This document shows positions 1 through 64,000 of a stretch of 64,000 nt of DNA, in pieces. The notes beneath the pieces were generated by a model. It was not told where the DNA came from, searched no databases, and saw only the letters and a list, made by a program, of their open reading frames with translations. Position numbers and translations under genes: made by a program. The DNA lies in the NCBI GenBank assembly GCA_020072845.1, contig JAIQGF010000001.1, positions 186,001-250,000 of the forward strand, in the 5' to 3' direction. Position 1 is the first letter of the stretch; each line of letters begins with the position of its first letter. Source of the stretch: Terriglobia bacterium. Its GTDB lineage: Bacteria > Acidobacteriota > Terriglobia > Terriglobales > Acidobacteriaceae.

Positions 1-1
1 G

Positions 2-334
2 ACGCCGGCGTTCGCGCTGATGGCGCAGGGCGCGCTGGCGTGCGTGTTCGCGCTGTCAGGCACCTACGATCAGCTGTTCACCTACACGGAGTTCGGGATG
101 ATCCTGTCGTACGTGGCGACGGTGGGCGCGCTGTTCGTGTTGCGCCGCAAGCGTCCCGACACGCTGCGGCCCTACCGCTGCTGGGGTTATCCGTGGATGC
201 CGGCGGTGTACGTGGTGCTGATCGCCGGATGGCTGGCGAACACGACCTTCGAGCGGCCCAGGGAAGCGGTGTCATGCCTGGTACTCTCGGCAATCGGGCT
301 GCCGGGGTATTTGTATTGGAAGAAAAGCTTTTAG
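2..334 (+). CDS. APC-family amino acid permease, C-terminal part
   Basis: The reading frame is open from the window edge, so the start lies outside. About 110 C-terminal residues are visible. They contain two hydrophobic segments before a basic loop reading RRKRPDTLRPYRCWGYPW, followed by two more hydrophobic segments and the end YWKKSF. That loop, with charged residues ahead of a P-Y-R-x-x-G-Y-P motif, is characteristic of the C-terminal third of amino acid/polyamine/organocation transporters. The protein would be an inner-membrane secondary transporter of an amino acid. The substrate cannot be told from this part. The stop codon lies inside a short repeat of AGCTCTTA-like words. Confidence 0.85.
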   Translation, partial: TPAFALMAQGALACVFALSGTYDQLFTYTEFGMILSYVATVGALFVLRRKRPDTLRPYRCWGYPWMPAVYVVLIAGWLANTTFERPREAVSCLVLSAIGLPGYLYWKKSF

Positions 335-357
335 CTCTTAAGCTTTTAGCTCTTGGC
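326..357. repeat. Short AGCTCTTA-word repeat
   Basis: Two copies of the word AGCTTTTAGCTCTT in tandem, partly self-complementary. Related words (AAGAGCT, TAGCTAAGAGC) recur at 2523-2661. Confidence 0.6.
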
Positions 358-359
358 TC

Positions 360-560
360 GCAGTCGAATCCGCCTTCTCTCTGCTCAAGCGCGGCATCGT
401 TGGGACGTGGCGTAAAATCAGCGCAAAGCACCTTACAACCGATCTAGACGAGATGACCTTTCGTTTCAATCGCCGCAAGAATCCTGATCTTTTCGTGGAT
501 ACGCTGCGGCACATGGTCACGGCACCAATACTCGCTTTTGAGAAACTCACTGCTCAATAA
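360..560 (+). pseudogene. ISXO2/IS1595-type transposase, C-terminal remnant
   Basis: Reading from 360 in one open frame gives AVESAFSLLKRGIVGTW, then a KISAKHL segment, then DEMTFRFNRRKNPDLF and the end FEKLTAQ with a TAA stop at 558-560. The motif order (E-S-x-F-S-L-L-K-R-G, K-H-L, F-R-F-N-R-R) matches the end of ISXO2-like DDE transposases of the IS1595 family. Only about 66 C-terminal codons remain. The N-terminal and catalytic parts, the terminal inverted repeats and a start codon are missing, so this is a relic. Its last codons overlap, on the opposite strand, the displaced tail of the Ntn-hydrolase gene. Confidence 0.8.
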
Positions 561-650
561 CCTGTGCTCGCTTCCATCGAAGATTAGCAATAAATTCCGT
601 GGCAATCCTTTCAAAGTCGGTATCGGACACGGTTTTGTTGCCAGTCGCTA
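547..650 (-). pseudogene. Displaced C-terminal tail of the Ntn-hydrolase gene cut by IS630
   Basis: If the IS630 element and one TA are removed in silico, the minus-strand frame of the gene at 1796-2450 runs on without a break. It continues as ATGNKTVSDTDFERIATEF, then IANLRWKRAQVIEQ, and stops at TGA (547-549). This adds about 34 codons and gives the native C-terminus. The fit of frame, target-site TA and open reading is direct sequence evidence that the element inserted into this gene. The tail now has no start of its own. Confidence 0.85.
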
Positions 651-1793
651 GTGTAGTGTCCCATAAGTAACTAGCATAAGTAACGGCTTTGGGTTAAGCT
701 GCCGGACATGCGAACCGGTCGCCCCAAACCTGCGCTTACTTTGAACCCAGAGGAACAAACCCAACTGCGCAGTTGGGCTGCTTCTCGCACTTTGCCCCAC
801 GCCTTGGTGTGCCGCGCCCGGCTGGTGCGGTGGTCGGCCCAGGGGCAAAGCAACACGCAAATTGCCCGCCGCTTGCACTGGACCAACGCCACCGTGGGCA
901 ACTGGCGGCGGCGCTTTGTCGAGCACCGGCTGGCGGGACTGTACGATGAGCTGCGTCCCGGCCGACCGCGCAGCATCGAGGATGAGCAGATCGCGGCCCT
1001 GCTCAAACGAACCCTCGCGCGCAAGCCGGCGGGCGCCACCCACTGGAGCGTCCGGCAAGCCGCCCAGGCCAGCGGCATTTCCAAGTCCACCGTTCATCGC
1101 GTGTTTCAACTCTTTGCCCTGCAGCCGCACCGCAGCCGCAGCTTCAAGCTCTCCACCGACCCGTTCTTGGTCGAGAAGGTCCGCGACATCGTCGGCCTCT
1201 ATCTGAACCCGCCCGATCACGCGCTGGTGCTGTGCGTCGATGAAAAAAGCCAGATCCAGGCCCTGAACCGTACCCAGCCGGTGTTGCCCATGGGACTGGG
1301 CTACGTCGAGGGCGTCACCCACGACTACGTCCGCCACGGCACCACCACCCTGTTTGCCGCCCTCGACATCGCCAGCGGCGTGGTCTTTACCGAGTGCAAG
1401 CCGCGCCACCGGCACCAGGAGTTCCTCTCCTTCCTGCGCCGTTTGGATGCCTCCATCCCGGACGGGTTCGACGTGCACCTCATCGTGGACAACTACGCCA
1501 CCCACAAGCACCCCAAGGTCCGCACCTGGCTGGGGCAACGCCCCCGCTATCACATCCACTACACCCCCACCTACTCCTCCTGGCTCAACCAGGTGGAACG
1601 CTGGTTCGCTCTCATCACCCAGCAGGCGATTCGTCGCGGCTCCTTCCGTAGCGTGAAGGACCTGATCGAAAAGATCGACGCTTTTGTGCGAAACTACAAC
1701 CGTTCCCATCGCCCCTTCGCCTGGACAGCAACGGCCGATTCGATCCTGCAAAAGATCGCGCGACTTTGTTCACGTATTTCCGGCACAGGACAC
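651..1793 (+). mobile_element. IS630-family insertion sequence, complete
   Basis: The element is about 1,143 bp and is flanked by TA at 649-650 and 1794-1795, the target duplication expected of IS630/Tc1-type elements. The left end reads GTGTAGTGTCCC. The right end, reverse-complemented, reads GTGTCCTGTGCC; 9 of 12 positions match. The element holds one transposase gene with an intact DDE triad, so it may still be active. Joining the flanks at a single TA restores the reading frame of the interrupted Ntn-hydrolase gene, which fixes the ends. Confidence 0.88.
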
Positions 1794-1796
1794 TAG
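708..1796 (+). CDS. IS630-family transposase
   Basis: This 362-residue DDE transposase catalyses cut-and-paste movement of the surrounding element. The N-terminal 150 residues form two helix-turn-helix-like DNA-binding regions (QIARRLHWTNATVGNWRRRF and the later GISKSTVHRVF). The catalytic domain shows D178 in CVDEKS, D261 in IVDNYATHK and E297 in NQVERWF, with 35 residues between the last two, the DD35E spacing of the IS630 group. The stop codon TAG (1794-1796) is built from the duplicated target TA plus the first flanking base, so it is not wholly inside the element. ATG start at 708 is the first in frame after the left end. Confidence 0.95.
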   Translation: MRTGRPKPALTLNPEEQTQLRSWAASRTLPHALVCRARLVRWSAQGQSNTQIARRLHWTNATVGNWRRRFVEHRLAGLYDELRPGRPRSIEDEQIAALLKRTLARKPAGATHWSVRQAAQASGISKSTVHRVFQLFALQPHRSRSFKLSTDPFLVEKVRDIVGLYLNPPDHALVLCVDEKSQIQALNRTQPVLPMGLGYVEGVTHDYVRHGTTTLFAALDIASGVVFTECKPRHRHQEFLSFLRRLDASIPDGFDVHLIVDNYATHKHPKVRTWLGQRPRYHIHYTPTYSSWLNQVERWFALITQQAIRRGSFRSVKDLIEKIDAFVRNYNRSHRPFAWTATADSILQKIARLCSRISGTGH

Positions 1797-2450
1797 CAGC
1801 AAGCCGCGCCCGAGTGTGAAAAAAAACTCGTATAAGTCTTCTTCATCCGGAGAAAAGCAAAAATTCTTCCTCTCTATTCCCTCATCATCGCGGAGTACAT
1901 GCACGTAGCTGTCGCCGCCGACGTACTGAACAATCTTCTTTGCCGCGGACAGCACTTGCACTATCGCCACCTTGCCGGACTCCAAGGCCATGTAGGGCGT
2001 ATATAGATGATCGCCGACAAACTGAACCAAGTCGCCACAACCCACAATTTCCATCGGCTTCATTCGGTGAACACTACTGCAATCAATGCTCCACGCTGCT
2101 GCCTTGTTCTCTTCTTGTGGCTTCGTAGCGACGAGCAACCTCATTCTCGTGCTGTTTTGATCCGGATATGTTGGGAACTCGTCTCGATAGAGCCCAAGCA
2201 TGATTTCTTGCAGAAAGGCGCCTGTAGACTTCGTTGTTTGGGCCTTTTCCGGAGTCAGGCCGTCGAAGATGCGCTCGACCGCCGTGTCCATAAGATGGCC
2301 GTTCTCACACGCTCCCGTGATCAGCGCGCGCTGTCCTTCAATCTTCGTCGGAATTTTGTGAACTCGTCGGCGCATGTCACCGACGGTTTCGTCAACGTCC
2401 GCTCCAAAGACAACGCCCCCGTCGCACAGCATCCCTACCGCAATAGTCAT
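1796..2450 (-). pseudogene. Proteasome-like Ntn-hydrolase, interrupted by IS630
   Basis: The N-terminus MTIAVGMLCDGGVVFGADV, followed by RALITGACENG, resembles 20S proteasome-type beta subunits and related bacterial Ntn-hydrolases. In these, removal of Met exposes a catalytic Thr (here Thr2). I chose the ATG at 2450 because it places that Thr correctly; the frame is open to 2492. About 218 native residues are followed by eight encoded by the IS end (ending VSCAGNT). The original last 34 codons lie at 547-650. The truncated product loses only a C-terminal helix-like segment, so residual function is possible. The substrate and role are unknown. No partner gene is adjacent. Confidence 0.75.
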
Positions 2451-2522
2451 GCGCGACCTCGGGGAGTTGGATGCATGTCTCAATAGAATCATGCACTCTT
2501 TTACTTCGTCAAAGGCATAATA

Positions 2523-2661
2523 ATCCTAGCTTTTAAGCTCTGAGCTCGAGATTCTGCTAAGAGCTGCTGCCTCTGCCCGAGAAAAGCAAAGTCCCGGCCA
2601 CAAGGCCGGGACTTTCCAATATTGAAACGCTAGCGGCTAAGAGCTAATAGCTAAGAGCTTC
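2523..2661. repeat. AGCTCTTA-word inverted arms around a terminator
   Basis: At 2523-2572 the words read AGCTTTTAAGCTCTGAGCTC and CTAAGAGCTGC. At 2634-2661 they read GCTAAGAGCTAATAGCTAAG. The arms are imperfectly complementary and enclose the hairpin at 2588-2615. Confidence 0.55.
2588..2615 (-). terminator. Rho-independent terminator of the PIN/TRAM gene
   Basis: A perfect 12-bp stem AAAGTCCCGGCC / GGCCGGGACTTT closes a four-base loop (ACAA). On the minus strand it is followed by TTTGCTTTT. It lies about 48 bp after the stop codon of the gene at 2663-3781. Confidence 0.8.
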
Positions 2662-2662
2662 T

Positions 2663-3781
2663 TTACACCGGTTCAACCGGCCGTTCCGCCGCCGCCACGG
2701 GCGATGCCTGCGATCCTGCCGACTGCGGCGGTCCGGAGGGTTGCGGCGACCCGGGACGGACGTTGGCCGTGCGCGGCAGTTCCGTGCGTACCGTCGCCCG
2801 CTCATCGAACTTTCCAAAGATCATCTTCCCCGCCGTGGTCTGCAACACGGAGGTGACGGCGATATCGACGGTCTTGCCGATCATCTTGCGCGCATTGTCC
2901 ACCACGACCATGGTGCCGTCGTCCAGGTAGGCCACGCCCTGGTTGTACTCCTTGCCTTCCTTCAGGATGAACACGCGCATGGCCTCGCCCGGCAGCACGA
3001 TCGGCTTCAGCGAGTTCGCCAACTCGTTGATGTTGAGCACTTCCACGCCCTGGAGCTGCGCCACTTTGTTGAGGTTAAAATCGTTGGTCACGATCTTCCC
3101 CTCCATCAGCTTGGCCAGCTCGATCAGCTTCATGTCCACTTCCCGCACCGCGGGAAAATCGTCTTCCACGATCTGCACTTGCAGGGTCGCGATCTTCTGG
3201 ACGCGCTGCAAAATGTCCAGTCCGCGCCGCCCGCGATTGCGTTTCAGCGAATCGGCGCTGTCGGCCACCAGTTGCAGCTCGCGCAAGACGAACTGCGGAA
3301 TCACCAGCACGCCATCCAGGAACCCGGTCTCGGCGATATCCGCAATCCGCCCGTCAATGATGACGCTGGTGTCCAGGATCTTGTAGCTCTTCTTGGACTG
3401 TTTTTCTCCACCGAAAATTCCGCCCAGCGCCGACAGGTTCAGCAGGTCGCCCTTGTTGGCTCCGACAATCAGCCCCACGTAAGCCATCAACAGGATGACC
3501 AGCAATTGCAGGAAGCTTTGCGTCGCGCCGGGCTTGAGAGAATTGCGGATGACGATGCTGAACAGGTAGGCGCCGATAATGCCGAGAATGCTGCCAATGG
3601 CCGCCCCGATCAGGCGCTTGAGGCTGATCTGCCGCAGCCGCATCTCGAACAGCACGATGGCCAGGCCGATTCCCGCCCCCACCACCATATCCGGCACGGG
3701 ATTGAGCCCGAACGGCTGCAGGAAGTAGCAGACGGCGGCCACCACGACGACAAAAATTGCCCGTATGAGGACAATGTCCAA
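2663..3781 (-). CDS. PIN/TRAM-domain membrane protein (YacL-like)
   Basis: This 372-residue protein has four hydrophobic segments in its first 115 residues. Next comes a PIN nuclease-like domain (about 130-245) beginning [16 protein letters not shown] and carrying later acidic residues in [15 protein letters not shown]. It then has a TRAM-like beta domain (about 265-330). The order TM-PIN-TRAM is that of Bacillus YacL and its relatives, presumed membrane-tethered RNases of unknown target. The tail after about 330 is Pro/Ser/Gln-rich and probably disordered. The start is TTG at 3781, supported by a strong GGGGGGAGG ribosome-binding site five bases upstream. It is a monocistronic unit with its own terminator. 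Confidence 0.88.
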
Positions 3782-4039
3782 CTGAACCTCCCCCCAGCCG
3801 AAAAACGGGTCGGCTGAAGTACCGTCACGAGTTCACCGGTTCGGGGGTTCCGATCAACCCGGGATAACGAGGTTATAAATGTATGCTTTTATATCACCTG
3901 ATTAGCCCGCCGTGCACGCCAAATTGCGTCGGCGCAAACCGCAAGTCCCATTCCGGCATGGCATTCCAGACGCTGCCTGCACCCCGGGGTCAGGTTCCTT
4001 GCCACCGTTACTTCCACCTGTTACGTTGAATTTGGAGTT

Positions 4040-4723
4040 ATGGAGCATCCCTGCCATCAGTGCGGTACTGCGGTGGAAGACGGGACCGCCTTCTGTAAGC
4101 ACTGCGGCGCCCCTCAGATCCGGGTAATCGGGGAGGAGCGCGCTACCGAGCCCCTTCTCCCCGGTACTCCGGCTGAAATCCAGCCGCCCGCCGAACCGGT
4201 TTCCCTGGGTGGCGCCACGCCAGCCGCGCCCCTCGGCATTGACTGGTCCCAGGCTGTGCCCGCCGCCGCGCTGGCCGGATTCTTCCTGGCGATTGCCTGG
4301 GTTATCCCGTTTCTTGGCTTTCTGTTATGGCTGGTTGTCGGGGGCGTGCTGGGGATCGCGATGTATCGCCGCCGCGTGCCACAGGCGACGCTCACCCCGG
4401 GTCTGGGCGCCCGCATCGGGGCGGTCACGGGATTGTTTGGATTCGTCGTCTTCGCCGTTCTGTTCGGCTTGGAATTGCTGGTAAGCCGCGGCAGCGGCCG
4501 TTTTCGCCAGATGCTGCAGCAGATCGTCGAGCAGGCCGCCGCGCGCAACGCCGATCCCCGCGCCCAACAGGCCATCCAGCAGATGATGACCCCCGCCGGC
4601 CTCGCCCTGCTGGTCACTATCGTCCTGGTGGTGTTCCTCGCCGCCTTCCTCGCCTTATCCAGTATCGGCGGGGCTCTCGGCGCCTGGCTGCTGGGCAAGA
4701 GTCCGCGCGACCGGCAAAGCTAG
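4040..4723 (+). CDS. Zinc-ribbon membrane protein
   Basis: The 227-residue product starts MEHPCHQCGTAVEDGTAFC and has Cys5-x2-Cys8 and Cys19-x2-Cys22, a classic N-terminal zinc ribbon. A Pro/Glu-rich linker of about 45 residues follows. Hydrophobic segments then occur at about 75-112 (two), 130-152 and 190-218. A polar stretch rich in Gln and Ala (RQMLQQIVEQAAARNADP) lies between the last two. It is an inner-membrane protein with a cytosolic zinc finger. Proteins of this layout are common in Acidobacteriota and have no assigned function. The ATG start is chosen because the zinc ribbon begins at once. A repeat block follows the stop. Confidence 0.75.
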   Translation: MEHPCHQCGTAVEDGTAFCKHCGAPQIRVIGEERATEPLLPGTPAEIQPPAEPVSLGGATPAAPLGIDWSQAVPAAALAGFFLAIAWVIPFLGFLLWLVVGGVLGIAMYRRRVPQATLTPGLGARIGAVTGLFGFVVFAVLFGLELLVSRGSGRFRQMLQQIVEQAAARNADPRAQQAIQQMMTPAGLALLVTIVLVVFLAAFLALSSIGGALGAWLLGKSPRDRQS

Positions 4724-4880
4724 ATTTGCCATTGGCCATTAGCCGCCAGCCGTGTGCCAACCGCGACCAGCCCTGACATCCAAGGTATGCGCAATCAGCT
4801 GCGCGGAAACGCGCGCATGCCTGACCAAGGGCCAATGGCGAATGGCCAAAAGCTAATTGCCAATCGCCAATCGCTTCTTT
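4724..4880. repeat. GCCATTGGC-word inverted repeat
   Basis: The left arm (4729-4753) reads CCATTGGCCATTAGCCGCC. The right arm (4828-4874) has GGGCCAATGGCGAATGGCC and TTGCCAATCGCCAATCGC. The arms can pair imperfectly in the leader of the pyr operon, so an effect on its transcription is conceivable but not shown. Confidence 0.6.
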
Positions 4881-4894
4881 ATGATTCCCCGGCC

Positions 4895-5467
4895 ATGAGT
4901 TCCACTCCCACCTCAACACCCAAGCTGCGTCTGAAGGCGCAACTGATGTCCGCCTCCGAGATCGAACGGACGCTGGTGCGGTTGGCGCACGAAATCATCG
5001 AGAAAAATAACGGCATCAAGGACCTTGCCCTGGTGGGAATTCGCCGGCGTGGAGTGCCGATCGCGCAGCGCCTCGGCAAAATCATCCAGCGCATCGAAGG
5101 CACGGCCATCCCGGTGGGCATCCTCGACATTTCGCTCTACCGCGATGACCTGTCCACCGTCGGCCCCAAGCCGCTGGTGCAAAAGGCCGACATCGGATGT
5201 CCGGTCACCGACATGAACATCGTCCTCTGCGACGACGTTCTCTACACCGGCCGCACCACCCGCGCCGCGCTCGACGCGCTGGTGGATCACGGCCGCCCCA
5301 GCCGCGTGCAACTGCTCGTCCTGATCGATCGCGGCCATCGCGAACTGCCCATCGAGGCCGGGTTTGTCGGCCGCACGGTGCAGACCACGCGCAACGAGAT
5401 CATCGAGGTTAAGCTTCAGGAAACTGACAGCATGGAGAAGGTGCTGCTGGTGGAGAAGGAAACCTGA
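4895..5467 (+). CDS. pyrR: PyrR: pyr operon regulator / uracil phosphoribosyltransferase
   Basis: The 190-residue product belongs to the type I phosphoribosyltransferase fold. The PRPP-binding loop is LCDDVLYTGRTTRAALDAL (about 110-128), and VGIRRRGVPIAQRL precedes it. PyrR proteins bind the leader of pyr mRNA in response to UMP or UTP, and many also convert uracil to UMP. The ATG at 4895 is used because it yields the usual PyrR length and N-terminus (SASEIERTLVRLAHEI). The frame is open further upstream through repeat sequence. It is the first gene of pyrR-pyrB-pyrC; the stop overlaps or abuts the start of pyrB. I did not identify the PyrR binding loop in the leader. Confidence 0.93.
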   Translation: MSSTPTSTPKLRLKAQLMSASEIERTLVRLAHEIIEKNNGIKDLALVGIRRRGVPIAQRLGKIIQRIEGTAIPVGILDISLYRDDLSTVGPKPLVQKADIGCPVTDMNIVLCDDVLYTGRTTRAALDALVDHGRPSRVQLLVLIDRGHRELPIEAGFVGRTVQTTRNEIIEVKLQETDSMEKVLLVEKET

Positions 5468-5517
5468 TCGCGAACGCCAACGCTCCGGCGGCGCGGCGCA
5501 AGCTGGCGCACGCGTCG

Positions 5518-6408
5518 TTGCTGGGCATTGAACAGCTCGAAACCGACGAGATCGTCGCCATTCTGCGGCTCGCCAAGCGCTTTCAGCGTGCCCGCCCCCG
5601 CCCCTTGTTCAAGGAAAAACGGGTTGCGCTGCTCTTCTACGAGGCCTCGACGCGCACCCGCATCTCCTTCGAGTTTGCCGCCAAAGTGCTGGGCGCCACC
5701 ACCACCATCGTGCACCCCACCGCGTCCAGCGTCGAGAAAGGCGAGTCGCTGATTGACACCGGCCTGACCATCCGCGCCCTCGGCGCCCAGGTCATCATCA
5801 TTCGCCATCCCTCGTCGGGCGCGCCCCACGTGCTCGCCCGCCATGTGGATGTCCCGGTCATCAACGCCGGCGACGGCATGCACGAGCACCCCTCGCAGGC
5901 GCTGCTTGATGCCTTCACCATCCTGCAACATAAGCAAACCTTGCGCGGACTGCGCGTGGCGATTGTCGGTGATATCTTTCACAGCCGCGTGGCGCGCTCG
6001 GAAGTGCACCTGCTGGGCCGCTTCGGCGCCAAGGTCATGCTGTGCGGGCCGCCGGAACTGGCGCCCGATTCGGCCGCAAGCCTCGCTCCCGGCGTGCAGG
6101 TGACGCGCAACCTCGGCGAGGCCCTGCGCGGCGCCGACGTGGTTATGGTCCTGCGCATCCAGAAGGAACGCCTCGCCGGCAAACAGATCAGCGTCGAACA
6201 GTACATCGCGCAATACCAGGTCACGCCCGAGCGGCTGAAGCTGGCCAAGCGCGACGCCGTCCTCATGCATCCAGGCCCGATTATTCGTGGTATGGAATTG
6301 ACCGGCGAACTGGCCGACAGCCCGCAGTCCGTGGTGCTGGAACAGGTGGCCAACGGCATTCCCGTACGCATGGCAATCCTGGCCCGCGCGCTGGAGATTC
6401 GAGTTTAG
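5518..6408 (+). CDS. pyrB: Aspartate carbamoyltransferase catalytic subunit
   Basis: PyrB makes carbamoyl-aspartate from carbamoyl phosphate and aspartate, the first committed step of pyrimidine synthesis. The carbamoyl-phosphate loop is YEASTRTRISFEFA. Further signatures are a second-domain HEHPSQALLDAFT motif and VLMHPGPIIRGMEL near the end. The TTG at 5518 gives 296 residues and begins MLGIEQLETDEI. In-frame coding reaches back to 5464 (KLAHASLLGIEQL) and would bring the protein to the usual 305-314 residues. The only candidate there is CTG, overlapping the pyrR stop. The start is therefore uncertain, but translational coupling to pyrR is likely. Confidence 0.93.
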   Translation: MLGIEQLETDEIVAILRLAKRFQRARPRPLFKEKRVALLFYEASTRTRISFEFAAKVLGATTTIVHPTASSVEKGESLIDTGLTIRALGAQVIIIRHPSSGAPHVLARHVDVPVINAGDGMHEHPSQALLDAFTILQHKQTLRGLRVAIVGDIFHSRVARSEVHLLGRFGAKVMLCGPPELAPDSAASLAPGVQVTRNLGEALRGADVVMVLRIQKERLAGKQISVEQYIAQYQVTPERLKLAKRDAVLMHPGPIIRGMELTGELADSPQSVVLEQVANGIPVRMAILARALEIRV

Positions 6409-6443
<35 letters not shown>

Positions 6444-6447
6444 ATCG

Positions 6448-7782
6448 ATGGCGAAGAAACCACAACCCGCAACCCGTCGCGATGACAAACCATCGCCCAA
6501 TTCCCTGCTCATTCGCGGCGGCCGCGTCATCGACCCTGCCACCAACACTGATGCCGAACTCGACCTCCTGCTGCGCGACGGTCGCGTCGCCGAACTCGCC
6601 CCCCGCTCCAAGCTGATCGGGCGGGCTGCCGAAACCCTCGATGCCCGCGGCCTCATCGTCGCCCCCGGCTTCATCGATCTCCACGTCCACCTGCGCGAGC
6701 CCGGCCAGTCGCACAAGGAAACCATCGCCACCGGCACCGCGGCCGCGGCGGCGGGCGGCTTCACCTCCGTCTGCCCGATGCCCAATACTTCGCCGGTCAA
6801 CGATTCCGTCGAAATCACCGCCTGGATGCAGGAGGCAGCGCGCGGCGCCGTGGTCAACATCTTCCCCGTCGCCGCCGCCACCCTGGGCAGCAACGGCGAG
6901 CAGATCGCCGATTTCTACGCTCTGCAGCGCGCCGGGGCCGTCGCCTTCACCGACGATGGCAAGCCGGTTCTCGATGACAAGCTCATGCGCGAAGCGCTCA
7001 GCCTCGCCGCGCGCCTCAAGGTTCCGGTCATTCAGCACGCCGAGGACACGTGCCTGACCGCCGGCGCCACCATGAACGACGGCCCCATGGCTTTCCGTCT
7101 CGGACTCCGCGGCATGCCCGCCGAAGCTGAGTCCAGGATCGTGGAACGCGATATCGAACTGGCGCGCGCCACCCAGGCACATCTGCACGTCGCCCATCTA
7201 TCTACCGCCGCCGCCCTCAAAGCCGTGCGCCGCGGCAAGCGCGACCACATCCACGTCACCTGCGAGGTCACGCCCCATCATTTCACCCTGCTCGATGAAA
7301 ACGTCGGCGAGTACGATTCCAATTTCAAGATGAACCCGCCGCTGCGCTCCGCCGCCGATCGCGAGGCCCTGCTCGCCGCCCTCGCCGACGGCGCCATTGA
7401 CGCCATCGCCACCGACCACGCCCCCCACGCCGAGCACGAAAAAGAGGTCGAGTTCGATCGCGCTCCCTTCGGCGTCATCGGACTGGAAACCGCACTGGCG
7501 CTGGCCATCACCCGCCTGCACCGCGAAAAAAACGTGCCACTGCGCCGCCTGGTCGAACTGCTTTCCACCAACCCTGCGCGCATCATCAACCTGCGCGGAC
7601 GCGGCACCCTGGAACCCGGCGCGCACGCCGACGTCGTCATCTTCGATCCCAAGAAGCGCTGGACTTACCAGGCCTCCCAGTCACTCTCCAAGTCGCGCAA
7701 TACGCCATTTGACGGCTGGACCTTCACCGGCAAAGTGATGGCGACGATTGTGAGTGGGAATTTTGTGTACCGCAGCTCCTAG
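6448..7782 (+). CDS. pyrC: Dihydroorotase, class I
   Basis: This amidohydrolase of 444 residues interconverts carbamoyl-aspartate and dihydroorotate. It shows the metal motif DLHVHLREPG (about 76-85), the AFTDDGKPVLDD segment typical of class I enzymes, the histidine motif CEVTPHHFTL, and ATDHAPHAEHEKEVEF with the catalytic Asp. The first 25 residues (lysine- and arginine-rich) precede the usual start SLLIRGGRVID and may be partly non-native. The ATG at 6448 lacks a clear ribosome-binding site because the TTCGGTTT repeat occupies that position. It is the last gene of the pyr operon. Confidence 0.95.
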   Translation: MAKKPQPATRRDDKPSPNSLLIRGGRVIDPATNTDAELDLLLRDGRVAELAPRSKLIGRAAETLDARGLIVAPGFIDLHVHLREPGQSHKETIATGTAAAAAGGFTSVCPMPNTSPVNDSVEITAWMQEAARGAVVNIFPVAAATLGSNGEQIADFYALQRAGAVAFTDDGKPVLDDKLMREALSLAARLKVPVIQHAEDTCLTAGATMNDGPMAFRLGLRGMPAEAESRIVERDIELARATQAHLHVAHLSTAAALKAVRRGKRDHIHVTCEVTPHHFTLLDENVGEYDSNFKMNPPLRSAADREALLAALADGAIDAIATDHAPHAEHEKEVEFDRAPFGVIGLETALALAITRLHREKNVPLRRLVELLSTNPARIINLRGRGTLEPGAHADVVIFDPKKRWTYQASQSLSKSRNTPFDGWTFTGKVMATIVSGNFVYRSS

Positions 7783-7951
7783 CTTGTACCTGTTAGCCCT
7801 TCTAACCAACAAGCGTATTAGTCCGGGTTTCAAGTTTGAATCTAACATGGTAGTTTATGCTTCCGTCGGGGTGGCTTCGCTTGAGCGGAGTCCTAGCAAC
7901 GAAGGAGGCACTCCACGAGGTACCAAACGTATATCAGTGTGGGAGGTAATT

Positions 7952-8488
7952 ATGGCTGAAGGAACAACCGAGCACAAAACAGAGAAAATCAAGATGTGGA
8001 CAGCGATTTTTGCCCTCTTCCTTGCGGTGATTTCTGCCTTTACTGCGGTTGCCGCGCTTATTGACCGCAGCAAGGCTCAAGCCACGATCAGAGACTTGCA
8101 GGCACAGCTGCAGACGATCGGGGGGAAGTATGAGTGGCAATGGGCTGGGGACCGCTGGATAGGGGGGCTCACCATCACCAACGATGAGAGCGGCCGTCTA
8201 AGGGCTAAGGTCGATGTGAAACAGCGGTGTCGTGATACATGGGTCGAGTTCATGAAGGGCGAAGGGCCCGTCTACCAGCAGGACGGCGGGTTAAGGCTGG
8301 AGATTTCGTCTCAAGTCACAAACCACGACTACGGCTGTAACGTCACGCATACCGCCAGCCCTACCGTGAGCGGATTCTTGCAACCGACGATTGCATTTGC
8401 TGGGCCTGTGAAGTGGAAAGAGAACGGCCAAGAAGGCCCTGGCGATATGGTGCTCGTGCGCTACACATCATCAAACAAGATTTACTAG
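7952..8488 (+). CDS. Orphan single-pass membrane protein
   Basis: I do not recognise this 178-residue protein. The ATG at 7952 follows a good GGGAGG site by six bases; the frame is open upstream but without such a site. Residues 1-15 are charged, 16-38 form one membrane helix ([20 protein letters not shown]), 42-56 look like a short coiled coil ([14 protein letters not shown]), and the remainder is a polar domain with two cysteines, likely outside the cytoplasm. Base composition is visibly lower in GC than neighbouring genes and it sits between the pyr operon and the convergent queA, so recent acquisition is possible. Confidence 0.6.
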
Positions 8489-9648
8489 AAGAGCTTCTCC
8501 ACGAACATGCAATCCCCGTACGAATAAAACCTGTACCTCTTCTCCACCGCATGCTTGTACGCTGAAAGCACCTGCTCCCGCCCGGCAAACGCGCTCACCA
8601 GCATTAACAGCGTGGATTTCGGCAGATGAAAATTCGTCAGCATCGCCCCTACAATGCGAAATTCAAATCCCGGGTAAATGAAGATGTCTGCCTCTCCGCT
8701 CCCGGGTGCGATCTCCACGGTTTTGCTCGGTACTAGGTACTCGGTACTCGGTACTCGCGAAAGCGCCGCATACTCCAACGTCCGCACCGTCGTGGTCCCC
8801 ACCGCCACCACCCGTCTCCCCGCCGCCAGCGCGCCATTGATCTGCGCCGCCGCTTCCTCCGATATCCGGTACCACTCGCGATGCAGCTTGTGCTCTTCCA
8901 CCTTCTCCGCATGCACCGGCTGAAACGTCCCCAGCCCGACATGCAGCGTGATCTCCGCCGTCTCCATCCCCCGCGCCCGCATCCGCTCCAAAATTCCCGG
9001 CGTGAAATGCAGCCCGGCGGTGGGCGCCGCCACCGACCCCCGCGCCCGTGCATAGACCGTCTGATACCGCTCACGGTCCGCCGGCGCATCCGGACGCGCA
9101 ATATAGGGTGGCAACGGCACGTGCCCGATCCGCTCCACCACCGCGAAAAAGTCCTCCACCGGCTCGAATCGCAGGGTCCGCTCGCCAAATTCCCCGCGCG
9201 CAATCACCTCCGCCCGCAGCTCCCGGTTTTCGCCAAAAAACAGCTTCTCTCCAACCCCGATCTTTCGCCCCGGTCGAACCAATGCATTCCACACCAAGGG
9301 ATTTTCCGCCGTCGACCGTAGACCGTCGACCGTCGACTCCACCGGTCCCGTGAGCAAGACTTCCACTCTACCCTTCAGAAATTCCTTGGCCGCGGGATTG
9401 CGCTTGCTTACCGGCTGCGATCTTGCCCCGCTCCTGTGTCCATACAATCGGGCCGGAAACACACGTGTGTCGTTGAACACCACCAGGTCATCGGGACGAA
9501 GCAGGTCTGGCAGCTCGCGAAACCAGCGGTCCTCCATTCGACCAGTCTCCCGCGCCAGGTGCAGCATGCGCGACGCCGCCCTGTCCGCCAGCGGTGCCTG
9601 CGCGATCAGTTCTTCCGGAAGGTGGTAGTCGAACGCAGATACGAGCAC
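8485..9648 (-). CDS. queA: tRNA preQ1(34) S-adenosylmethionine ribosyltransferase-isomerase
   Basis: QueA transfers and isomerises the ribosyl part of S-adenosylmethionine onto preQ1 at tRNA position 34 to form epoxyqueuosine. The sequence shows the family start [17 protein letters not shown], then [26 protein letters not shown], and [21 protein letters not shown] near the end. The start is GTG at 9648. At 387 residues it exceeds the usual 340-350. The excess includes two stretches translated from short tandem repeats, residues about 103-114 ([10 protein letters not shown]) and 297-308 ([11 protein letters not shown]). Both stay in frame and lie between conserved blocks, so the enzyme is probably functional. 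The gene converges on the preceding orphan gene with a 4-base overlap. Confidence 0.95.
8726..8758. repeat. GGTACTCG tandem repeat inside queA
   Basis: Four copies of a GGTACTCGGTACTAGG-like word, in frame within queA, encode [11 protein letters not shown] on the minus strand. Confidence 0.75.
9308..9342. repeat. GTCGACCGT tandem repeat inside queA
   Basis: Four copies of a GTCGACCGTAGACC-like word, in frame within queA, encode part of an [13 protein letters not shown] stretch. Confidence 0.7.
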
Positions 9649-9650
9649 GG

Positions 9651-9744
9651 GTAATCTCGTAATTTTGTATTTGGTAATTTAGTAATTTTTCGGGCCGTGT
9701 TCCGGCAAATTACCAGATTACGAAGTTACCAAATTACGAAATCG
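9651..9744. repeat. GGTAATTT-word inverted repeat
   Basis: The left arm has GTATTTGGTAATTTAGTAAT and the right arm AAATTACCAGATTACG and AAGTTACCAAATTACG. The arms can fold into an AT-rich hairpin in the divergent queA / aldolase promoter region. Confidence 0.7.
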
Positions 9745-9806
9745 GCCGTTTGCCTGCCCCCGCTCCCGTGCGTTACCATGCTCGGGCCCCGAAGGCCAGC
9801 GCAATT

Positions 9807-9820
9807 ACTACATATGTAGT
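9807..9820. promoter_or_regulatory. 14-bp perfect palindrome before the aldolase gene
   Basis: ACTACATATGTAGT is a perfect palindrome ending two bases before the ATG at 9823, where the ribosome-binding site is expected. An operator for a sugar-responsive dimeric repressor is an inference; no regulator gene is adjacent. Confidence 0.4.
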
Positions 9821-9822
9821 TA

Positions 9823-10677
9823 ATGAAGAGCGAACGCCAGCACCGGGAAGACATCGTGCGCTTTGGCCGCATGCTGCACCAGCGCGGCTACATTGCCGCC
9901 ACTGACGGCAACCTCTCCGTCCGCATCGACCCCGAGACCGTTCTCTCCACCCCAACGGGCATGAGCAAGGGCATGCTCGAGCCCGAGGACCTGGTGGTGG
10001 TGGACATGAAGGGCAAAAAGGTCACTGGCCGCCGCCAGGTGTCGAGTGAAATCGGCATGCACCTGCTCATCTACTCCCTGCGTCCGGACACCCACGGCAT
10101 CGTGCACGCGCATCCGCCTACTGCCACGGGATACGCCGCCGCCGGCCTGCCGCTGAATCAGGCGCTGATCTCCGAAATCGTGCTTTCCCTGGGATGCATT
10201 CCCCTGGCGCGCTACGCGACGCCCGGAACGCCTGAACTGGTGGCGGCGCTGGAGCCGCTCGTCCCGCAGTACGACGCCATCCTGATGGCGAACCACGGCG
10301 TCGTCACCTACGGCGAGGACCTGACGCGCGCCTACATGAAAATGGAAACTGTCGAGCACTTCGCGCAGATCACGCTGGTCACGCACCTGCTCGGCCGCCA
10401 GCAACTGCTCACCCAGGACGACGTCAGCAAGCTCATTGACGCGCGCGAGCGCTACGGCCTTACCGGACCGGCGAAAGGAACCGTTGCCTGCCCGGTGACG
10501 GCGGGTTCTGCGCCGCCGCCATCGCGGGAATCAGCCGGCGTCCTGCCCTTCGCCCCCGCCAAAGGTGGGGAAGGTCCTAAGCCGCAGGACGGAGGCGGCA
10601 AGATCACGGTTACGCGCGAGGAACTGGCCGCCATCGTGGAAGACGCGCTGCGCCAAACCGGCAAGCGGCGCTGGTAA
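9823..10677 (+). CDS. Class II aldolase with putative microcompartment-targeting tail
   Basis: Residues 1-200 are a class II aldolase/adducin domain of the L-fuculose-phosphate aldolase type. TDGNLSVR marks the phosphate-binding part, SEIGMH carries the catalytic Glu, and the zinc histidines are in IVHAHPPTA and MANHGVVTYGED. Such enzymes cleave deoxyhexulose-1-phosphates into dihydroxyacetone phosphate and lactaldehyde. After about 205 comes a Pro/Gly/Ala-rich linker of some 50 residues, then TREELAAIVEDALRQTGKRR. This short amphipathic helix at the very C-terminus resembles an encapsulation peptide. Four shell-protein genes follow directly, so the enzyme is probably the cargo of this microcompartment. 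The substrate is not settled by sequence; a fucose or rhamnose product is my best guess. Confidence 0.88.
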   Translation: MKSERQHREDIVRFGRMLHQRGYIAATDGNLSVRIDPETVLSTPTGMSKGMLEPEDLVVVDMKGKKVTGRRQVSSEIGMHLLIYSLRPDTHGIVHAHPPTATGYAAAGLPLNQALISEIVLSLGCIPLARYATPGTPELVAALEPLVPQYDAILMANHGVVTYGEDLTRAYMKMETVEHFAQITLVTHLLGRQQLLTQDDVSKLIDARERYGLTGPAKGTVACPVTAGSAPPPSRESAGVLPFAPAKGGEGPKPQDGGGKITVTREELAAIVEDALRQTGKRRW

Positions 10678-10765
10678 TTGGCAATTCGCCATTGGCAATT
10701 GGCTATGGGCCGCGTAAGATTCCGGTTCTTACATTACTGGGAACCGGCAACTGACAACCGAAAAG
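10674..10765. repeat. GGCAATTGGC-word repeats
   Basis: Copies of GGTAATTGGCAATTCGCC and TTGGCAATTGGC, followed by GGTTCTTACATTACTGG and ACCGGCAACTGACAACCG, fill the gap between the aldolase and the BMC-H gene. Confidence 0.6.
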
Positions 10766-10790
10766 CGAGAACTCATAACGGGAGACTCAC

Positions 10791-11090
10791 ATGGGTGAAG
10801 CATTGGGAATGATTGAAACGCGCGGTCTGGTGGCGATGATTGAGGCCTCCGACGCCATGGTGAAGGCCGCCAAGGTCACGCTGGTGGGCTGGGAAAAGAT
10901 CGGCTCGGGCTACGTCACCGCCCTGGTGCGCGGCGATGTGGCCGCCGTCAAAGCCGCCACCGACGCCGGCGCCGCCGCCGCGCGCCGCGTCGGCGAACTC
11001 ATCGCCGTGCACGTGATCCCGCGTCCGCACGCCAGCCTGGAAGACGTGCTGCCCATCGGCCGCGTCATCACCGCCAAGGCCGGAGCCTAG
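10791..11090 (+). CDS. Bacterial microcompartment hexameric shell protein (BMC-H)
   Basis: The 99-residue product is a single BMC domain. It begins [20 protein letters not shown], continues with a [21 protein letters not shown] strand pair, and ends [16 protein letters not shown], all close to the PduA/EutM/CcmK pattern. Six copies form a flat hexagonal tile with a central pore, and the GSG loop (about residues 40-42) would line the pore as in PduA-type shells. It follows the putative cargo aldolase by 113 bp and has its own ribosome-binding site (GGGAG). A single BMC-H plus three BMC-P genes is a small set; no BMC-T gene is in the window. Confidence 0.95.
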
Positions 11091-11191
11091 GAATTGGTAA
11101 TCGGGTAATTTGTAATTGGGCAATTTGTCCGAAGCCCGTTGGCAATCGAGCTTTCGTTTTCAATTGCAAATTACAAATTGCAAATTACAAA
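11091..11191. repeat. GGTAATTTG-word inverted repeat
   Basis: GGTAATCGGGTAATTTG and GTAATTGGGCAATTTG face CAAATTACAAATTGCAAATT. This can form a hairpin between two shell-protein genes. Confidence 0.7.
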
Positions 11192-11227
11192 TGCAGCGGG
11201 CCGTTCGCGCCCGCAAGGATCATTGCG

Positions 11228-11554
11228 ATGCTTCTCGCACGCGTAGTAGGCACGGTAGTCGCCACGCGCAAGGACGACCGCCTGCAAGGCCGCAAGCTGC
11301 TGGTCTGCCGTTCGGTCACGCCGGACGGCACGGTGGAGGGCGGCTACGTCGTCGCCGTGGACACGGTGGGCGCCGGCGTTCATGAAACGGTGCTGCTGGT
11401 GAGCGGTTCCTCGGCCCGCATGGCCGGCGGAAAGGAATCGCCGGTGGACAGCGCCGTCGTCGGCATTGTGGACGAGGTCCGCACCGAGAACGACTCCGAG
11501 TCTTCGTCTTACAACAAGCGCACCACCGCCGTCGCCGGCAAATCGAAACACTGA
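11228..11554 (+). CDS. Microcompartment pentameric vertex protein 1 (BMC-P, EutN/CcmL)
   Basis: The 108-residue product opens MLLARVVGTVVATRKDDRLQ and continues with GRKLLVCRSV, AVDTVGAGVHETVLLVSGSSA and SPVDSAVVGIVDEV. These are the four recognisable blocks of the EutN/CcmL/CsoS4 family, which forms pentamers that close the vertices of microcompartment shells. The first of three consecutive BMC-P genes. The N-terminal strand motif A-x-V-x-G-x-V and the terminal VGIVDE motif are shared by all three. The 22-residue tail is polar. No strong ribosome-binding site is visible before the ATG, so it may be translated less than its neighbours. Confidence 0.93.
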   Translation: MLLARVVGTVVATRKDDRLQGRKLLVCRSVTPDGTVEGGYVVAVDTVGAGVHETVLLVSGSSARMAGGKESPVDSAVVGIVDEVRTENDSESSSYNKRTTAVAGKSKH

Positions 11555-11637
11555 GGGTAATTGCCGAATTGCCGAACTGCGGAATCGGTGAATTGGTTTT
11601 CAATTCGGCAGTTCGGCACTTCCGCAATTCCGCAATG
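11552..11637. repeat. GAATTGCCG-word inverted repeat
   Basis: AATTGCCGAATTGCCGAAC is faced by AATTCGGCAGTTCGGC and TTCCGCAATTCCGC. A hairpin between BMC-P genes 1 and 2 is possible. Confidence 0.7.
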
Positions 11638-11646
11638 GGTTAGCTC

Positions 11647-12027
11647 ATGATGCTCGCGAAAGTCATCGGCACCGTGGTTTGCACCGTCAAGTACCCGACG
11701 CTGGAAGGCTGCAAGCTCCTGGTGCTCCAGCCGGTGAACAAGGACGGCGTTCCGCGCGGCAAGACCCTGGTCGGCATTGACGCCGTCGGGGCCGGGGTCG
11801 GCGAAACCGTGTACTGGTGCCGTGGCCGCGAAGCCGCTCTCGCCTTCGATCATGAAGTCGTCAGCGACGCCAGCATTGTCGGCATCGTGGACGAGATCAC
11901 CGCCGCCGATCAGTCCGGCTCCGCCTCATCGGCCGCTGGTCCCGCCTGCACGGCTGTCGGTCCGGCGTCCCCCGCGGCGCCTGCCGTGAAATCGCGCGCT
12001 GCCGCCGAGAAGCGAGGCCGCCGATGA
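11647..12027 (+). CDS. Microcompartment pentameric vertex protein 2 (BMC-P), with tail
   Basis: This 126-residue BMC-P protein begins MMLAKVIGTVVCTVKYPTLE and carries CKLLVLQPVNKDG, GIDAVGAGVGETVYWCRG and SIVGIVDEITAAD, the EutN/CcmL blocks. Compared with the other two it has a C-terminal extension of about 35 residues, rich in Ala, Ser and Pro and ending with a basic AAEKRGRR. Several cysteines, including one next to the strand (VYWCRG), are unusual among the three paralogues. The TGA stop overlaps the ATG of the next gene (ATGA), so the two are translationally coupled. The three paralogues may form homo- or hetero-pentamers. Confidence 0.93.
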   Translation: MMLAKVIGTVVCTVKYPTLEGCKLLVLQPVNKDGVPRGKTLVGIDAVGAGVGETVYWCRGREAALAFDHEVVSDASIVGIVDEITAADQSGSASSAAGPACTAVGPASPAAPAVKSRAAAEKRGRR

Positions 12028-12305
12028 TCATCGGACGCATCCTCGGCGAAGTGGTTGCCACCCGCAAGCACAAGTCGCACGAAGGCCGGAAGGTGCTGCT
12101 GGTGCAGCCGCTCGCGCTTGACGATTCCGCCCGCGGCGAGCCCATCCTCGCCCTCGACACCGTGGACGCCGGCGTCGGCGACCGCGTGCTCGTCGTCCAG
12201 GAAGGCTACGGCGCCATGACCGCCGCCGGCCGCCCCAACTCTCCGATTGATATGAGCGTCATCGGCGTGGTGGACGAGATCGAACTAGCCGCTGACGAAC
12301 GCTGA
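12024..12305 (+). CDS. Microcompartment pentameric vertex protein 3 (BMC-P)
   Basis: The 93-residue product, MIIGRILGEVVATRKHKSHE to SVIGVVDEIELAADER, is the shortest BMC-P of the cluster. It has the family blocks GRKVLLVQPL and LDTVDAGVGDRVLVVQEG. It overlaps the preceding gene by four bases. It ends the cluster, and the next gene is convergent. The order aldolase, BMC-H, three BMC-P recalls the sugar-degrading Planctomycetes/Verrucomicrobia-type loci, but the expected aldehyde dehydrogenase, phosphotransacylase and alcohol dehydrogenase are absent from the flanks here. These would have to be encoded elsewhere. Confidence 0.93.
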   Translation: MIIGRILGEVVATRKHKSHEGRKVLLVQPLALDDSARGEPILALDTVDAGVGDRVLVVQEGYGAMTAAGRPNSPIDMSVIGVVDEIELAADER

Positions 12306-12418
12306 TCAACGCTGATCGAAGACCTTCTTCACCACCGAGTCACCGAGTGCACCGAGGTTCACCGAGAATGACTTGACTCCTCGGTGCGGCTCGGTGTCCT
12401 CGGTGTCTCGGTGGTGAA
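12306..12418. repeat. CACCGAG-word inverted repeat
   Basis: Plus-strand words TTCACCACCGAGTCACCGAG face CTCGGTGTCTCGGTGGTGAA. The long imperfect hairpin separates two convergent genes and may act as a two-way terminator, although no clear T-run follows. Confidence 0.65.
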
Positions 12419-12421
12419 CTC

Positions 12422-14785
12422 CTACTCTCCTCCGATGCGAAATCTCATTCCCGCGCGGAAATTCGCCCGCAGCGCCGGATATCCCGCCGACTCCTCGTAA
12501 TGCCGGTTGAGTGCGTTCTCGATATTCACATACGCGGTCATGCGGCTGTTGATCGCGCGCCACACGCCGAAATCCACGCGCGCGTAGCCCGCACTGTGCG
12601 TCACCGGCGGCAGCAGCCCCAGGAAATCGGAATCCGTGCGGCGTCCCAGAGCGGTCACGCCCACATCGCCGCCCCAGCGCCGCGCCGCGTACACCGCCAG
12701 CATCGAAGCCGCGTGCTTCGGCCGGCGCAGCAGCGGCGCGCCCGCGCTCAGCAGCGGATCGAACGCCAGCGGCGCGTTCAGGATCTGGGTTGAGGTGTAG
12801 GTATACGACGCGTCCACGCTCAACCGCGACCACGGCCGTGCCCGGAATTCCACCTCCGAGCCGTGCGCCAGCGCGCGGTTGATGTTCAGATACTGGCTGA
12901 CAAACAGCACCGGATCGAAGTTGAACTCAATCTGGTTGGTGAACAGGTTGTTGAAGTAGGTCGCGCCCAGCCAGTACTTACCCCCGACAAAGCTTTGCTG
13001 CACGCCCGCTTCCAGCGATCGGTTCTCCTCCGCCTTCAGGTTGGGGTTGGGAATGATCCCGAATCCGCCGACGCCGAACGATTCCTCCAGCCTCGGCTCC
13101 TTGATCCCGGTGCCGTAGGCAAACCGCAGCCGCGTGCCGGAAAAACTCCGGCCGCCCTTCAGCGCCAGCACACTGGCGGCAATCCTCGGCAGCACGCGAT
13201 TGCCGAAACTCTCGTTGCGCTCGAAGCGCGCGCCCGCGATCACCGTCACGCGCGTCCAGGTCAGCACCTCCTGCCCGAACACCGCGTGATTGCGCCGCAG
13301 CCCGTGGCCGAGCGGCAGCGAGGTCAGGTCTCCCACCCAGCCGTTCTCGTCCTCGAAGTGATAGCCGACCGTGGTTCGCGCCCAGCTTCGCGCTACGTAA
13401 TCGCCCTGGTAGTCGAAGCCGGCGCGATTGAGGTTGGCAAAATCGGAAAACGGGAAATCGAAGTTGCCGAACGCCGGCGAGACGCGTCCCGGATCCATGA
13501 ACGTGTCCACCACCGAGCGCCGGTGGTGATATTCGAAGCCACTGAAGCGGTGCTGCCAGCGCGATGGGCCCGCGATCGTCAGCTCGGCGCTTGCCAGGAA
13601 GTTGTTCTGCCGCGCGCGCGCGTCGCTGTCCGGCGGCAACAGCGGCTGGCCGTTGAAGTTCCAGAAACCCTGCACGCCGGTGCGGTCGGTGAAATGCCGC
13701 GTGCGCAGCCGGAATGTGGCGCGCGGCGCAATCTGTACCCCGATGTTGGCGCCCTCCAGCGAACTCGAATATTGGTCGTTGCTCCCCTGCCCGCTGGTGT
13801 TGAACTGCTCGCCGAACAGGTTGTAGTCGAATCGTCCGCGCGCGCCCGCCAGCGACACGTAGCCGCGCGCCGTGCCGAAGGTTCCGCCTTCCGCGCCGAA
13901 GCGCACCTCCGGCGTGCGCGTGGTTCCGGTCGCAGTCCAGGTCTGAATGACGCTGGTCATCGCGTCCGAGCCGTAGAGCGTGCTCTCCGCGCCGCGCACG
14001 AACTCCAGCCGGTCCACCTGGTACATCGGCGCCACGCCGAAATCGAAGGTGCCTCCGGGATCGTTCACCGCGACGCCGTCCACGATGACCTTGTTGTAGC
14101 GCGAGTCGCCGCCGCGCACGAACAGCGACGACAATCCGCCGCGCCGTCCGCTGGCGCTCACGATGGCTCCCGGAAGGAAGCGCAGCGTGTCAATCGCGCT
14201 CACGGGCTGGGTGGATGTCAATGCGTCCGGACCAAGCGACGACGTGTCGGAACCTGTGTCTTGACTGGGCAGGGGCGTGCGCTCCGCGCTCACCACCACG
14301 GTTGCCGCCGCGCTTGGCAGCTCCAGCTTGACCGTGATCTCGGCCTCGTGAGCGACCGAAGCCGCTTGCACGAGATTGACCTTTTCCCGCGCAGCCGACG
14401 CGTTGGTCATCGCCGGTGCAAATCCCGGGGCCAGCACTTCCACGCGATATGTTGTTGCGCTCAGTCCGCTGAACGCGCATGTTCCCTCGGCATTCGTCGT
14501 GCGCACCGCGACCGCGGTCGAGCTGTTCTGCGGATATACGGTGACGCGCGCGCCCGCCACCACCGCGGACTGCGGATCAACGACTTTGACCTTGAGCTCG
14601 GAGGCAAAGCTGCTCGCGACGGCCACGCTCGCCACCAAGATAAGAGTGGCAATGATGCAACGCGATAGCAATGGGAACCAGCCCGCAAAGCGGGCGGAAT
14701 TCGTTAGCCCACCGCGGAAGCGGTGGGAAAGCTGGAAGAAGAAAGCAGAGCGCCAGCGGCGCGACACAGGGACAAGCACGGCCAT
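12422..14785 (-). CDS. TonB-dependent outer-membrane receptor, BtuB-like (cobalamin uptake)
   Basis: Near the N-terminus is a signal segment (about 45-62, IIATLILVASVAVASSFAS). A carboxypeptidase-regulatory-like beta domain follows (about 65-160, GARVTVYPQNSS), then a plug domain (LFVRGGDSRYNKVIVDGV, EFVRGAESTLYG) and a barrel of about 500 residues ending in RAGMRFRIG. The cobalamin riboswitch upstream points to vitamin B12 or another corrinoid as cargo. The start is uncertain: a GTG at 14797, the ATG at 14785, a GTG at 14779 after AAAGGAGG, or a TTG at 14671. The TTG would begin directly before the signal peptide and skip a hairpin-rich stretch. I list the ATG. No tonB or btuCDF genes are adjacent. 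Confidence 0.9.
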   Translation of the reverse strand: MAVLVPVSRRWRSAFFFQLSHRFRGGLTNSARFAGWFPLLSRCIIATLILVASVAVASSFASELKVKVVDPQSAVVAGARVTVYPQNSSTAVAVRTTNAEGTCAFSGLSATTYRVEVLAPGFAPAMTNASAAREKVNLVQAASVAHEAEITVKLELPSAAATVVVSAERTPLPSQDTGSDTSSLGPDALTSTQPVSAIDTLRFLPGAIVSASGRRGGLSSLFVRGGDSRYNKVIVDGVAVNDPGGTFDFGVAPMYQVDRLEFVRGAESTLYGSDAMTSVIQTWTATGTTRTPEVRFGAEGGTFGTARGYVSLAGARGRFDYNLFGEQFNTSGQGSNDQYSSSLEGANIGVQIAPRATFRLRTRHFTDRTGVQGFWNFNGQPLLPPDSDARARQNNFLASAELTIAGPSRWQHRFSGFEYHHRRSVVDTFMDPGRVSPAFGNFDFPFSDFANLNRAGFDYQGDYVARSWARTTVGYHFEDENGWVGDLTSLPLGHGLRRNHAVFGQEVLTWTRVTVIAGARFERNESFGNRVLPRIAASVLALKGGRSFSGTRLRFAYGTGIKEPRLEESFGVGGFGIIPNPNLKAEENRSLEAGVQQSFVGGKYWLGATYFNNLFTNQIEFNFDPVLFVSQYLNINRALAHGSEVEFRARPWSRLSVDASYTYTSTQILNAPLAFDPLLSAGAPLLRRPKHAASMLAVYAARRWGGDVGVTALGRRTDSDFLGLLPPVTHSAGYARVDFGVWRAINSRMTAYVNIENALNRHYEESAGYPALRANFRAGMRFRIGGE
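14681..14727. repeat. Paired REP-like hairpins at the receptor N-terminus
   Basis: Two perfect palindromes: GCCCGC-AAA-GCGGGC (14681-14695) and CCCACCGC-GGAA-GCGGTGGG (14708-14727). They lie within the annotated N-terminal codons of the receptor, or in its leader if the TTG at 14671 is the true start. Confidence 0.7.
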
Positions 14786-14818
14786 CCTCCTTTGCACGCG
14801 AAAGGGGTTGTGGTTGGC

Positions 14819-15030
14819 GGTTCGCGCCGGTCTCCTGGCTTGCGACTTCTTCAGTTGTGAGTTGTGAGTTTTGAGTTCTGAGCAAGAATGCGATTGCTCA
14901 AAACTCAGAACTCACAACTCAGAACTCGACGCGCCTTCCCATCTTTCGACAGTGGCAGCGCCGGCGTACAGCGTCGCTTACAGTTGCGCGGCAGCGCGGG
15001 CTTTGCACCCGCTTCCCGTACGCGCGAACC
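14819..15030 (-). ncRNA. Cobalamin riboswitch with an expanded peripheral hairpin
   Basis: On the minus strand, in order, are GGTTCGCGC (closing stem), GGGAAGCGGGTGCAAAGCCC, GCGCAACTGTAA, GCCACTG, GGGAAGGC, and finally GCAAGCCAGGAGACCGGC followed by GCGCGAACC. The last pairs perfectly with the first nine bases to close P1. These are the conserved blocks of the AdoCbl-type riboswitch in their usual order. Between GGGAAGGC and AAGCCAGGAGACC an extra hairpin of about 70 bases is built from GAGTTGTGAGTTTTGAG-like words and their complement (14866-14935). The element precedes the BtuB-like receptor gene, whose expression it should repress when corrinoid is abundant. Confidence 0.9.
14866..14935. 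repeat. GAGTTxTGAGTT-word hairpin inside the riboswitch
   Basis: The plus strand reads GTTGTGAGTTTTGAGTTCTG, then a short loop, then CAAAACTCAGAACTCACAAC. Each arm holds three to four copies of a 7-8 base word. Confidence 0.8.
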
Positions 15031-15167
15031 AAGGTTGTCAAAGAACGTCACGCGAGCGCGTGAGCGGTACGACTCTATGGCCGATTGGAAGTTATGTCAA
15101 TGTCGGCGGCGATGGCGGGTGGCTGATAGCTCTGCGCTACGGCACGAAGCGTAACCTGTGCGATGGC

Positions 15168-15434
15168 CTACCGCGCTGCTTGATTCGCGCGGCGCTTCTC
15201 GAGTTGCTCGACCACGCTATCGAGATCGGGATAACCGGCGCCAAGGCTCCGTGTGAGCCAGTTTCCGCCGCGCTCGGCAATCCGCTCGCCGTCAGCAATC
15301 ACTTCGAACTGACCGGTCTTGCCAGGCGTCGTCACGGCATCAATGTTGAGGCGCTTTTTGATGAGGGTCACGAGACTCGCGACCTTGGCCCTGTTGTTCT
15401 GTCACGTCGGGCAGTGAACGATCTCGATCTTCAT
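15168..15434 (-). CDS. Rdx-family (SelW/SelT-like) selenoprotein with in-frame UGA
   Basis: From the ATG at 15434 the frame reads MKIEIVHCPT-UGA-QNNRAKVASLVTLIKKRL, then TGKTGQFEV-like sequence (GKTGQFEVIADGERIAERGG), and ends VVEQLEKRRANQAAR at TAG (15168). Read through, it gives 88 residues. The UGA is codon 11 and makes a C8-P-T-U11 (CxxU) motif, exactly where Rdx thioredoxin-fold proteins have CxxC or CxxU. Coding character continues on both sides of the UGA. A hairpin with a G-first apical loop lies 18-36 bases after it (15366-15384). A GGAGACGGG stretch precedes the ATG. A nonsense mutation in a Cys homologue is the alternative; no selA, selB or tRNA-Sec gene is in the window. Confidence 0.8.
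15366..15384 (-). promoter_or_regulatory. Putative bacterial SECIS hairpin
   Basis: The RNA GGTCGCGA-GTC-TCGTGACC forms an eight-pair stem (one G-U pair) with a three-base loop starting with G. The loop begins 26 bases after the UGA, inside the range known for SelB-dependent elements. Confidence 0.65.
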
Positions 15435-15710
15435 TCTGTTCCCGTCTCCGTTGGACGAAACCGCGTGGCTTCGCCGGTTCGTTGCGAGCTTTGGGGATTG
15501 TAAACCAGAATCCCGGGCTGACCTTGAAACACGGCGATAAGTGTATGGCCATCTCACCCACCTTCATCGCGTCCTTTTGCATCAGTGGGACTGGCGTGAA
15601 CAGCGCCTGGCGCTAGTTACGCACCTGCGCTGTTCTCGCCGAACGCGGTTTCGGCGGACTGGCGGGCGTGGGGTTGCTCCTGAGCGGAGCAAGCTAGCGG
15701 CCCAGCGGCA
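15435..15710. other. Gap without a recognisable gene
   Basis: 276 bp upstream of the selenoprotein gene. Open frames here show no family signature. A small GCTCCTGAGCGGAGC hairpin lies near 15675-15690, just after the stop of the FkbM gene. Confidence 0.5.
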
Positions 15711-16616
15711 TTATCCCACCGAGGAGAGCACCATATCCTCGGTCGAATACAAACTGCGAGCATGACTCCGAGCCAGAGCGACCAAGTAGAAACGCTTTTG
15801 TGGGAGCACAGTGTTGGTTGCGACTTGGCGAAAAACGCCGTCGTCTCCACTGCTGTAGTAGAGGTCGTATCGGCTGCTTGGGAAGAAGGCAAGCACCTTC
15901 CCAATGGAGCCGCCGTACCGTTCCAACCCCGTTTGCAAGTGGACCTCAACGAAACAGTCGGGGGCGTGCGACCCGAGAGTGGCCCTGGCACCTTCGAGAA
16001 CTTCGCATTCGAACCCTTCCACGTCAATGTAGAGAACATCCGGGGGACCGAAGGTGGCCGATAAATCGTCGATGGTGACCACCTCAACCAAATGAGCGCC
16101 GGCCTCGTGCTGGCTCACCGCGACTTGCCCATTCATGGCTCGGTTAAACCAAAGCTGCCCGCGCGTTGACGATGCCGCCGCCTCGATCAGCTTGACATTG
16201 TCGATGTCGTTGAGTTCACAATTTCTGCGGCCCGCTTGCACGTTATGGGGATTGGGCTCAATGGCCCACACGAATCCGTTTGGCTTCGCTTCTCTCGCCA
16301 TCATCATTGCCTGGAGGCACTGGTTGGCGCCCGCATTGAATACTTTTGCGCCCGGAGCAAGCTTATGCCGCTTGAGCATTGCGATTTCAGCAAAGGCGCT
16401 CTCGTCGTAATCCTTGTCGAGCCACGAAGCACCGTCGAAGTCAATCAGTTCGACTTGCAAGTCGTAGGCGCCGTACCGGTGCCGAACAACCCGGGCGTTA
16501 AAGCTTCGAAATGAATACTCAGCCCAGGCCGACTTGAGCATCGCCACGGCCCAGTAGGGAAGAGTACGGCGGAGGAGTTTTCGTAATGGCGCCAAATATG
16601 TCAGCAAAGGCTTCAT
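15711..16616 (-). CDS. FkbM-family methyltransferase
   Basis: The ATG at 16616 (MKPLLTYLAPLRKLLRR) gives 301 residues; the frame is open to 17021, but the upstream part has no coding character. The core carries a SAM-binding-like segment APGAKVFNAGANQCLQAM, FVWAIEPNPHNVQ with the acidic ribose ligand, and VLYIDVEGFECEVLEGA, the signature FkbM block. These enzymes O-methylate sugars or other small molecules. The motif I read as VFNAGANQC departs from the usual VFDVGANxG (the Asp and a Gly are replaced), so activity should not be assumed. It stands alone, next to the acyltransferase gene, so a role in surface glycan modification is only a guess. Confidence 0.8.
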   Translation of the reverse strand: MKPLLTYLAPLRKLLRRTLPYWAVAMLKSAWAEYSFRSFNARVVRHRYGAYDLQVELIDFDGASWLDKDYDESAFAEIAMLKRHKLAPGAKVFNAGANQCLQAMMMAREAKPNGFVWAIEPNPHNVQAGRRNCELNDIDNVKLIEAAASSTRGQLWFNRAMNGQVAVSQHEAGAHLVEVVTIDDLSATFGPPDVLYIDVEGFECEVLEGARATLGSHAPDCFVEVHLQTGLERYGGSIGKVLAFFPSSRYDLYYSSGDDGVFRQVATNTVLPQKRFYLVALARSHARSLYSTEDMVLSSVG

Positions 16617-16819
16617 TGCGTCGCTAACCTGCCGGCACTTTAGCCCCGCATTCCGGCCACTGCAATAACTCCCCTTTCTCACTCCAAGAATTGCTTCCCT
16701 TCCTGGAACCGGGTCCAAAATGGCAGGGTCGACTCCCATGGGGAGGTCACGGAGAACAGCCGCATCTGTCCACCACCTTCTTCCCCGGTTTGCGGCGCCG
16801 GTGGCCAATACGGAACGAG

Positions 16820-17515
16820 TTAGCTCAATGCGGCTTCTGCGCTTTGGCGGGCGCGGTCGAGGGCCGCCTGCATTTCGGCGTGAATCGCATCCAGCGCCGC
16901 GCCGTCGGCCTCGGGCGACACGTTCACGGCACGGCTGACGCGCAGCACGACCTGCGAAAAAGGCTTGGGGATGATGAACCGGTCCCAGGAATTGAGGACC
17001 CAGGCGCGCTCCACGGCGCAATGAAACGCCAGGATCGGCAGCTTCACATTGCGCGCCAGCAGCACCGGCCCGGGCTTGGCGACGTAACGTGGGCCGCGCG
17101 GGCCGTCAATGGTGAAAGCCACGGCGCGGCCCTGCTCGATCTCGGTGTGCATGCCGAGCAGCGCGCGTACCCCGCCTCGGGTCGAGGAGCCGCGGACGGC
17201 GCGGTAGCCGAATTTCTCGATGATCCGCGCGATGTATTCCCCGTCGAAGCTGCTGCTGGTCATGACGGCGATGCCTTTGCCGCGGTACCAGTACAGCGCC
17301 GGAATCACGCAGCGATGCCAGAAAACATACACCGCCGGGCACATCCACTCGCTGGCCGGGCCGCCTTCTTCGATGGAAACGGTGTAGCGCAGCGTGGGGC
17401 CGATCAGCTTCACCAGCAGCCATCCCGCCGCGGTGATGAGCGCGAGGGCGAGGCGCTGCCGGAACGTGAAACGCTCGGCGAGTTCGACTGCGGCTGAGGA
17501 AGTGGTCGTCTGCAA
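16820..17515 (-). CDS. Lysophospholipid acyltransferase-like protein, DUF374 type
   Basis: After one hydrophobic segment (LALALITAAGWLLVKLIG) come VYVFWHRCVIPALYWYRGKG with the catalytic His, SSSFDGEYIARIIEKFGYRA, RGSSTRGGVRALL and AFTIDGPRGPRYVAKPG. These are the blocks of the DUF374 group within the lysophospholipid acyltransferase superfamily, which acylate lipid A precursors or other membrane lipids. The frame is open to 17647, but the extra codons translate a GGTAATTT-type repeat (KITKLPTYEITKL). I therefore propose the TTG at 17515, giving 231 residues; the true start is not certain. It lies downstream of the ABC exporter genes, separated by repeats. Confidence 0.85.
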   Translation of the reverse strand: MQTTTSSAAVELAERFTFRQRLALALITAAGWLLVKLIGPTLRYTVSIEEGGPASEWMCPAVYVFWHRCVIPALYWYRGKGIAVMTSSSFDGEYIARIIEKFGYRAVRGSSTRGGVRALLGMHTEIEQGRAVAFTIDGPRGPRYVAKPGPVLLARNVKLPILAFHCAVERAWVLNSWDRFIIPKPFSQVVLRVSRAVNVSPEADGAALDAIHAEMQAALDRARQSAEAALS

Positions 17516-17675
17516 TTTGGTAATTTCGTAAGTTGGTAATTTGGTAATTTTTCGCGGCCTACGGGACTTGTTCTCTCCAGTTCGTCTCCCCGGCTGCCGC
17601 CGTGTGTAGACCAGGGCACGCACCTTCGGTGCTCTGCAAATTACCAAATTACGAAATTACCAAATTACTAAATCG
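17513..17675. repeat. GGTAATTT-word inverted repeat
   Basis: TTTGGTAATTTCGTAAGTTG and neighbours (17515-17552) face AAATTACCAAATTACGAAAT (17637-17671). The arms enclose about 85 bp at the 5' end of the acyltransferase frame. Confidence 0.7.
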
Positions 17676-17676
17676 C

Positions 17677-18945
17677 TCACGCGTAGCGGACCCACTTCAC
17701 GATTTCCGGCAGCGTGGGTTTCTTGCCGTACATCAGGATGCCGACGCGGTAGATGCGCGAGCACAGCGCCACCACGCCCCACAACGTCAGCAGCAGCAGC
17801 GCAATGCACGCCCCGATCTGCCACAGCGGCGGCATCTGCACCACCACGCGGATATACATCAGGATGGGCGCGAAGAACGGCACCAGCGACATCCACATGG
17901 AAAGCGGCGCATTCGGCTGCCGGATCACGTAGGTCATCATCATGATAGGAATGATGATCGGCATAATCACCAGGAACTGCCACTGCTGCGCCTCCTGCTC
18001 GGAATTCACCATCGCTCCGAGCGCGGCGTAGAGCGCGCTGTAGAGCAGGAAGCCGAGCACGAAGAACACGGCAAACGCGGGCAGCGCGGCGGGCGAAAGA
18101 TTGATCTCGGAAAGCTGGCTGCGGGCGGCCAGCAGTCCGGGCGTGGTTGCGCCCAGACCAATTACGACCCACAGCGCGATCTGCGTCAGCCCCACGGCGC
18201 CCACGCCGAGGATTTTTCCGGCCATCAGTTCCCGGGCCGTCGCCGAGGAAAGCACCACCTCCATCACGCGCGAAGTCTTTTCTTCCAGCACCGAGCGCAT
18301 GACGGCGACGCCGTAGAGGATGAGCGTCATGTAGAGCATCATCACCAGCACGATGGCGCTGATGAACTGCAGCGGGCCGCCGCCTTTCTTCTCCTGCCCG
18401 CCCTTGATGCTGACCGTGTCCAGGTCCACTCCCTTCATCAGCTTGTCGGCGTCCTGGGCGGCGACGCCGCGCGCGCGCAGCTCCTGCCTCAGCAACGCGG
18501 TCTTCAGGGCGGCCCGCATAGTCTCCGCCTCGATAAAGTCGCTGGTCTCGCGCGCCACATACGAGATCTTGCGCGACGCGAGCGCGTCATCGCTGAGCCA
18601 GACATATCCGTCGAGCGTCCCGGCGCCGATCCGGCCCTTGAGCGCGGCGCGCGTCGCTTCGTCCGGTGTGGAAACGATCTCGACCCGGTAACGGGGAGAG
18701 GAGTCGAGACTTTCGGCTCCCGTTTTCCTGGTTTCCAGCTGTGACTGCACGGCGCGCGCGAAGTCGGCGTTGCCGCAGACTACCGCCAGCCGCTTGGTGC
18801 CCGACGCCTTCAGCATCGCCAGCTTGCTCGGCAGCACCATCAGCGCGATCATCAGCGCCGGCAGCACCAGCGTGGAGATGATGAACGACTTGGTGCGCAC
18901 CCGCTCCAGGTACTCGCGCCGGAGAATGAGCCACGTATTACGCAT
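17677..18945 (-). CDS. ABC-2 type exporter permease (NatB/YhaP-like)
   Basis: The 422-residue protein has an N-terminal helix (RTKSFIISTLVLPALMIALM), a periplasmic domain of about 170 residues, and five hydrophobic segments from about 215 on, with FVLGFLLYSALYAALGAMV and the EEKTSRVMEVVLSSATARELM block typical of the NatB group of ABC-2 permeases. It would form the channel of an exporter with the ATPase encoded just upstream; the two genes overlap by eight bases, so they are translationally coupled. NatAB in Bacillus exports sodium ions; substrate specificity cannot be carried over with confidence. The product is an inner-membrane protein. Confidence 0.9.
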   Translation of the reverse strand: MRNTWLILRREYLERVRTKSFIISTLVLPALMIALMVLPSKLAMLKASGTKRLAVVCGNADFARAVQSQLETRKTGAESLDSSPRYRVEIVSTPDEATRAALKGRIGAGTLDGYVWLSDDALASRKISYVARETSDFIEAETMRAALKTALLRQELRARGVAAQDADKLMKGVDLDTVSIKGGQEKKGGGPLQFISAIVLVMMLYMTLILYGVAVMRSVLEEKTSRVMEVVLSSATARELMAGKILGVGAVGLTQIALWVVIGLGATTPGLLAARSQLSEINLSPAALPAFAVFFVLGFLLYSALYAALGAMVNSEQEAQQWQFLVIMPIIIPIMMMTYVIRQPNAPLSMWMSLVPFFAPILMYIRVVVQMPPLWQIGACIALLLLTLWGVVALCSRIYRVGILMYGKKPTLPEIVKWVRYA

Positions 18946-19843
18946 CGCGCCTCCCCACCACCTCCAGGAAAATCTCTTCCAGCGACGGCTCCATCAGCTC
19001 GAACTTGTCCACCCGCGCCCGCGACGCCGCCCTGCGCAGCAGCTCCTGCGGATCGGCGCCGGGCTTGAGCCGCACCTCCACGTAATTGCCGTAGTTGTTG
19101 AACGACTGCACCAGTTCGCCGTCGCTGAGAAAACCGTCTTCGCCCTCGTATTTCAGTTGCACGTCGTGGCGGCCGAATTTCGCCTTGATCTGCTTCAGGT
19201 CCCCCTGGAGCACGGCCTTGCCGTGGTCGATCAGGCAGATGGAATCGCACAGCCGCTCCACTTGGTCCATGCGGTGCGTCGAAAACAGGATCGTCTTGCC
19301 CGCCTGCTTCATTTCCAGCAGCACGTCTTTCAACGCGACCACATTCGCGGGATCGAGTCCGGCGAAAGGCTCGTCCAGAATCAGCAGCGCGGGATCGTGC
19401 AGCAGGGTGGCGATGAACTGCACCTTCTGCTGCATTCCCTTGGAAAGCTCTTCGACCTTCTTGCCCATCCACGCGCTCAGTTCCAGCCGCTCGCACCACC
19501 ACGCCGCCTTGCGCGCCGCCTCGGCGGCCGGCACGCCCTTCAACTCGGCGAGAAATACCAGCTGGTCGAGCAGCTTCATGCGCTTGTACAGGCCGCGTTC
19601 TTCCGGGAGATATCCGATGCTCGACAGGTGCGGGCGGCGGAAGGGCTCGCCGAACAGCCGGATGGCGCCGGAGTCGGGCACGGTGATGCCGATCATCATG
19701 CGGATGGTGCTGGTTTTGCCGGCGCCGTTGGGGCCGAGCAGGCCGTAGACGCTGCCGGCGCGGATCTCCACCGACAGCGCGTCCACAGCGACGAAGTGAT
19801 CGTACGATTTGCAGACGTTTTCCAGTTCAACCGTGTTCGGCAT
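18938..19843 (-). CDS. ABC transporter ATP-binding protein (NatA-like)
   Basis: A complete 301-residue ABC ATPase: Walker A GPNGAGKTS (about 37-45), Q-loop region SSIGYLPEERGLYKRM, signature LSKGMQQKV, Walker B LLILDEPFAGLDP and H-loop FSTHRMD. The C-terminal 80 residues (SDGELVQSFNNYGNYVEVRL) form the extra domain common in DrrA/NatA-type exporters. It energises the permease encoded immediately downstream. The ATG at 19843 follows the PilZ gene by eight bases, so the three genes may be one transcript. Confidence 0.95.
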   Translation of the reverse strand: MPNTVELENVCKSYDHFVAVDALSVEIRAGSVYGLLGPNGAGKTSTIRMMIGITVPDSGAIRLFGEPFRRPHLSSIGYLPEERGLYKRMKLLDQLVFLAELKGVPAAEAARKAAWWCERLELSAWMGKKVEELSKGMQQKVQFIATLLHDPALLILDEPFAGLDPANVVALKDVLLEMKQAGKTILFSTHRMDQVERLCDSICLIDHGKAVLQGDLKQIKAKFGRHDVQLKYEGEDGFLSDGELVQSFNNYGNYVEVRLKPGADPQELLRRAASRARVDKFELMEPSLEEIFLEVVGRRDA

Positions 19844-19851
19844 AGGAGGGT

Positions 19852-20553
19852 TCAGTCGTCGCCAAGAAAATGTTCAATCCACTCGCGCACCTGCAGGCGG
19901 CGTTCGTCGCCGGGTTCAAAGCGCAGCCCGGCCGTATCCTCGTCGCGGCGGATCCAGCACACCACGGCGCGCACCGCCATCTCGCCCGAGCCGGGGAGCT
20001 GCAGCGTTGCCTGCACGCTCTGCGGCACCGCCAGCCGCGCTTTGGTGCGCAGCGACACTCCGCCCGAGCTGATTTCTAAGGTGCTGGCCGGTACGATTTC
20101 GGTGCCAGTCTGGAGCATCACCGCCGACACCAGCGGCACCCGCACGTAGCGCCGCAATTCGCGCAGCACCATCAGGTGCGTGGTGCGCACGACGCGCAGC
20201 ACCGCGTTGCGCTCCACCGGCTGCATGAAAATCGCATTGATCCCGTAAGAGGAGAATCGGATCGCCTGGGCCACGCTCCCGCACAACCCGTAAATGACGG
20301 CATGCATGTTTTCCGGCGAGCGCCGGATCTCCGCCAGGACCGGTTCGGCGGCGGCATCCAGAGGAAGCACGAAGGCGGCAAAGCGCTCCCGGCTGAGGCG
20401 CGAGATGTCTTGCGATGGAATGGCCACGGTCGAGATGCCGAACTGCCGGAAACATTCGGTCAGCAGCGCCGCCGCCGGCTCGTCCACGCCGGCCAGCGCC
20501 GCCGTCGCCACTGCCTGTTCCGGCGACACACCTTGACCGGCCGCACTCTCCAT
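19852..20553 (-). CDS. PilZ-domain protein with a degenerate receiver-like N-terminus
   Basis: Residues about 125-230 form a PilZ domain. It has the arginine motif LRRYVRVPL, then LEISSGGVSLRTKARL (the [D/N]-x-S-x-x-G block), and GLRFEPGD near the end. PilZ domains bind cyclic di-GMP, which would link this protein to motility, biofilm or secretion. The first 110 residues alternate beta and alpha (STVAIPSQDIS, FAAFVLPLDA, AVIYGLCG) like a response-regulator receiver, but no phosphoacceptor Asp is obvious. The first gene of a likely three-gene unit with the ABC exporter. The leader to 20789 is a divergent promoter region. Confidence 0.8.
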   Translation of the reverse strand: MESAAGQGVSPEQAVATAALAGVDEPAAALLTECFRQFGISTVAIPSQDISRLSRERFAAFVLPLDAAAEPVLAEIRRSPENMHAVIYGLCGSVAQAIRFSSYGINAIFMQPVERNAVLRVVRTTHLMVLRELRRYVRVPLVSAVMLQTGTEIVPASTLEISSGGVSLRTKARLAVPQSVQATLQLPGSGEMAVRAVVCWIRRDEDTAGLRFEPGDERRLQVREWIEHFLGDD

Positions 20554-20789
20554 GTTGGGGATTCCTTAGCCTGAGGGAATTAAGGGATATTCTGGCGTCG
20601 GTTTCGGAATTTGGCAACACGTTTTGCGGCGGCAACGGGCCACCGGAAAGCGCCGTCTTTGCGAGTTCTGAAGTGGCAGTACCGGCGCCGGCCCCTTTCC
20701 TGGTGCAGCGTAACCTTCCAAGCCGGAGCGGCATCTATTCGGCCAGGGATTTCTTGCACCTGTGAGACTAACGGTTAACGGAGAGGATT

Positions 20790-21149
20790 ATGAAGAAACT
20801 GCTACTGCTGCTGGCCGCGGTCCTGGCGTTCACATTCACCAGCGTGGCGCAGATCGGCTATTCGAGCGGTACGGATGAATCAGACCAGACAACGAAGACG
20901 ACCAAGGAAGCGACGGTGACCGGTTGCGTGAGCAAGGAACCTGGCGCGAACGGCATGTATGCGCTGACCAACGGGCACTATAAGAAGGGCGTGGAGATCG
21001 GACCCACCGACAAGGTGAAGGGACACGCCGGGCACACGGTCCAGTTGACGGGACAGTGGTCGGGAAAAGGGGCCAAGAAGATGTTCGAAGTCGCCAGCCT
21101 GAAGCACCTCTCGGCGACCTGCACCATGGAGGGCGCCAAGGGCAAGTAA
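20790..21149 (+). CDS. Small secreted protein, DUF5818-like
   Basis: A 119-residue protein with a clean signal peptide (MKKLLLLLAAVLAFTFTSVAQ, cleavage after about 20). The mature part is small and beta-rich, with TGCVSKEPGANGMYALTNGH and GHTVQLTGQWSGKG, and has two cysteines that could form a disulfide. Short secreted proteins with this TGC-x-(15-20)-Y-x-L-T-N pattern are common in Acidobacteriota; I liken it to DUF5818 without certainty. The function is unknown. A GGAGAGG site lies seven bases before the ATG, and a strong terminator follows the stop, so it is an independent unit. Confidence 0.75.
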   Translation: MKKLLLLLAAVLAFTFTSVAQIGYSSGTDESDQTTKTTKEATVTGCVSKEPGANGMYALTNGHYKKGVEIGPTDKVKGHAGHTVQLTGQWSGKGAKKMFEVASLKHLSATCTMEGAKGK

Positions 21150-21174
21150 GCGAGTTCAGGGGCAACATTGCGCC

Positions 21175-21200
21175 GCGCAGCCAACGGGCTGCGCTTTTTT
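21175..21200 (+). terminator. Rho-independent terminator
   Basis: GCGCAGCC-AACG-GGCTGCGC followed by TTTTTT, 25 bp after the stop of the small secreted protein gene. Confidence 0.9.
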
Positions 21201-21265
21201 GTTTGTCTTTATGTCTCAGCTTTCCAGCTTATCGGTTTTTCAGTACTACGCTGTAAGGTCGGTGG

Positions 21266-22507
21266 CTATTCCGTCCAGCGCCGGAAGATCAGGCACCCGT
21301 TGGTACCGCCGAAGCCGAACGAGTTCGACACGGCGAACTCGACCTCGCCGTGGCGCGCGTGTAGGGGAACGTAGTCCAGGTCGCAGCCTTCGTCGGGATT
21401 TTCCAGGTTGAGGGTCGGCGGCAGCATCTGGTCGCGGAGCGCCAGCACCGTGATGCCTGCCTCCAGGCCGCCGGCGCCGCCCAGCAGGTGCCCGGTGCTC
21501 GACTTGGTGGAGCTGACCGCCAGTTTGTAGGCGTGGTTGCCGAACGCGCGCTTGATGGCTTGAGTCTCCAGGCGATCGCCGAGGTCGGTGGAGGTGCCGT
21601 GGGCGTTGATGTAGCCAATCTGTTCGGGGCGGAGCTTGGCGTCGTTGAGCGCGTTCATCATCACGCGGAATCCGCCTTCACCCTCGGGCGCCGGCTGCGT
21701 GATGTGGTTGGCGTCGGCGCTCATGCCGTAGCCCACCACTTCCGACAGAATCTTTGCCCCGCGGTTGCGCGCGTGCTCCAGTTCTTCCAGGATCAGGATT
21801 CCCGCGCCTTCGCCCATGACAAACCCGTCGCGCTCCCTGTCCCAGGGACGGCAGGCGCGCTCCGGTTCGTCGTTGCGGGTGGAAAGCGCGCGCATGGCAG
21901 CGAAGCCGCCGACGCCCATGGGAGTGATCGCGGCCTCGGTGCCGCCGGCGATCATGACGTCGGCGTCGCAGCGCGCGATGATTTTGAACGCGTCGCCGAT
22001 GGAGTGCGCGCTCGAGGTGCACGCCGTCGAGGTGCACTCGTTCGGACCCTTGGCGTTGAAGCGGATGCTGACGTGCCCCGCGGCCAGGTTGGCGATGGCG
22101 CCGGGAATGAAAAAGGGCGAGATCTTGCGCGGGCCGCCCTCCAGCAGGTTCCGGTGCTCGCGCTCGATCACGTCGAAGCCGCCGATGCCGCTGCCGATGT
22201 GCACGCCTACGCGGTCGGCGTTCTCATGGGAAACTTGCAGGCCCGAACTCTTCATCGCCTCATCCGCCGCCGCGATGGCGAAGTGGATGAAGCGTCCCAT
22301 TTTCTTGATCTCTTTTTTCTCGATAAATTGCAGCGGGTCGAAGTTGCGGACTTCGCCGGCAATCTGCGAGGCGAACTGCGAGGCATCGAACTGCTGGATT
22401 CTTGCGATGCCACTCTTCCCGGCCAGCAGGTTGCGCCAGACTTCCTCGGTGCTGTTGCCGGTGCCGCAGAGAAGACCGATGCCGGTGACTACCACCCGCC
22501 GCCCCAA
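21266..22507 (-). CDS. fabF: Beta-ketoacyl-ACP synthase II
   Basis: FabF condenses malonyl-ACP with growing acyl-ACP in fatty-acid elongation. The protein begins GRRVVVTGIGLLCGTGNSTE and carries the catalytic triad: Cys in CTSTACTSSAHSIGDAF, His in YINAHGTSTDLGD, and His in STKSSTGHLLGGAGG. The start is TTG at 22507, one base after the stop of acpP; this gives 413 residues, the usual FabF length. The frame extends upstream to 22666, but that part is a shadow of acpP. It forms an operon with the two acpP genes. Confidence 0.95.
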   Translation of the reverse strand: MGRRVVVTGIGLLCGTGNSTEEVWRNLLAGKSGIARIQQFDASQFASQIAGEVRNFDPLQFIEKKEIKKMGRFIHFAIAAADEAMKSSGLQVSHENADRVGVHIGSGIGGFDVIEREHRNLLEGGPRKISPFFIPGAIANLAAGHVSIRFNAKGPNECTSTACTSSAHSIGDAFKIIARCDADVMIAGGTEAAITPMGVGGFAAMRALSTRNDEPERACRPWDRERDGFVMGEGAGILILEELEHARNRGAKILSEVVGYGMSADANHITQPAPEGEGGFRVMMNALNDAKLRPEQIGYINAHGTSTDLGDRLETQAIKRAFGNHAYKLAVSSTKSSTGHLLGGAGGLEAGITVLALRDQMLPPTLNLENPDEGCDLDYVPLHARHGEVEFAVSNSFGFGGTNGCLIFRRWTE

Positions 22508-22508
22508 A

Positions 22509-22751
22509 CTATTTCCCCTTTGCGTGCCCACCGATATAGGTGATGGCGTCCTGAACGGTGCGGATCTTCTCCGCGTCTTCATCGGGAATTTCGATGTCGA
22601 AGGCCTCCTCGAACGCCATGACGAGTTCCACGGTGTCCAGCGAGTCAGCGCCGAGATCGTCCACAAAGGACGCGTTGGAGGTGACCTCGGCTTCTTCCAC
22701 TCCCAACTGCTCGACGATGATTTGCTTCACCTTCTCGTCTACGGCTGCCAT
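22509..22751 (-). CDS. acpP: Acyl carrier protein, copy 2
   Basis: An 80-residue acyl carrier protein with the 4'-phosphopantetheine attachment serine S37 in [12 protein letters not shown]. The start [17 protein letters not shown] is preceded by AGGAGACC. It is nearly identical to the product of the next gene upstream (22889-23137); apart from residues 3 and 19 the first 66 residues agree, and the two diverge only in the last helix ([10 protein letters not shown] here). The gene ends one base before fabF. It shuttles acyl chains during fatty-acid and lipid A synthesis. Confidence 0.97.
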
Positions 22752-22888
22752 CGGGGTCTCCTTGCTTGGCTTCCTGCGCCGGCCCTGCCATGGCGGGCGG
22801 CTTGCTGCCGCTGGTCGCCTCCGCCTCCTCGCCGACCTCAATCGCGCCGGGACTCGAGATGCATCCCAGTCTGATCGGCGGTGCGCTC

Positions 22889-23137
22889 CTACTGTTTGCT
22901 CACCTTGGCATTCTTGGTGATGTAGTCCACGGCATCATGGACGGTGCGGATTTTCTCGGCGTCCTCGTCCGGAATCTCGATGTCGAAGGCTTCTTCGAAC
23001 GCCATCACCAGCTCGACCGTGTCGAGCGAATCGGCGCCGAGGTCGTCTACGAAAGACGCGTTGGAGGTGACTTCGGCCTCGTCCACGCCGAGCTGTTCCA
23101 CAATGATCTGCTTGACCTTCTCATCTACCTGCGCCAT
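22889..23137 (-). CDS. acpP: Acyl carrier protein, copy 1 (tandem duplicate)
   Basis: An 82-residue acyl carrier protein, [17 protein letters not shown] with S37 in [12 protein letters not shown] and the end [12 protein letters not shown]. It is a tandem duplicate of the gene at 22509-22751, 137 bp apart. The frame extends to 23170, but the ATG at 23137 is preceded by a GGGAGGG site. Retention of two almost identical carriers in front of fabF suggests either dosage or division of labour through the variable last helix. Confidence 0.96.
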
Positions 23138-23338
23138 CTGGGCGGCCCTCCCTGCACTCAGTAAACCCACCAGTCTATCTGGCGGTCATTCTGCCTGTAA
23201 AGCAATTGGCGATGGTACATGGCGGGATGCGCAGCGTCAATTCAAGGGGCAGGAAAGTCGTGGGTCAGTTTGAACTTACTCAGCGCTGGGGAGGGCCTCG
23301 ATTTTCTCGCGGGCTCGGTCACCCGCTACCAGCTACTG

Positions 23339-24220
23339 TCAGTTGGTACCGCCGCTGCCGGCGCTGGCGGAACTGCCGGCCCCCGATTGCGTTTCGGCGA
23401 CCGTCTTGGCCTCGTAGCCGCTGTGATAGATCTCCACCACGGCGCGGCCCACCAGGCGCGTCTTGGCCACCGAATGGATGTGCACCGGCAGGCTGAACGG
23501 GCCGTATTCCCCATAGTCCTGCACGAATTCGATTTTCTTGACGAAGAGGGACGGCGACTTGGCCATCGTGCCTTCGGCGCGCCGCAGCCGTCCGCTCGCC
23601 GCGTCCACCAGGATGCGCCCCTTGAACAGTCCCGGCCCCTTGTGCCGCGGCTTCACGTGGTACACATACGCCAGGCGGCCGTCTATCGTGTCCGTGCCCT
23701 TGAAATTGAACTTGTAGTTGTCCGCGGTGATGGCGGTTTGCGCGCCTTCGCCCTTCTGCACGTGTTCCACCTCGGACTGCAGCAGCTTGGTAATGATGTT
23801 CGTCTTCACGAAACTGTCGCCGGCAAAGCGGATGGCGGCAAACACCAGCGATCGCGGCGCCTGGTACATGCGGCGCAGTTCGTACTTTCCATGCTGCGCC
23901 GTTGCCGGCAGGTCCGCTTCGATCACCGTCGCATCGGAGTACGCGCCCAGATCGGCGAGCTGCCGTTGCGCGCCGTTCAAGTACGCGACCAGCGCCTGGT
24001 CGGGCGACAGGCGTGCGCTGGGAACGGGCGCGGCCAGGTTGAAGGCGTGCAGCGGCGCGGGCGAGCCGCTGTCATCCGGCGCATAAGTGTCCCCGAGCAG
24101 GGCATGAATTCTCGACACGCCGATGACGCGGTTCTCGAACGGGGCCCCATCCTGCGCCAGCGCAGCGGAGGCGGCGAGCGAAAACAGCAAAACCCCGATG
24201 ATGGCAATACACCGTCTCAT
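23339..24220 (-). CDS. Secreted protein, LolA-like outer-membrane lipoprotein sorting fold suspected
   Basis: The 293-residue product has a signal peptide (MRRCIAIIGVLLFSLAASAALA, cut after about 22) and no lipobox. The mature part has KYELRRMYQAPRSLVFAAI, then DTIDGRLAYVYHVKPRHKG, GRILVDAASGRLRRAEG and FVQDYGEYGPFSLPVHIHS. The alternation of short strands and the YxLxxxYxAPRSL/ GRLAYVY / ILVDxASGxLxRxEG pattern resembles periplasmic proteins with a LolA/LolB-like half-barrel (compare DUF4292- and DUF1571-type proteins). Assignment to a family is tentative. It is alone, downstream of nothing obvious, and converges with neither neighbour. The tail is Gly/Ser-rich. Confidence 0.65.
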   Translation of the reverse strand: MRRCIAIIGVLLFSLAASAALAQDGAPFENRVIGVSRIHALLGDTYAPDDSGSPAPLHAFNLAAPVPSARLSPDQALVAYLNGAQRQLADLGAYSDATVIEADLPATAQHGKYELRRMYQAPRSLVFAAIRFAGDSFVKTNIITKLLQSEVEHVQKGEGAQTAITADNYKFNFKGTDTIDGRLAYVYHVKPRHKGPGLFKGRILVDAASGRLRRAEGTMAKSPSLFVKKIEFVQDYGEYGPFSLPVHIHSVAKTRLVGRAVVEIYHSGYEAKTVAETQSGAGSSASAGSGGTN

Positions 24221-24369
24221 GTAAGATCCACACCCCGACCGATAACCGCAATAGAGTACCGCAATTTCGTCAGGCCGGGAAGTTTCTTAGGTAACTAAGA
24301 GTAGTCCCGAGCTCACGCCCTGCTTCTTCCTGGGCTGATTAGACGAGTGGGAATCGTTTTGGTTGCACC

Positions 24370-24400
24370 CCCCTGAAGCCTGCCGCCTGAAGCCTGCTAT
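24370..24400. repeat. CTGAAGCCTGC tandem word
   Basis: Two to three copies of CCTGAAGCCTGC just upstream of the ThyX-like gene. Confidence 0.55.
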
Positions 24401-24412
24401 GATGCCGCCGCC

Positions 24413-25993
24413 ATGTCCGACGCGAACCGCTCTCTTCCGCCGCCGACCTCCGCGGCCCCGGCCATCGAGGTGTACGCCGTTTACGGCGCCGAGCCCGAGG
24501 TCCAGGCCTATGCCATGGCCAAGTATTCCCGCTCCGCGCTCTCCATGAAGGAGTCGCTGCGGGAGATCAACGAACAACGCGCCGAAAAGTTTCTCAACAC
24601 CTTTTATTTTCAGTACGGCCATCGCTCCATCGCCGATTTGGCGCATCTGGCCATCGCCGTCGAAAAGCTCTCCATCCTGGCGGCCATCGCGCTGGTGGAC
24701 GAGCAGCGCTGGGACGGCCAGGAGCGCTCCACGCGCTACCAGGACTTCAAGCGTGCCGGATACTTTGTCCCTGATTTCACCGGCCTGGAAATGTGCGAGC
24801 TGCGCTATCGCGACACCATCGCCGCGCTTTTCGCCGAATACGAGGCGCTGTCGGAGACCACGTGGCGGTATCTGGCCGGTCGCACTCCCAAACCCGCCGA
24901 CATGAAGCTGGAGGCGTACGAGCGCACGCTGCGTGCGCGCGCCTTTGATATCTCGCGCTATCTGCTGCCGCTGGCGGCCAACACCTCCGTGGGGCAGATC
25001 GTCAACGCGCGCACCCTGGAGACGCAGATCGCGCGCCTGCTGTCGCACACCCATCCCGAGGTCCGCCACCTCGGCGGCTTGCTCAAGCAGGCCGCCAGGG
25101 AACCCGCGTACAACGTCAACGCGCTCACGTGGGCCAAGATCCTGGAAGAGATCAAGGGAATGGACGAAGGCGTGGGGCGGGAGTTGGAGGCACAAGTCCT
25201 CAAGCCGGTGCGCGTCGCGCCCACGCTGGTGAAGTACGCGGAAGCGAATCCCTACGAAATCGAAACCCGGCGTGAACTCCAGCAGGCGGCTGGGGAAATC
25301 ATGGGCAGTGCCGCCATCGAGGATGCTCCCGCGGTGCATCTGCTCGACGACGATCCGCTGGAAATCGAAGTGGCCGCCACCCTGCTGTATGAGCACTGTC
25401 ACCACCCCTACCGGCAAGTCCGAGAGCACGTCGAGGCGCTGGGAGAGCAACGACGCCGGGAAATCGTTGACCTCGGCGTCAAGCATCGCGGTCGCCACGA
25501 CGAGCTGCTGCGCGCCTTCCATGCCGGGCAGAGTTTCCGCTTTGACATCCTCATGGACATCGGCGGCTTCCGCGACATGCACCGTCACCGGCGCTGCACC
25601 CAAATCGGGCAGGGGATCACCACCGCGCATGGCTTCGATACGCCGGACGAGGTACGGGCGGCAGGCGCCGAAGAGCGCTACACGGAAGCGATGCAGCGCG
25701 CGGCCACCGCAGTGCAGCATGTGCGCGAAGAGTTGCAGCGCGCCGGGCGCGACGACGCCGAGGCCAGCGCCCAATACCTGGTCCCGCTTGGCTTTCGCAA
25801 ACGCACGCTGTTCAAGATGGATTTCGCCGAGGCGGTCTATATTGCGGAGCTGCGCACCGGTCCGGGCGGGCACATCTCCTACCGGCGTATTGCCTACCAG
25901 ATGTACGAGGCGGTCGCGCGCCGCCACCCCGCGCTGGGCGCCCTGTTCCGCGTCCACGACATTAACCAGCCCGTGGACCTGCTGCAGCGGTAA
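24413..25993 (+). CDS. Double-length ThyX-like FAD-dependent thymidylate synthase
   Basis: At 526 residues this is twice the ThyX length (about 220-250). The first half shows YGHRSIADLAHLAIAVEKLS, similar to the ThyX His-x-S motif. It also has DEQRWDGQERSTRYQDF, which fits the N-E-x-S-x-R-Y end of the ThyX motif. The second half shows DIGGFRDMHRHRRCTQIGQG, close to the R-H-R part, and FRVHDINQPVDLLQR at the end. So the ThyX signature is spread over two repeated domains in one chain. ThyX makes dTMP from dUMP with FAD and methylenetetrahydrofolate. A fused pseudo-dimer or tetramer subunit is likely. The 15-residue N-terminal extension is Pro/Ser-rich. Confidence 0.8.
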   Translation: MSDANRSLPPPTSAAPAIEVYAVYGAEPEVQAYAMAKYSRSALSMKESLREINEQRAEKFLNTFYFQYGHRSIADLAHLAIAVEKLSILAAIALVDEQRWDGQERSTRYQDFKRAGYFVPDFTGLEMCELRYRDTIAALFAEYEALSETTWRYLAGRTPKPADMKLEAYERTLRARAFDISRYLLPLAANTSVGQIVNARTLETQIARLLSHTHPEVRHLGGLLKQAAREPAYNVNALTWAKILEEIKGMDEGVGRELEAQVLKPVRVAPTLVKYAEANPYEIETRRELQQAAGEIMGSAAIEDAPAVHLLDDDPLEIEVAATLLYEHCHHPYRQVREHVEALGEQRRREIVDLGVKHRGRHDELLRAFHAGQSFRFDILMDIGGFRDMHRHRRCTQIGQGITTAHGFDTPDEVRAAGAEERYTEAMQRAATAVQHVREELQRAGRDDAEASAQYLVPLGFRKRTLFKMDFAEAVYIAELRTGPGGHISYRRIAYQMYEAVARRHPALGALFRVHDINQPVDLLQR

Positions 25994-26046
25994 GAGGGAT
26001 CTGCTTCGCTCGTGGGGAAAATCGGACCAAGAGATAGAAACGGCGG

Positions 26047-26223
26047 TTACTTCTTACCGCGCTTTGCACGGACTCTAGCTGCGATCTCCAATATCTTCCG
26101 GTCAACTTCGGCGCGCGCTTCGGGGGACATTTCTTCCAAGCGCCGACTGATCTCGGCGATCAGCTTGGCTGCGAACTCATCGATTTTTGTCTTCTTCACC
26201 GATCGTTTTGGGATTGTGGCCAT
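26047..26223 (-). CDS. Small basic protein of unknown function
   Basis: A 58-residue frame, MATIPKRSVKKTKIDEFAAK to RVRAKRGKK, predicted almost wholly helical with a heptad-like pattern (LIAEISRRLEEMSPEARAEV). The ATG at 26223 is favoured; another ATG lies at 26235. No family is recognised. The composition is lower in GC than its neighbours, as in the next gene, which suggests a small acquired patch at 26-26.7 kb. Confidence 0.5.
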   Translation of the reverse strand: MATIPKRSVKKTKIDEFAAKLIAEISRRLEEMSPEARAEVDRKILEIAARVRAKRGKK

Positions 26224-26301
26224 AACCTTGTGCATAATCTGACGTTGGGGCGAATCGCAAGCGTTCTAACGATTGAATAGCGCCCCAGTTTGAATGTTGA
26301 G

Positions 26302-26661
26302 TTATGTATAGCGTTTTGACGCTTGGCGTGCCTGATGGCACTTTGCGTGCACCAATTCCGTGTTTTCTACGGTGTACCCATCCGCAGCGTTCTTCCGGTC
26401 AAGCTCGGAATATTTCAGAGGCAGTTCGTCGCCGCACTCAGCACATTTGCCATTCTGCTGTCCCCATTTTAGCGCTTTGAGTTGGGCACGGACACCGGGC
26501 TTACCTCGCTCATCGTAGCCAAGTTCCTTAACCACTTTTCGACGATAGGCGAACAGCAAGAGAGGGTCGCCACCTGCTAAGCTGGTCAGCCGTTCCCGAA
26601 TATTGGCCAGCAGTTCATTGGCGTGCTTTAGCTCATCGGCGTTGAGGTTTCTGTTGGGCAT
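26302..26661 (-). CDS. Small HNH-like zinc-finger protein
   Basis: Starting at MPNRNLNADELKHANELLA (ATG at 26661) the product has 119 residues. The C-terminal third holds CAECGDELPLKYSELDRKNA, then VENTELVHAKCHQARQ. This resembles an HNH endonuclease (C-x2-C, acidic-Asp-[His], C-x2-H), but the catalytic His after Asp is Arg (ELDRK) and the last C-x2-C is C-H. It may be a structural treble-clef protein rather than a nuclease. The N-terminal 50 residues are helical. It has no obvious partner. Confidence 0.55.
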   Translation of the reverse strand: MPNRNLNADELKHANELLANIRERLTSLAGGDPLLLFAYRRKVVKELGYDERGKPGVRAQLKALKWGQQNGKCAECGDELPLKYSELDRKNAADGYTVENTELVHAKCHQARQASKRYT

Positions 26662-26736
26662 ACCGCACCACAGTGTACGCCGCATCAAATTGGGACACTA
26701 CCAACCCTTGCATGCGCTGCACCACGATTACGCGCA

Positions 26737-27321
26737 TCACTTGTGGCGTTCCACCAGTTCCCACCACACCACCTTCTGCCATTCCAGAAAAACGTTCTTG
26801 GCGATCTCGCGGTCCGTCCACCAGCGCGGCGCCGACAGCAAACCGTTGTTCGCCGCCGCCACCGACCAGGAGTAACCCGGGTACGCCTTGCGCGCAATCG
26901 AGAGCGCGCGCCGGGTGTGGTAATCGGAGGTGACCAGCAGGATGCTGTGCGGCGCGGCCGGCTGCAGGCACGCCGCCGCCGACTGCAATTCCCGTAGCGT
27001 GGATGTGCCCCTGGTCGGGCAGACATGAATGGGGAGGCCACCCGCCGAGCGCCGGATGAAATCTTCCGTCAACTCGGCCGGTGTGTGCCCGTAGCTGACC
27101 GCGTCCACGCGCGCGTCCACCAGCATCCGGGGTGCGTAGCCGGCGCGCAGCAGCTCGATTCCCTTCCAGTAGCGGGAATCGTCAGCGTCGCCCGCCAGCA
27201 GCAGAATGACATCGGAGGGCTGCGGCTGGTTCACCACCAGCGCCGGGCCGGCATGACGTAACCCGAGCAGAATCAGCACGATGACGATGAACGCCAGCCC
27301 GGCTTTGACGAGGAATCGCAT
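26737..27321 (-). CDS. YdcF-family (DUF218) protein
   Basis: 194 residues with an N-terminal membrane anchor (AGLAFIVIVLILLGL). The DUF218 core has VILLLAGDADDSRYWKGIEL, then RMLVDAR, STLRELQSAAACL and ILLVTSDYHTRRALSIARK; the last is the family's T-S-x-x-H-x-x-R motif. In the periplasm or at the outer face of the inner membrane, YdcF/SanA-type proteins are linked to envelope and cyclic-Enterobacterial-antigen maintenance, though the biochemical reaction is unclear. The gene diverges from recA. Confidence 0.85.
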   Translation of the reverse strand: MRFLVKAGLAFIVIVLILLGLRHAGPALVVNQPQPSDVILLLAGDADDSRYWKGIELLRAGYAPRMLVDARVDAVSYGHTPAELTEDFIRRSAGGLPIHVCPTRGTSTLRELQSAAACLQPAAPHSILLVTSDYHTRRALSIARKAYPGYSWSVAAANNGLLSAPRWWTDREIAKNVFLEWQKVVWWELVERHK

Positions 27322-27377
27322 CTTGCAGTGGAATCAACAATATACCCGGGTTGCCGAGACCGGCAGTGGCGGCCAAT

Positions 27378-27391
27378 GTTCTACGCGGAAC
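27378..27391. promoter_or_regulatory. Candidate inverted repeat upstream of recA
   Basis: GTTC-TACGCG-GAAC lies about 200 bp before the recA start and 57 bp before the divergent ydcF-like gene. It could be an SOS-type operator, but the spacing (six) matches no LexA box I can name with certainty. A possible -10 element TATACT lies at 27455-27460. Confidence 0.3.
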
Positions 27392-27590
27392 AATTGTGGA
27401 TAACTTCAAAACTCTAGATATTCGCTTTTCATTCGCCTTTAGCGCAAAGCGCCTGTATACTCCGCAAAGTTTAGAATGGGAATCCGGCGAGCCGGCAAGC
27501 CGAGATTTTGGGGCGATGAAGGCGGTTCTGCGTTAACCTGCGAGGTTCTTATCAACCCGCAAAAAAGATTGGCGGTAAGGGAGCAGATTT

Positions 27591-28685
<1,095 letters not shown>

Positions 28686-28698
28686 CGGCGGCGCTGCG

Positions 28699-28935
28699 AT
28701 GCCAACGGTACTGCGAGTCGAAGGGTATAGATTTTTCTTCTTTAGCAATGAAACGAGCGAACCGCCTCACATTCACGTGAAGCAGGCGGAAAGGTATGCT
28801 AAGTTTTGGCTTGATCCGGTTGCACTAGCCCGGAATATTAGTTTCAGGCGAAGTGAGCTGACTTACCTGCATCAATTAGTGGTGGAGCACCAGAAACATT
28901 TGCTGGTGGCATGGTATGAGCATTTCAGCGGCTAA
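28699..28935 (+). CDS. DUF4160 protein (possible toxin-antitoxin partner)
   Basis: 78 residues, MPTVLRVEGYRFFFFSNETS then EPPHIHVKQAERYAKFWLDP, and ends HLLVAWYEHFSG. The P-P-H-I-H-V block and the closing W-x-x-x-F-x-G are the DUF4160 signature. Genes of this family are often paired with a DUF2442 gene, as here with a 20-base overlap. Such pairs have been proposed to be type II toxin-antitoxin modules, but I know of no firm biochemical proof. It sits directly after recA by 13 bp and may be read from the recA transcript. Confidence 0.85.
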   Translation: MPTVLRVEGYRFFFFSNETSEPPHIHVKQAERYAKFWLDPVALARNISFRRSELTYLHQLVVEHQKHLLVAWYEHFSG

Positions 28936-29173
28936 ACTCGAACCCCTCGCTTCCCACGTGGAAGTCAGTCACGGTAAGCTTCGCGTGACCATGGCAGATG
29001 GCCGCGAATTGTCCGTGCCCCTGAGCTGGTTCCCTCGCTTGAAAAACGCCTCGCCCTCGCAGCGGAAACATTGGGAGCTGATTGGCGGCGGCATCGGGAT
29101 CCACTGGCCCCTCATTGATGAAGACATTTCGGTAGAGAACCTGCTCGCTCCTCCGCAGCATAGGCGAAAGTAA
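28916..29173 (+). CDS. DUF2442 protein
   Basis: 85 residues with VSHGKLRVTMADGRELSVPLSW (abbreviated here as a V-x-L-x-D-G-R-x-L-x-V-P-L-x-W pattern), then WELIGGGIGIHWPLIDEDIS. This is the DUF2442 pattern, in which the final G-x-G-I-H-W-P-x-x-D-E-D-I-S motif is diagnostic. It overlaps the DUF4160 gene by 20 bases, so translation is probably coupled. Members are believed to bind DNA or their partner; the role here is unknown. Confidence 0.85.
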   Translation: MSISAAKLEPLASHVEVSHGKLRVTMADGRELSVPLSWFPRLKNASPSQRKHWELIGGGIGIHWPLIDEDISVENLLAPPQHRRK

Positions 29174-29211
29174 GCACTGCACACGCGAGGGCGCGCGTGC
29201 CACACAATCAC

Positions 29212-30696
29212 TCAGTATCCCTGCGGCGCACGGAAGCCGCCGATCAGGTCCGCCAGGCGGCCGGCGAGGTCAATGGGCGTAGCGTCTTCCAGGTAAGGCC
29301 CGAGAATCTGCAGTCCGACGGGCAACCCGTCCGGCGTGAGGCCCGCGGGCGCCACCGTGGCCGGCAATCCGTTCAATGTCGCAGGAGTCATCCAGAACAG
29401 CAGGTCCATGTAGTTGCGCGCGCCTTCAGGGGTGGCGATGCGGCGCGCGTCCATGGGCTCGCTGTGATCGTGCGCGATGGCCGTTGTGAAAGCGGTGGGC
29501 AGCAGGAAGGCGTCGTGGGTGCGGAAATAATCCTGCCACAGCGCCAGCGAGGCGCAACGGCGCGTGTTGGCCTCAAAGAAGACGGAATGGGGCGCGGTGA
29601 TGGCCATCTCCATCGCTTGGGACCCGGGATCTCCGGCGGCGGCAGCGGCGCGAATGTGCGCGACATCTTCCGGCCGCATGAAGCTCGCCATCACCGTGAA
29701 CACCATGTAGCGATAGGTCTCGACCTGGACCGCGGGATCGAGGCCGGCGGGCCAGCCCTCCTGCAGCCTCGCGCCCGCCTTGCGCAAGGCCGCGGCAGCG
29801 TCGCTCAACACTTTTTTCACCGGCGCCGACACCGGGCAGAGCGGATCGTCGAGCACATAACCGATGCGATAGTCGGCCAGGCGCGAGTGGCGCGGCTGCG
29901 GCATGGTCCAGCGATAGGCGACAGCATCGTACGAGTCGGGGCCGCCGAGCACCTCCATGGCGATCTTTAAATCGGAGGCGCTGCGAGCGAGCGGGCCGCA
30001 GACCGGCAGATTGCCGACCCCCATGGCAAGCGGGCGTTGCGGCAGTCCGGGCGGCGGCGGGATGTGTCCGCCCTGCGCGATAACGTCAAGAGTGGGCTTG
30101 TGCCCGTAGATGCCGCAGAAGTGCGCCGGAATGCGGATGGACCCGCCGATGTCGCTGCCGACTCCGAGAAAGCTCAGGCCGGCGGCGATGGCGGCAGCTT
30201 CACCTCCGCTGGAGCCGCCCGGCGTGCGAGTGATGTCCCAGGGATTGTTGGTCGTGCCGAAAACGGGGTTGTAGCTTTGCCAGTCCGCGGCCATCACAGG
30301 AACATTCGTCTTGCCGACGATGACCGCACCGGCGGCCTTGAGGCGCGCGACTACCGGCGCGTCCTGCTGCGGCACGTACTCAGCCAGGAATGGCGCGCCG
30401 GCGGTGGTGCGCACGCCGGCGGTCTCAAAGACATCCTTCACCGTACAGGGCACGCCATGGAGCGGCCCCCACCATGCGCCGCGCGCCAGCGCTTCATCGG
30501 CGTGGCGGGCGCGTTCCATCGCCGACTCGGCCGTCTGGGTCACCAGCGCATTGAGCTTGGGGTTGAACGAGCGGATGCGCTCCAGCATGTGTCCGGTCAG
30601 CTCGACCGAAGAAATGCGGCGGGTACGGATGGCTTGCGCGGCGTCGGTTGCGGAGGCGAAGTGCAGTTGCGGGTGAGCGGCATCAACGACAGTCAC
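29212..30696 (-). CDS. Amidase-signature family enzyme
   Basis: 494 residues with the amidase-signature catalytic triad: Lys in PCTVKDVFETAG (about 86), Ser in PGGSSGGEAAAIAAG (about 162), and Ser in GSDIGGSIRIPAHFCG (about 186). The Lys-cis-Ser-Ser arrangement hydrolyses amides. The family includes GatA, but no gatB or gatC neighbours it, so this is more likely a stand-alone amidase. The first 20 residues contain no signal peptide. A GTG/ATG start was not distinguished; the ATG at 30696 yields an intact N-terminus LHFASATDAAQAIRTRRISS. Confidence 0.9.
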   Translation of the reverse strand: MTVVDAAHPQLHFASATDAAQAIRTRRISSVELTGHMLERIRSFNPKLNALVTQTAESAMERARHADEALARGAWWGPLHGVPCTVKDVFETAGVRTTAGAPFLAEYVPQQDAPVVARLKAAGAVIVGKTNVPVMAADWQSYNPVFGTTNNPWDITRTPGGSSGGEAAAIAAGLSFLGVGSDIGGSIRIPAHFCGIYGHKPTLDVIAQGGHIPPPPGLPQRPLAMGVGNLPVCGPLARSASDLKIAMEVLGGPDSYDAVAYRWTMPQPRHSRLADYRIGYVLDDPLCPVSAPVKKVLSDAAAALRKAGARLQEGWPAGLDPAVQVETYRYMVFTVMASFMRPEDVAHIRAAAAAGDPGSQAMEMAITAPHSVFFEANTRRCASLALWQDYFRTHDAFLLPTAFTTAIAHDHSEPMDARRIATPEGARNYMDLLFWMTPATLNGLPATVAPAGLTPDGLPVGLQILGPYLEDATPIDLAGRLADLIGGFRAPQGY

Positions 30697-30703
30697 CGAG
30701 GTT

Positions 30704-30778
30704 CACTCCAGGAATCAGGGGTCGGAAGTCAGGGCTCGTGGTTCTGGCCACTAGCCACTAGCCACTCCCCGGCGGAAT
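30704..30778. repeat. AGGGGTCGGAAGTCAGGG and CCACTAG words
   Basis: GGAATCAGGGGTCGGAAGTC and GGCCACTAGCCACTAGCC occupy the divergent amidase / coaD gap. Confidence 0.55.
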
Positions 30779-30945
30779 GTCCCGGCCGCCAGGTTCGCGG
30801 ATGGTACCGCAAAGGGACTCGCCGCTGCCAGCGACGGAGCTTTTGATTGCTCCCGGCAGGTGCGCAGGCTTAGAATTTGCGGTCGACATGCAAGCCCACC
30901 GTTTGCGTCCCAATACGTGGGCCGACCAATCTACATCGAGGCCAA

Positions 30946-31518
30946 TTGAAGCACGTCATTGCCATCTACCCGGGCACGTTTGATCCTCCGACCAACGGCC
31001 ATCTCGACCTGATCCAGCGCGGCAGCCACATTTTCGATGAGTTGATCGTCGCCATTCTGTGCAATCCGGAAAAAGAGCCGGCGCTGTTCTCGCTGGCGGA
31101 GCGGCGCGTCATGCTCGAGGCGCTCACCAAGCCCTTCGAAAACGTGCGCGTGGACACCTTCGGCGGGCTGCTGGTGGACTACGCCATGCGCGTCGGCGCG
31201 CGGGCGCTGCTGCGCGGCATCCGCGCCATCAGCGATTACGAGTACGAACTGCAGATGGCGCTGATGAACCGCAAGCTCGATCCGAAACTGGAGACGGTGT
31301 TCATGATGCCGGCCGATACTTATTCCTACGTCAGTTCGCGGCTGGTGAAGGAGATCGTGCAACTCGGCGGCTCGGTGCACGGGCTCATTCCCGACCTGGT
31401 GGAAAAGAAGCTGACGGAAAAATTGAATGGGAAGAACAGGCGCCAGGCGCCAGTCGTCAGTCGTCAGGAAATCACGTCAGAAAGCCGGCATCGCCAACCG
31501 CGAGGAAGAAGGAAGTAA
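30946..31518 (+). CDS. coaD: Phosphopantetheine adenylyltransferase
   Basis: CoaD makes dephospho-CoA from 4'-phosphopantetheine and ATP. The sequence begins MKHVIAIYPGTFDPPTNGHL; the nucleotidyltransferase motif T/HxGH appears as TNGH (16-19). RGIRAISDYEYELQMALMN and SYVSSRLVKEIVQLGG follow. The start is TTG at 30946; this removes a run of codons with no family similarity. At 190 residues the protein is some 25-30 residues longer than usual. The extra tail (NRRQAPVVSRQEITSESRHR) is translated from a CAGTCGTCAG-type repeat. The TAA stop overlaps the ATG of the next gene (TAATG). Confidence 0.95.
   Translation: MKHVIAIYPGTFDPPTNGHLDLIQRGSHIFDELIVAILCNPEKEPALFSLAERRVMLEALTKPFENVRVDTFGGLLVDYAMRVGARALLRGIRAISDYEYELQMALMNRKLDPKLETVFMMPADTYSYVSSRLVKEIVQLGGSVHGLIPDLVEKKLTEKLNGKNRRQAPVVSRQEITSESRHRQPRGRRK
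31440..31484. repeat. CAGTCGTCAG word at the coaD 3' end
   Basis: GGCGCCAGGCGCCAGTCGTC, then AGTCGTCAGG. Translated as the non-native C-terminal tail of CoaD. Confidence 0.6.
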
Positions 31519-32717
31519 TGACGGTGGGAACGCAAGTGAGAACGCCGCTGACCGAGCGCATCAACCGCATCGAGATTTCGGCCACGCTGGCGGTGGTCAA
31601 CGAAGCCGACCGCATGCGCCTGGCGGGCGCCGACCTGGTGGATTTCGGCGCGGGTGAGCCCCATTTCAATACACCGCAGCACGTGAAGGACGCGGCCATC
31701 GCGGCCATCCAGGCGAATTTCACCCGGTACACGCCGGTGGGCGGCACGGCGGAACTGCGCGACGCCATTATCCACCGCCACGCGCAGGACTTCGGCTCCG
31801 CCTACAAGCGCGAGGAGTGCATCGCCTCCACCGGCGGCAAGCACGCGCTGTTCAATGCCATCCAGGTGCTGGTGGACCATGGCGATGAAGTCATCCTGCC
31901 GGTGCCGGCGTGGGTGTCGTTCAAGGACATCATCCGCTACGGCGGCGGCGAGCCGGTATTCGTCGAAACCGACGAGAGCAAGGGATTTGCCGTCTCGCCG
32001 GCGATGATTGCAAGCGCCATCACCCCGAAGACGAAGGCCATCATCATCAATTCGCCGTCGAACCCGACCGGCGCGGTGCTGGCGCAGGAAGACTTCACTT
32101 CGATCGTGCGCGTGGCCGCCGACCGCGGCATCTGGGTGATCGCCGACGAGTGCTACGTCTACCTCGATTACAGCGGGCGGCGATTTTCCGCGGGTGCGCT
32201 GAGCGAGGCGAAGGAACGTATGGTGATTATCGGTTCGCTCTCCAAGACCTACGCCATGACCGGCTGGCGGCTGGGCTTCGCGCTGGCCCCGAAGGAGGTG
32301 GTGTCGGCGATGCAAAAGCTGCAGAGCCAGTCCACCTCGAATGCGACTTCGATCGTGCAGAAGGCGGCGGTGGGCGCGCTGAATGGTCCGCAGGATTGCA
32401 TCAAGGAGATGGTGGAGGAATACATACGGCTGCGCGACCGTATGGTGGGCGGGCTGCGCGCCATTCCCGGCATTCAATGCAATATGCCGAATGGGGCGTT
32501 CTATGCCTATCCCAACGTCGCGGCGTTTTTCGGACGCAAGGGGATCAATTCGGCCAGCGACGTCGCCGCCCGGCTGCTGCGCGAGGCGGAGGTGGTCACC
32601 GTGCCGGGAGAGGCGTTCGGCACCACGCAGCACATCCGCATTTCCTATCCCACCTCGCCGCGCCAGATTGACCGCGGGCTGGAGCGCATGCGGAAGTTCT
32701 TTGCTGAACTGCGGTGA
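31518..32717 (+). CDS. Class I/II aminotransferase (aspartate aminotransferase type)
   Basis: 399 residues, fold type I PLP enzyme. The PLP lysine is K243 in GSLSKTYAMTGWRLG. The cofactor ring Asp and Tyr are in VIADECYVYLDY. INSPSNPTGAV (about 178-188) is another hallmark, and RISYPTSPRQID contains the substrate-carboxylate Arg region. The closest family is bacterial AspAT of the 1b type, though alanine or aromatic substrates cannot be excluded. The ATG at 31518 overlaps the stop of coaD, so the two are translationally coupled. The start follows GGAAG. Confidence 0.93.
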   Translation: MTVGTQVRTPLTERINRIEISATLAVVNEADRMRLAGADLVDFGAGEPHFNTPQHVKDAAIAAIQANFTRYTPVGGTAELRDAIIHRHAQDFGSAYKREECIASTGGKHALFNAIQVLVDHGDEVILPVPAWVSFKDIIRYGGGEPVFVETDESKGFAVSPAMIASAITPKTKAIIINSPSNPTGAVLAQEDFTSIVRVAADRGIWVIADECYVYLDYSGRRFSAGALSEAKERMVIIGSLSKTYAMTGWRLGFALAPKEVVSAMQKLQSQSTSNATSIVQKAAVGALNGPQDCIKEMVEEYIRLRDRMVGGLRAIPGIQCNMPNGAFYAYPNVAAFFGRKGINSASDVAARLLREAEVVTVPGEAFGTTQHIRISYPTSPRQIDRGLERMRKFFAELR

Positions 32718-32745
32718 TCGGTTTTCGGTTGTCGGTGATCGGTGC
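32711..32745. repeat. GGTGATCGGTTTTCGG word
   Basis: CGGTGATCGGTTTTCGGTTG and a second GTCGGTGATCGGTG lie between the aminotransferase and manA. Confidence 0.6.
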
Positions 32746-32768
32746 ATAACGCGGGCGCCGTATTCCCC

Positions 32769-33761
32769 ATGTCTGACCTGTATCCTTTGCTGTTGAAGCC
32801 GGAATTTCGCGAGCGTATCTGGGGTGCGCGCGATTTGTCGCCGCTGTATGGGCCGGCGCCGGGCGAGGCGCCGATCGGAGAAGTCTGGCTCACCGGCGAT
32901 GAGTGCCGGGTAGCAAACGGCGCGTTGGCCGGCATGTCGCTCGGCGAACTGTGCCGCCGCTATGGCCGCGACCTGGTGGGCGAAACCGCGCCCGAGGCCG
33001 AACGCTTCCCCCTGCTGGTGAAGTTTCTTTTTCCTCACGATAAGCTGTCGGTGCAAGTCCATCCCGACGACGAGACCGCTCGGCGCGCCGGATTGCCCTG
33101 CGGCAAGACCGAGTGCTGGTACGTGGTGCAAGCCGAGCCGGGAGCAAAGATCGGCTTGGGCCTGAAGGTGGGCACCACGCGCGAAGAATTCGCGCGCGCC
33201 ATCGAGGAAGTCCGCGCCGAGCAGTTGCTAAATTGGATCGATGTCCGCGCCGGCGAGATGATTTACGTGGACGCGGGAACGGTGCACGCGATCGGGCCGG
33301 GCGTGATTCTGCTGGAGACCCAGCAGAATTCCGACACCACCTATCGGCTGTATGATTACGGGCGCCCGCGCGAGCTGCACGTGCAACAAGGACTGGCGGC
33401 GCTGAAGGAAATGACAAGGGCCGGCAAAGTGCGCGCGCAGAGCACTGCCAACGGCTATTGGACGGCGCTGGTGAATTCGCCGCGGTTTATGGTGAGCAAA
33501 GCCGCGCTGCGCGACGGCAAACAACTGACGAAGCAGGCTGACGATGCACCCAGGCCGACTTCCGCTGAGGTCCTAGTCGCACTGGACGGATGCGGCGTCG
33601 TGGAATGTGACGGCGCACAACCGGTAACGCTGGCTCGCGGCGAGGCGGTCGTCGTGCCGGCGAGCGTGCGCCGGTACACGCTTCGCGGCCAGTGGAACAT
33701 CGAAGTGTTGCACGCAAGGGTTCAGGGCGGCAACGTGCCCGAGCCTGAGACAACGATTTGA
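32769..33761 (+). CDS. manA: Mannose-6-phosphate isomerase, class I
   Basis: 330 residues from the ATG at 32769 (MSDLYPLLLKPEFRERIWGA). The cupin fold has the metal site residues in KLSVQVHPDDETA, the Glu in GKTECWYVV and the His in DAGTVHAIGPGV. ManA interconverts fructose-6-phosphate and mannose-6-phosphate, the entry step to GDP-mannose. The length and pattern resemble the shorter Bacillus-type ManA. The stop TGA overlaps the TTG start of manC, which points to translational coupling. It heads a manA-manC-manB order. Confidence 0.93.
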   Translation: MSDLYPLLLKPEFRERIWGARDLSPLYGPAPGEAPIGEVWLTGDECRVANGALAGMSLGELCRRYGRDLVGETAPEAERFPLLVKFLFPHDKLSVQVHPDDETARRAGLPCGKTECWYVVQAEPGAKIGLGLKVGTTREEFARAIEEVRAEQLLNWIDVRAGEMIYVDAGTVHAIGPGVILLETQQNSDTTYRLYDYGRPRELHVQQGLAALKEMTRAGKVRAQSTANGYWTALVNSPRFMVSKAALRDGKQLTKQADDAPRPTSAEVLVALDGCGVVECDGAQPVTLARGEAVVVPASVRRYTLRGQWNIEVLHARVQGGNVPEPETTI

Positions 33762-34864
33762 AAGCAAGTTTCTATCCCGTGATTCTCGCCGGCGGGCGCG
33801 GCACGCGCTTCTGGCCGCTCAGCCGCAAGCGCCGCGCCAAGCAGATGCTGGCGCTGGACGGCGACCGCACCATGATCCAGCAAACCGTCGAGCGCCTGCG
33901 CCCGCTCGCGCCGGAACCGTGTTTCTGGGTCATCAGCAACCAGGACCTGCGTGACGGGATCGCCAGGCAGGTGGCGCAACTGGACCGGCGGCAGATCATT
34001 GCCGAGCCCGTGGGACGCAACACCGCTCCCGCGATCGGCCTGGCGGCGTTCATCTTGCTGCGGCGCGACCCGGACGCCGTGATCGGCATGTTCCCTTCCG
34101 ACCACGTCATCGCCAACCCGGCAAACTTTCGCAAGAACATCCAAGCGGCGGTTCGCATGGCGACCGAAGATGGCTGCATCGTCGTGCTGGGTATACGTCC
34201 GACGCGTCCGGAAACCGGTTACGGTTATATCGAGGCCGGCGAAAAATTGCCCGGCGGCATCCGGCGCGTGCGGCGCTTCACCGAGAAACCGAACCTGGTC
34301 CGCGCCGAGGAGTTCGTCGCCGCGGGAAATTATTTCTGGAACAGCGGCATGTTCGTGTGGAGCGCGCAAACCCTGGCCAACGCGCTGCGCGAGCACTTGT
34401 CGGAGACCGCACCCTACCTGGAGAAAATCGCCGCCGCGTACGGGACGAAGAAATTCGAGAGCACCTTCCGCCAGCTCTACCCCAAGTGCGAGAACATCAG
34501 CGTGGATTACGCGGTGCTGGAGCCGCGCTCCGCCAAGGGTGAGCACGCGTCCAACCTGTACTGCATTCCGGCCGACTTCGCCTGGAACGACCTGGGCTCG
34601 TGGGCGGCGCTCTACGAGCACCGGGCGCGCGGTGGCCGCCCAGGCGAGAACGTCAACGTCATTCAGGCGGAGAAGAGCTTCGCCCTCAACGCGGACGGCA
34701 ACTACATCCATGCGCCCGGCAAATTCGTCGCCGCCGTGGGCGTCAAGAACCTGGTGATCGTCGAGACCGACGACGCGCTGCTGGTGACCTCGCGCGAGCA
34801 TGCGCAGGACGTCGGCAAGGTGGTGCAGTACCTCGACGAGAAGAAGCTGTCCAAGCTGGTTTGA
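33758..34864 (+). CDS. manC: Mannose-1-phosphate guanylyltransferase
   Basis: 368 residues beginning MKASFYPVILAGGRGTRFWP with the nucleotidyltransferase signature GGRGTRFWPLSR. FPSDHVIANP and RFTEKPNLVRAEEFV follow, with GNYFWNSGMFVW in the substrate site. It makes GDP-mannose from mannose-1-phosphate and GTP. The family's C-terminal isomerase domain is absent, so this is the single-function form. The start is TTG at 33758, overlapping the manA stop. Confidence 0.95.
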   Translation: MKASFYPVILAGGRGTRFWPLSRKRRAKQMLALDGDRTMIQQTVERLRPLAPEPCFWVISNQDLRDGIARQVAQLDRRQIIAEPVGRNTAPAIGLAAFILLRRDPDAVIGMFPSDHVIANPANFRKNIQAAVRMATEDGCIVVLGIRPTRPETGYGYIEAGEKLPGGIRRVRRFTEKPNLVRAEEFVAAGNYFWNSGMFVWSAQTLANALREHLSETAPYLEKIAAAYGTKKFESTFRQLYPKCENISVDYAVLEPRSAKGEHASNLYCIPADFAWNDLGSWAALYEHRARGGRPGENVNVIQAEKSFALNADGNYIHAPGKFVAAVGVKNLVIVETDDALLVTSREHAQDVGKVVQYLDEKKLSKLV

Positions 34865-35017
34865 TACAGTCGTCGGTTGTCGGTTCACGGTTTTCGGTCA
34901 CGGGTTGGACGAAATCCGCTCTGACCACCTGAGCGTCTCGTGGCGCGCCTATCTACAGGGTGTGCGCGCAACTCACACCGAAAACCGAAGACCGACGACC
35001 GAAAACCGAAAACTCCC
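34864..35017. repeat. GGTTTTCGG-word inverted repeat
   Basis: CAGTCGTCGGTTGTCGGTTC and GGTTTTCGGTCACGGG (34866-34903) face AAAACCGAAGACCGACGACC and GAAAACCGAAAAC (34978-35012). A large hairpin can form in the manC-manB gap. Confidence 0.7.
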
Positions 35018-35018
35018 T

Positions 35019-36458
35019 ATGTCAGAAATCAAGTTCGGCACCGATGGCTGGCGCGGCGTTATCGCGGATGACTACACCTTCGAAAACGTGCGCCGCGCGG
35101 CGGGCGCGATCGCTGCTTACATCCTGAAGAACGAAGACCCGCGCAAAGGCGTGGTCGTCGGCTACGACACGCGTTTCGGATCGCGCAGCTTCGCCCGCGC
35201 TGCCGCGGAAGTGCTGGCGGGCGCGGGCATTCCCGTGCGCTTCTCCAACGATTACATTCCGACCCCGGCGATTTCCTACATGGCCAAGCACCTCGACACC
35301 GCCGGCGGCGTGGTAATCACCTCCAGCCACAATCCCTGGAGCTGGAACGGAATGAAATTCAAGGAGAAATTCGGCGGCTCGGCGCGCCCGGCGATCATCC
35401 GGCAGATTGAGGCCGAAATCGCCGCGGGCGCCATGCCGCAGGGGACTCCCGCCAATATCGAAGAGGCGGATTTCAAGGCGCCCTACGTCGCGGCGATCAC
35501 CAAGTTTGCCGACCTGGAACTGATTGGCAGCGCCGGCTTCAAATTTGCGATTGATTACATGTACGGCGCGGGGCGGTTCGTGCTCGGCAACATTCTGCGG
35601 CAGCGCGGCGTGGACGTGGTGGAGATCCGCAGCGACGTCAACCCGCTGTTCCCGGGAATAAACCCGGAGCCGATCGAGCCGCACGTGCGCATGCTGCAGG
35701 ACACGGTGGTGAAGGAGCGCTGCCACGCCGGATTCGCCAACGACGGCGACGCCGACCGCATCGGCGCCGTTACCGAGGACGGCAGCTTCGTGGACGCGCA
35801 CAAGTGTTACGCCATCCTGCTGTGGTGGCTCTTGGAATACAAGAATTGGCCGGGCGCGGTGACGCGCGCCTTCAACACCACGCGCATGCTCGACCGCATC
35901 GCGAAAAAGTACGGGCGCGAACTGATCGAGCACGGCATCGGCTTCAAGTACGTTTGCGACGTCGTGCTGAGCGGCAAGGAAGTGCTGATCGGCGGCGAGG
36001 AATCGGGCGGCATCGGCATTCCGCGCCACCTGCCGGAGCGCGATGGGGTGCTCAACGCGCTGCTGCTGGCCAACGCCATGGCGGAATCGCACATGACGCT
36101 GGGCGAGATCGTCGCCCACCTGCAAAAGGAATTCGGGGCGCATTACTACGGGCGCCGCGACCTGCACATTGGCGAGGAGATTAAGCAGGCGGCCATCCGC
36201 CGCGCCGATTCTCGCAAAGTGCGCCGGCTCGGGCCGTACAAAGTCTTGCGGAAAGAGAATCTGGACGGCGTAAAGTTTTTTCTCGATGCGCCGACCAACG
36301 GCAAGGGCGCCGAGGCCTGGGTGCTCATGCGCGCCTCCGGCACCGAGCCGCTGATGCGCATCTACTGCGAGGCAGCCTCGCCCGAGCTGGTCACCGAAAT
36401 TCTGGATGCGGCCGTCGGCTTCGTCGAGGAAAAGGCCACCGCGGGCTCCAGGCTTTAG
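35019..36458 (+). CDS. manB: Phosphomannomutase/phosphoglucomutase
   Basis: 479 residues from the ATG at 35019. It begins MSEIKFGTDGWRGVIADD. The phosphoserine is S103 in VITSSHNPWSWNG. The metal loop is FANDGDADRIGAV, the sugar-specificity loop is GGEESGGIGIPRHLPERDG, and RASGTEPLMRIYCEA is the phosphate-binding loop. It interconverts hexose 6- and 1-phosphates. Its position after manA and manC suggests mannose, completing a GDP-mannose route (fructose-6-phosphate to GDP-mannose). The frame extends upstream through repeats, without family sequence. Confidence 0.93.
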   Translation: MSEIKFGTDGWRGVIADDYTFENVRRAAGAIAAYILKNEDPRKGVVVGYDTRFGSRSFARAAAEVLAGAGIPVRFSNDYIPTPAISYMAKHLDTAGGVVITSSHNPWSWNGMKFKEKFGGSARPAIIRQIEAEIAAGAMPQGTPANIEEADFKAPYVAAITKFADLELIGSAGFKFAIDYMYGAGRFVLGNILRQRGVDVVEIRSDVNPLFPGINPEPIEPHVRMLQDTVVKERCHAGFANDGDADRIGAVTEDGSFVDAHKCYAILLWWLLEYKNWPGAVTRAFNTTRMLDRIAKKYGRELIEHGIGFKYVCDVVLSGKEVLIGGEESGGIGIPRHLPERDGVLNALLLANAMAESHMTLGEIVAHLQKEFGAHYYGRRDLHIGEEIKQAAIRRADSRKVRRLGPYKVLRKENLDGVKFFLDAPTNGKGAEAWVLMRASGTEPLMRIYCEAASPELVTEILDAAVGFVEEKATAGSRL

Positions 36459-36546
36459 GCTTCGGGCTTCAGGCTTTAGGCTTTAGGCTTCAGGCTTCAG
36501 GCTTCAGGCATCGGGCTTCAGGCTTTAGGCTTCAGGCTTCGGGCGG
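36447..36546. repeat. GGCTTCAGGCTTTA tandem repeat
   Basis: About a dozen copies of the 7-base word GGCTT[TC]A / GGCTTCG fill the gap after manB. It is a tandem array of one strand only; there is no opposing arm. Confidence 0.85.
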
Positions 36547-36612
36547 ATAAGGTAGGGCCATGAAAGCGATGAGCGCGTGGGGCGTTCCTCCGCTGTACAT
36601 TGCGAATCAACC

Positions 36613-37791
36613 GTGACCTTCGCTGCCACTACGTCCGAGCAGCAACCTGACACGCCCGAGGCGCGCGCCTACAACCGCCTTCGCCGCCGGCTCAGCGTCG
36701 TCGATTTCCTGCTCGGACTGGCCTTCCTGCTGGTGTTGCTGTTGGTCACTACCTCACGCGGCGCGCGCTGGAGCGAAGTGCTGCGCGACTGGGCGTGGCT
36801 CGCGGCGCGGCAGCACTACACGCTCGCCGTGTTCCTCTACGTCGCCATGCTGTTGCTGATCGGCAAGCTGCTTGGCCTCCCGCTCGACTTCTACAGTTTC
36901 CGCCTCGAGCACCGCTACAACCTCTCCAACCAGAAGCTGCGCTCCTGGGCGTGGGACGAGGTCAAGGGCTGGCTGGTCGGCCTGGTGCTGGGCGGCATCG
37001 TGGCCGAGCTGGTTTACTGGACCATCCGCCAGGCGCCGCAGCGCTGGTGGCTGATCGCGTGGGCGGTGTTCACGGCGCTGGCCATATTCTTCGCGCAGAT
37101 CGCCCCCGTCGTGCTCTTCCCGCTGTTCTACAAATTTCAGCCGCTGGAGAACGAGGACTTGCGCGAGCGCCTGGTGCGGCTCAGCGCGCGCGCCGGCACG
37201 CGCGTCCGAGGCGTCTACGAGTGGAAGCTTTCCGAGAAGAGCAAAAAGGCCAACGCCGCGCTCACCGGCCTGGGCCGCACCCGCCGCATCATTCTCGCCG
37301 ACACGCTGCTGGAGAACTATTCGCCCGAGGAAATTGAAACGATCCTGGCCCACGAACTCGGCCACCACGTGCACCGCCACATCGCGAAAGGCATCCTGGT
37401 GCAGGTGGTGATCACGTTTTTCGGCTTCTGGGCGACGGCCGCCATCCTGCGCTACGCCGTCGAACAACGGCACCTGTTCGAAACTCTCACCGACTTCGCC
37501 AATCTTCCGCTGCTGGCGCTGGTTTCCGCCGTCATGTCGCTGCTGCTGATGCCGGCGCTCAACGCGTATTCGCGTTACAACGAGCGCCAGGCCGACCGCT
37601 ATTGCTTCCAGTCGGTCCCCGACGTCGCCCCGTTCATTTCATCCATGGAAAAACTGGCACAGCAGAACCTGGCGGAGCGCCGGCCGTCGCCGGCGGTGGA
37701 GTGGCTGTTCCATTCGCATCCCGCGATCTGGCGGCGCATTCGCGCTGCCGAGATGTTTCGCCGCCGGCGCGGCGCCACACGCGCAAGATAA
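36613..37791 (+). CDS. M48-family zinc metalloprotease (CAAX prenyl protease 1-like)
   Basis: 392 residues from the GTG at 36613; another GTG at 36577 is possible. Hydrophobic segments lie at about 30-50, 70-90, 115-140, 150-170, 275-300 and 310-325 (starting from this Met). The zinc motif HELGHH is in TILAHELGHHVHRHIAKG; the third ligand is the Glu in NERQADRYCF. Topology and motifs follow Ste24/CAAX protease 1 rather than HtpX. A role in membrane-protein quality control or peptide processing is plausible. No partner gene is nearby. Confidence 0.88.
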   Translation: MTFAATTSEQQPDTPEARAYNRLRRRLSVVDFLLGLAFLLVLLLVTTSRGARWSEVLRDWAWLAARQHYTLAVFLYVAMLLLIGKLLGLPLDFYSFRLEHRYNLSNQKLRSWAWDEVKGWLVGLVLGGIVAELVYWTIRQAPQRWWLIAWAVFTALAIFFAQIAPVVLFPLFYKFQPLENEDLRERLVRLSARAGTRVRGVYEWKLSEKSKKANAALTGLGRTRRIILADTLLENYSPEEIETILAHELGHHVHRHIAKGILVQVVITFFGFWATAAILRYAVEQRHLFETLTDFANLPLLALVSAVMSLLLMPALNAYSRYNERQADRYCFQSVPDVAPFISSMEKLAQQNLAERRPSPAVEWLFHSHPAIWRRIRAAEMFRRRRGATRAR

Positions 37792-37995
37792 TTAATCCGA
37801 GAAGTCGCTGGGGACGCGCTGTTCCGGGTTGTGGTGGTGGAGCGCTTCCAGGAAAATCAGCCGGTAATAGCGCCGGTTGCAGTCGCGGCACCGCACTGGC
37901 CGCAACATCAGCAGCAGCAACAGGTACTCCAGGTGCAAGAATCGCGATTTGTAGACGTACCACGACAGGCATCGTGGACACAGGCGACGAAACAT
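37792..37995 (-). CDS. Small Cys4 zinc-binding protein
   Basis: 67 residues with C6-P-R-C9 and C36-R-D-C39, surrounded by arginines and a hydrophobic run (EYLLLLLMLRPVRC) between the pairs. This CPxC...RPxRCxxCxxRxY pattern is common in small acidobacterial proteins. The hydrophobic centre makes a membrane hairpin possible. Two Cys pairs suggest a zinc ribbon. The stop codon TAA is shared in position with the end of the convergent M48 gene. Function unknown. Confidence 0.6.
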   Translation of the reverse strand: MFRRLCPRCLSWYVYKSRFLHLEYLLLLLMLRPVRCRDCNRRYYRLIFLEALHHHNPEQRVPSDFSD

Positions 37996-38164
37996 GTTGG
38001 TGACCCCGGTAAACCGCGCATCGTAGCGCCGGAATGGCGGAAGCGCGAATGACCGGGGTAACCCATCTTGGTGACTATTGGGTCATGCGAAAGCCGCGCT
38101 TGGCCCGGGGTTCCGGCGCCGATTTGTCGTGGCCCCGGGGAATGGCGGGAACCGGCCGCGGGAC

Positions 38165-38893
38165 CTACCGCTCGCGCAGAGGCTTTTCCACGCGGCGCAG
38201 GTCTTCCTCGGTGTCAACTCCGATGGTGTCGTGCGTCGTTTCGGCGACGTGGATGGCGATGCCGTTTTCCAGGAACCGGAGTTGTTCCAGGCGCTCGCTC
38301 TGTTCCAGCGGCGATTCCGGCAAGCGGCAGAAGCGCGCCAGAGCCTCCGGCCGGTAGGCATAGAAGCCAAGGTGCTTGAAGTAGCGGGTTGCCCCGGTGG
38401 CGTCGCGGTCGAAGGGGATGGTGGCGCGCGAGAAATACAGCGCCCGCCCCGCCGCGTCGGTCACCACCTTGACCGCGTTCGGGTTGTTCACGTCGGCGGC
38501 GCTGGCGGGGGTCTTCAACGTGCCCACCTGCACGGCCGCGTCGCGCATCAGCGCCAGCAGCGCGGCGATGTGTTCCGGGCGCGTCATCGGCTCGTCACCC
38601 TGGATGTTCAGGTACACGTCCGCCGCGATCCTGCCCGCGACTTCATTCACCCGCTCGGTGCCGCTGCGGTGCCCGGCCGAGGTCAGCATGAATTCCCATC
38701 CGCAAGTGCGGCACAGATGCGCGATCTCCTCCGCGTCGGTGGCCACCACCACATCTTCGGCGCGCAGCAGCGGCGAGGACCGCACCGCCTCATAGACGTG
38801 CGCCAGCATGGGCCGTCCCGCGATCTCGCGCAGGGGTTTGCGCGGCAACCGCGTGGAGGCCAGCCTCGCCGGAATCACCGCCAGCACCCGCAT
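38165..38893 (-). CDS. kdsB: 3-deoxy-manno-octulosonate cytidylyltransferase
   Basis: 242 residues, MRVLAVIPARLASTRLPRKP, with AGRPMLAHVYE, DEPMTRPEHI and HLGFYAYRPEALARF. KdsB activates Kdo with CTP to CMP-Kdo for lipopolysaccharide core synthesis. This confirms a Gram-negative envelope with LPS. The start ATG follows no strong ribosome-binding site; the leader holds a GTGAAACTCG-like repeat. Confidence 0.95.
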   Translation of the reverse strand: MRVLAVIPARLASTRLPRKPLREIAGRPMLAHVYEAVRSSPLLRAEDVVVATDAEEIAHLCRTCGWEFMLTSAGHRSGTERVNEVAGRIAADVYLNIQGDEPMTRPEHIAALLALMRDAAVQVGTLKTPASAADVNNPNAVKVVTDAAGRALYFSRATIPFDRDATGATRYFKHLGFYAYRPEALARFCRLPESPLEQSERLEQLRFLENGIAIHVAETTHDTIGVDTEEDLRRVEKPLRER

Positions 38894-39105
38894 GCGATAC
38901 AGTTTCGAGTTTCACCTTTCAACTTGCAAGGTGAATCGTGGGGAAGGGCTATCGCGGCGAAAAGCTTGGAGAGCGGAAGCACAATGATGTAATGCTGCTC
39001 ACAACTGCAGTTGACCCAGGTCACAGCCAGCGCCGCAGCGCAGCACTAGGCTATTAGTGGTCCGACGGTTAGGCTCTCGTTGGGACCAGAAGGCAGGCAC
39101 GATTC

Positions 39106-39480
39106 ATGCGCAAGACGGCATTCTTGATTGCAGTCGCAGTCCTTATCCTCGGCACAGCCGCAATGGCGGCCAATCAGTTTGGAATCGCGGACACGCGGCC
39201 GGTCACGTTCTATGACACAGTCCGCGTGGGCGATACCTTGCTGCCCGCGGGCAACTACGTGGTAACGCACCAGATGCAGGGTGATGAACACATCATGGTG
39301 TTCACCAGGGTTGGCCGCAAACCGGTTGAAGCCCGTTTGAAATGCACGCTGAGGCCGCTGAGCGCGCCGGCAGCGCAGTCCCAGGTCGAGTACAGGCTGA
39401 ATGCGGCCAAGGAACATGTGATTGCGCGCATGGTGTTCAAGGGCGACCGCGCGGAACACATTTTCCAGGCTGGTAATTAG
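39106..39480 (+). CDS. Small secreted protein (acidobacterial)
   Basis: 124 residues with a signal peptide (MRKTAFLIAVAVLILGTAAM, cut after about 21). The mature part has FYDTVRVGDTLLPAGNYVVT and HIMVFTRVGRKPVEARLKC, a beta-rich pattern that recurs in secreted acidobacterial proteins (V-G-x-x-L-P-A-G-x-Y). I do not know the function. A GGAAGGC-type site lies before the ATG. It faces the giant gene convergently; a terminator hairpin for the opposite strand lies between them. Confidence 0.65.
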   Translation: MRKTAFLIAVAVLILGTAAMAANQFGIADTRPVTFYDTVRVGDTLLPAGNYVVTHQMQGDEHIMVFTRVGRKPVEARLKCTLRPLSAPAAQSQVEYRLNAAKEHVIARMVFKGDRAEHIFQAGN

Positions 39481-39515
39481 GTTCTCGGCTTTCGCTTTTC
39501 GGTTGTCGGTACTCG
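39481..39515. repeat. TTCGGTTGTCGG words
   Basis: TTCTCGGCTTTCGCTTTTCG, then GTTGTCGGTACTCG. A short tract downstream of the small secreted protein gene. Confidence 0.5.
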
Positions 39516-39553
39516 CATCATCGCCGATTGCCGATGACTCGCCCGGAATGAAA

Positions 39554-39585
39554 ACAGGGAGCAGGCCGGCGGTCCTGCTCCCTGT
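39554..39585 (-). terminator. Terminator hairpin of the giant gene
   Basis: Twelve-base-pair stem ACAGGGAGCAGG / CCTGCTCCCTGT with an eight-base loop. On the minus strand it is followed by TTTTCATT, so it ends transcription of 39642-52586. Confidence 0.75.
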
Positions 39586-39641
39586 CGACTCTCCCGCACA
39601 AACTGGCAAAGTTCTACCCCGCGCAACCTGACGCGTTCGCG

Positions 39642-39960
39642 CTACTGCGGAATCGTGACCGTCACCGAGGACGAGTGCTGCAACGTCCCCGAGGTACCGG
39701 TCACCGTAATGCTTACAGCCTTTGCACCCGGCGTCGATCGGGAAGAGGATTGCGTCTGGGTTGTGCCCCCGCCGCCGCAGCCGATGTGCGACGCCACCAA
39801 GAGCAGCAACAGCATGAGCAGCACCGCCATCTGCCACTTCTTGCGGCGGCCGGCGGCGAGGAACACCATGCCGAAGACCGGCAAGGTTCCAAACCACACA
39901 GCGATGTAAGCGGGCGTGGACCGGCCTGGAGCACGCGCCACCGTCGAAACCGCAGTAACG
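39642..39960 (-). other. C-terminal sorting-like module of the giant protein
   Basis: The last 90 residues show IAVWFGTLPVFGMVFLAAG, a basic RRKKW, MAVLLMLLLLLVASHIGC-GGGG, then a Ser/Gly/Thr-rich part ending in TVTIPQ. The hydrophobic run ending in C-GGGG looks like a lipobox placed inside the C-terminus. This pattern recurs in acidobacterial surface proteins. No LPxTG or PEP-CTERM motif is present. Confidence 0.6.
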
Positions 39961-42900
39961 GTCAGGGTAGCGGTGGCCGCGGCTGCTCCCGGCGTGACGC
40001 TCGCCGAGGAGAACGAGCAGGTCACGTCAGCGGCGCCCGGCGCGCACGACAGGTTGATAGGCGCGCCAAAGGCGCCGTACTGCGGCGTCATGGTGATGGT
40101 GAAGGTAGTGGACTGGCCGCGGTTGAGGGCCACCGAACCTGCCGGTGCGCTCACCTGGAAATCGGCGACGGCGATGTTGGCCGCGACTGCGGGCGAGTCG
40201 GCCTCGCCGTCGTTGACCACGAGCGAGACCTTCGACACACCGAGCGCCAGCGTCACCGTGGGGTTGACTCCTGTGACCGTGCCGCCGCCTTCGGGGAACG
40301 GACCCGACCAGCGATAGGTCAGCGGATCGCCGTCAGCGTCCACGGAAGCGGAGCCGTCAAGGGTGACGCGGGCGCCGGCGGTCATGGCGCCGGGCACGGA
40401 GCGGTCGCCGCCGGCATTGGCCACCGGGATCGTGTCCACCGGTTCCAGCAGTGCGAACGGCGAAAGCGACATCACTTGGCCGGCGATCACGCCCGAGGAC
40501 GCATTCAAGCCCGTGGTGCGGTCCACCCACGTTCCGCCTTCGAAGTGGAACAGGCGGAGGAGCGCGGGATGACGGAAGTTGGCGGGCGAGAAGTGGATGT
40601 TGAGAGCGATGGCGCCGACGTATTCTGCGTTGGTGCTGATGTCGAAGAAGGCCGGCTGAAGCCCGCTGCGGAAGCCGGGCGGCGGGCTGGTGGCGGACAT
40701 TGAAGCCATCGTCGTGCTGCCGATGCGGGTGACGGTGCTGAAGGTCGTCAAAGCAATCAGGTTGTCGGCCGGATCGGAGATGTTGACGGCGATGTTGGTT
40801 CCCACGGGCGTGTTGAAGCTGTCGAGCGACGGGCCGAGGCGGAAGCTGTTGTTGATCGGGTTGAGATCGGGTTGGTCGGCGCTGGCGTGGTAGGTGTTGG
40901 CCGCCCACCCGGCATTCGGCGCCGTGACAGCGACGGTTACCACGGCACTGGCGCCATTGGCGAGCGCACCCAGGCTGCAAGTCACGGTCGGGGCGCTAAA
41001 GGTGCACGCGCCCTGCGTGCTGGACGCGGAGACGAAGCCGTAGTTGTCGAGCAGGTCGGTAAGCACCACGTTGGTCGCGCCGGCCGGACCGTTATTGGTA
41101 ACCGTGGCGGCGAAGGCGGGGAAGCCTCCCACGGGGCTGGGCGCGCCGGCGGCGGAGACGGCAAGGTCGGCGACATTGGCACTGGTTACCACCGTGGCAG
41201 TGTTATTGCCAAGGTTCAGGTCCTGGTTATTCGGGGCCGCAATCACCGCAGTATTGGTGAGCGAACCGGAAACGCCGGCCGCAACAGTGGCCTGGATGGC
41301 GATATTTACCGTTGATCCGTTGGCGATGGATCCGACATTGCAGGTCACGACGACAGGTTGGTCTGCGGCGGGGATAGGCGGGGTCGGACAAATCGTGCCC
41401 GGCGTTGCCGAAACGAACGTCAAGCCCACGGGCAACGTATCGGTGACGGTCACGCCGGTGGCCGTGTTGGGTCCGCCATTGACCGCCGTGAGGGCGTAGG
41501 TGACGGTGCTACCCGCCACGGCATATTGCGGCCCGGTCGCAGTGATCGCCAGATCAGCAGATGACTGCACCACGCCATTTCTCACCTGGAAAATGTAGCG
41601 TCCCGGCTGGGTACTATTCAGGGTGCTGTAAATCAGCCCCGTGGCCGCGTTGCCGTCAAGGAAGGAGCCCGGCACAGCGGAGCCGGAGAGTTCGAAATAG
41701 GAACCGGTAGTCCCAGTGCCGTTGGAATAGCCGACACGGGCCGAATCACCGCCCAGCCCGTCAACGCCGCCGCTGGCGGCGCCGGTCTCCCATTGTATTT
41801 TGTCGTAGTTGAATTCAATGTCGAGGTCACCGGGATTCACGTCGGAACGGTCCACCAGAACCAACTGGAACAAGTTGAGCAGGGTGGGCGCAGCTTCGCC
41901 GAAGTAATCCACATTAGGCCAGTTCACCCCGAAAGCCGGGCGGCCGTTCACCGTGTCGTTGCCGTACGTCACCAGGCCAGATCCGATTTGGTAGGTCCCC
42001 ACGTCCGAGAAATAGGGAGCGATGATCTGCAGGTTCGTGGTGGGAAGGGGGAACGGCGTATACGTTCCGAGCGGCGAACCAAAAGTGACGTTGCCGTTAT
42101 TGTTGACGAACAGCGAACTGACCTGCACACCAAAGAAGTTGACAGTGAAACCAAGGGGCACGGGGCCGAAGGAGTCGTCATCATTCGGCAGGGTGATGGT
42201 GTTGGAGAATCCAGGCAGGTTGCGGAGGGCGCCACCGCCCGACAAGTTTGCGCCCGTGACTTGCACGGTCTGAGTGGCGCTATTGTTGGGCAGAGCCGGA
42301 TCGGGCTCGTTGGCAGTAACGGTCGCGGTGTTGGTGAATGTCCCCTCACCCGAGGGCACGGCCAGCGGGACCAGGATGAGATTGACAGTGGGGCTGTTGC
42401 CCGCAGCAATAGAAGTGAAGTTGCAGGTCAGCGCACCGTTGGACACCGCGCAGTCGGTCAGATCGTCGATGCTGGCAAACAGGGTGCCTACGGGCAGAGT
42501 GTCGGTGAGGACCACGCCCGTGGCCGGACTCGGGCCATTATTCGTCAGCGTAATCTGATACGTGACGCTGCCGAGGACCGCCACTGGGGAAGGCGAAGCG
42601 GTCATGGCCACGGCGACATCGGCGACGGCGGCGGCGACCGTGACGGTACTCGTGGCGGAATTGTTGCCCGGCGCCGTATCCGGCTCGTTGCCCGTCACGC
42701 TGGCGGTGTTGGAGAGCGCGCCCAGCGCGGTCGGCGTGACCACCACGACGTAGGTTGCGTTGAGTCCCACGCCGAGGGCGGGGCCGCTGCAGGTCAGGAC
42801 GGTAGTGAGCACGCAACCGGAGGTCGCGCCCACGAAAGTGACGTTGGCCGGGAGCGTGTCCGTCAGGGTGTACCCGCTCGAAACGGACGGGCCGTTGTTC

Positions 42901-45900
42901 GTCACCACGATGGTGTAGGTGAGATTGGCGCCGGGCGCGACGGTCGCCGCGGAGGCGGTCATGGTCACGCCGAGGTCAGCGGCGACCACATTGGCGGTAT
43001 CGGTGGCAGTGTTGTTGGCGGGGTTCGGGTCGTAGCTGCCGCCGTCAATTTTGCCCTGCACGGTGACGGCGCCGGGGGTGGTCGTCTGCAGGACGAGGGT
43101 GCCGCTGATCGAAATGGGGGGTGGGCCGGGGTTCGGGCCGTTATGGCTGAAGCCGCAGAGCAACTGGTTACCGGAGAGCGTGCAGTCAAAGAAGGGGGAA
43201 TTGAAGAAGCTGCTGGAAATCGCGCTGAGGCTCTTGTCGAAGTTGATCAAGAAGCCGCCGTTAGAGCCGTTGGAGTCGTTCCCGGTACCCAGAAATGGAC
43301 CGAAGTCGGAGACGGTGACGTTAAAGGTGATGTTGCTGCCCAATGCCACGGGATCGGGCGAGTGGGAAATGGCAATGCCGAAGTCCGCCGGCGCAGTGTC
43401 GAGGCGCTTGGGATTGACAGCCAGTTGCCACGGACGACGACCGGTGGCAACTTTGGTGATGAGCACCGATGGGTCGCCCTGCACCGCCGAGGCGATCAGC
43501 GCGTTGCCGTCAATGATGGCTACGCCGTCGTCCAATGCGCCCAGCGACACGTAGATGAGCCCATCCGGAGTGACGATCATGCCGGGCCCGCCGGTCGCAG
43601 TCGGGACGATGAAGTAGTTCACGAACGAGAAGTTCGAGGTGGCGCGGTCGAAATTGAACACCTCGACCAGCTTCTGGGACGGATTGTGGATAAACAGGTG
43701 ATTGCCGACGACCCTGGAGGTGCTGAGCGGTCCAGCCACCAAGCCCGGCGGAACGACGCCGGTGATGGTTGTCAGCAGTTTGGGCGAGAGCGGGCTGGCC
43801 CCCGTAAGCGGGTTGACGCTGAGGTCAAACACCAGCACCTGGCCGGTAGTCGCACCCTGCAGGATCAAGCTCTGCCCATCCGGCGTGACCTCGACGTGCT
43901 GCAAGCTGCTGCCCGGCAATGTCCCTAGGCTGCTTGCGGTAATTGGCGTAGCCGTGTGGTTGAGAATGTCGAAGATCAGCAGCGATGCTGTAGCAGAAGA
44001 AATGCTGGTGTAAACGTACTTTCCATCCGAAGTAACTGCCAGTCCTCCCGTAAGTGTGGTGCTCGTGTTAGTGGCGATGCTGTCGATCACGGTATTGACC
44101 GCGGGCGAGTATGGGTCGGCGTCAATCAGATTCAGCTGCCTGAGATTCCCGGTCGGGGTTACCGACATTACGTACGCGACTGGCCGCCCAGTTCGTGGAT
44201 TCGGGCCGGTTGCAATCGTATCCCCGTTTGGAAAGTTACTGCTAGGCAGATCAATCGTGGTGCTGGAACCGCCGACCACGCCGGCAATCACCCCAAAGCC
44301 CGTAGAGGATGGCGACGTCGGCGTGAAGAAACTTGGCAGAAAGAACTGGGACCCGTCGGGCGCAAATGCGATCCCCCCTGTATGGGAATATCCGGCGGTT
44401 GTGCCGCGATGCCGCAGTTCTCTCTCGATAAAGTTAATCTGGGTATCGGCATTATCCACAACTGCGACCTGATATTTCGGCTGGAAAGAGAGCGGCGAGA
44501 GGATGTCTACACCATTCACTCCGGTGCCCGACGTGCCAATCGCGCCCGGCGTGCCAGTGAAGATTCCGCTCAAGTTTTGCCCATTCGGCGGCGCCGCGGT
44601 ATTGGGATTCGTGACTACCAACGGCGCTTCCTGGGCGGCTGATCCGGCCGGAACGATTACCTGAAGCTGATTCGAAGAGTTGAAGGTCGCCGGCAGCGCA
44701 GCCAGCGTGCCAATCTTGACCGTGGAATCGGAAGCGAAGCCGGCGCCGGAGATGGTCAGCGTTGTGGCCACATCATTGGTGAAGACCTGCGGCGAAACCT
44801 GCGTGATCGCAGGTGAACCAGGCGCGGGGAGCAGGTCGGTGAAGCCGACCCCGGCCAATTGCGGCCCATGGCCGATCGCCAGCCTCGTCACTACCGAGGC
44901 GCTGGGGTTGGACGCGAACACCGTCGTGTCAATGACCGCGACGTTGAAAGGAGTGGCGCCGTATGCCGCCGGGTCAACTGAAGCGACAACGTAGAGGCGC
45001 GTGCCATCCGAATTGATGGCCATATAGCTATCGTCGTCCAGCGGCAGACTGAACCCTGAACCCAGCAGGGCCAAGCCGGAGGTCACGTTCACCCGCTGCA
45101 GTCGCGGCGGGAAGAAAGACGACGTCGTCACAAACCCAAACACCCCCGTCGGGTTGGAGGCGCTGGGAGTGATTACCAGGCCATCGGGTGTGAACGACAG
45201 CGGCAGCGTTGCGGTCACCGTGTCGGTGGTAGTGTCAATGCGGATCAGTTGATTGGGGCCCTGCTGGGGCACGATCACGGCGGATCCATCCGGCAGGGCG
45301 GCAATAGTCGAGGTCAGAAGACTGATCCCGTGTGCCAGATTCGAGCCCGCCGCCACCGAAACCGCATTGGTGGCAAGGTTAATGACGATCACACCCAGTT
45401 TAGGAGAAGTGTTCGTGGTGGCGATGTAGGCCTTGTTGTTGGCGATCACGATGCTTCCGAACTGAATATCGTTGGTGACCGCCGCGTTGTCTCCCACCAG
45501 GCCGTTGAGGTTGATGGTCTGGACGATCTGGAAGGTCGTCGTATCGATGATCAGCACCTTGTCCTGATTGGAGTTCGGCACCACCAGCTTGCTGCCATCC
45601 GGCGTGACGGCCGCATTCTGTGCCCTACCGACGATCGGGATGCGCTTGAGCTCGCTGCGCGTGGGCAGGTCCACCACCGTCAGGTAGTCAACTTGGTTAG
45701 TTACGAACGCGAGGTGACGGTTGGGTGAGAAAGCGATCGCATTAGGCCCAACGCCGCCTGGAATGTCGCTGGCGACGATGGCGTTATCGCTGACATTCAC
45801 CGACGTAAGGGTACCGGTGTAGAAGTCGCCAACGAACAGGTGCTCGATCGGGGTCGCGGCATTGGTGAGCGGCAGATTGAGGACAAAGACGTTGTTGGCG

Positions 45901-48900
45901 AAGTTCGGATCGGCCGTATTGGCAGAGACCGAGCCGGTGATGGTCACCGTGCCGTTCGCGGACGCGTCGCTGGCAACGAACGTCGAGGTGAATGTGATGG
46001 TCACTTGCCCGCCCGGCAAAATGTTGCCTGGCGAGCAAATCGTGGCGCCGGGCGTCGACGTGCACCCACCCTGAGTGGAAGTGTAGGTCGAGGGCGAATG
46101 CGCGGTGGAGGAGAAGTTAACGGTGACGGCAGAAGCCACGTCGGGTCCGTTGTTGGTGATCACCCAGGTGCGCGTGTTCGGGCTGCCGGCGACGGCAGGA
46201 TTCGGCGACACGCTGCCCGTGATGGCCAGGTCGGCGCCGTTCGCCACCATAACATTGAGTGTGGCGGCGTTGTTGGCCGGGTTGGGGTCACTCTCGTTGC
46301 CGGAGACGGTGTTGGTAAAGGCAAGCGTGCCCAGGGAAGTAGCCGTCACGTTGACGTCGACAGTGATGGAATTGGAAGTGCCTAACGTGCCCACCGGGCA
46401 GGCGACCTGGCTCGTGGTGATTGTGCACACAATGCTGAGCGGCCCGCTGATAACGGACGCCGAGTTCACCACCGCGCCGGCAGGAATGGCCAGCGTCATG
46501 TTGACGCCGGTGGCGGCCGAGGGGCCGTTGTTCAGGACGTGGACGGAGAGGTCGAAGGGCGTGTTCAGGGCGGCGAGGCCGGTTGTGCTGTCGACCTGCA
46601 ACGGCAGCGCACTAAAAATGCCGGCTTCCAGGTCAGCACTGGCGTTGCCGCGCGGGCTCACCGCCACGTTGGCCGGGTTGACCGCCGTCCTCATCTTGGT
46701 GATGAGTGAAATCGGGTTGCTGAGGGCCACCGGATTGTATTCCAGCACGGCGACCGCGTCTTCGCTCTCCAGGACGGCATAGATGAGCGTGCCCTCGGGG
46801 GTCACGGCCATGGGTGCACCGGCAAACCTCCCCGGTGGGCTGGGAATGGTGTAGGAACCGATGGAAGCGAAGTTGTTGTTCGCGCGGTCGAAATTGAAAA
46901 CCTCGACGTAGCGCTGGTCGCTGGCATAGGCGAACAGCCGCGCGCCTACGACCTGGAACCAGTACAGCAGCGGCGGATTGGCGCCGGAGCCGGTGATGGT
47001 CTTGACCAGGACGGGCGCAAGCGCGTTGGCGCCCTGAATGTCGTACACCTTGATGCTGGCGCCTCCGGTGCCGCTCAGCAGCAGCGAGTGGCCATCGGGG
47101 GTCACGTGGATGTGTTGCTGCGTGGGATCGGCGCCCAGGGTGGTGATGTCGGCAATGATGGTCGAGGTGCTGTTCAGCACATCGAAGATGACCAGGCGTG
47201 AAACCGCTGGGCTGACGTTGCGGGCGTCGACGGAGTAGACGTAGCGGCCGTCGGGGGTGACGGCGAGACCCTGCGAGGAGAAGAAGTCCGTATTCGGCAC
47301 CTGGATGGTGCGCGCCAGCAAGGTGTTGCGCGTGGTGGTCGAGGACGGATCAACATCCACGAAATACAAGGTGTCCGAACTCTCGGTGGCGGCGTCGCAG
47401 CTTACCAGGTAAAGGACCTTCTTGCCGGTGGTCGGGTCGGGAGCGATGGCGTAATTGTCACCTCCACCAATGCAATCGTAGAAGGTCTGGGATCCGAAAC
47501 CCGATGTTGGACCGAGTATGGGCGACAGAGATTGCTGCGTGTCCAGATTGGTAACGTCCACTTCCGCCAAACCGGAATAGGCGTACAAGCCGTCCGGGGA
47601 AATGGCGATGCCGGGCGAAAACGGTCCGCCGGGCAGGAGCGCGGAATCGCGGAATAGAAGCGAGAGCTTCGGAACGCCGTAACCGGAGATGGCGACGGGA
47701 TGCGAGGGCGCGAAGGTCGCCGGAGGATCAATTCGCAGTTTCTCCCCGCCGCCGTACGAACCGCCGCCACTGACGTTGGCGGCCAGCGCACCGGCGGCCG
47801 AGTTCGGCAGGGTGACCACGATGCTCCCGACCTGTACTGCGGCGCCGGCGGGAACCGTGACCGTAACTTCCTGCGGCGAAACGAAGGTCGAGGGCAGCGG
47901 GTCGAGGTTGCCGATGCGGACCAGGGCGCCGGCAGTGAAGTTGTCGCCGAAGATGCGGACGAGCTTGGGCGCTTCGTTGGTGATTTCCTGCGGCACCACG
48001 TCGGAGACTTGCGGTGCTGAGGGCAGCGGGAAATTCTGCACGTAACCGATGGCCAGCCCGCGCACCGAAATCGAGTTCGGGATGACGACCGTGGACACGA
48101 GCGCGGTTGACGGGCTGGTCACGATCAATGCCGCGTTCAAGGTGTACAGCGTGCTGTGCGGGCCGGCGGATCCCTGGAACACCCCATTCACGGCCTGAAG
48201 CGTATTCCCGTCAGGAGTCAGCGCCATGTCCGTGACCGGGCTCCCCAGAGCCACCGATCCGGTCAGCAACTGGCCATAGGTGGCAGACCCGCTGCGCAAG
48301 TCGAGGACGCGAATCGCGCCGCCAGGGAATCCCAAGAAAGCGACGACACCGCTGGCCGCGTTCGGATTGCGCGTGATGGCGATGGTTCGCGCGCCCCCAA
48401 ATGTCATCGTCACCGTTTGTGACAGCGTATTGGTGGAGGTGCTAATCAGGTAGACGAGCGCCGAACCGCCTGTCTTCAGACGATCGAAGACGGCAACCGT
48501 GCTGCCGTCGGGAGTGGCGGCGACTTGGTGGCCGGCGTGAAGCGCGAGCAAAGCGGCCGTACCGGTCACGGTTGAAATGCCCGGCGAAGCCGGGTTGGCG
48601 AAATTCACCACCATCACCGGGCCGAACTCGTTGGCGATATACGCTTGATATCCGACCAGTGCCAGTGAGAAAGGATGGATGTCGTTGACCCCCGCAGCGT
48701 CGAGGACCTTGCCGTCGAGGCTGATCCTGGTCACGGCGAAGGTCGCTATGTCAATGATGTCCAACTCATCGCGGTTGTAGCTGACCGAGACCAGCTTTTG
48801 GCCATCCGAGGTGATGGCGATGCTCCATCCGCCGACATCGCGAATGCGCGCGATCTCCGCCTGAATCGTGAGATCCACCACCGAGATGTAGCTGCCATTG

Positions 48901-51900
48901 ACATTGCCGGTAAAGGCGAGCCGGCCGTTGGGCGCAATGACGACATTGGAGGGGTTGGCGCCGACCTGGGTCGGTAGCCCACAGCACAGCGGGGCGGGAT
49001 TGGGGTAGCCGCTGTAGGCCTGGACCGTGCTGGTTTCGTAGTCGGTGAGCAGCGTGGTGAGATTGGAACCTAGCGCCCCGGTAACCGTGACCGTCGTCGA
49101 GGCCGAGTTGTCGGCCGAGTTGGCGTCGGTGACCGAGGAGCTGACCGAGGCGTTCGCGACGTAGGTTCCCTGCAGCGCCGCGCTGGCGAAGATGGTAAAG
49201 GAGACGGTGCCCAGGCTCGGGATGTCGGGCAGCGTGCAGGTGACCTGCCCCGCGGCACTGCAGGACACACCGGCCGAGGAGGAAGAGAAGCCCACGTACG
49301 ACAGGCCCGTCGGGCTACTGCCGGTAAAAGACACGCCGGTCGCCGTATCCGTCCCGTTGTTGGTAACGGTGATATTGAAGGCGGCGCTGCCGCCGACGGG
49401 AACGACTGGGGAAGTCGTCGCCAAGGTCACAGAAAGATTGACGTTGGCTTTGACGGTAACGGTAAAAGGCGGCGGCGTGTTGTTCGCGCCCGGCCCGCCG
49501 TTGGGGCCGTCGTCCACCACCTGCGAACTGGAAACCGTAAAGGTGGCGCTCAGCGAACCGGCGAGGTGCGGGGTGACGTTGATGACGATGACCGTACTGG
49601 AAAAGGGCGTGAGATTCACGACGGGACAAGTGACCGTGCCGGCAGAGAGAGCGCAGCCCGCAGTCGATGCCCCTTGGTTGAACGTCACGCTTGCCGGCAA
49701 GGGGTAGCTGACAATGATGCCCGTGGCGGTGCTGGGACCGTTGTTGGCGGCGGTGACGGAATAGTTAAATGCAGTGCCATTGGTGACGGAACTGGGGCTG
49801 CTGATACCGGTAATCGTCAAATCCGCCCGCCGCTGCACGGTCACCGACATTGAGGTCGCGTTGTTCGTCGGCACGGGATCGTCGGCGGCGGTGGACACCG
49901 TGGCCGTGGCGGTCATGGTGGGTCCGACCGGCGGCGTTGCCAGGGTGTTGGCAGTAACGTTCACTGTGACGTCCACGCCTGCTCCAGGAAACGCTACCGT
50001 ACCCAAGCTGCAGGTAAACGTCTGCAGGCCGGAACACGTGCCCTGGCCGGCGATGACGCTGTTCACGGTGAGGTTGGTGGGCATAGCCCCGGACACCACC
50101 ACGGAGGACGCCGGATTCGGCCCGTTGTCAGTCACGACAATGGTGTAGGCATACGTCGTACCCTCGGCCGGCGTGGCGCCCACCGGAGAGGACATGCTGA
50201 TGCCTAGATCGGCGCCTGCCGACACGGTCACGGTCAACGATGTCTGGTTGCACACCGAGCCGGCACAGGCAGAGATGCTCGTGGACCCTAATGCCAGGCC
50301 GTAGGCGTGGCCATGATTGGTGGCGTCGTTGGTGATGGAAGCAACCGTGGTGGTGGAAGAGCTCCAAGTGACGGATTGCAAAATTTCGGTGTGACTATCG
50401 GCGAAGGTGCCGGTCGCCACGAACGGCTGGGCCGTGCCGACAGCCAGGGTTGGGGCCGCAGGCGAGATGGCGATGGAGACCAGGTTGGGCGGGGTGAGGC
50501 TGGCGGCGGTGTAAAGTTCGGCGCTGTTGAGGTCGCCGCCGCCGCCAAAGCCGCCCGCGACCAGGACGCGGCCATCCTTAAGCAGCGTGGCGGAATGGAT
50601 CCCTCGCGCCGTGCCCATGCTGCCGGTTGCAGCGAACGTACCCGTCGTCGGGTCGTAGGCCTCGGCGCTGCTGAGCGCGATGCTACTCAAACCGCCCGTA
50701 ATCAGGACGCGGCCTTCTTGCAGCAGCGTGGCCGTATGCGCGTCCCGCGCCGTGCCCATGCTGCCGGTGGCAGCGAACGTGCCCGTTGTCGGGTCGTAGG
50801 CCTCGGCGCTGTTGAGCGCGGCGCTACCGTTGGGTGAGCCGCCCGTAATCAGAACCCGGCCGTTGTTCAACAGCGTGGCCGTGTGGAGGTACCGCGCCGT
50901 GCCCAAGCTGCCGGTGGCAGCGAACGTGCCCGTTGTCGGGTCGTAGGCCTCGGAGCTGCTGAGCGCGGCGCTACCGTTGGGTGAGCCGCCCGTAATCAGG
51001 ACGCGGCCATCATTCAGCAGCGTGGCCGTATGGGCGAACCGCGCCGTGCCCATGCTGCCGGTTGGGGAGAAGGTGCCGGTCGTCGGATCGTAGACCTCGG
51101 CGCTGCTGAGATAGCCGCTCGTGTCGTTGAAACCGCCGGTGATAAGAATGCGGCCATCATTGAGCAGCGTGGCCGCATGCACGTATCGCGCCGTGCTCAT
51201 GCTGCCGGTCGGAGTGAATGTGCCTGTAGTCGGATCGTAGAGTTCGGCGCTGCTGAGAACGCTGCCGCCGTTGTTACCGCCCGCAATCAGTACGCGGCCG
51301 TCATTCAGCAGCGTGGCCGTATGGAAGTACCGCGCCGTGCTCATGCTGCCGGTTGCAGCGAATGTGCCGCTCGCCGGATCGTAGATCTCGGCGCTGCTGA
51401 AATAGCTGCTGCCGAAGAGAGCGCCGCCCGCAATCAGCACGCGACCATCATTCAGCAGGGTGGCCGTATGGTACGCCCGTGCCGTGCTCATGCTGCCGGT
51501 GGTGGGGGTGAAGGGGGTAAAGACTTCGGCGCTGCTGAGATAGCTGCCGTTGTAACCGCCCGTAATCAGGAGGCGGCCATCCTTCAGCAGCGTGGCCGTA
51601 TGGTAGGCCCGATTTGTGCCCATGCTGCCGGTTGCCGTGAACGTGCCCGTCGCCGGGTCGTACGCCTCGGCGCTGCTCAGATAGCTGCTGCCGCTGTAAC
51701 CGCCCGCAATCAGGACGCGGCCATCATTCAGTAGCGTGGCTGTATGGTCTAGCCGCGCCGTGCCCATGCTGCCGGATGCCGTGAAGGTGCCCGTCGCCGG
51801 ATCGTAGACCTCGGCGCTGCTGAGGTTGCTGCTGCTGCTGCTACCGCCCGCAATCAGGACGCGGCCATCCTTCAGCAGCGTGGCCGCATGGTAGCCCCGC

Positions 51901-52586
51901 GCCGTGCCCATGCTGCCGGTGGCAGAGAACGTGCCCGAGGCCGGGTCGTAGACCTCGGCGCTGCTGAGATAGCTGCTGCCGTTGAAGCCGCCAGCGATTA
52001 AGACGTGGCCATCATTCAGTAGCGTGGCCGTATGGTCTTGCCGCGCCGTGCTCATGCTGCCGGTGGGCGTGAACGTGCCCGTCGCCGGATCGTAAACCTC
52101 AGCGCTGGCCGAAGCGCCACTGCTACTGATGCCGCCCGTAGTCAGGACGCGGCCGTCATTCAGCAGAGTGGCCGTGTGTCCGTATCGCGCCGCGCTCATG
52201 CTGCCGGTGGGCGTGAACGTGCCCGTCGCCGGATCGTAGACCTCGGCGCTGCTGACGATGTTGCCGCCGTTCCACCCGCCGGCAATCAGGACGCGGCCAT
52301 CATTCAGCAGCGTTGCCGTATGGTAGCCCCGCGCCGTGCCCATGCTGCCGGTTGCCGTGAAGGTGCCGGTCGCCGGATCGTAGAGTTCGGCGGTATTGAG
52401 GGTGCTGCTGCCGTTGAGACCGCCCGCAATCAGCACGCGACCGTCATTCAGCAGCGTGGCGGTATGCTGATACCGCGCCGTGCTCATGCTGCCGGTGGGA
52501 AACGCAAAAGGCGGGGCCTGTGCGATGGCTATACTGCCAATCCCCAGGCACAAGAGTGCGAGGACAACAAACGCACGTAGTTTCAT
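39642..52586 (-). CDS. Giant secreted kelch/DUF11/beta-propeller protein
   Basis: The frame runs unbroken for about 4,314 codons from the ATG at 52586 (MKLRAFVVLALLCLGIGS, signal peptide). In order: 14 kelch repeats of about 48 residues (nt 50590-52520); a BIG2-like domain; several DUF11 domains (to about 49000); a YVTN-type beta-propeller; an IPT/TIG domain (about 47790-48030); a second propeller; DUF11; a third propeller; a second IPT/TIG (about 44600-44820); a fourth propeller; more DUF11; a NIDO-like domain (about 41585-42240); DUF11; a PKD-like domain (DGSASVDADGDPLTYRWSG, about 40240-40440); an Ig-like domain; a membrane segment; and a C-terminal beta strand tail. It is likely a surface adhesin or matrix protein. 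Confidence 0.9.
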   Translation of the reverse strand: MKLRAFVVLALLCLGIGSIAIAQAPPFAFPTGSMSTARYQHTATLLNDGRVLIAGGLNGSSTLNTAELYDPATGTFTATGSMGTARGYHTATLLNDGRVLIAGGWNGGNIVSSAEVYDPATGTFTPTGSMSAARYGHTATLLNDGRVLTTGGISSSGASASAEVYDPATGTFTPTGSMSTARQDHTATLLNDGHVLIAGGFNGSSYLSSAEVYDPASGTFSATGSMGTARGYHAATLLKDGRVLIAGGSSSSSNLSSAEVYDPATGTFTASGSMGTARLDHTATLLNDGRVLIAGGYSGSSYLSSAEAYDPATGTFTATGSMGTNRAYHTATLLKDGRLLITGGYNGSYLSSAEVFTPFTPTTGSMSTARAYHTATLLNDGRVLIAGGALFGSSYFSSAEIYDPASGTFAATGSMSTARYFHTATLLNDGRVLIAGGNNGGSVLSSAELYDPTTGTFTPTGSMSTARYVHAATLLNDGRILITGGFNDTSGYLSSAEVYDPTTGTFSPTGSMGTARFAHTATLLNDGRVLITGGSPNGSAALSSSEAYDPTTGTFAATGSLGTARYLHTATLLNNGRVLITGGSPNGSAALNSAEAYDPTTGTFAATGSMGTARDAHTATLLQEGRVLITGGLSSIALSSAEAYDPTTGTFAATGSMGTARGIHSATLLKDGRVLVAGGFGGGGDLNSAELYTAASLTPPNLVSIAISPAAPTLAVGTAQPFVATGTFADSHTEILQSVTWSSSTTTVASITNDATNHGHAYGLALGSTSISACAGSVCNQTSLTVTVSAGADLGISMSSPVGATPAEGTTYAYTIVVTDNGPNPASSVVVSGAMPTNLTVNSVIAGQGTCSGLQTFTCSLGTVAFPGAGVDVTVNVTANTLATPPVGPTMTATATVSTAADDPVPTNNATSMSVTVQRRADLTITGISSPSSVTNGTAFNYSVTAANNGPSTATGIIVSYPLPASVTFNQGASTAGCALSAGTVTCPVVNLTPFSSTVIVINVTPHLAGSLSATFTVSSSQVVDDGPNGGPGANNTPPPFTVTVKANVNLSVTLATTSPVVPVGGSAAFNITVTNNGTDTATGVSFTGSSPTGLSYVGFSSSSAGVSCSAAGQVTCTLPDIPSLGTVSFTIFASAALQGTYVANASVSSSVTDANSADNSASTTVTVTGALGSNLTTLLTDYETSTVQAYSGYPNPAPLCCGLPTQVGANPSNVVIAPNGRLAFTGNVNGSYISVVDLTIQAEIARIRDVGGWSIAITSDGQKLVSVSYNRDELDIIDIATFAVTRISLDGKVLDAAGVNDIHPFSLALVGYQAYIANEFGPVMVVNFANPASPGISTVTGTAALLALHAGHQVAATPDGSTVAVFDRLKTGGSALVYLISTSTNTLSQTVTMTFGGARTIAITRNPNAASGVVAFLGFPGGAIRVLDLRSGSATYGQLLTGSVALGSPVTDMALTPDGNTLQAVNGVFQGSAGPHSTLYTLNAALIVTSPSTALVSTVVIPNSISVRGLAIGYVQNFPLPSAPQVSDVVPQEITNEAPKLVRIFGDNFTAGALVRIGNLDPLPSTFVSPQEVTVTVPAGAAVQVGSIVVTLPNSAAGALAANVSGGGSYGGGEKLRIDPPATFAPSHPVAISGYGVPKLSLLFRDSALLPGGPFSPGIAISPDGLYAYSGLAEVDVTNLDTQQSLSPILGPTSGFGSQTFYDCIGGGDNYAIAPDPTTGKKVLYLVSCDAATESSDTLYFVDVDPSSTTTRNTLLARTIQVPNTDFFSSQGLAVTPDGRYVYSVDARNVSPAVSRLVIFDVLNSTSTIIADITTLGADPTQQHIHVTPDGHSLLLSGTGGASIKVYDIQGANALAPVLVKTITGSGANPPLLYWFQVVGARLFAYASDQRYVEVFNFDRANNNFASIGSYTIPSPPGRFAGAPMAVTPEGTLIYAVLESEDAVAVLEYNPVALSNPISLITKMRTAVNPANVAVSPRGNASADLEAGIFSALPLQVDSTTGLAALNTPFDLSVHVLNNGPSAATGVNMTLAIPAGAVVNSASVISGPLSIVCTITTSQVACPVGTLGTSNSITVDVNVTATSLGTLAFTNTVSGNESDPNPANNAATLNVMVANGADLAITGSVSPNPAVAGSPNTRTWVITNNGPDVASAVTVNFSSTAHSPSTYTSTQGGCTSTPGATICSPGNILPGGQVTITFTSTFVASDASANGTVTITGSVSANTADPNFANNVFVLNLPLTNAATPIEHLFVGDFYTGTLTSVNVSDNAIVASDIPGGVGPNAIAFSPNRHLAFVTNQVDYLTVVDLPTRSELKRIPIVGRAQNAAVTPDGSKLVVPNSNQDKVLIIDTTTFQIVQTINLNGLVGDNAAVTNDIQFGSIVIANNKAYIATTNTSPKLGVIVINLATNAVSVAAGSNLAHGISLLTSTIAALPDGSAVIVPQQGPNQLIRIDTTTDTVTATLPLSFTPDGLVITPSASNPTGVFGFVTTSSFFPPRLQRVNVTSGLALLGSGFSLPLDDDSYMAINSDGTRLYVVASVDPAAYGATPFNVAVIDTTVFASNPSASVVTRLAIGHGPQLAGVGFTDLLPAPGSPAITQVSPQVFTNDVATTLTISGAGFASDSTVKIGTLAALPATFNSSNQLQVIVPAGSAAQEAPLVVTNPNTAAPPNGQNLSGIFTGTPGAIGTSGTGVNGVDILSPLSFQPKYQVAVVDNADTQINFIERELRHRGTTAGYSHTGGIAFAPDGSQFFLPSFFTPTSPSSTGFGVIAGVVGGSSTTIDLPSSNFPNGDTIATGPNPRTGRPVAYVMSVTPTGNLRQLNLIDADPYSPAVNTVIDSIATNTSTTLTGGLAVTSDGKYVYTSISSATASLLIFDILNHTATPITASSLGTLPGSSLQHVEVTPDGQSLILQGATTGQVLVFDLSVNPLTGASPLSPKLLTTITGVVPPGLVAGPLSTSRVVGNHLFIHNPSQKLVEVFNFDRATSNFSFVNYFIVPTATGGPGMIVTPDGLIYVSLGALDDGVAIIDGNALIASAVQGDPSVLITKVATGRRPWQLAVNPKRLDTAPADFGIAISHSPDPVALGSNITFNVTVSDFGPFLGTGNDSNGSNGGFLINFDKSLSAISSSFFNSPFFDCTLSGNQLLCGFSHNGPNPGPPPISISGTLVLQTTTPGAVTVQGKIDGGSYDPNPANNTATDTANVVAADLGVTMTASAATVAPGANLTYTIVVTNNGPSVSSGYTLTDTLPANVTFVGATSGCVLTTVLTCSGPALGVGLNATYVVVVTPTALGALSNTASVTGNEPDTAPGNNSATSTVTVAAAVADVAVAMTASPSPVAVLGSVTYQITLTNNGPSPATGVVLTDTLPVGTLFASIDDLTDCAVSNGALTCNFTSIAAGNSPTVNLILVPLAVPSGEGTFTNTATVTANEPDPALPNNSATQTVQVTGANLSGGGALRNLPGFSNTITLPNDDDSFGPVPLGFTVNFFGVQVSSLFVNNNGNVTFGSPLGTYTPFPLPTTNLQIIAPYFSDVGTYQIGSGLVTYGNDTVNGRPAFGVNWPNVDYFGEAAPTLLNLFQLVLVDRSDVNPGDLDIEFNYDKIQWETGAASGGVDGLGGDSARVGYSNGTGTTGSYFELSGSAVPGSFLDGNAATGLIYSTLNSTQPGRYIFQVRNGVVQSSADLAITATGPQYAVAGSTVTYALTAVNGGPNTATGVTVTDTLPVGLTFVSATPGTICPTPPIPAADQPVVVTCNVGSIANGSTVNIAIQATVAAGVSGSLTNTAVIAAPNNQDLNLGNNTATVVTSANVADLAVSAAGAPSPVGGFPAFAATVTNNGPAGATNVVLTDLLDNYGFVSASSTQGACTFSAPTVTCSLGALANGASAVVTVAVTAPNAGWAANTYHASADQPDLNPINNSFRLGPSLDSFNTPVGTNIAVNISDPADNLIALTTFSTVTRIGSTTMASMSATSPPPGFRSGLQPAFFDISTNAEYVGAIALNIHFSPANFRHPALLRLFHFEGGTWVDRTTGLNASSGVIAGQVMSLSPFALLEPVDTIPVANAGGDRSVPGAMTAGARVTLDGSASVDADGDPLTYRWSGPFPEGGGTVTGVNPTVTLALGVSKVSLVVNDGEADSPAVAANIAVADFQVSAPAGSVALNRGQSTTFTITMTPQYGAFGAPINLSCAPGAADVTCSFSSASVTPGAAAATATLTVTAVSTVARAPGRSTPAYIAVWFGTLPVFGMVFLAAGRRKKWQMAVLLMLLLLLVASHIGCGGGGTTQTQSSSRSTPGAKAVSITVTGTSGTLQHSSSVTVTIPQ
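50590..52520 (-). repeat. Fourteen kelch-coding DNA repeats
   Basis: The plus strand repeats CGCGCCGTGC[CT]CATGCTGCC about every 144 bp from 50608 to 52480. Units are alike enough at DNA level to recombine. Each encodes GSM[SG]TAR-x-x-HTATLL[NK]DGR and an IAGG strand. Confidence 0.9.
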
Positions 52587-52619
52587 GAAGGTCCGGGCGG
52601 ACACTGATGGCTGGGTCAT

Positions 52620-52983
52620 TTCGACACTCCACAGCGGTCGCCGCCCCCACTCACATGGCTGCGACCCGCGGTAATCCGTTGAGGACTACGGCTTTCGAAT
52701 TAACGGGGGAGGGCTGCATATTATCGCTCTGCGCTTAGGTGTCAACAGGAATTCCTGAATTCATCCCACGCCGGAGACGGCGGTGGTTACGACTGTAACT
52801 CGCGGAAGAATCAGACCAAAACCTCGAGAAGTGGAACTGGTGGCGGCGGTTGGACTCGAACTTGAGCCGGTTTGCGGGCGTGAGCGACCCCGAGCGCAGC
52901 CGAGGGGGAGCGGGAGCCCGCTGGCGAAATCCTGAGCCCGCCTTTGGCGAAGGACCTCTTGAGAGCCGATCTGAGGGGGAAAC
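52620..52983. other. Leader of the giant gene with a duplicated tRNA end
   Basis: 364 bp without a gene. A 27-bp copy of the tRNA-Met 3' end lies at 52835-52861. An A/G-rich stretch (GAGCGCAGCCGAGGGGGAGC) lies between this copy and the tRNA. Nothing else is seen. Confidence 0.6.
52835..52861. repeat. Partial tRNA-Met 3' end duplicate, att-site-like
   Basis: AACTGGTGGCGGCGGTTGGA plus CTCGAAC is identical to 52981-53007, which is the CCA end, acceptor and T-arm of the tRNA. A copy of a tRNA 3' end is the usual mark of a site-specific integration. Confidence 0.85.
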
Positions 52984-53060
52984 TGGTGGCGGCGGTTGGA
53001 CTCGAACCAACGACCTAGGGATTATGAGACCCTCGCTCTAGCCACCTGAGCTACACCGCC
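52984..53060 (-). tRNA. tRNA-Met (CAT)
   Basis: A 77-base cloverleaf on the minus strand with encoded CCA. The acceptor pairs GGCGGTG with CGCCGCC (one G-T pair). D-arm GCTC/GAGC, anticodon loop CTCATAA with anticodon CAT, T-arm GTTGG-TTCGAGT-CCAAC. The AGGGTCTCATAATCCCT arm looks like an elongator tRNA-Met; the tRNA-Ile2 that is read AUA cannot be fully excluded from sequence alone. Confidence 0.93.
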
Positions 53061-53273
53061 ACATAGGAAGCCGCGCCCGGTGGCGCGGCAAGCGAGACCA
53101 CTTCCAATTCTATGAGTCGCGTGGAAACAGTGTCAAACTTTCACCGCGGGCCATGTCCCCTCGAGGGAAAAGAACGGTAGCGTCGGGCAGGGTTCCCGCA
53201 TCCAAACACAGGTATAATGTGAGCCACTGGCTCACCAGTGAGTCGGCTCGAATCAGCAGCGCGTGGGAGTTTC

Positions 53274-54509
53274 ATGTCCAAGAAAGTCAAAGCAGTAATC
53301 CTGACGGTTTCCATCGCCATCGTTCTGTTCACCATCGCCGGCGGGCTGGGAGTCCGCGCGGCGTCGAACGACGGCGCCTATCGCCAGCTCGGTGTTTACA
53401 GCGAGGTGTTGTCGCGCATCCGCAGCGAGTATGTGGAGGAGCCCAACATCCCGCAGGTGACCGACGGCGCGCTGCACGGCCTGTTGGAATCACTCGATCC
53501 CAACTCCAGCTATCTGACGCCGGCCGAATACAAGAAGTATCGCTCGCATAAGGCCGAAGCCAAGGGGCAGATCGGGGCCACCATTTCCAAGCGCTTCGGC
53601 TACGGCGCGGTGATCTCGGTGATCCCCGGCGGCCCGGCCGACAAGGCGGGCATCGAGAATGGCGACATCTTCGAAGCCATTGAAGGGCGCACCACGCGCG
53701 AGATGTCGCTGGCAGAAATTCAGTCGCTGCTGGCGGGCGAACCGGGATCGAACGTGAACGTCTCGGTGGTGCGCGCGCGGCGCGCCGAGCCGCAGAAGGT
53801 CACCATCACCCGCAATACCGTCAAGATTCCCGACGTCAGCGAGAAGAGTCTTGAGGACGGCATCGTCTACATCAAGGTGGATGCCTTTAACAAGGGCAAG
53901 GCGCAGGAGATCGCCAACAAGCTCAAGGCCGACCAGTTGAAGGGCGCGAAGAAGATCATTCTCGACCTGCGCGACTGCGCCGAGGGCGACGTGCAGGAAG
54001 GCGTCGCCACCGCCAACCTTTTCCTGGACCACGGCATCATCGCCTATCTGCAGGGGCAGCGCTACCCGCGCGAGACCTTCAATGCCGACCTGAATAAGGT
54101 GGTCACCGGCCTGCCGCTGGTGGTGATGGTGAATCGCGGCACCGCCGGCCCGGCCGAGATCGTGGCCGCCGCCATCCTGGAGAACGCGCGCGGCGACGTG
54201 TTGGGCGACAAGACTTTTGGCGTCGGCTCGGTGCAGAAAGTGATCGAGATCCCCGACGGCTCGGCGCTGATCCTGTCCATCGCCAAGTACTACACGCCCG
54301 CCGGCAAGGCGATCCAGGACACGGCGATTACTCCCAACATCCTGGTCGCCGATAGCAACGACGACTTCGTGCTGCCGGACGACGACGACAACTCCGGCGC
54401 GCCCGACCAGCCGAAGAAACAGCGTACGCTGCAGAACGATGAGCAGCTCAAGCGCGCCATCGAGGTGCTGAAGAGCCGCGACGCCAAGGTCGCCAGCGCC
54501 GCCAAGTAG
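53274..54509 (+). CDS. S41-family (CtpA-like) protein lacking both catalytic residues
   Basis: 411 residues. There is an N-terminal anchor or signal segment (AVILTVSIAIVLFTIAGGLG), then a PDZ domain (about 98-175, GYGAVISVIPGGPADKAGIE) and an S41 core. In Tsp and CtpA the catalytic Ser lies in S-A-S-A-S-E and the Lys in T-F-G-K-G, 25 residues later. Here these are T-A-G-P-A-E (Gly292) and T-F-G-V-G (Val317), with the 25-residue spacing kept. The protease core is otherwise intact. The protein is thus probably an inactive scaffold or regulator. The ATG at 53274 is favoured (frame open to 53238). A strong terminator follows. Confidence 0.88.
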   Translation: MSKKVKAVILTVSIAIVLFTIAGGLGVRAASNDGAYRQLGVYSEVLSRIRSEYVEEPNIPQVTDGALHGLLESLDPNSSYLTPAEYKKYRSHKAEAKGQIGATISKRFGYGAVISVIPGGPADKAGIENGDIFEAIEGRTTREMSLAEIQSLLAGEPGSNVNVSVVRARRAEPQKVTITRNTVKIPDVSEKSLEDGIVYIKVDAFNKGKAQEIANKLKADQLKGAKKIILDLRDCAEGDVQEGVATANLFLDHGIIAYLQGQRYPRETFNADLNKVVTGLPLVVMVNRGTAGPAEIVAAAILENARGDVLGDKTFGVGSVQKVIEIPDGSALILSIAKYYTPAGKAIQDTAITPNILVADSNDDFVLPDDDDNSGAPDQPKKQRTLQNDEQLKRAIEVLKSRDAKVASAAK

Positions 54510-54538
54510 CCGGCGTTCATTTCTCGTGAAATGTGTAG

Positions 54539-54564
54539 CCCGGCCGCCCTCGGCCGGGTTTTTT
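54539..54564 (+). terminator. Rho-independent terminator after the S41 gene
   Basis: CCCGGCCG-CCCT-CGGCCGGG followed by TTTTTT. Confidence 0.92.
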
Positions 54565-54753
54565 CTTTCCTCATTAGGGTGCGTGGCGCGCGAATTACCC
54601 GCAGGGGCCGCGCTACTCGGCGTATACTGAACCCAGCGCTGAGATGCACCAGATCCTGCGCTTGCGCCTTCGCGATCTAGGGCCTGTAACTCGAGGCCAT
54701 GTCCACGGTTTCAATCCGCCAACCGGTCAGCCAGAAAGATATAGGTGTAGGGC

Positions 54754-55344
54754 ATGAAACGACCGCCGCCAGTGCGAGCAGCCAGCCTCTCTGCCGTCAA
54801 GAAACACGTTCTGATGGTGGTAACCCGCAGCCCCAAGAACAACCTGCGCGTCAATGTCTTGCGGAAGCACGGGCTGGAGGTGGTGTGCGCCAATCACATC
54901 GGCGATGCGCGCATGCTCTGGCACCCGGACACCTATGACCTGGTCCTGTTTGACCTGCGCCACGAAAATGGCGCCGCGACAGAGCTTTGCCGCGACATCA
55001 AGGCCGAGCGGCCGGGCCAGCTCGTCGCCTTCCTGGTCGGCAAGCCGGACTATCTGGCCAACGCGCCTTTGAAGGGTGAGCTCGACAGCGATGAAGCTCC
55101 CAAGCGCTACGAGGAGACGTTGCGCCAGCTCATGGCCACGGCTTGCGAAGCTTTGCCGCAGCGCGGCGGATTCCTGGAAGCGACCTGGAAGATGTCCCTC
55201 GCCCGCGCGGTCAAGCCAAGCTCGGTTCCGCGGCCGCCAGCGCCGGAAGTTCAGCACGTCGCCGAACTGGCGGAAGTCCCGGTCACGTTTTCCTTTGGCG
55301 ACGCGGTCAGGCAGGCCGAGGCCACCGGGCAGGAATCTTCGTGA
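54754..55344 (+). CDS. Receiver-like (CheY-fold) protein
   Basis: 196 residues. The first 120 resemble a receiver: KKHVLMVVTRSPKNNLRVNV, YDLVLFDLRHENGAATELCRD (probable acceptor Asp in LFDLRHENG), then QLVAFLVGKPDYL. The acidic pair near the first strand (usually DD) is missing (VVTRS), so phosphorylation is doubtful. The remainder is helical and then Pro-rich. No kinase neighbours it. ATG at 54754 follows GTAGGG weakly. The function is unknown; I regard it as a degenerate response regulator. Confidence 0.6.
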   Translation: MKRPPPVRAASLSAVKKHVLMVVTRSPKNNLRVNVLRKHGLEVVCANHIGDARMLWHPDTYDLVLFDLRHENGAATELCRDIKAERPGQLVAFLVGKPDYLANAPLKGELDSDEAPKRYEETLRQLMATACEALPQRGGFLEATWKMSLARAVKPSSVPRPPAPEVQHVAELAEVPVTFSFGDAVRQAEATGQESS

Positions 55345-55591
55345 TGCGGGTTCCGCGCGAATGTAACACCGGCATCAAGCTGCTGCAGCACCTGGCATCT
55401 CTTCACCGCGCATCTTTGAATCTGTGCCCGGTCTTTTTTAATGGCAAGATGATTCTCCCCAGGGAAGGGCCCGGCGATCTCGCCAGCAAGATCGAATCGA
55501 TGCTGGCCGGGTCCAATCTCTTGGAGTTCTCCTGGTAACCACCTCCGCCGTCGTCCCGTGCTATTCTGATTTCGCGCCCCGTTGAGTTTCC

Positions 55592-57820
55592 ATGAAGTCG
55601 ATCTATGCCGAGCTGCCGCCCGTGGAAGTGGCGGGAACCAAGCTGGTGGGACGCGTGGTCTTCGCCCTGCTGGTGTTGGCGTCCGCGCTGATCGGCGCCT
55701 TCGGCGGCCTGCTGCTGGTCTATTCCACCGACCTGCCCGAGGTCGGCGAACTGCAGCGCTATCACCCTTCCACCATCACCGAGCTTTACGACGACCAGGG
55801 GCGCGTGGTCGGCTCCTTCGCGTTGCAGCGGCGCGTGGTGGCCGGTTACGACGATTTCCCCAAAGTCCTGCGCGACGCCATCATCTCCGTCGAAGACAAG
55901 GATTTTGAAAAACACTGGGGCGTGAACTTCTGGCGGATTCTCGGCGCCGCCTACAAGGACATCGCGCTCGGCCAGAAGGCGCAGGGCGGCTCGACGCTCA
56001 CCATGCAGCTTTCGCGCAACCTGTTCCTCACGCCCGAGCGCCGCTTCCATCGCAAGATCCAGGAGATCATGCTGGCCATCCAGATTGAGCGGCGCTTCAC
56101 CAAGCCGCAAATCTTCACCCTGTATGCCAACCAGATTTTTCTCGGCCACGGCGCTTACGGCTTCGAAGCCGGCTCGCTGCTCTATTTCAGCAAGCATGCC
56201 AAGGACCTGACGATCGAGGAAGCCGCGCTGCTGGCCGGCCTGCCCAAGGCGCCGAACTTCTATTCGCCGCTCAACAATCCCGAGCGCGCCGCCCGCCGCC
56301 GCAACCTGGTCATCAACGCCATGCTGGAGGACGGCAAGATCACCGCCGACCAGGCCGCGCACGCCAAGTCCATGCCCATCCTGCTGCACCTCCAAAAGGA
56401 CCCCAACTATTTGGCGCCCTACTTCGCGGAAGAAGTCCGCCGCTATCTGGAGAAGAAGTACGGCACCGACGAGGTCCACCAGGGCGGCCTGCGCGTCTAC
56501 ACCACGCTCAACCAGGAAATGCAGGAAGCCGCCAACCGCGCCCTGCTCGACGGCCTGGCCGCTTACGAACGCCGCCACGGCTGGAAGGGCAACTTGCCCA
56601 ACATGGTCGCCGCCGGCCTCGACATCGACAAGTACCAGAACCCCGATTGGGACGAACCCATGACGCCGGGCAGCTACGTGCACGCGCTCGTTCTCGACGT
56701 CAGAAAGGCCGCGGCGACGGTAAAGTTCGCACGGTACACGGCGACCCTGGCGCCGGCGGACATCGCCTGGACCACGCACAAGTCGCCGGATGAAATCCTC
56801 GCCCGCGGCGACATTGCCTACGTCAAAGTCGTGTCGCTCTCCGAAACCGGCCCCTCCAAAGTGTCGCTCGAGCAGGACTCGGGCACGCAGGGCGCGCTGC
56901 TCGCCATTGACAACGCCACCGGCGATATCAAGGCGATGGTCGGCGGGCGCGACTTCGACGAATCGAAATTCAACCGCGCCACCCAGGCCATGCGGCAGGT
57001 TGGCTCCTCGTTCAAGCCCTACGTGTACACCGCCGCAATTGACGGCGGCGCCACCCCCGACGACATCATCCTCGACGCGCCCGTGACCTACTCCACCGCC
57101 TCCGGCCCCTACTCGCCGCACAACTACGACGGAAAATTCGAGGGCAACATCACGCTGCGGCGCGCCATCGCGCAGTCGCGCAATATTCCGGCGCTCAAGA
57201 CCGCGGCCCGCGTCGGCATCAGCACCGTCATCGAGTACGCGCGCAAGTTCGGCGTCACCTCGCCTCTCCCTCCGGTGCTGCCGCTTGCCCTTGGCGCCGC
57301 CGACATGACGCTGATGGAGCAGACCTCCGCCTTCACCACCTTCCCCAACGACGGCGTTCGTGTCGTGCCGCGATACATTCGCAAGGTCGTGGGATACGAC
57401 GGCCGCACCCTGGAAGAGAACTATCCCGACGTGAAAGACGTCATCAGCCCGCGCACCGCGCGCATCATGACTTCCCTGCTGCGCGAGGTGGTGCTGCACG
57501 GCACCGGCTACCAGGCCAGCAAGCTCAAGCATCCGCTCGCCGGGAAAACCGGCACCACCAACGATTTCACCGACGCCTGGTTTGTCGGCTTCTCGCCCTC
57601 CATCGCCTGCGGCGTCTGGATCGGCTACGACGAGAAGAAGACGCTCGGCAAGAAAGAAACCGGGGCGCTGGCCGCCCTGCCCGTCTGGATTGACTTCATG
57701 AAGGTCGCGCTCAAGGGCCGCGACAAGGAAGACTTCACTCCTCCTCCCGATCTGCCGCGCAACAACGCCGCCAGGGTGGACACGCCCGACTTCCGCCCCA
57801 GCGACGCCGTAAGCCACTAG
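55592..57820 (+). CDS. Penicillin-binding protein 1A type (bifunctional)
   Basis: 742 residues with a membrane anchor (about 22-46). The glycosyltransferase 51 domain has the catalytic Glu in ISVEDKDFEKHWG, then GGSTLTMQLSRNLF and QIERRFTKPQIF. The transpeptidase domain has S472-x-x-K475 in VGSSFKPY, S-R-N in AQSRNIPAL and K-T-G in LAGKTGTTNDFTD. It polymerises and cross-links peptidoglycan at the inner membrane. The C-terminus has no PASTA domain, but the next gene encodes one, in the same orientation (138 bp away). A likely SD precedes the ATG at 55592. Confidence 0.95.
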   Translation: MKSIYAELPPVEVAGTKLVGRVVFALLVLASALIGAFGGLLLVYSTDLPEVGELQRYHPSTITELYDDQGRVVGSFALQRRVVAGYDDFPKVLRDAIISVEDKDFEKHWGVNFWRILGAAYKDIALGQKAQGGSTLTMQLSRNLFLTPERRFHRKIQEIMLAIQIERRFTKPQIFTLYANQIFLGHGAYGFEAGSLLYFSKHAKDLTIEEAALLAGLPKAPNFYSPLNNPERAARRRNLVINAMLEDGKITADQAAHAKSMPILLHLQKDPNYLAPYFAEEVRRYLEKKYGTDEVHQGGLRVYTTLNQEMQEAANRALLDGLAAYERRHGWKGNLPNMVAAGLDIDKYQNPDWDEPMTPGSYVHALVLDVRKAAATVKFARYTATLAPADIAWTTHKSPDEILARGDIAYVKVVSLSETGPSKVSLEQDSGTQGALLAIDNATGDIKAMVGGRDFDESKFNRATQAMRQVGSSFKPYVYTAAIDGGATPDDIILDAPVTYSTASGPYSPHNYDGKFEGNITLRRAIAQSRNIPALKTAARVGISTVIEYARKFGVTSPLPPVLPLALGAADMTLMEQTSAFTTFPNDGVRVVPRYIRKVVGYDGRTLEENYPDVKDVISPRTARIMTSLLREVVLHGTGYQASKLKHPLAGKTGTTNDFTDAWFVGFSPSIACGVWIGYDEKKTLGKKETGALAALPVWIDFMKVALKGRDKEDFTPPPDLPRNNAARVDTPDFRPSDAVSH

Positions 57821-57958
57821 ACCCAGTCTCGCCGCGCAGCCTGCAGGCCCCGCCGCCCTGCCGGGGCTGACTAAAGTCGTGGCACTGACGGTTGGGGCGC
57901 CGGCCGCCGCCAACCGCCGCACGCACCCCGCTCCGCGCTACAATCGTGACCCTCAGCC

Positions 57959-58684
57959 ATGCGCGGATTTTTCCGATTCCTCCTCCTCGGACTGGTGTTG
58001 CTGATCGTCGCCATGACGTCGGCCTTGACCGCCATGCGGGTCGCCATTCACGGGCGCGAAGTCGTGGTGCCCAAACTGGTCGGCCTCACGCCCGCACAAG
58101 CGGAGCGCCTCGCGCTGCAGAATGGGTTGCTGGTTGAATTCGAGAACCGCTTCTACAGCACCGACATCCCGCAAGGGCGCATCCTGTCGCAGGAGCCGTT
58201 TGCCGGGGAGAAGGTCCGCCGCGGCTGGCATGTGCGGCTCGCCGAAAGCCTCGGCCCGCAGCACGTGGTCATTCCCGACGTCGTCGGCCAAAGCAGCCGC
58301 GCCGCCGAAATCAATCTTCGCCGCCGCGGCCTGGAGCCCGGCACCGTCGCCTACGCGCACCTCCCCGGCCGGCTCGAAGACCAGGTGATCGCGCAGAGCC
58401 CGCCGCCCGCTGCCGTCGGCGTGGCATCGCCCAAGGTGAATATGCTGTTTGCCTTGCCGCCGGAGCCGTTCGCCTTCGTCATGCCGAACCTGGTCGGCCG
58501 GCATCTCTCCGATGCGGCTCGTGCCATCCAGGACGCCGGGCTGAAGCTCGGCAATGTGCGCACCGCCGCGGTCGACCTCACAGCCACCAACGCCGGCGCA
58601 CCCACCGTCGTGAGCAGGCAATCTCCAACCGCGGGACAAAGAGTTGCCCGCGGCAGCAGCGTCGAGCTGGAAGTCGCAAAGTAG
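57959..58684 (+). CDS. Membrane-anchored protein with three PASTA domains
   Basis: 241 residues: an N-terminal anchor (FFRFLLLGLVLLIVAMTSAL) and three PASTA repeats of about 65 residues. They start at VVVPKLVGLTPAQAERLAL, VVIPDVVGQSSRAAEINLR and FVMPNLVGRHLSDAARAIQ. PASTA domains bind peptidoglycan or beta-lactam-like fragments and are usual in PBPs and Stk1-type kinases. Here they form a separate protein directly after a PBP1A-type gene, suggesting a split PBP-PASTA unit. No kinase domain is present. Confidence 0.88.
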   Translation: MRGFFRFLLLGLVLLIVAMTSALTAMRVAIHGREVVVPKLVGLTPAQAERLALQNGLLVEFENRFYSTDIPQGRILSQEPFAGEKVRRGWHVRLAESLGPQHVVIPDVVGQSSRAAEINLRRRGLEPGTVAYAHLPGRLEDQVIAQSPPPAAVGVASPKVNMLFALPPEPFAFVMPNLVGRHLSDAARAIQDAGLKLGNVRTAAVDLTATNAGAPTVVSRQSPTAGQRVARGSSVELEVAK

Positions 58685-58863
58685 TCGACCACGGATTTCC
58701 ACGGATGCACACGGATCGTAGAAAGGCAATTTTTCAGAATGACCTGTCGGCCTCGGCGCCCCAACGGGGCTGCTGTGTAGATGCCCCAAGAAACGACTGC
58801 CACAGGCCTCCTCGCGTCTGCGCTCCACTAATCTGATCCGTGTTCATCCGTGACAATCCGTGG
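58685..58863. repeat. CCACGGATTT-word inverted repeat
   Basis: CCACGGATTTCCACGGATGC and ACACGGATCG (58690-58719) face TCCGTGTTCATCCGTGACAA and TCCGTGG (58838-58863). The arms close a two-sided spacer between convergent genes. Confidence 0.7.
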
Positions 58864-60195
58864 TTAAGCTTTTTCCAGCATCGCCGCGAAAAAACCATCT
58901 CCCGGCGGCGCGCCCGGGATCGTCCGCAGATATGGCCCGTCGAGTAACGCGTCAATGTCCTCCCACGCCAGCTCGCCCGATTCCTTCAGCCGCTCCAGCT
59001 CTGCCCGGCAATCCACGATTTCGAAGTCCGCGCGCGACTGCAACGCCTCTTCCACCACCTGCACATTTTCTTCCGCCTCCAGCGAGCAGGTGGAATAGAC
59101 CAGGCATCCGCCGCTGCGAACGTGTTGCATGGTCGCCTTCAGGATGGCCACTTGCCGCGCGTGCAGATCGGCGAGGTCCGCGGCCGTCAGCCGCCACTTG
59201 CTCTCCGGATTGCGCGCCAGCGTCCCGGTGCCGGAGCAGGGCACGTCCGCCAGCACCCAGTCGAACAGCCCGCATACCGGCAGCTCGGTCGCATCCGCCA
59301 TCATGACGGTGACGTTGGGCAGCGCTGCCAGCCGCTCCTGCAACAGCGCCGCCCGGTGCGGATGAATGTCGGTGGCGATGATCTCCGCTTCGGGATTGCG
59401 CTCCGCCATGATCGCCGTCTTGCCGCCTGGCGCCGCGCAACAGTCCAGCAATCGCTCACCGCTTCCCACCAGCAGTCCTACCAGTTGCGACGCCTCGTCC
59501 TGGATGGCAACCCGCCCGGTGCGAAACGCCGCCGTGTCGGTCACGTCGCCCTTGACCACTCGCCGTGCAGAAGCGAGCAGCGCGCCGCGTTTCAATTGAA
59601 TGCCCTCGCGCCGCAACTCCTCTTCCGCCGCCGGATCGCGCAGCCGGAGCGCGGTTTCGGGCACCTGCTGGTTGAATGCGCAGATCCTGTCCGCGTTTTC
59701 GATGCCGTAGTGTTCCGCCCATCGCTCCACCAGCCACAGCGGATGGGCATGCAGCGCGGCGGTTGCGGGCACGCTCCTCCCACGCGGGAATGGCGCCGGC
59801 TCCATCAGCTCGGGCTTCTCGGCCAGCTTGCGCAGCACGGCGTTGGCGAACGGCACCGAGTACCGCCGCCGCGCCCGCTTCACCAGTTCGACGCTCTCAT
59901 GCACCGCCGCCCGCGCCGGCAGCCGCAGAAATCCGATCTGGTACGCGCCCAGTCGCAACGCCGTCAGCACCTCCGGATCGAGCTTTTCCAGCGGCTGCGA
60001 CGACACCGCGCCAATGCCCAGGTCCAGCCGCGATCGCCAGCGCAGCGTCCCCATCACCAGCTCGGTGCACAGCGCGCGGTCCTGTTGGGAGAGTTGTTCC
60101 AGGCGATCGGAGTGCAGCAGCTCGGAGGCGTACGCCTGCTGCTGCTCCACGCGGAGCAGAATGTCGAACGCGGCTTCGCGCGCAGGAGAAGGCAT
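58864..60195 (-). CDS. rsmB: 16S rRNA (cytosine-967-C5)-methyltransferase
   Basis: 443 residues. The first 140 form a NusB-like RNA-binding domain (AREAAFDILLRVEQQQAYA). The methyltransferase part has the SAM-binding LLDCCAAPGGKTAIMAE, the DVPCSGTGTLARNPE motif and the nucleophile Cys in VYSTCSLEAEENVQVVE. RsmB methylates C967 of 16S rRNA. It follows fmt in the same direction; a CACAGAG-word repeat separates them, as in many fmt-rsmB operons. Confidence 0.95.
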   Translation of the reverse strand: MPSPAREAAFDILLRVEQQQAYASELLHSDRLEQLSQQDRALCTELVMGTLRWRSRLDLGIGAVSSQPLEKLDPEVLTALRLGAYQIGFLRLPARAAVHESVELVKRARRRYSVPFANAVLRKLAEKPELMEPAPFPRGRSVPATAALHAHPLWLVERWAEHYGIENADRICAFNQQVPETALRLRDPAAEEELRREGIQLKRGALLASARRVVKGDVTDTAAFRTGRVAIQDEASQLVGLLVGSGERLLDCCAAPGGKTAIMAERNPEAEIIATDIHPHRAALLQERLAALPNVTVMMADATELPVCGLFDWVLADVPCSGTGTLARNPESKWRLTAADLADLHARQVAILKATMQHVRSGGCLVYSTCSLEAEENVQVVEEALQSRADFEIVDCRAELERLKESGELAWEDIDALLDGPYLRTIPGAPPGDGFFAAMLEKA

Positions 60196-60198
60196 GGT

Positions 60199-60290
60199 GA
60201 CCCAATGAAAAAGCTGAACACAGAGTCACAGAGACCCAGAAAGAAGAATTACCTCTGTGCCTCTGTGTCCCTGTGTTCTTCCGTGCCGAG
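60199..60290. repeat. CACAGAG-word inverted repeat
   Basis: ACACAGAGTCACAGAGACCC faces CTCTGTGCCTCTGTGTCCC. It sits at the fmt-rsmB junction; part of it encodes the last residues of Fmt (LGTEEHRDTEAQR). Confidence 0.7.
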
Positions 60291-61238
60291 GTGCTCGCTC
60301 GATTTAGGATGATACCCGTGAATAAAGTCCCGCGCAGCCATCCGCTTCTTTCCTTCCGGCTGCACGGTCAGCACCTCCAGCACGGTCCGCTCGCCGCAAA
60401 AGACAAATAACCGGTCCTTTTCCACGCTCAGCTCGCCGGGCGCGACCGCTGACTCCTGGCGCCTGACTCCTGACTCCTCTACCGGCCTTGCCGCCCACAC
60501 GTTCAGGGTCTTGCCGCGAAACGTGGTGTACGCGCCCGGCCAGGGCTGAAACCCGCGCAGGCGGTTGCAGATCTGGCGCGCGCTGCGCCGAAAATCAATC
60601 TGCCCGTCTTCTTTCTTGAGAATCGGCGCCAGGGTCGCTTGCGCATTATCCTGCTTGCGCGGCGTGATTGTGCCCGCCTGCAATCCCGCGAGTGTTTCCA
60701 CCATCAGCGGCGCGCCCATCTCCGCCAGCCGAGGCGCCAACGTGACCGCCGTGTCCTCCGCCGCAATGGGTGTCTCGCGCTGCAGCAGGATGTCGCCCGT
60801 ATCCAGCCCGGGGTCAATCCGCATGGTGGTCACGCCGGTGACAGTCTCGCCCGACGCAATCGCCCACTGCACCGGCGCCGCGCCGCGATACTTCGGCAGC
60901 AGCGAACCATGCAGGTTGATGTTCCCCAGCGGCGGCAGGTCAATCATCCACTGCGGAATGATGCGCCCGTAGCCGACCACCACGATCGCCTCCGGCCGGA
61001 TCTCCTCCAGCCGCGCGCGAAAGTCCAAATTGTTTTTGATCTTTTCCGGCTGCGTCACCTCGAGGCCTAGCCTTTGCGCCAGTTGCTTCACCGGCGGCGC
61101 GCTCAGTTCCATGCCGCGCCCGCTGGGGCGATCCGGCTGGGTCACGACCAGGCGCACGGAATGCCCGGCGGCGGCGTTGGTTAGCGCCTGCAGCGCGGGT
61201 ACGGCGAATTGCGGAGTGCCACAGAAGATTACGTCCAT
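60249..61238 (-). CDS. fmt: Methionyl-tRNA formyltransferase
   Basis: 329 residues from the ATG at 61238 (MDVIFCGTPQFAVPALQAL). The formyltransferase core has VVGYGRIIPQWMIDLPPLGN, then NLHGSLLPKYRGAAPVQWA with the catalytic His and Asn region, and LDTGDILLQRETPI. Fmt formylates Met-tRNA-fMet for initiation. Residues about 251-261 (ESGVRRQESAV) translate a repeat of GGAGTCAGGAGTC-like words between the catalytic and C-terminal domains. The C-terminus also runs into a repeat. Together with def the gene provides N-terminal formylation and its removal. Confidence 0.95.
   Translation of the reverse strand: MDVIFCGTPQFAVPALQALTNAAAGHSVRLVVTQPDRPSGRGMELSAPPVKQLAQRLGLEVTQPEKIKNNLDFRARLEEIRPEAIVVVGYGRIIPQWMIDLPPLGNINLHGSLLPKYRGAAPVQWAIASGETVTGVTTMRIDPGLDTGDILLQRETPIAAEDTAVTLAPRLAEMGAPLMVETLAGLQAGTITPRKQDNAQATLAPILKKEDGQIDFRRSARQICNRLRGFQPWPGAYTTFRGKTLNVWAARPVEESGVRRQESAVAPGELSVEKDRLFVFCGERTVLEVLTVQPEGKKRMAARDFIHGYHPKSSEHLGTEEHRDTEAQR
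60458..60486. repeat. CTGACTCCT tandem repeat inside fmt
   Basis: Three copies of CTGACTCCTGGCGCCTGACT-like words. They are in frame within fmt, between its two domains. Confidence 0.7.
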
Positions 61239-61347
61239 TTGGTAATTGGGTAACTTGGTAATTGGGTAATTTGGAGAGGTCTGCCGCACCGCATGAGGTT
61301 GTTTAAATTACCAACTTACCAAATTACGAAATTACCAAATCACTTCC
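61238..61347. repeat. GGTAATTGGG-word inverted repeat
   Basis: TTTGGTAATTGGGTAACTTG (61238-61280) faces AATTACCAACTTACCAAATT and GAAATTACCAAATC (61307-61341). A large hairpin fills the def-fmt gap. Confidence 0.75.
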
Positions 61348-61852
61348 ATTCTCCCTGCTTGATCAGCTTGCGCACCTTGCGCTTGATCAGGTCGCGCTTG
61401 AGCGCCGAAATGTGCGTGATGTACAGCTTCCCGTTGAGGTGATCGGTCTCGTGCAGCAGCGCACGCGCCAGCAGGTCCTCGCCGGTTTTCTCGAACCAGT
61501 TTCCTTTCGCGTCCTGCGCGCGCACGGTCACCACGCGCGGCCGCGTCACGTTCTCGCGGAACTCCGGCAGGCTCAGGCAGCCTTCCTGCTGCGTGTGCCG
61601 CCCTTCGCTGTGGATGATCTCCGGATTGATCAGCACCAGTTTGGCGTCCTGGTCTTCCTTGAAGCTGATATCAATCACCGCGATGCGCCTCGAAATGCCG
61701 ATCTGCGGCGCCGCCAAGCCCACGCCATGCGCCGCGTACATGGACTCGAACATGTCGTCGAGCAGCTTGTGCAGCTCGTCGTCGAACTTCGTCACCTTCT
61801 CCGCCGGCTTGTCCAGCACCGGGTTGCCGAACTTCACGATGGGATAGATCAT
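61340..61852 (-). CDS. def: Peptide deformylase
   Basis: 170 residues with all three PDF motifs: GVGLAAPQIG, EGCLSLPE and HETDHLNGKLY, which hold the metal-binding Cys and His pair and the catalytic Glu. (In this copy the second His-Glu motif is LLHETDHL.) The enzyme removes formyl groups from new N-termini. It is directly upstream of fmt on the minus strand, as in many genomes. Confidence 0.97.
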   Translation of the reverse strand: MIYPIVKFGNPVLDKPAEKVTKFDDELHKLLDDMFESMYAAHGVGLAAPQIGISRRIAVIDISFKEDQDAKLVLINPEIIHSEGRHTQQEGCLSLPEFRENVTRPRVVTVRAQDAKGNWFEKTGEDLLARALLHETDHLNGKLYITHISALKRDLIKRKVRKLIKQGEWK

Positions 61853-61859
61853 GCGTGCT

Positions 61860-61952
61860 GATTTGTAATTTGCAATTTGTAATTTGCAATTTTCGCTCGT
61901 GCGATATCGAGCGTAAGCAATTGCAAATTACAAATTACAAATTACAAATCCT
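61860..61952. repeat. ATTTGTAATTTGCA-word inverted repeat
   Basis: GATTTGTAATTTGCAATTTG faces ATTGCAAATTACAAATTACA. It fills the aroC-def gap and can form a hairpin. Confidence 0.75.
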
Positions 61953-63126
61953 AGAACCTCCGTATTTGCTCCAGATATCCGGCATAGTTCCTCTTCGTCT
62001 CCCCAATGCTGTCCCCGCCAAATTTCTCCAGCGCGCAACGCGCCAGGGTGAGCGCGACCATCGCCTCCGCCGCCACGCCCGCCGCCGGCGCCACGCATAC
62101 ATCGGAGCGCTCGTACGCCGCCTTTACCGGCTCGCGCGTGGCGAAATCCACCGACTCCAGTGGACGCCGCAGCGTCGAGATCGGCTTCAAATACCCGCGC
62201 ACCACGATGTCCTGCCCGTTCGACACGCCGCCTTCCAGGCCGCCGGCGCGGTTCGACTTGCGGGTGAAGCCGGTGAAGGCGCCGCCCTGTTTCGCATAGC
62301 CGATTTCGTCGTGCACGCTTGATCCCATGGCGCCCGCCGCCGTGATCCCGCTACCGATCTCCACCGCCTTCACCGCCTGCAGCGACATCACCGCCTGCGC
62401 CAGCAGCCCGTCCAGACGCTCGTCCCAGTTCGCGTACGTGCCCAGTCCCGGCGGCACGTTGTGCGCCCGCACCTCGAATACGCCCCCGACGGTGTCGCGC
62501 GCCTCGATCGCCTTCTCCACCTCCGCCTTCATCCGCTGTTCGACGTCCGCGTCGGCGCAATTGAGCACAACCTCGTCGCGCCCGTACAGCCGCGCGATTT
62601 CTTCCCACGTCACCTCGCGTTCCACCGACACCGCTCCCACCGCAACCACGTGGCTCAGAACTTCGATGCCGATCTCGCGCAAAAATAATTTCGCCAACGC
62701 CCCTGCCGCCACGCGGGCCGCCGTCTCCCGCGCCGACGAGCGTTCCAGCACGTATCGCGCTTCGGGAAAGTTGTACTTCAATGCGCCCGCCAAATCCGCG
62801 TGGCCCGGCCGTGGCGACGCCACCTTTTTATGTTTCGCCGGATCGCCTTCGCCCACCGGCAGCGACTCCTGCCAGTTCTTCCAATCCTTGTTCTCCAGCA
62901 GGATCGCAATCGGCGACCCAATCGTCTTCCCTTGCCGCACGCCCGACACAATGTGCGCCGTGTCGCGCTCGATCTTCATTCGCCCGCCGCGTCCATATCC
63001 CTGCTGACGCCGCCACAATTCGCGGTCGAGAAACACTTGCTCAATTGCCACCCCGGCCGGCATTCCCGACACTACCGCCACCAGCGCTTCTCCGTGCGAT
63101 TCTCCGGCAGTGATAAAGCGGAACAT
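61951..63126 (-). CDS. aroC: Chorismate synthase
   Basis: 391 residues from the ATG at 63126 (MFRFITAGESHGEALVAVVS). GESHG, then RRQQGYGRGGRMKIERD (FMN/EPSP-binding), RPGHADLAGALKYNF and GITAAGAMGSSVHDEIG are chorismate-synthase hallmarks. It makes chorismate from EPSP with reduced FMN. The frame extends seven codons upstream. It is the first gene of the aroC-def-fmt-rsmB group, though repeats separate all members. Confidence 0.97.
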   Translation of the reverse strand: MFRFITAGESHGEALVAVVSGMPAGVAIEQVFLDRELWRRQQGYGRGGRMKIERDTAHIVSGVRQGKTIGSPIAILLENKDWKNWQESLPVGEGDPAKHKKVASPRPGHADLAGALKYNFPEARYVLERSSARETAARVAAGALAKLFLREIGIEVLSHVVAVGAVSVEREVTWEEIARLYGRDEVVLNCADADVEQRMKAEVEKAIEARDTVGGVFEVRAHNVPPGLGTYANWDERLDGLLAQAVMSLQAVKAVEIGSGITAAGAMGSSVHDEIGYAKQGGAFTGFTRKSNRAGGLEGGVSNGQDIVVRGYLKPISTLRRPLESVDFATREPVKAAYERSDVCVAPAAGVAAEAMVALTLARCALEKFGGDSIGETKRNYAGYLEQIRRF

Positions 63127-63339
63127 GGAAACAGGATTAAACCACAAGTGAGTCGCCAGACCCGAGTCCCGAGTCGGGAATTGCCTCCTGAACTCCTAAT
63201 AAGCCTCGGCTGTCACCCGTTCGCAAACCGCACACGCCCCGCTCTTCCATTGTTTTTCTTAATCGCGCCCAGCAAAATTTTGAATTTCCCTGCCTGCCAG
63301 GATTTCCCTAAGCTCGTATCTGTATAGGGAGGCGATCCC

Positions 63340-63516
63340 ATGGTTTGCCCTAATTGTCATTCCGAATACTCGAACCTGAATCCGTGCGGCTGTAGCGAAG
63401 CCGATTTTCCGCCGCTACCGCAGCGCGATTCCGGGCCCGGAAAATTCAGCAGTACGGCAGACGCGACCGACTCCGCCCTCAAGCCAACCGGCATCGGCGA
63501 TCCCTTCTGGCACTGA
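63340..63516 (+). CDS. 58-residue Cys-rich protein
   Basis: MVCPNCHSEYSNLNPCGCSE is followed by a Pro/Ser/Asp-rich tail ending TGIGDPFWH. Cys3-x2-Cys6 and Cys16-x-Cys18 suggest a small zinc site. The start is supported by AGGGAGG at 7-8 bases upstream and by codon use. I recognise no family; it lies divergently from aroC. The tail is probably disordered. Confidence 0.55.
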   Translation: MVCPNCHSEYSNLNPCGCSEADFPPLPQRDSGPGKFSSTADATDSALKPTGIGDPFWH

Positions 63517-63582
63517 AGCTATTGCGCTTCAGTCTTCGCTCCTCATTCATTGGCCTGACGGCCGCAGACTGACGGTTCCCGC

Positions 63583-63616
63583 AAATCACAAATCGCTAGA
63601 TCACTAAATCACAAAT
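63583..63616. repeat. AAATCACAAATCGC words
   Basis: AAATCACAAATCGCTAGATC and ACTAAATCACAAATC, at the 3' end of the pseudouridine synthase gene. Confidence 0.5.
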
Positions 63617-64000
63617 CATCCAGCGCCTTCTTCTCTTCCGCGCTCAACCTCCGTGCCTGCCCTTTTTTCAATTCCCCCAACTCCACCGGCCCGATCGCTA
63701 CCCGCACCAGCCTCAACACCTCCACTCCCAGTGCCTCCATGATCCTGCGAATCTGCCGGTTCCTGCCTTCGTCGAGCACCACCGTGAGCCAGCAATTGCG
63801 CCCTCCTTGGCGCAGCACCTCAACCCGCTTCACCTGCAACCACTCGCCCTCGCTCTCCACGCCCGCCATGATCTTTTGAAGCAATTCCTCTTCCGGCCTC
63901 GCGCCCACCTGCACGTGATACCTCTTGTCCAGGTGCGACTCCGGCGCCGTGATCCGCGCCGCCCACTCCGAATCGTTGGTCATCAGCAGCAGGCCCTCGC
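63609..64000 (-). CDS. rRNA pseudouridine synthase (RsuA/RluB group), 3' part
   Basis: The start lies beyond the window. The visible C-terminal part (about 130 residues) reads LLLMTNDSEWAARITAPESH, then KRYHVQVGARPEEELLQK, DEGRNRQIRRIMEALGVEVL and RVAIGPVELGELKKGQARRL. These are the strand pair and the E-G-R-N-R-Q-[IV]-R-R block of RsuA, RluB, RluE and RluF. The catalytic Asp (GR[LI]D) is outside. The precise rRNA site cannot be told. Confidence 0.93.
   Translation of the reverse strand, partial: EGLLLMTNDSEWAARITAPESHLDKRYHVQVGARPEEELLQKIMAGVESEGEWLQVKRVEVLRQGGRNCWLTVVLDEGRNRQIRRIMEALGVEVLRLVRVAIGPVELGELKKGQARRLSAEEKKALDDL

Follow-up and report, generated by a model that had tools for sequence, protein, structure and literature searches.

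Upstream of a BtuB-like receptor gene in a Terriglobia bacterium lies what is best explained as an ordinary translational OFF B12 switch, with a dispersed tandem-word hairpin seated in its variable arm and with aptamer and expression platform intact; we put the probability of this reading at about 0.82. The analysis covers one window, a 64,000-nucleotide stretch of contig JAIQGF010000001.1 to which all coordinates refer, and its genome is called G000 below. Where the insert lies, its predicted structure, its absence in relatives, and the other words that congeners carry can be read directly from the sequences. When B12 is bound, L5 would pair with the loop of the ribosome-binding-site (RBS) hairpin and so close the RBS, whereas the inserted hairpin would fold on itself and spare both the aptamer and the expression platform. 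The insert was probably tolerated near-neutrally; it would have arisen within this genus, and its words would then have turned over, in place or by replacement. The features are as follows.

12422-14779, minus strand: BtuB-like TonB-dependent receptor (best hit TIGR01779, 171 bits)
14786-14805, minus strand: expression platform hairpin CCUUU(CGCGUGC)AAAGG, overlapping the RBS AGGAGG and conserved in the family
14808-15042, minus strand: cobalamin riboswitch aptamer RF00174, complete model match, 78 bits
14819-14827, minus strand: P1 3' strand GCGCGAACC, pairing with 15022-15030
14828-14840, minus strand: B12 box AGCCAGGAGACCG, 3' border of the variable arm
14852-14927, minus strand: hairpin insert of GAGTTNT heptamers, 76 nt (arms 14897-14927 and 14852-14882, loop 14883-14896)
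14934-14940, minus strand: GGGAAGG block, 5' border of the variable arm
14987-14990, minus strand: putative L5 loop CGCG (GCUGCCGCGC), complementary to the CGCG loop of the RBS hairpin
15022-15030, minus strand: P1 5' strand GGUUCGCGC, perfect complement of 14819-14827

A complete cobalamin riboswitch aptamer

A cmscan search against Rfam matched RF00174 from end to end (model positions 1 to 189, E 1.7e-17), and the score of 78 bits lies above the gathering score of 31.5 bits. The core blocks and the B12 box were also found in the leader itself, as GGUGCAAA, CAACUGUAA, GCCACUG, GGGAAGG, and AGCCAGGAGACC. An earlier note on this DNA had claimed that all conserved blocks of a cobalamin riboswitch are in place and that P1 is a perfect 9-bp helix; the full model match and the blocks read in the sequence bear out the former, and the exact complementarity of the two P1 strands the latter. 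The leader departs strongly from the model at one point only, where extra sequence separates the GGGAAGGC strand from UCGC, the latter closing the next helix ahead of AAGCCAGGAGACC. The covariance model puts the repeats in an insertion with the GGGAAGGC side on one flank and the AGCCAGGAGACC box on the other, as expected from the proposal that the hairpin lies within a riboswitch that has kept its core; because of this placement, and because all blocks are present, the hairpin is not outside the switch and the core is not incomplete. The score is nevertheless lower with the insert (78 bits, versus 96 bits in the insert-free congener G003), a point against the best explanation, although length penalties alone could cause it.

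Downstream gene and expression platform

The riboswitch sits upstream of a B12-related gene, the best NCBIfam match of the receptor being the B12 receptor TIGR01779 (171 bits, short of the 599.7 bits of the equivalog cut-off). Translation likely starts at the GTG at 14779-14777, 6 nt past AGGAGG, and the longest open reading frame begins at 14797. The RBS overlaps the 3' side of the platform hairpin, which is nearly invariant in the family and is kept as CCYUUUCGCGUGNAAAGGAG in four of four congeners. The loop at 14987-14990, which we take to be L5 by literature numbering, is complementary to the loop of this hairpin, so that L5-L13 complementarity occurs together with a platform at the RBS. 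Leaders with CCGCG in L5 have CGCG downstream in 45 of 45 cases and GGGG or GGGA in 0 of 45, and those with CCCC in L5 have GGGG or GGGA downstream in 24 of 31; because most of these leaders are orthologous members of a single family, the 45 cannot be counted as separate events, which tells against the best explanation. In known cobalamin riboswitches an L5-L13 kissing loop closes the RBS (PMC10653944), and the swap from CGCG/CGCG to CCCC/GGGG(A) fits this interaction. Since core, RBS hairpin, and loop-loop complementarity are all conserved, the leader is most likely a working translational OFF switch in which the hairpin is tolerated; from the intact regulatory parts we infer repression of translation by B12 as the expected behavior.

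The extended N-terminal coding region of the receptor contains an Acido-Lenti-1 RNA element (RF01687, 40 bits) at 14680-14727 on the minus strand. Congener G001 carries a copy in the corresponding receptor region (C120:14049-14094), so the element is found there in both G000 and G001. With 107 matches in G000, 125 in G001, 97 in G002, and only 10 in G003, Acido-Lenti-1 behaves as a dispersed repeat. The receptor region before the mature protein (14617-14797, minus strand; L062, L104, L100) is strongly diverged among the four congeners.

Structure of the insert and its word in the genome

The insert is an unmodelled insertion in the variable arm of the peripheral domain, next to the GCGA/UCGC helix. 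Two 31-nt arms enclose a 14-nt loop and form 31 predicted pairs, with -45 kcal/mol for the hairpin folded alone. In the fold of the whole leader, which lies 7.3 standard deviations below its own dinucleotide shuffles, the hairpin is an isolated domain in both the minimum-free-energy and the centroid structure. The peripheral stem is thus built of words, namely degenerate tandem heptamers in complementary arms, with a period of 7 (P ≤ 0.005 versus shuffles). The earlier note had rightly placed a hairpin in this arm, but its length of 70 bases falls slightly short of the 76 nt found.

The pattern GAGTTNTGAGTTNTGAG matches 30 times, at about 17 places, across the 4.23 Mb of the genome, and the reversed pattern never matches, in agreement with the claim that such word-repeat hairpins belong to the genome at large. 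It is rare in 59 other genomes of the family (2 matches in congener G002, 1 in G004, 11 in G010). Many GAGTTNT sites of G000 fold into hairpins resembling the riboswitch insert. A survey that covered 144 kb of G000 together with the corresponding syntenic DNA of the three congeners G001 to G003 revealed numerous tandem-word hairpins of other words, and shuffled sequence yielded 0 hairpins with such periodicity. Checked as a MITE- or REP-like element, the insert has uninterrupted relatives and flanks too diverged to show a target duplication; no recent or near copy was found elsewhere in the genome, the best other copy being 83% identical over 77 nt.

Many GAGTTNT hairpins of G000 (L003, L018, L019, L021, L023, L027, L031) end in AACTG and not in AACTC, and this end may represent the fixed terminus of an element. 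RNase P RNA, a second structured RNA, contains no tandem words in G000, G001, G003, G029, or G169.

The variable arm in relatives

In the leaders read, GGGAAGG and AGCCAGG are about 21 to 111 nt apart, and the space usually holds an unrelated simple stem. Because the order-wide RF00174 search gave best-scoring matches only, long arms were sought by a gapped pattern; arms of 66 to 96 nt were found in 26 of 397 genomes of the order, a count that includes non-riboswitches (G339 and G084 do not look like one). The arm is hypervariable across the order, and the earlier suggestion of a position that tolerates insertion is supported. Periodicity at P ≤ 0.005 was detected in 7 of 49 arms tested, those of G000, G001, and G002 and those of four members of a second genus (G009, G365, G241, G169), where 7-mer words around AATTGCY or AATGCYR lie inside the native stem; tandem words have therefore entered the arm in at least two genera.

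At the orthologous position, congener G001 carries an insert of the 7-mer AGTTTCY (GAGTTTCTGGTTTCCGGTTTCTAGTTTCTAG and its complement), of exactly 76 nt and with 31 pairs, and congener G002 a hairpin of the 6-mer AGTTTC, so that three different words occupy one stem in G000, G001, and G002. The arms measure 93, 94, and 81 nt, respectively; the arm of congener G003 has 22 nt and no hairpin. The nearest leaders outside the genus, G029 and L118, have arms of 23 nt without a hairpin, and G018 has one of 22 nt without an insert. The comparison of orthologous leaders that the earlier note had proposed thus gave other-word hairpins in two congeners and none in G003 and the outgroups, and its wording that the hairpin "entered" the RNA is reasonable given the insert-free leaders in G003, G029, L118, and G018. 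The outgroup genes are only 61 to 64% identical at the protein level, which weakens the best explanation. A six-taxon DNA tree, which is effectively btuB plus one neighbor and also took in an ORF antisense to btuB, makes G001 and G002 sisters and leaves the placement of G000 and G003 unsettled (which of G003 and G001+G002 comes first).

Origin and turnover of the words

One ancestral hairpin and repeated insertion appear about equally likely. A single ancestral insertion, plausible if short of even odds, would have been altered where it stood: slippage and copying, coordinated between the arms, would have changed its words and kept the arms complementary, and in G002 most units of either arm would have gone from 7 to 6 bases. 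G001 and G002 are sisters, and their inserts align with mostly single-base losses per unit, in both arms, and with shared ends, which fits such a history. Recent arm-to-arm copying is argued against by the N positions of the G000 arms, which are unmatched across the stem (5' units C, G, C, T versus G, G, T, C), and the inserts of G000 and G001, agreeing in borders and length, are no more similar than unrelated hairpin pairs.

Independent insertions into the three congeners are likewise a serious possibility that falls short of being probable; the arm would then be the only site in the RNA that survives insertion, and the shared position would reflect a selective filter and not an inherited element. 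The differing words point this way, as do the unrelated words that share a place at the orthologous intergenic sites A, C, D, and K, the four members of another genus with words in the arm, and the local scores of the G001 insert (up to 74 with non-orthologous hairpins, 47 with its G002 ortholog). On the other hand, the borders agree in three of three inserts (GAGTT start, AACTG end) and G000 and G001 both have 76 nt, although shared borders are weak evidence because AACTG ends are common among hairpins of the GAGTTNT word; moreover, the 3' flank TTTGTCGC is common to G001 and G002. The G002 insert scores 47 with its G001 ortholog and ≤37 with other hairpins of the G001 word class, in a comparison that includes few paralogs; it also scores 48 with one other hexamer hairpin and 57 with its own reverse complement.

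At other orthologous intergenic sites, the word is kept (G, M), slightly changed (B, F), or retained in some species but swapped for another in the rest (A, C, D, K, L). More tentatively, tandem-word hairpins may constitute a class of replaceable elements: at fixed sites, including one within a riboswitch, sister species would keep the hairpin but have its whole word exchanged or re-phased in both arms alike, by a DNA process shared with cyanobacterial intron stems.

Several other repeats were observed in the window. An octamer hairpin (AATTTNGT) at 9640-9760 is nearly identical to its G001 ortholog, loop included, within flanking DNA that is 84 to 87% identical; at this site G002 has a different word (CRGTC...) and G003 none. 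Arrays of AATTGCCG at 11550-11640 are common to G000 and G003, and G001 and G002 have one-sided GAAACYA arrays there. The hairpin at 11085-11200 has a left arm of mixed 8- and 7-mers and a right arm of 7-mers, as if one arm had been overwritten. A tandem array with a 144-base unit (13.8 copies, 78% matches) occupies 50518-52498.

That the hairpin has acquired a function in the switch, for example by slowing transcription before the B12 box or serving as an RNase III site, with its helix under selection, is unlikely. The 31 pairs kept in both G000 and G001 despite their differing words are what such selection could leave; however, pairing is general to these hairpins wherever they are found, the hairpin is missing from G003 and the outgroups, and the arm shows no conservation otherwise. 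Still far less credible is an ordinary lineage-specific variable stem that looks repeat-like by chance, for although the arm usually holds some stem, this is contradicted by the periodicity (P ≤ 0.005), the 30 genomic word copies versus 0 in the control, and the 0 tandem-word hairpins in shuffles.

Comparison with known systems

In this soil Acidobacteriota genome, the one site where a B12 switch normally accepts extra RNA holds a hairpin of the genome's own words, and hairpins of other words stand there in close relatives; genome repeats can thus colonize a regulatory RNA and go on changing there with its core preserved. One orthologous position offers a natural series (no insert, a 7-mer, another 7-mer, a 6-mer) in an RNA with measurable function. 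With this series, two matters become open to experiment: the extent of repeat invasion that a riboswitch will bear, and the way in which tandem-word hairpins, familiar from cyanobacteria but as yet unexplained, originate and acquire new words. That the variable arm accepts stems is the established part of the finding. A literature search with incomplete journal coverage turned up no earlier description of a repeat hairpin within a riboswitch.

For heterocyst-forming cyanobacteria, Vioque (1997) reportedly described STRR heptamers in the gene of RNase P RNA; so far as that account goes, the likeness lies in tandem heptamers inside a structured RNA gene, and the differences are another RNA and another phylum. 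The TAACTGA heptamers of Beggiatoaceae share with the present words the form of intergenic tandem heptamers; in the accessible portions of their description they are direct repeats almost solely, of unexplained origin, patchy across phyla, and not described in hairpins or riboswitches (PMC4679880).

Cobalamin riboswitches are known to contain long variable insertions that form stem-loops and leave the aptamer core undisturbed, as well as an optional P8-P10-P11 domain (Barrick and Breaker 2007, PMC2258182). The leader described here resembles them in combining a complete aptamer with a long, non-conserved stem-loop insertion that leaves the core alone; unlike an anonymous stem, however, this insertion belongs to a genome-wide set of tandem-word hairpins, with a word that differs between congeners. 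The P6b stem of the Nostoc tRNA-Leu(UAA) group I intron always consists of one of two heptamer classes, TDNGATT or NNTGAGT, which have repeatedly replaced one another (PMC4476775). In both cases degenerate heptamers build up the two complementary arms of a stem at the periphery of a structured RNA, and word classes replace one another; the G000 word, read as (TGAGTTN)n, fits class II NNTGAGT, a comparison of motifs that makes no claim of homology. The Nostoc stem belongs to a self-splicing intron in Cyanobacteria, in contrast to a riboswitch in Acidobacteriota, where there are more word types, including a 6-mer, and some relatives without any hairpin. Insertion-tolerant riboswitch arms and heptamer-built, word-switching hairpins in the Nostoc trnL intron are thus already known; what looks new is their combination in a riboswitch and in Acidobacteriota, with turnover of the word between congeners.

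Follow-up and report, generated by a model that had tools for sequence, protein, structure and literature searches.

A gene on the minus strand at positions 15168-15434 of the window, by which is meant the whole 64,000-nucleotide stretch of acidobacterial DNA analyzed here, almost certainly encodes a genuine selenocysteine (Sec)-containing protein of the Rdx (SelW-like) family, with the in-frame UGA at codon 11 predicted to be read as Sec. The assignment draws on the translation obtained with TGA read as U, on matches to the family and on conservation among homologs. A broader proposal, that the gene represents an overlooked, Sec-only acidobacterial subfamily of Rdx proteins, occurring as a single gene without fixed neighbors and differing in function from the classical SelW-like proteins, is advanced tentatively, its chances standing somewhat below even.

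Gene and Predicted Product

The coding sequence begins with ATG at 15434-15432 and ends with TAG at 15170-15168 (minus strand). A possible Shine-Dalgarno sequence, GGAGA, lies 5' of the ATG at 15445-15449 (minus), and a GGAGA-like element is found 5' of many homologs too. Translation of the minus strand with TGA as U gives a product of 88 residues, MKIEIVHCPTUQNNRAKVASLVTLIKKRLNIDAVTTPGKTGQFEVIADGERIAERGGNWLTRSLGAGYPDLDSVVEQLEKRRANQAAR-stop. The initial annotation had described a frame open on both sides of a TGA at codon 11, and each of its elements is seen in the sequence, including the Cys8 codon TGC (15411-15413, minus) and the TGA itself (15402-15404, minus), which occupy the first and second positions of a C-P-T-U motif. 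It had also anticipated what a gene caller would make of the locus: read with the standard code, the locus retains just a 67-aa ORF starting at GTG, at 15168-15371. Its portrayal of C-P-T-U as a converted CxxC held as to the residues, 8 to 11, but not as to their being unusual, because Rdx proteins carry either CxxU or CxxC, and CxxU is the canonical Sec form of the family.

The source genome (G000; 4.23 Mb, 100% complete) encodes SelA (563.7 bits against a cut-off of 268), a full-length SelB (364.7 bits against a cut-off of 242), SelD (352 bits; G000:C11:217051-218031) and a tRNA-Sec (66.8 bits) whose anticodon is TCA according to ARAGORN. All four of the components that the initial annotation had proposed to look for are thus found, and by gene content the Sec-decoding apparatus is complete. 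Two further selenoprotein genes accompany it, since selD carries an in-frame TGA of its own, and that for the formate dehydrogenase alpha subunit FdhA (1331 bits; G000:C8:333406-336462) has an in-frame TGA followed by HGP; the Rdx gene would add a third reliable selenoprotein to SelD and FdhA for an acidobacterial genome. Across the 19 carrier genomes searched, SelA exceeded its cut-off in 18 and SelB in 17, the misses being incomplete or fragmented assemblies.

Conservation and Distribution

Homologs were drawn from a species-level genome collection, near relatives, a phylum-wide sample and a class-wide sample. In the search for Cys or Sec at residue 11 that the initial annotation had proposed, TGA preceded by Cys8 was present in 22 of 22 distinct members of the Acidobacteriota clade (duplicates removed), and no clade member with Cys at codon 11 was found among approximately 800 sampled Acidobacteriota genome entries. 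Nor did homologs in close relatives end at codon 11, an outcome that would have spoken for a stop: in all 13 aligned homologs TGA is invariant and conserved protein follows it, Cys8 is likewise present in 13 of 13, and the remainder evolves as a coding frame, with substitutions outside the hairpin described below distributed over the three codon positions as 55/18/134. The readable classical SelW-like genes of the phylum recovered by the same search have TGA at the same position.

The distribution of the gene is patchy. It is carried by 4 of the 61 nearest relatives, by about 10 of 396 genomes in the phylum-wide sample and by 9 of 399 in the class-wide sample, and searches of plasmids and of viral contigs found no relatives on either. 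Two distant copies carry additional defects, L039 having a frame break and L040 a TAG. The sole copy without TGA, L078 (about 1501-1750, minus, in genome G556), is otherwise recognizable; it has GGA (Gly) at this codon and a GTG start, and its hairpin no longer forms. Other members of the genus keep the UGA, and G556 itself keeps selA and selB. Judged by this comparison of sequences, L078 is a natural Sec-loss allele in which loss of the codon has been accompanied by decay of the SECIS.

The SECIS Hairpin

The candidate bacterial SECIS lies within the coding sequence at 15366-15384 (minus strand), its loop at 15376-15374, and was recognized through folding, synonymous constraint and covariation. 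It takes the form GGUCGCGA-GUC-UCGUGACC, with eight pairs, one of them G-U, and a loop in which G comes first. Seventeen bases separate the UGA from the stem and 25 separate it from the loop G, so the eight-pair hairpin with a G-first loop that the initial annotation had placed from the 18th base past the UGA is found just there, at 15384-15366. Hairpins of this type are infrequent: an eight-pair stem with a G-first triloop follows in range after 8 of the 1685 TGAs of the window (0.5%, both strands), and among those eight TGAs only codon 11 is also preceded by a start codon and followed by 40 or more open codons.

As folding of the single sequence gives a weak signal (z = -1.0), statistical support for the hairpin comes from synonymous constraint and covariation across homologs. 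Synonymous divergence is 5.7% over codons 17-25 vs. 36% over codons 26-80, and the ten 9-codon windows of lowest divergence all begin at codons 10-19. In an alignment of 20 sequences, 97.5% of cells are paired; changes on both sides were seen in four of the eight pairs, amounting to 20 double-changed cells, and column 24, for example, is occupied by C-G, U-A, G-C and G-U. The covariation score of 0.364 was reached by none of 500 shuffles (0.192 +/- 0.027), which do not preserve relatedness, and the signal collapsed in versions with slid partners, a control in which relatedness is preserved. By these comparative measures the hairpin is under selection as RNA.

In most classical SelW-like genes of the phylum a comparable hairpin is present at the matching position. 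The fdhA hairpin of G000, GGUGGCCA-GUU-UGGCCGCC, likewise has eight pairs and a triloop starting with GU, but its loop G is base 23 counted from the U of the UGA, whereas that of the Rdx gene is base 29. Together with this fdhA element, we take the E. coli fdhF-type SECIS to be the closest known hairpin. For selD, a shorter stretch folds into a seven-pair stem with a G-first triloop, while the full 57-base stretch folds otherwise.

Family Membership and Subfamily

Membership in the Rdx family is weak by single-sequence score but safe by chaining through homologous sequences. Taken alone, the window protein matches TIGR02174 (CXXU_selWTH) with E = 1.3e-4 and 22.1 bits, under the cut-off of 34.2, and PF10262 (Rdx) with E = 0.0011 and 19.6 bits, under the cut-off of 22.6. 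A homolog from the same genus, L018, exceeds the Pfam cut-off with 28.6 bits, and intermediates such as L042 exceed that of TIGR02174 (41.5 bits). A search of PDB with a profile of the acidobacterial set returned 3dex (8e-10), 2ljk, 2fa8, 2p0g ("selenoprotein W-related") and 2npb (SelW). The C-P-T-U motif follows the first beta strand, in line with the family alignment, and in the profile alignment the codon-11 UGA falls on a Cys of a solved Rdx protein. A thioredoxin-like fold is suggested by this homology.

The profile matches, over most of the length, both the bacterial Rdx structures, 3dex (SAV_2001), 2fa8 (Atu0228), 2oka, 2p0g, 2obk and 2ojl, and the eukaryotic proteins SelW (2npb) and C17orf37/Rdx12 (2ljk). 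Presumably 2fa8, 2oka, 2p0g, 2obk and 2ojl are all of the Cys type; in the 3dex alignment, C-T-Q-C and a short loop stand against the C-P-T-U and long loop of the window protein, and in the 2ljk alignment the loop before GFP is again shorter. The eukaryotic SECIS is sited in the 3' UTR (PMC1088965), unlike the hairpin within the coding sequence described here.

Resemblance to the bacterial SelW-like proteins (PF10262, TIGR02174, NF041051) extends to small size, the N-terminal MxIxIxYCxxU with Sec occupying the second position of CxxU, the G-(Q/V)-F-(D/E)-V strand and a SECIS hairpin spanning the A-S-L-A codons. The acidobacterial group differs from them in having one extra residue after the Sec (xNNxxK vs. 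NYxPR) and in being about seven residues longer before the P-D/E helix, where RGGNxxTRxFGAGYP replaces SKxEEGDFP; Cys members were not found in it. By alignment, the subfamily-specific loop of the window protein is ERGGNWLTRSLGAG, codons 54-67, before Y-P (15234-15275, minus). The members of the subfamily that were scored all fell below the NCBIfam cut-off, and on the tree they form a separate group with support of 96/92, as calculated for a 20-row group with L041 left out and from a bootstrap that had not settled.

Alternative Readings

Were the TGA a true stop, the real gene would be the 67-aa ORF from GTG 15371, or nothing would be expressed. That ORF is indeed the output of a standard caller, but conservation at the protein level covers codons 1-10 and 12-21 in all homologs, start ATG and Cys8 included, the GTG that would serve as the alternative start (codon 22) is GCG, GCA, GTC, GCC or GCT in nine of them, and Sec machinery is encoded in the genome; we consider termination at codon 11 highly improbable. 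Slighter still is the prospect that the true gene is an ORF on the opposite strand (14871-15503, plus), with the Rdx frame as its shadow. That ORF is uninterrupted in the window, and conservation of its translation between loci is apparent, yet the frame is interrupted by stops in six homologs (L019, L027, L035, L036, L038, and L041), has no Pfam match and starts and stops at places that vary by locus, whereas substitutions track the sense codon positions and a family match is obtained for the sense protein alone.

A recently decayed pseudogene, or a sequencing error in which TGC or TGT was misread as TGA, might be considered given that TGA is one base from a Cys codon and that the relative L078 has lost the codon. 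The occurrence of an identical TGA in 22 distinct sequences argues otherwise, as do covariation in the hairpin and strong purifying selection, and no close relative having Cys and lacking the hairpin at a similar gene was seen in the approximately 800 sampled genome entries; this explanation is rated no likelier than the antisense gene. The same very low probability attaches to decoding of the UGA as a residue other than Sec (Trp suppression) or to unprogrammed readthrough, for which the open frame speaks and nothing further, while the UGA sits at the redox Cys/Sec position of Rdx proteins, the genome encodes Sec machinery, the hairpin has its match in fdhA of G000, and loss of the UGA comes with decay of the hairpin.

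Proposed Mechanism and Function

If translation of the gene follows the established course of bacterial Sec insertion, SelB and Sec-tRNA(UCA) would bind the mRNA hairpin while the ribosome is positioned at the UGA of codon 11, and Sec would be inserted there in place of termination. The product would be an 88-residue thioredoxin-fold protein in which the Cys8/Sec11 pair could form a selenenylsulfide and which, by analogy with its family, may work as a thiol or peroxide oxidoreductase. SelW-like proteins have been considered redox proteins owing to the CxxU motif and an interaction with glutathione (PMC1088965). For the window protein, a role as a selenol-based thiol oxidoreductase is inferred only. 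The long RGGNxxTRxFGAGYP loop stands where classical SelW has a short GxFP segment and probably shapes a site for substrate or partner beside the selenol.

Relation to Known Selenoproteins

Bacterial SelW-like selenoproteins with CxxU have been known since 2005 (PMC1088965; PMC1794560; PMC2398784). They were the most abundant selenoprotein family of the Sargasso Sea, with 48 genes (PMC1088965), 427 were counted in the GOS survey (PMC2398784), and few or no Cys homologs were noted within Sec-using organisms (PMC1794560). An Rdx protein with Sec is thus not new. The view of the initial annotation that Rdx selenoproteins are known as a class and that this variant is undescribed stands with respect to the open-access literature, although what looks novel is the subfamily and not the CxxU. 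No description of an RGGNxxTRxFGAGYP subfamily was found in that literature, a comparison that does not extend to published SelW-like alignments. Defined in sequence by the long RGGN..TR..FGAGYP loop and by having no Cys form among those found, the subfamily looks new.

According to a recent method paper, every bacterial selenoprotein known so far appears to have Cys homologs, and methods that depend on such homologs may discard selenoproteins lacking them (PMC12013277). No Cys counterpart occurs in the sampled genomes, and therefore methods based on Cys/UGA pairs would tend to miss this subfamily, which is also mostly rejected by curated models and truncated at the UGA by gene callers. Should the Sec-only reading be true, it would be a case in which Sec appears to be required. 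With one natural loss, in which UGA became GGA and the hairpin decayed, the subfamily would provide a test case for the assumption that Cys homologs exist, and it should also be useful for asking why some Rdx proteins keep Sec.

Genomic Neighborhood and Other Observations

Neighboring genes are common only to the window and to L023, a contig from the same genus, and neighborhoods differ outside the genus. Because it is shared within one genus only, the neighborhood gives no operon partner or functional hint. A cobalamin riboswitch downstream of the Rdx gene (14808-15042, minus; 78 bits) belongs to the TonB-dependent receptor ORF at 12422-14797, of which it lies 5'; the receptor is probably a corrinoid transporter. 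An inverted repeat (gagttctgagttttgagc / gctcagaactcaaaactc type) within the riboswitch region, at about 14855-14925, may reflect insertion of a repeat into a variable aptamer arm, and a match to the Acido-Lenti-1 RNA (RF01687; 14680-14727, minus) overlaps the start of the receptor ORF. Bacterial microcompartment genes occupy 9823-12305 (plus): a class II aldolase (9823-10677) is followed by a single BMC shell protein (10791-11090) and then by three EutN/CcmL vertex proteins in a row, at 11228, 11647, and 12024.

A SelW-like relative from a Verrucomicrobia MAG (L029:4962-5168) reads IEY-U-G-M-U-NYLPHAASL, with TGA at both positions of the motif (UxxU), and a six-pair hairpin with a G-first triloop follows the second TGA. 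A double-Sec ferredoxin-thioredoxin reductase has been reported (PMC2398784). The UxxU of L029 may represent either a double-Sec active site or an assembly error.
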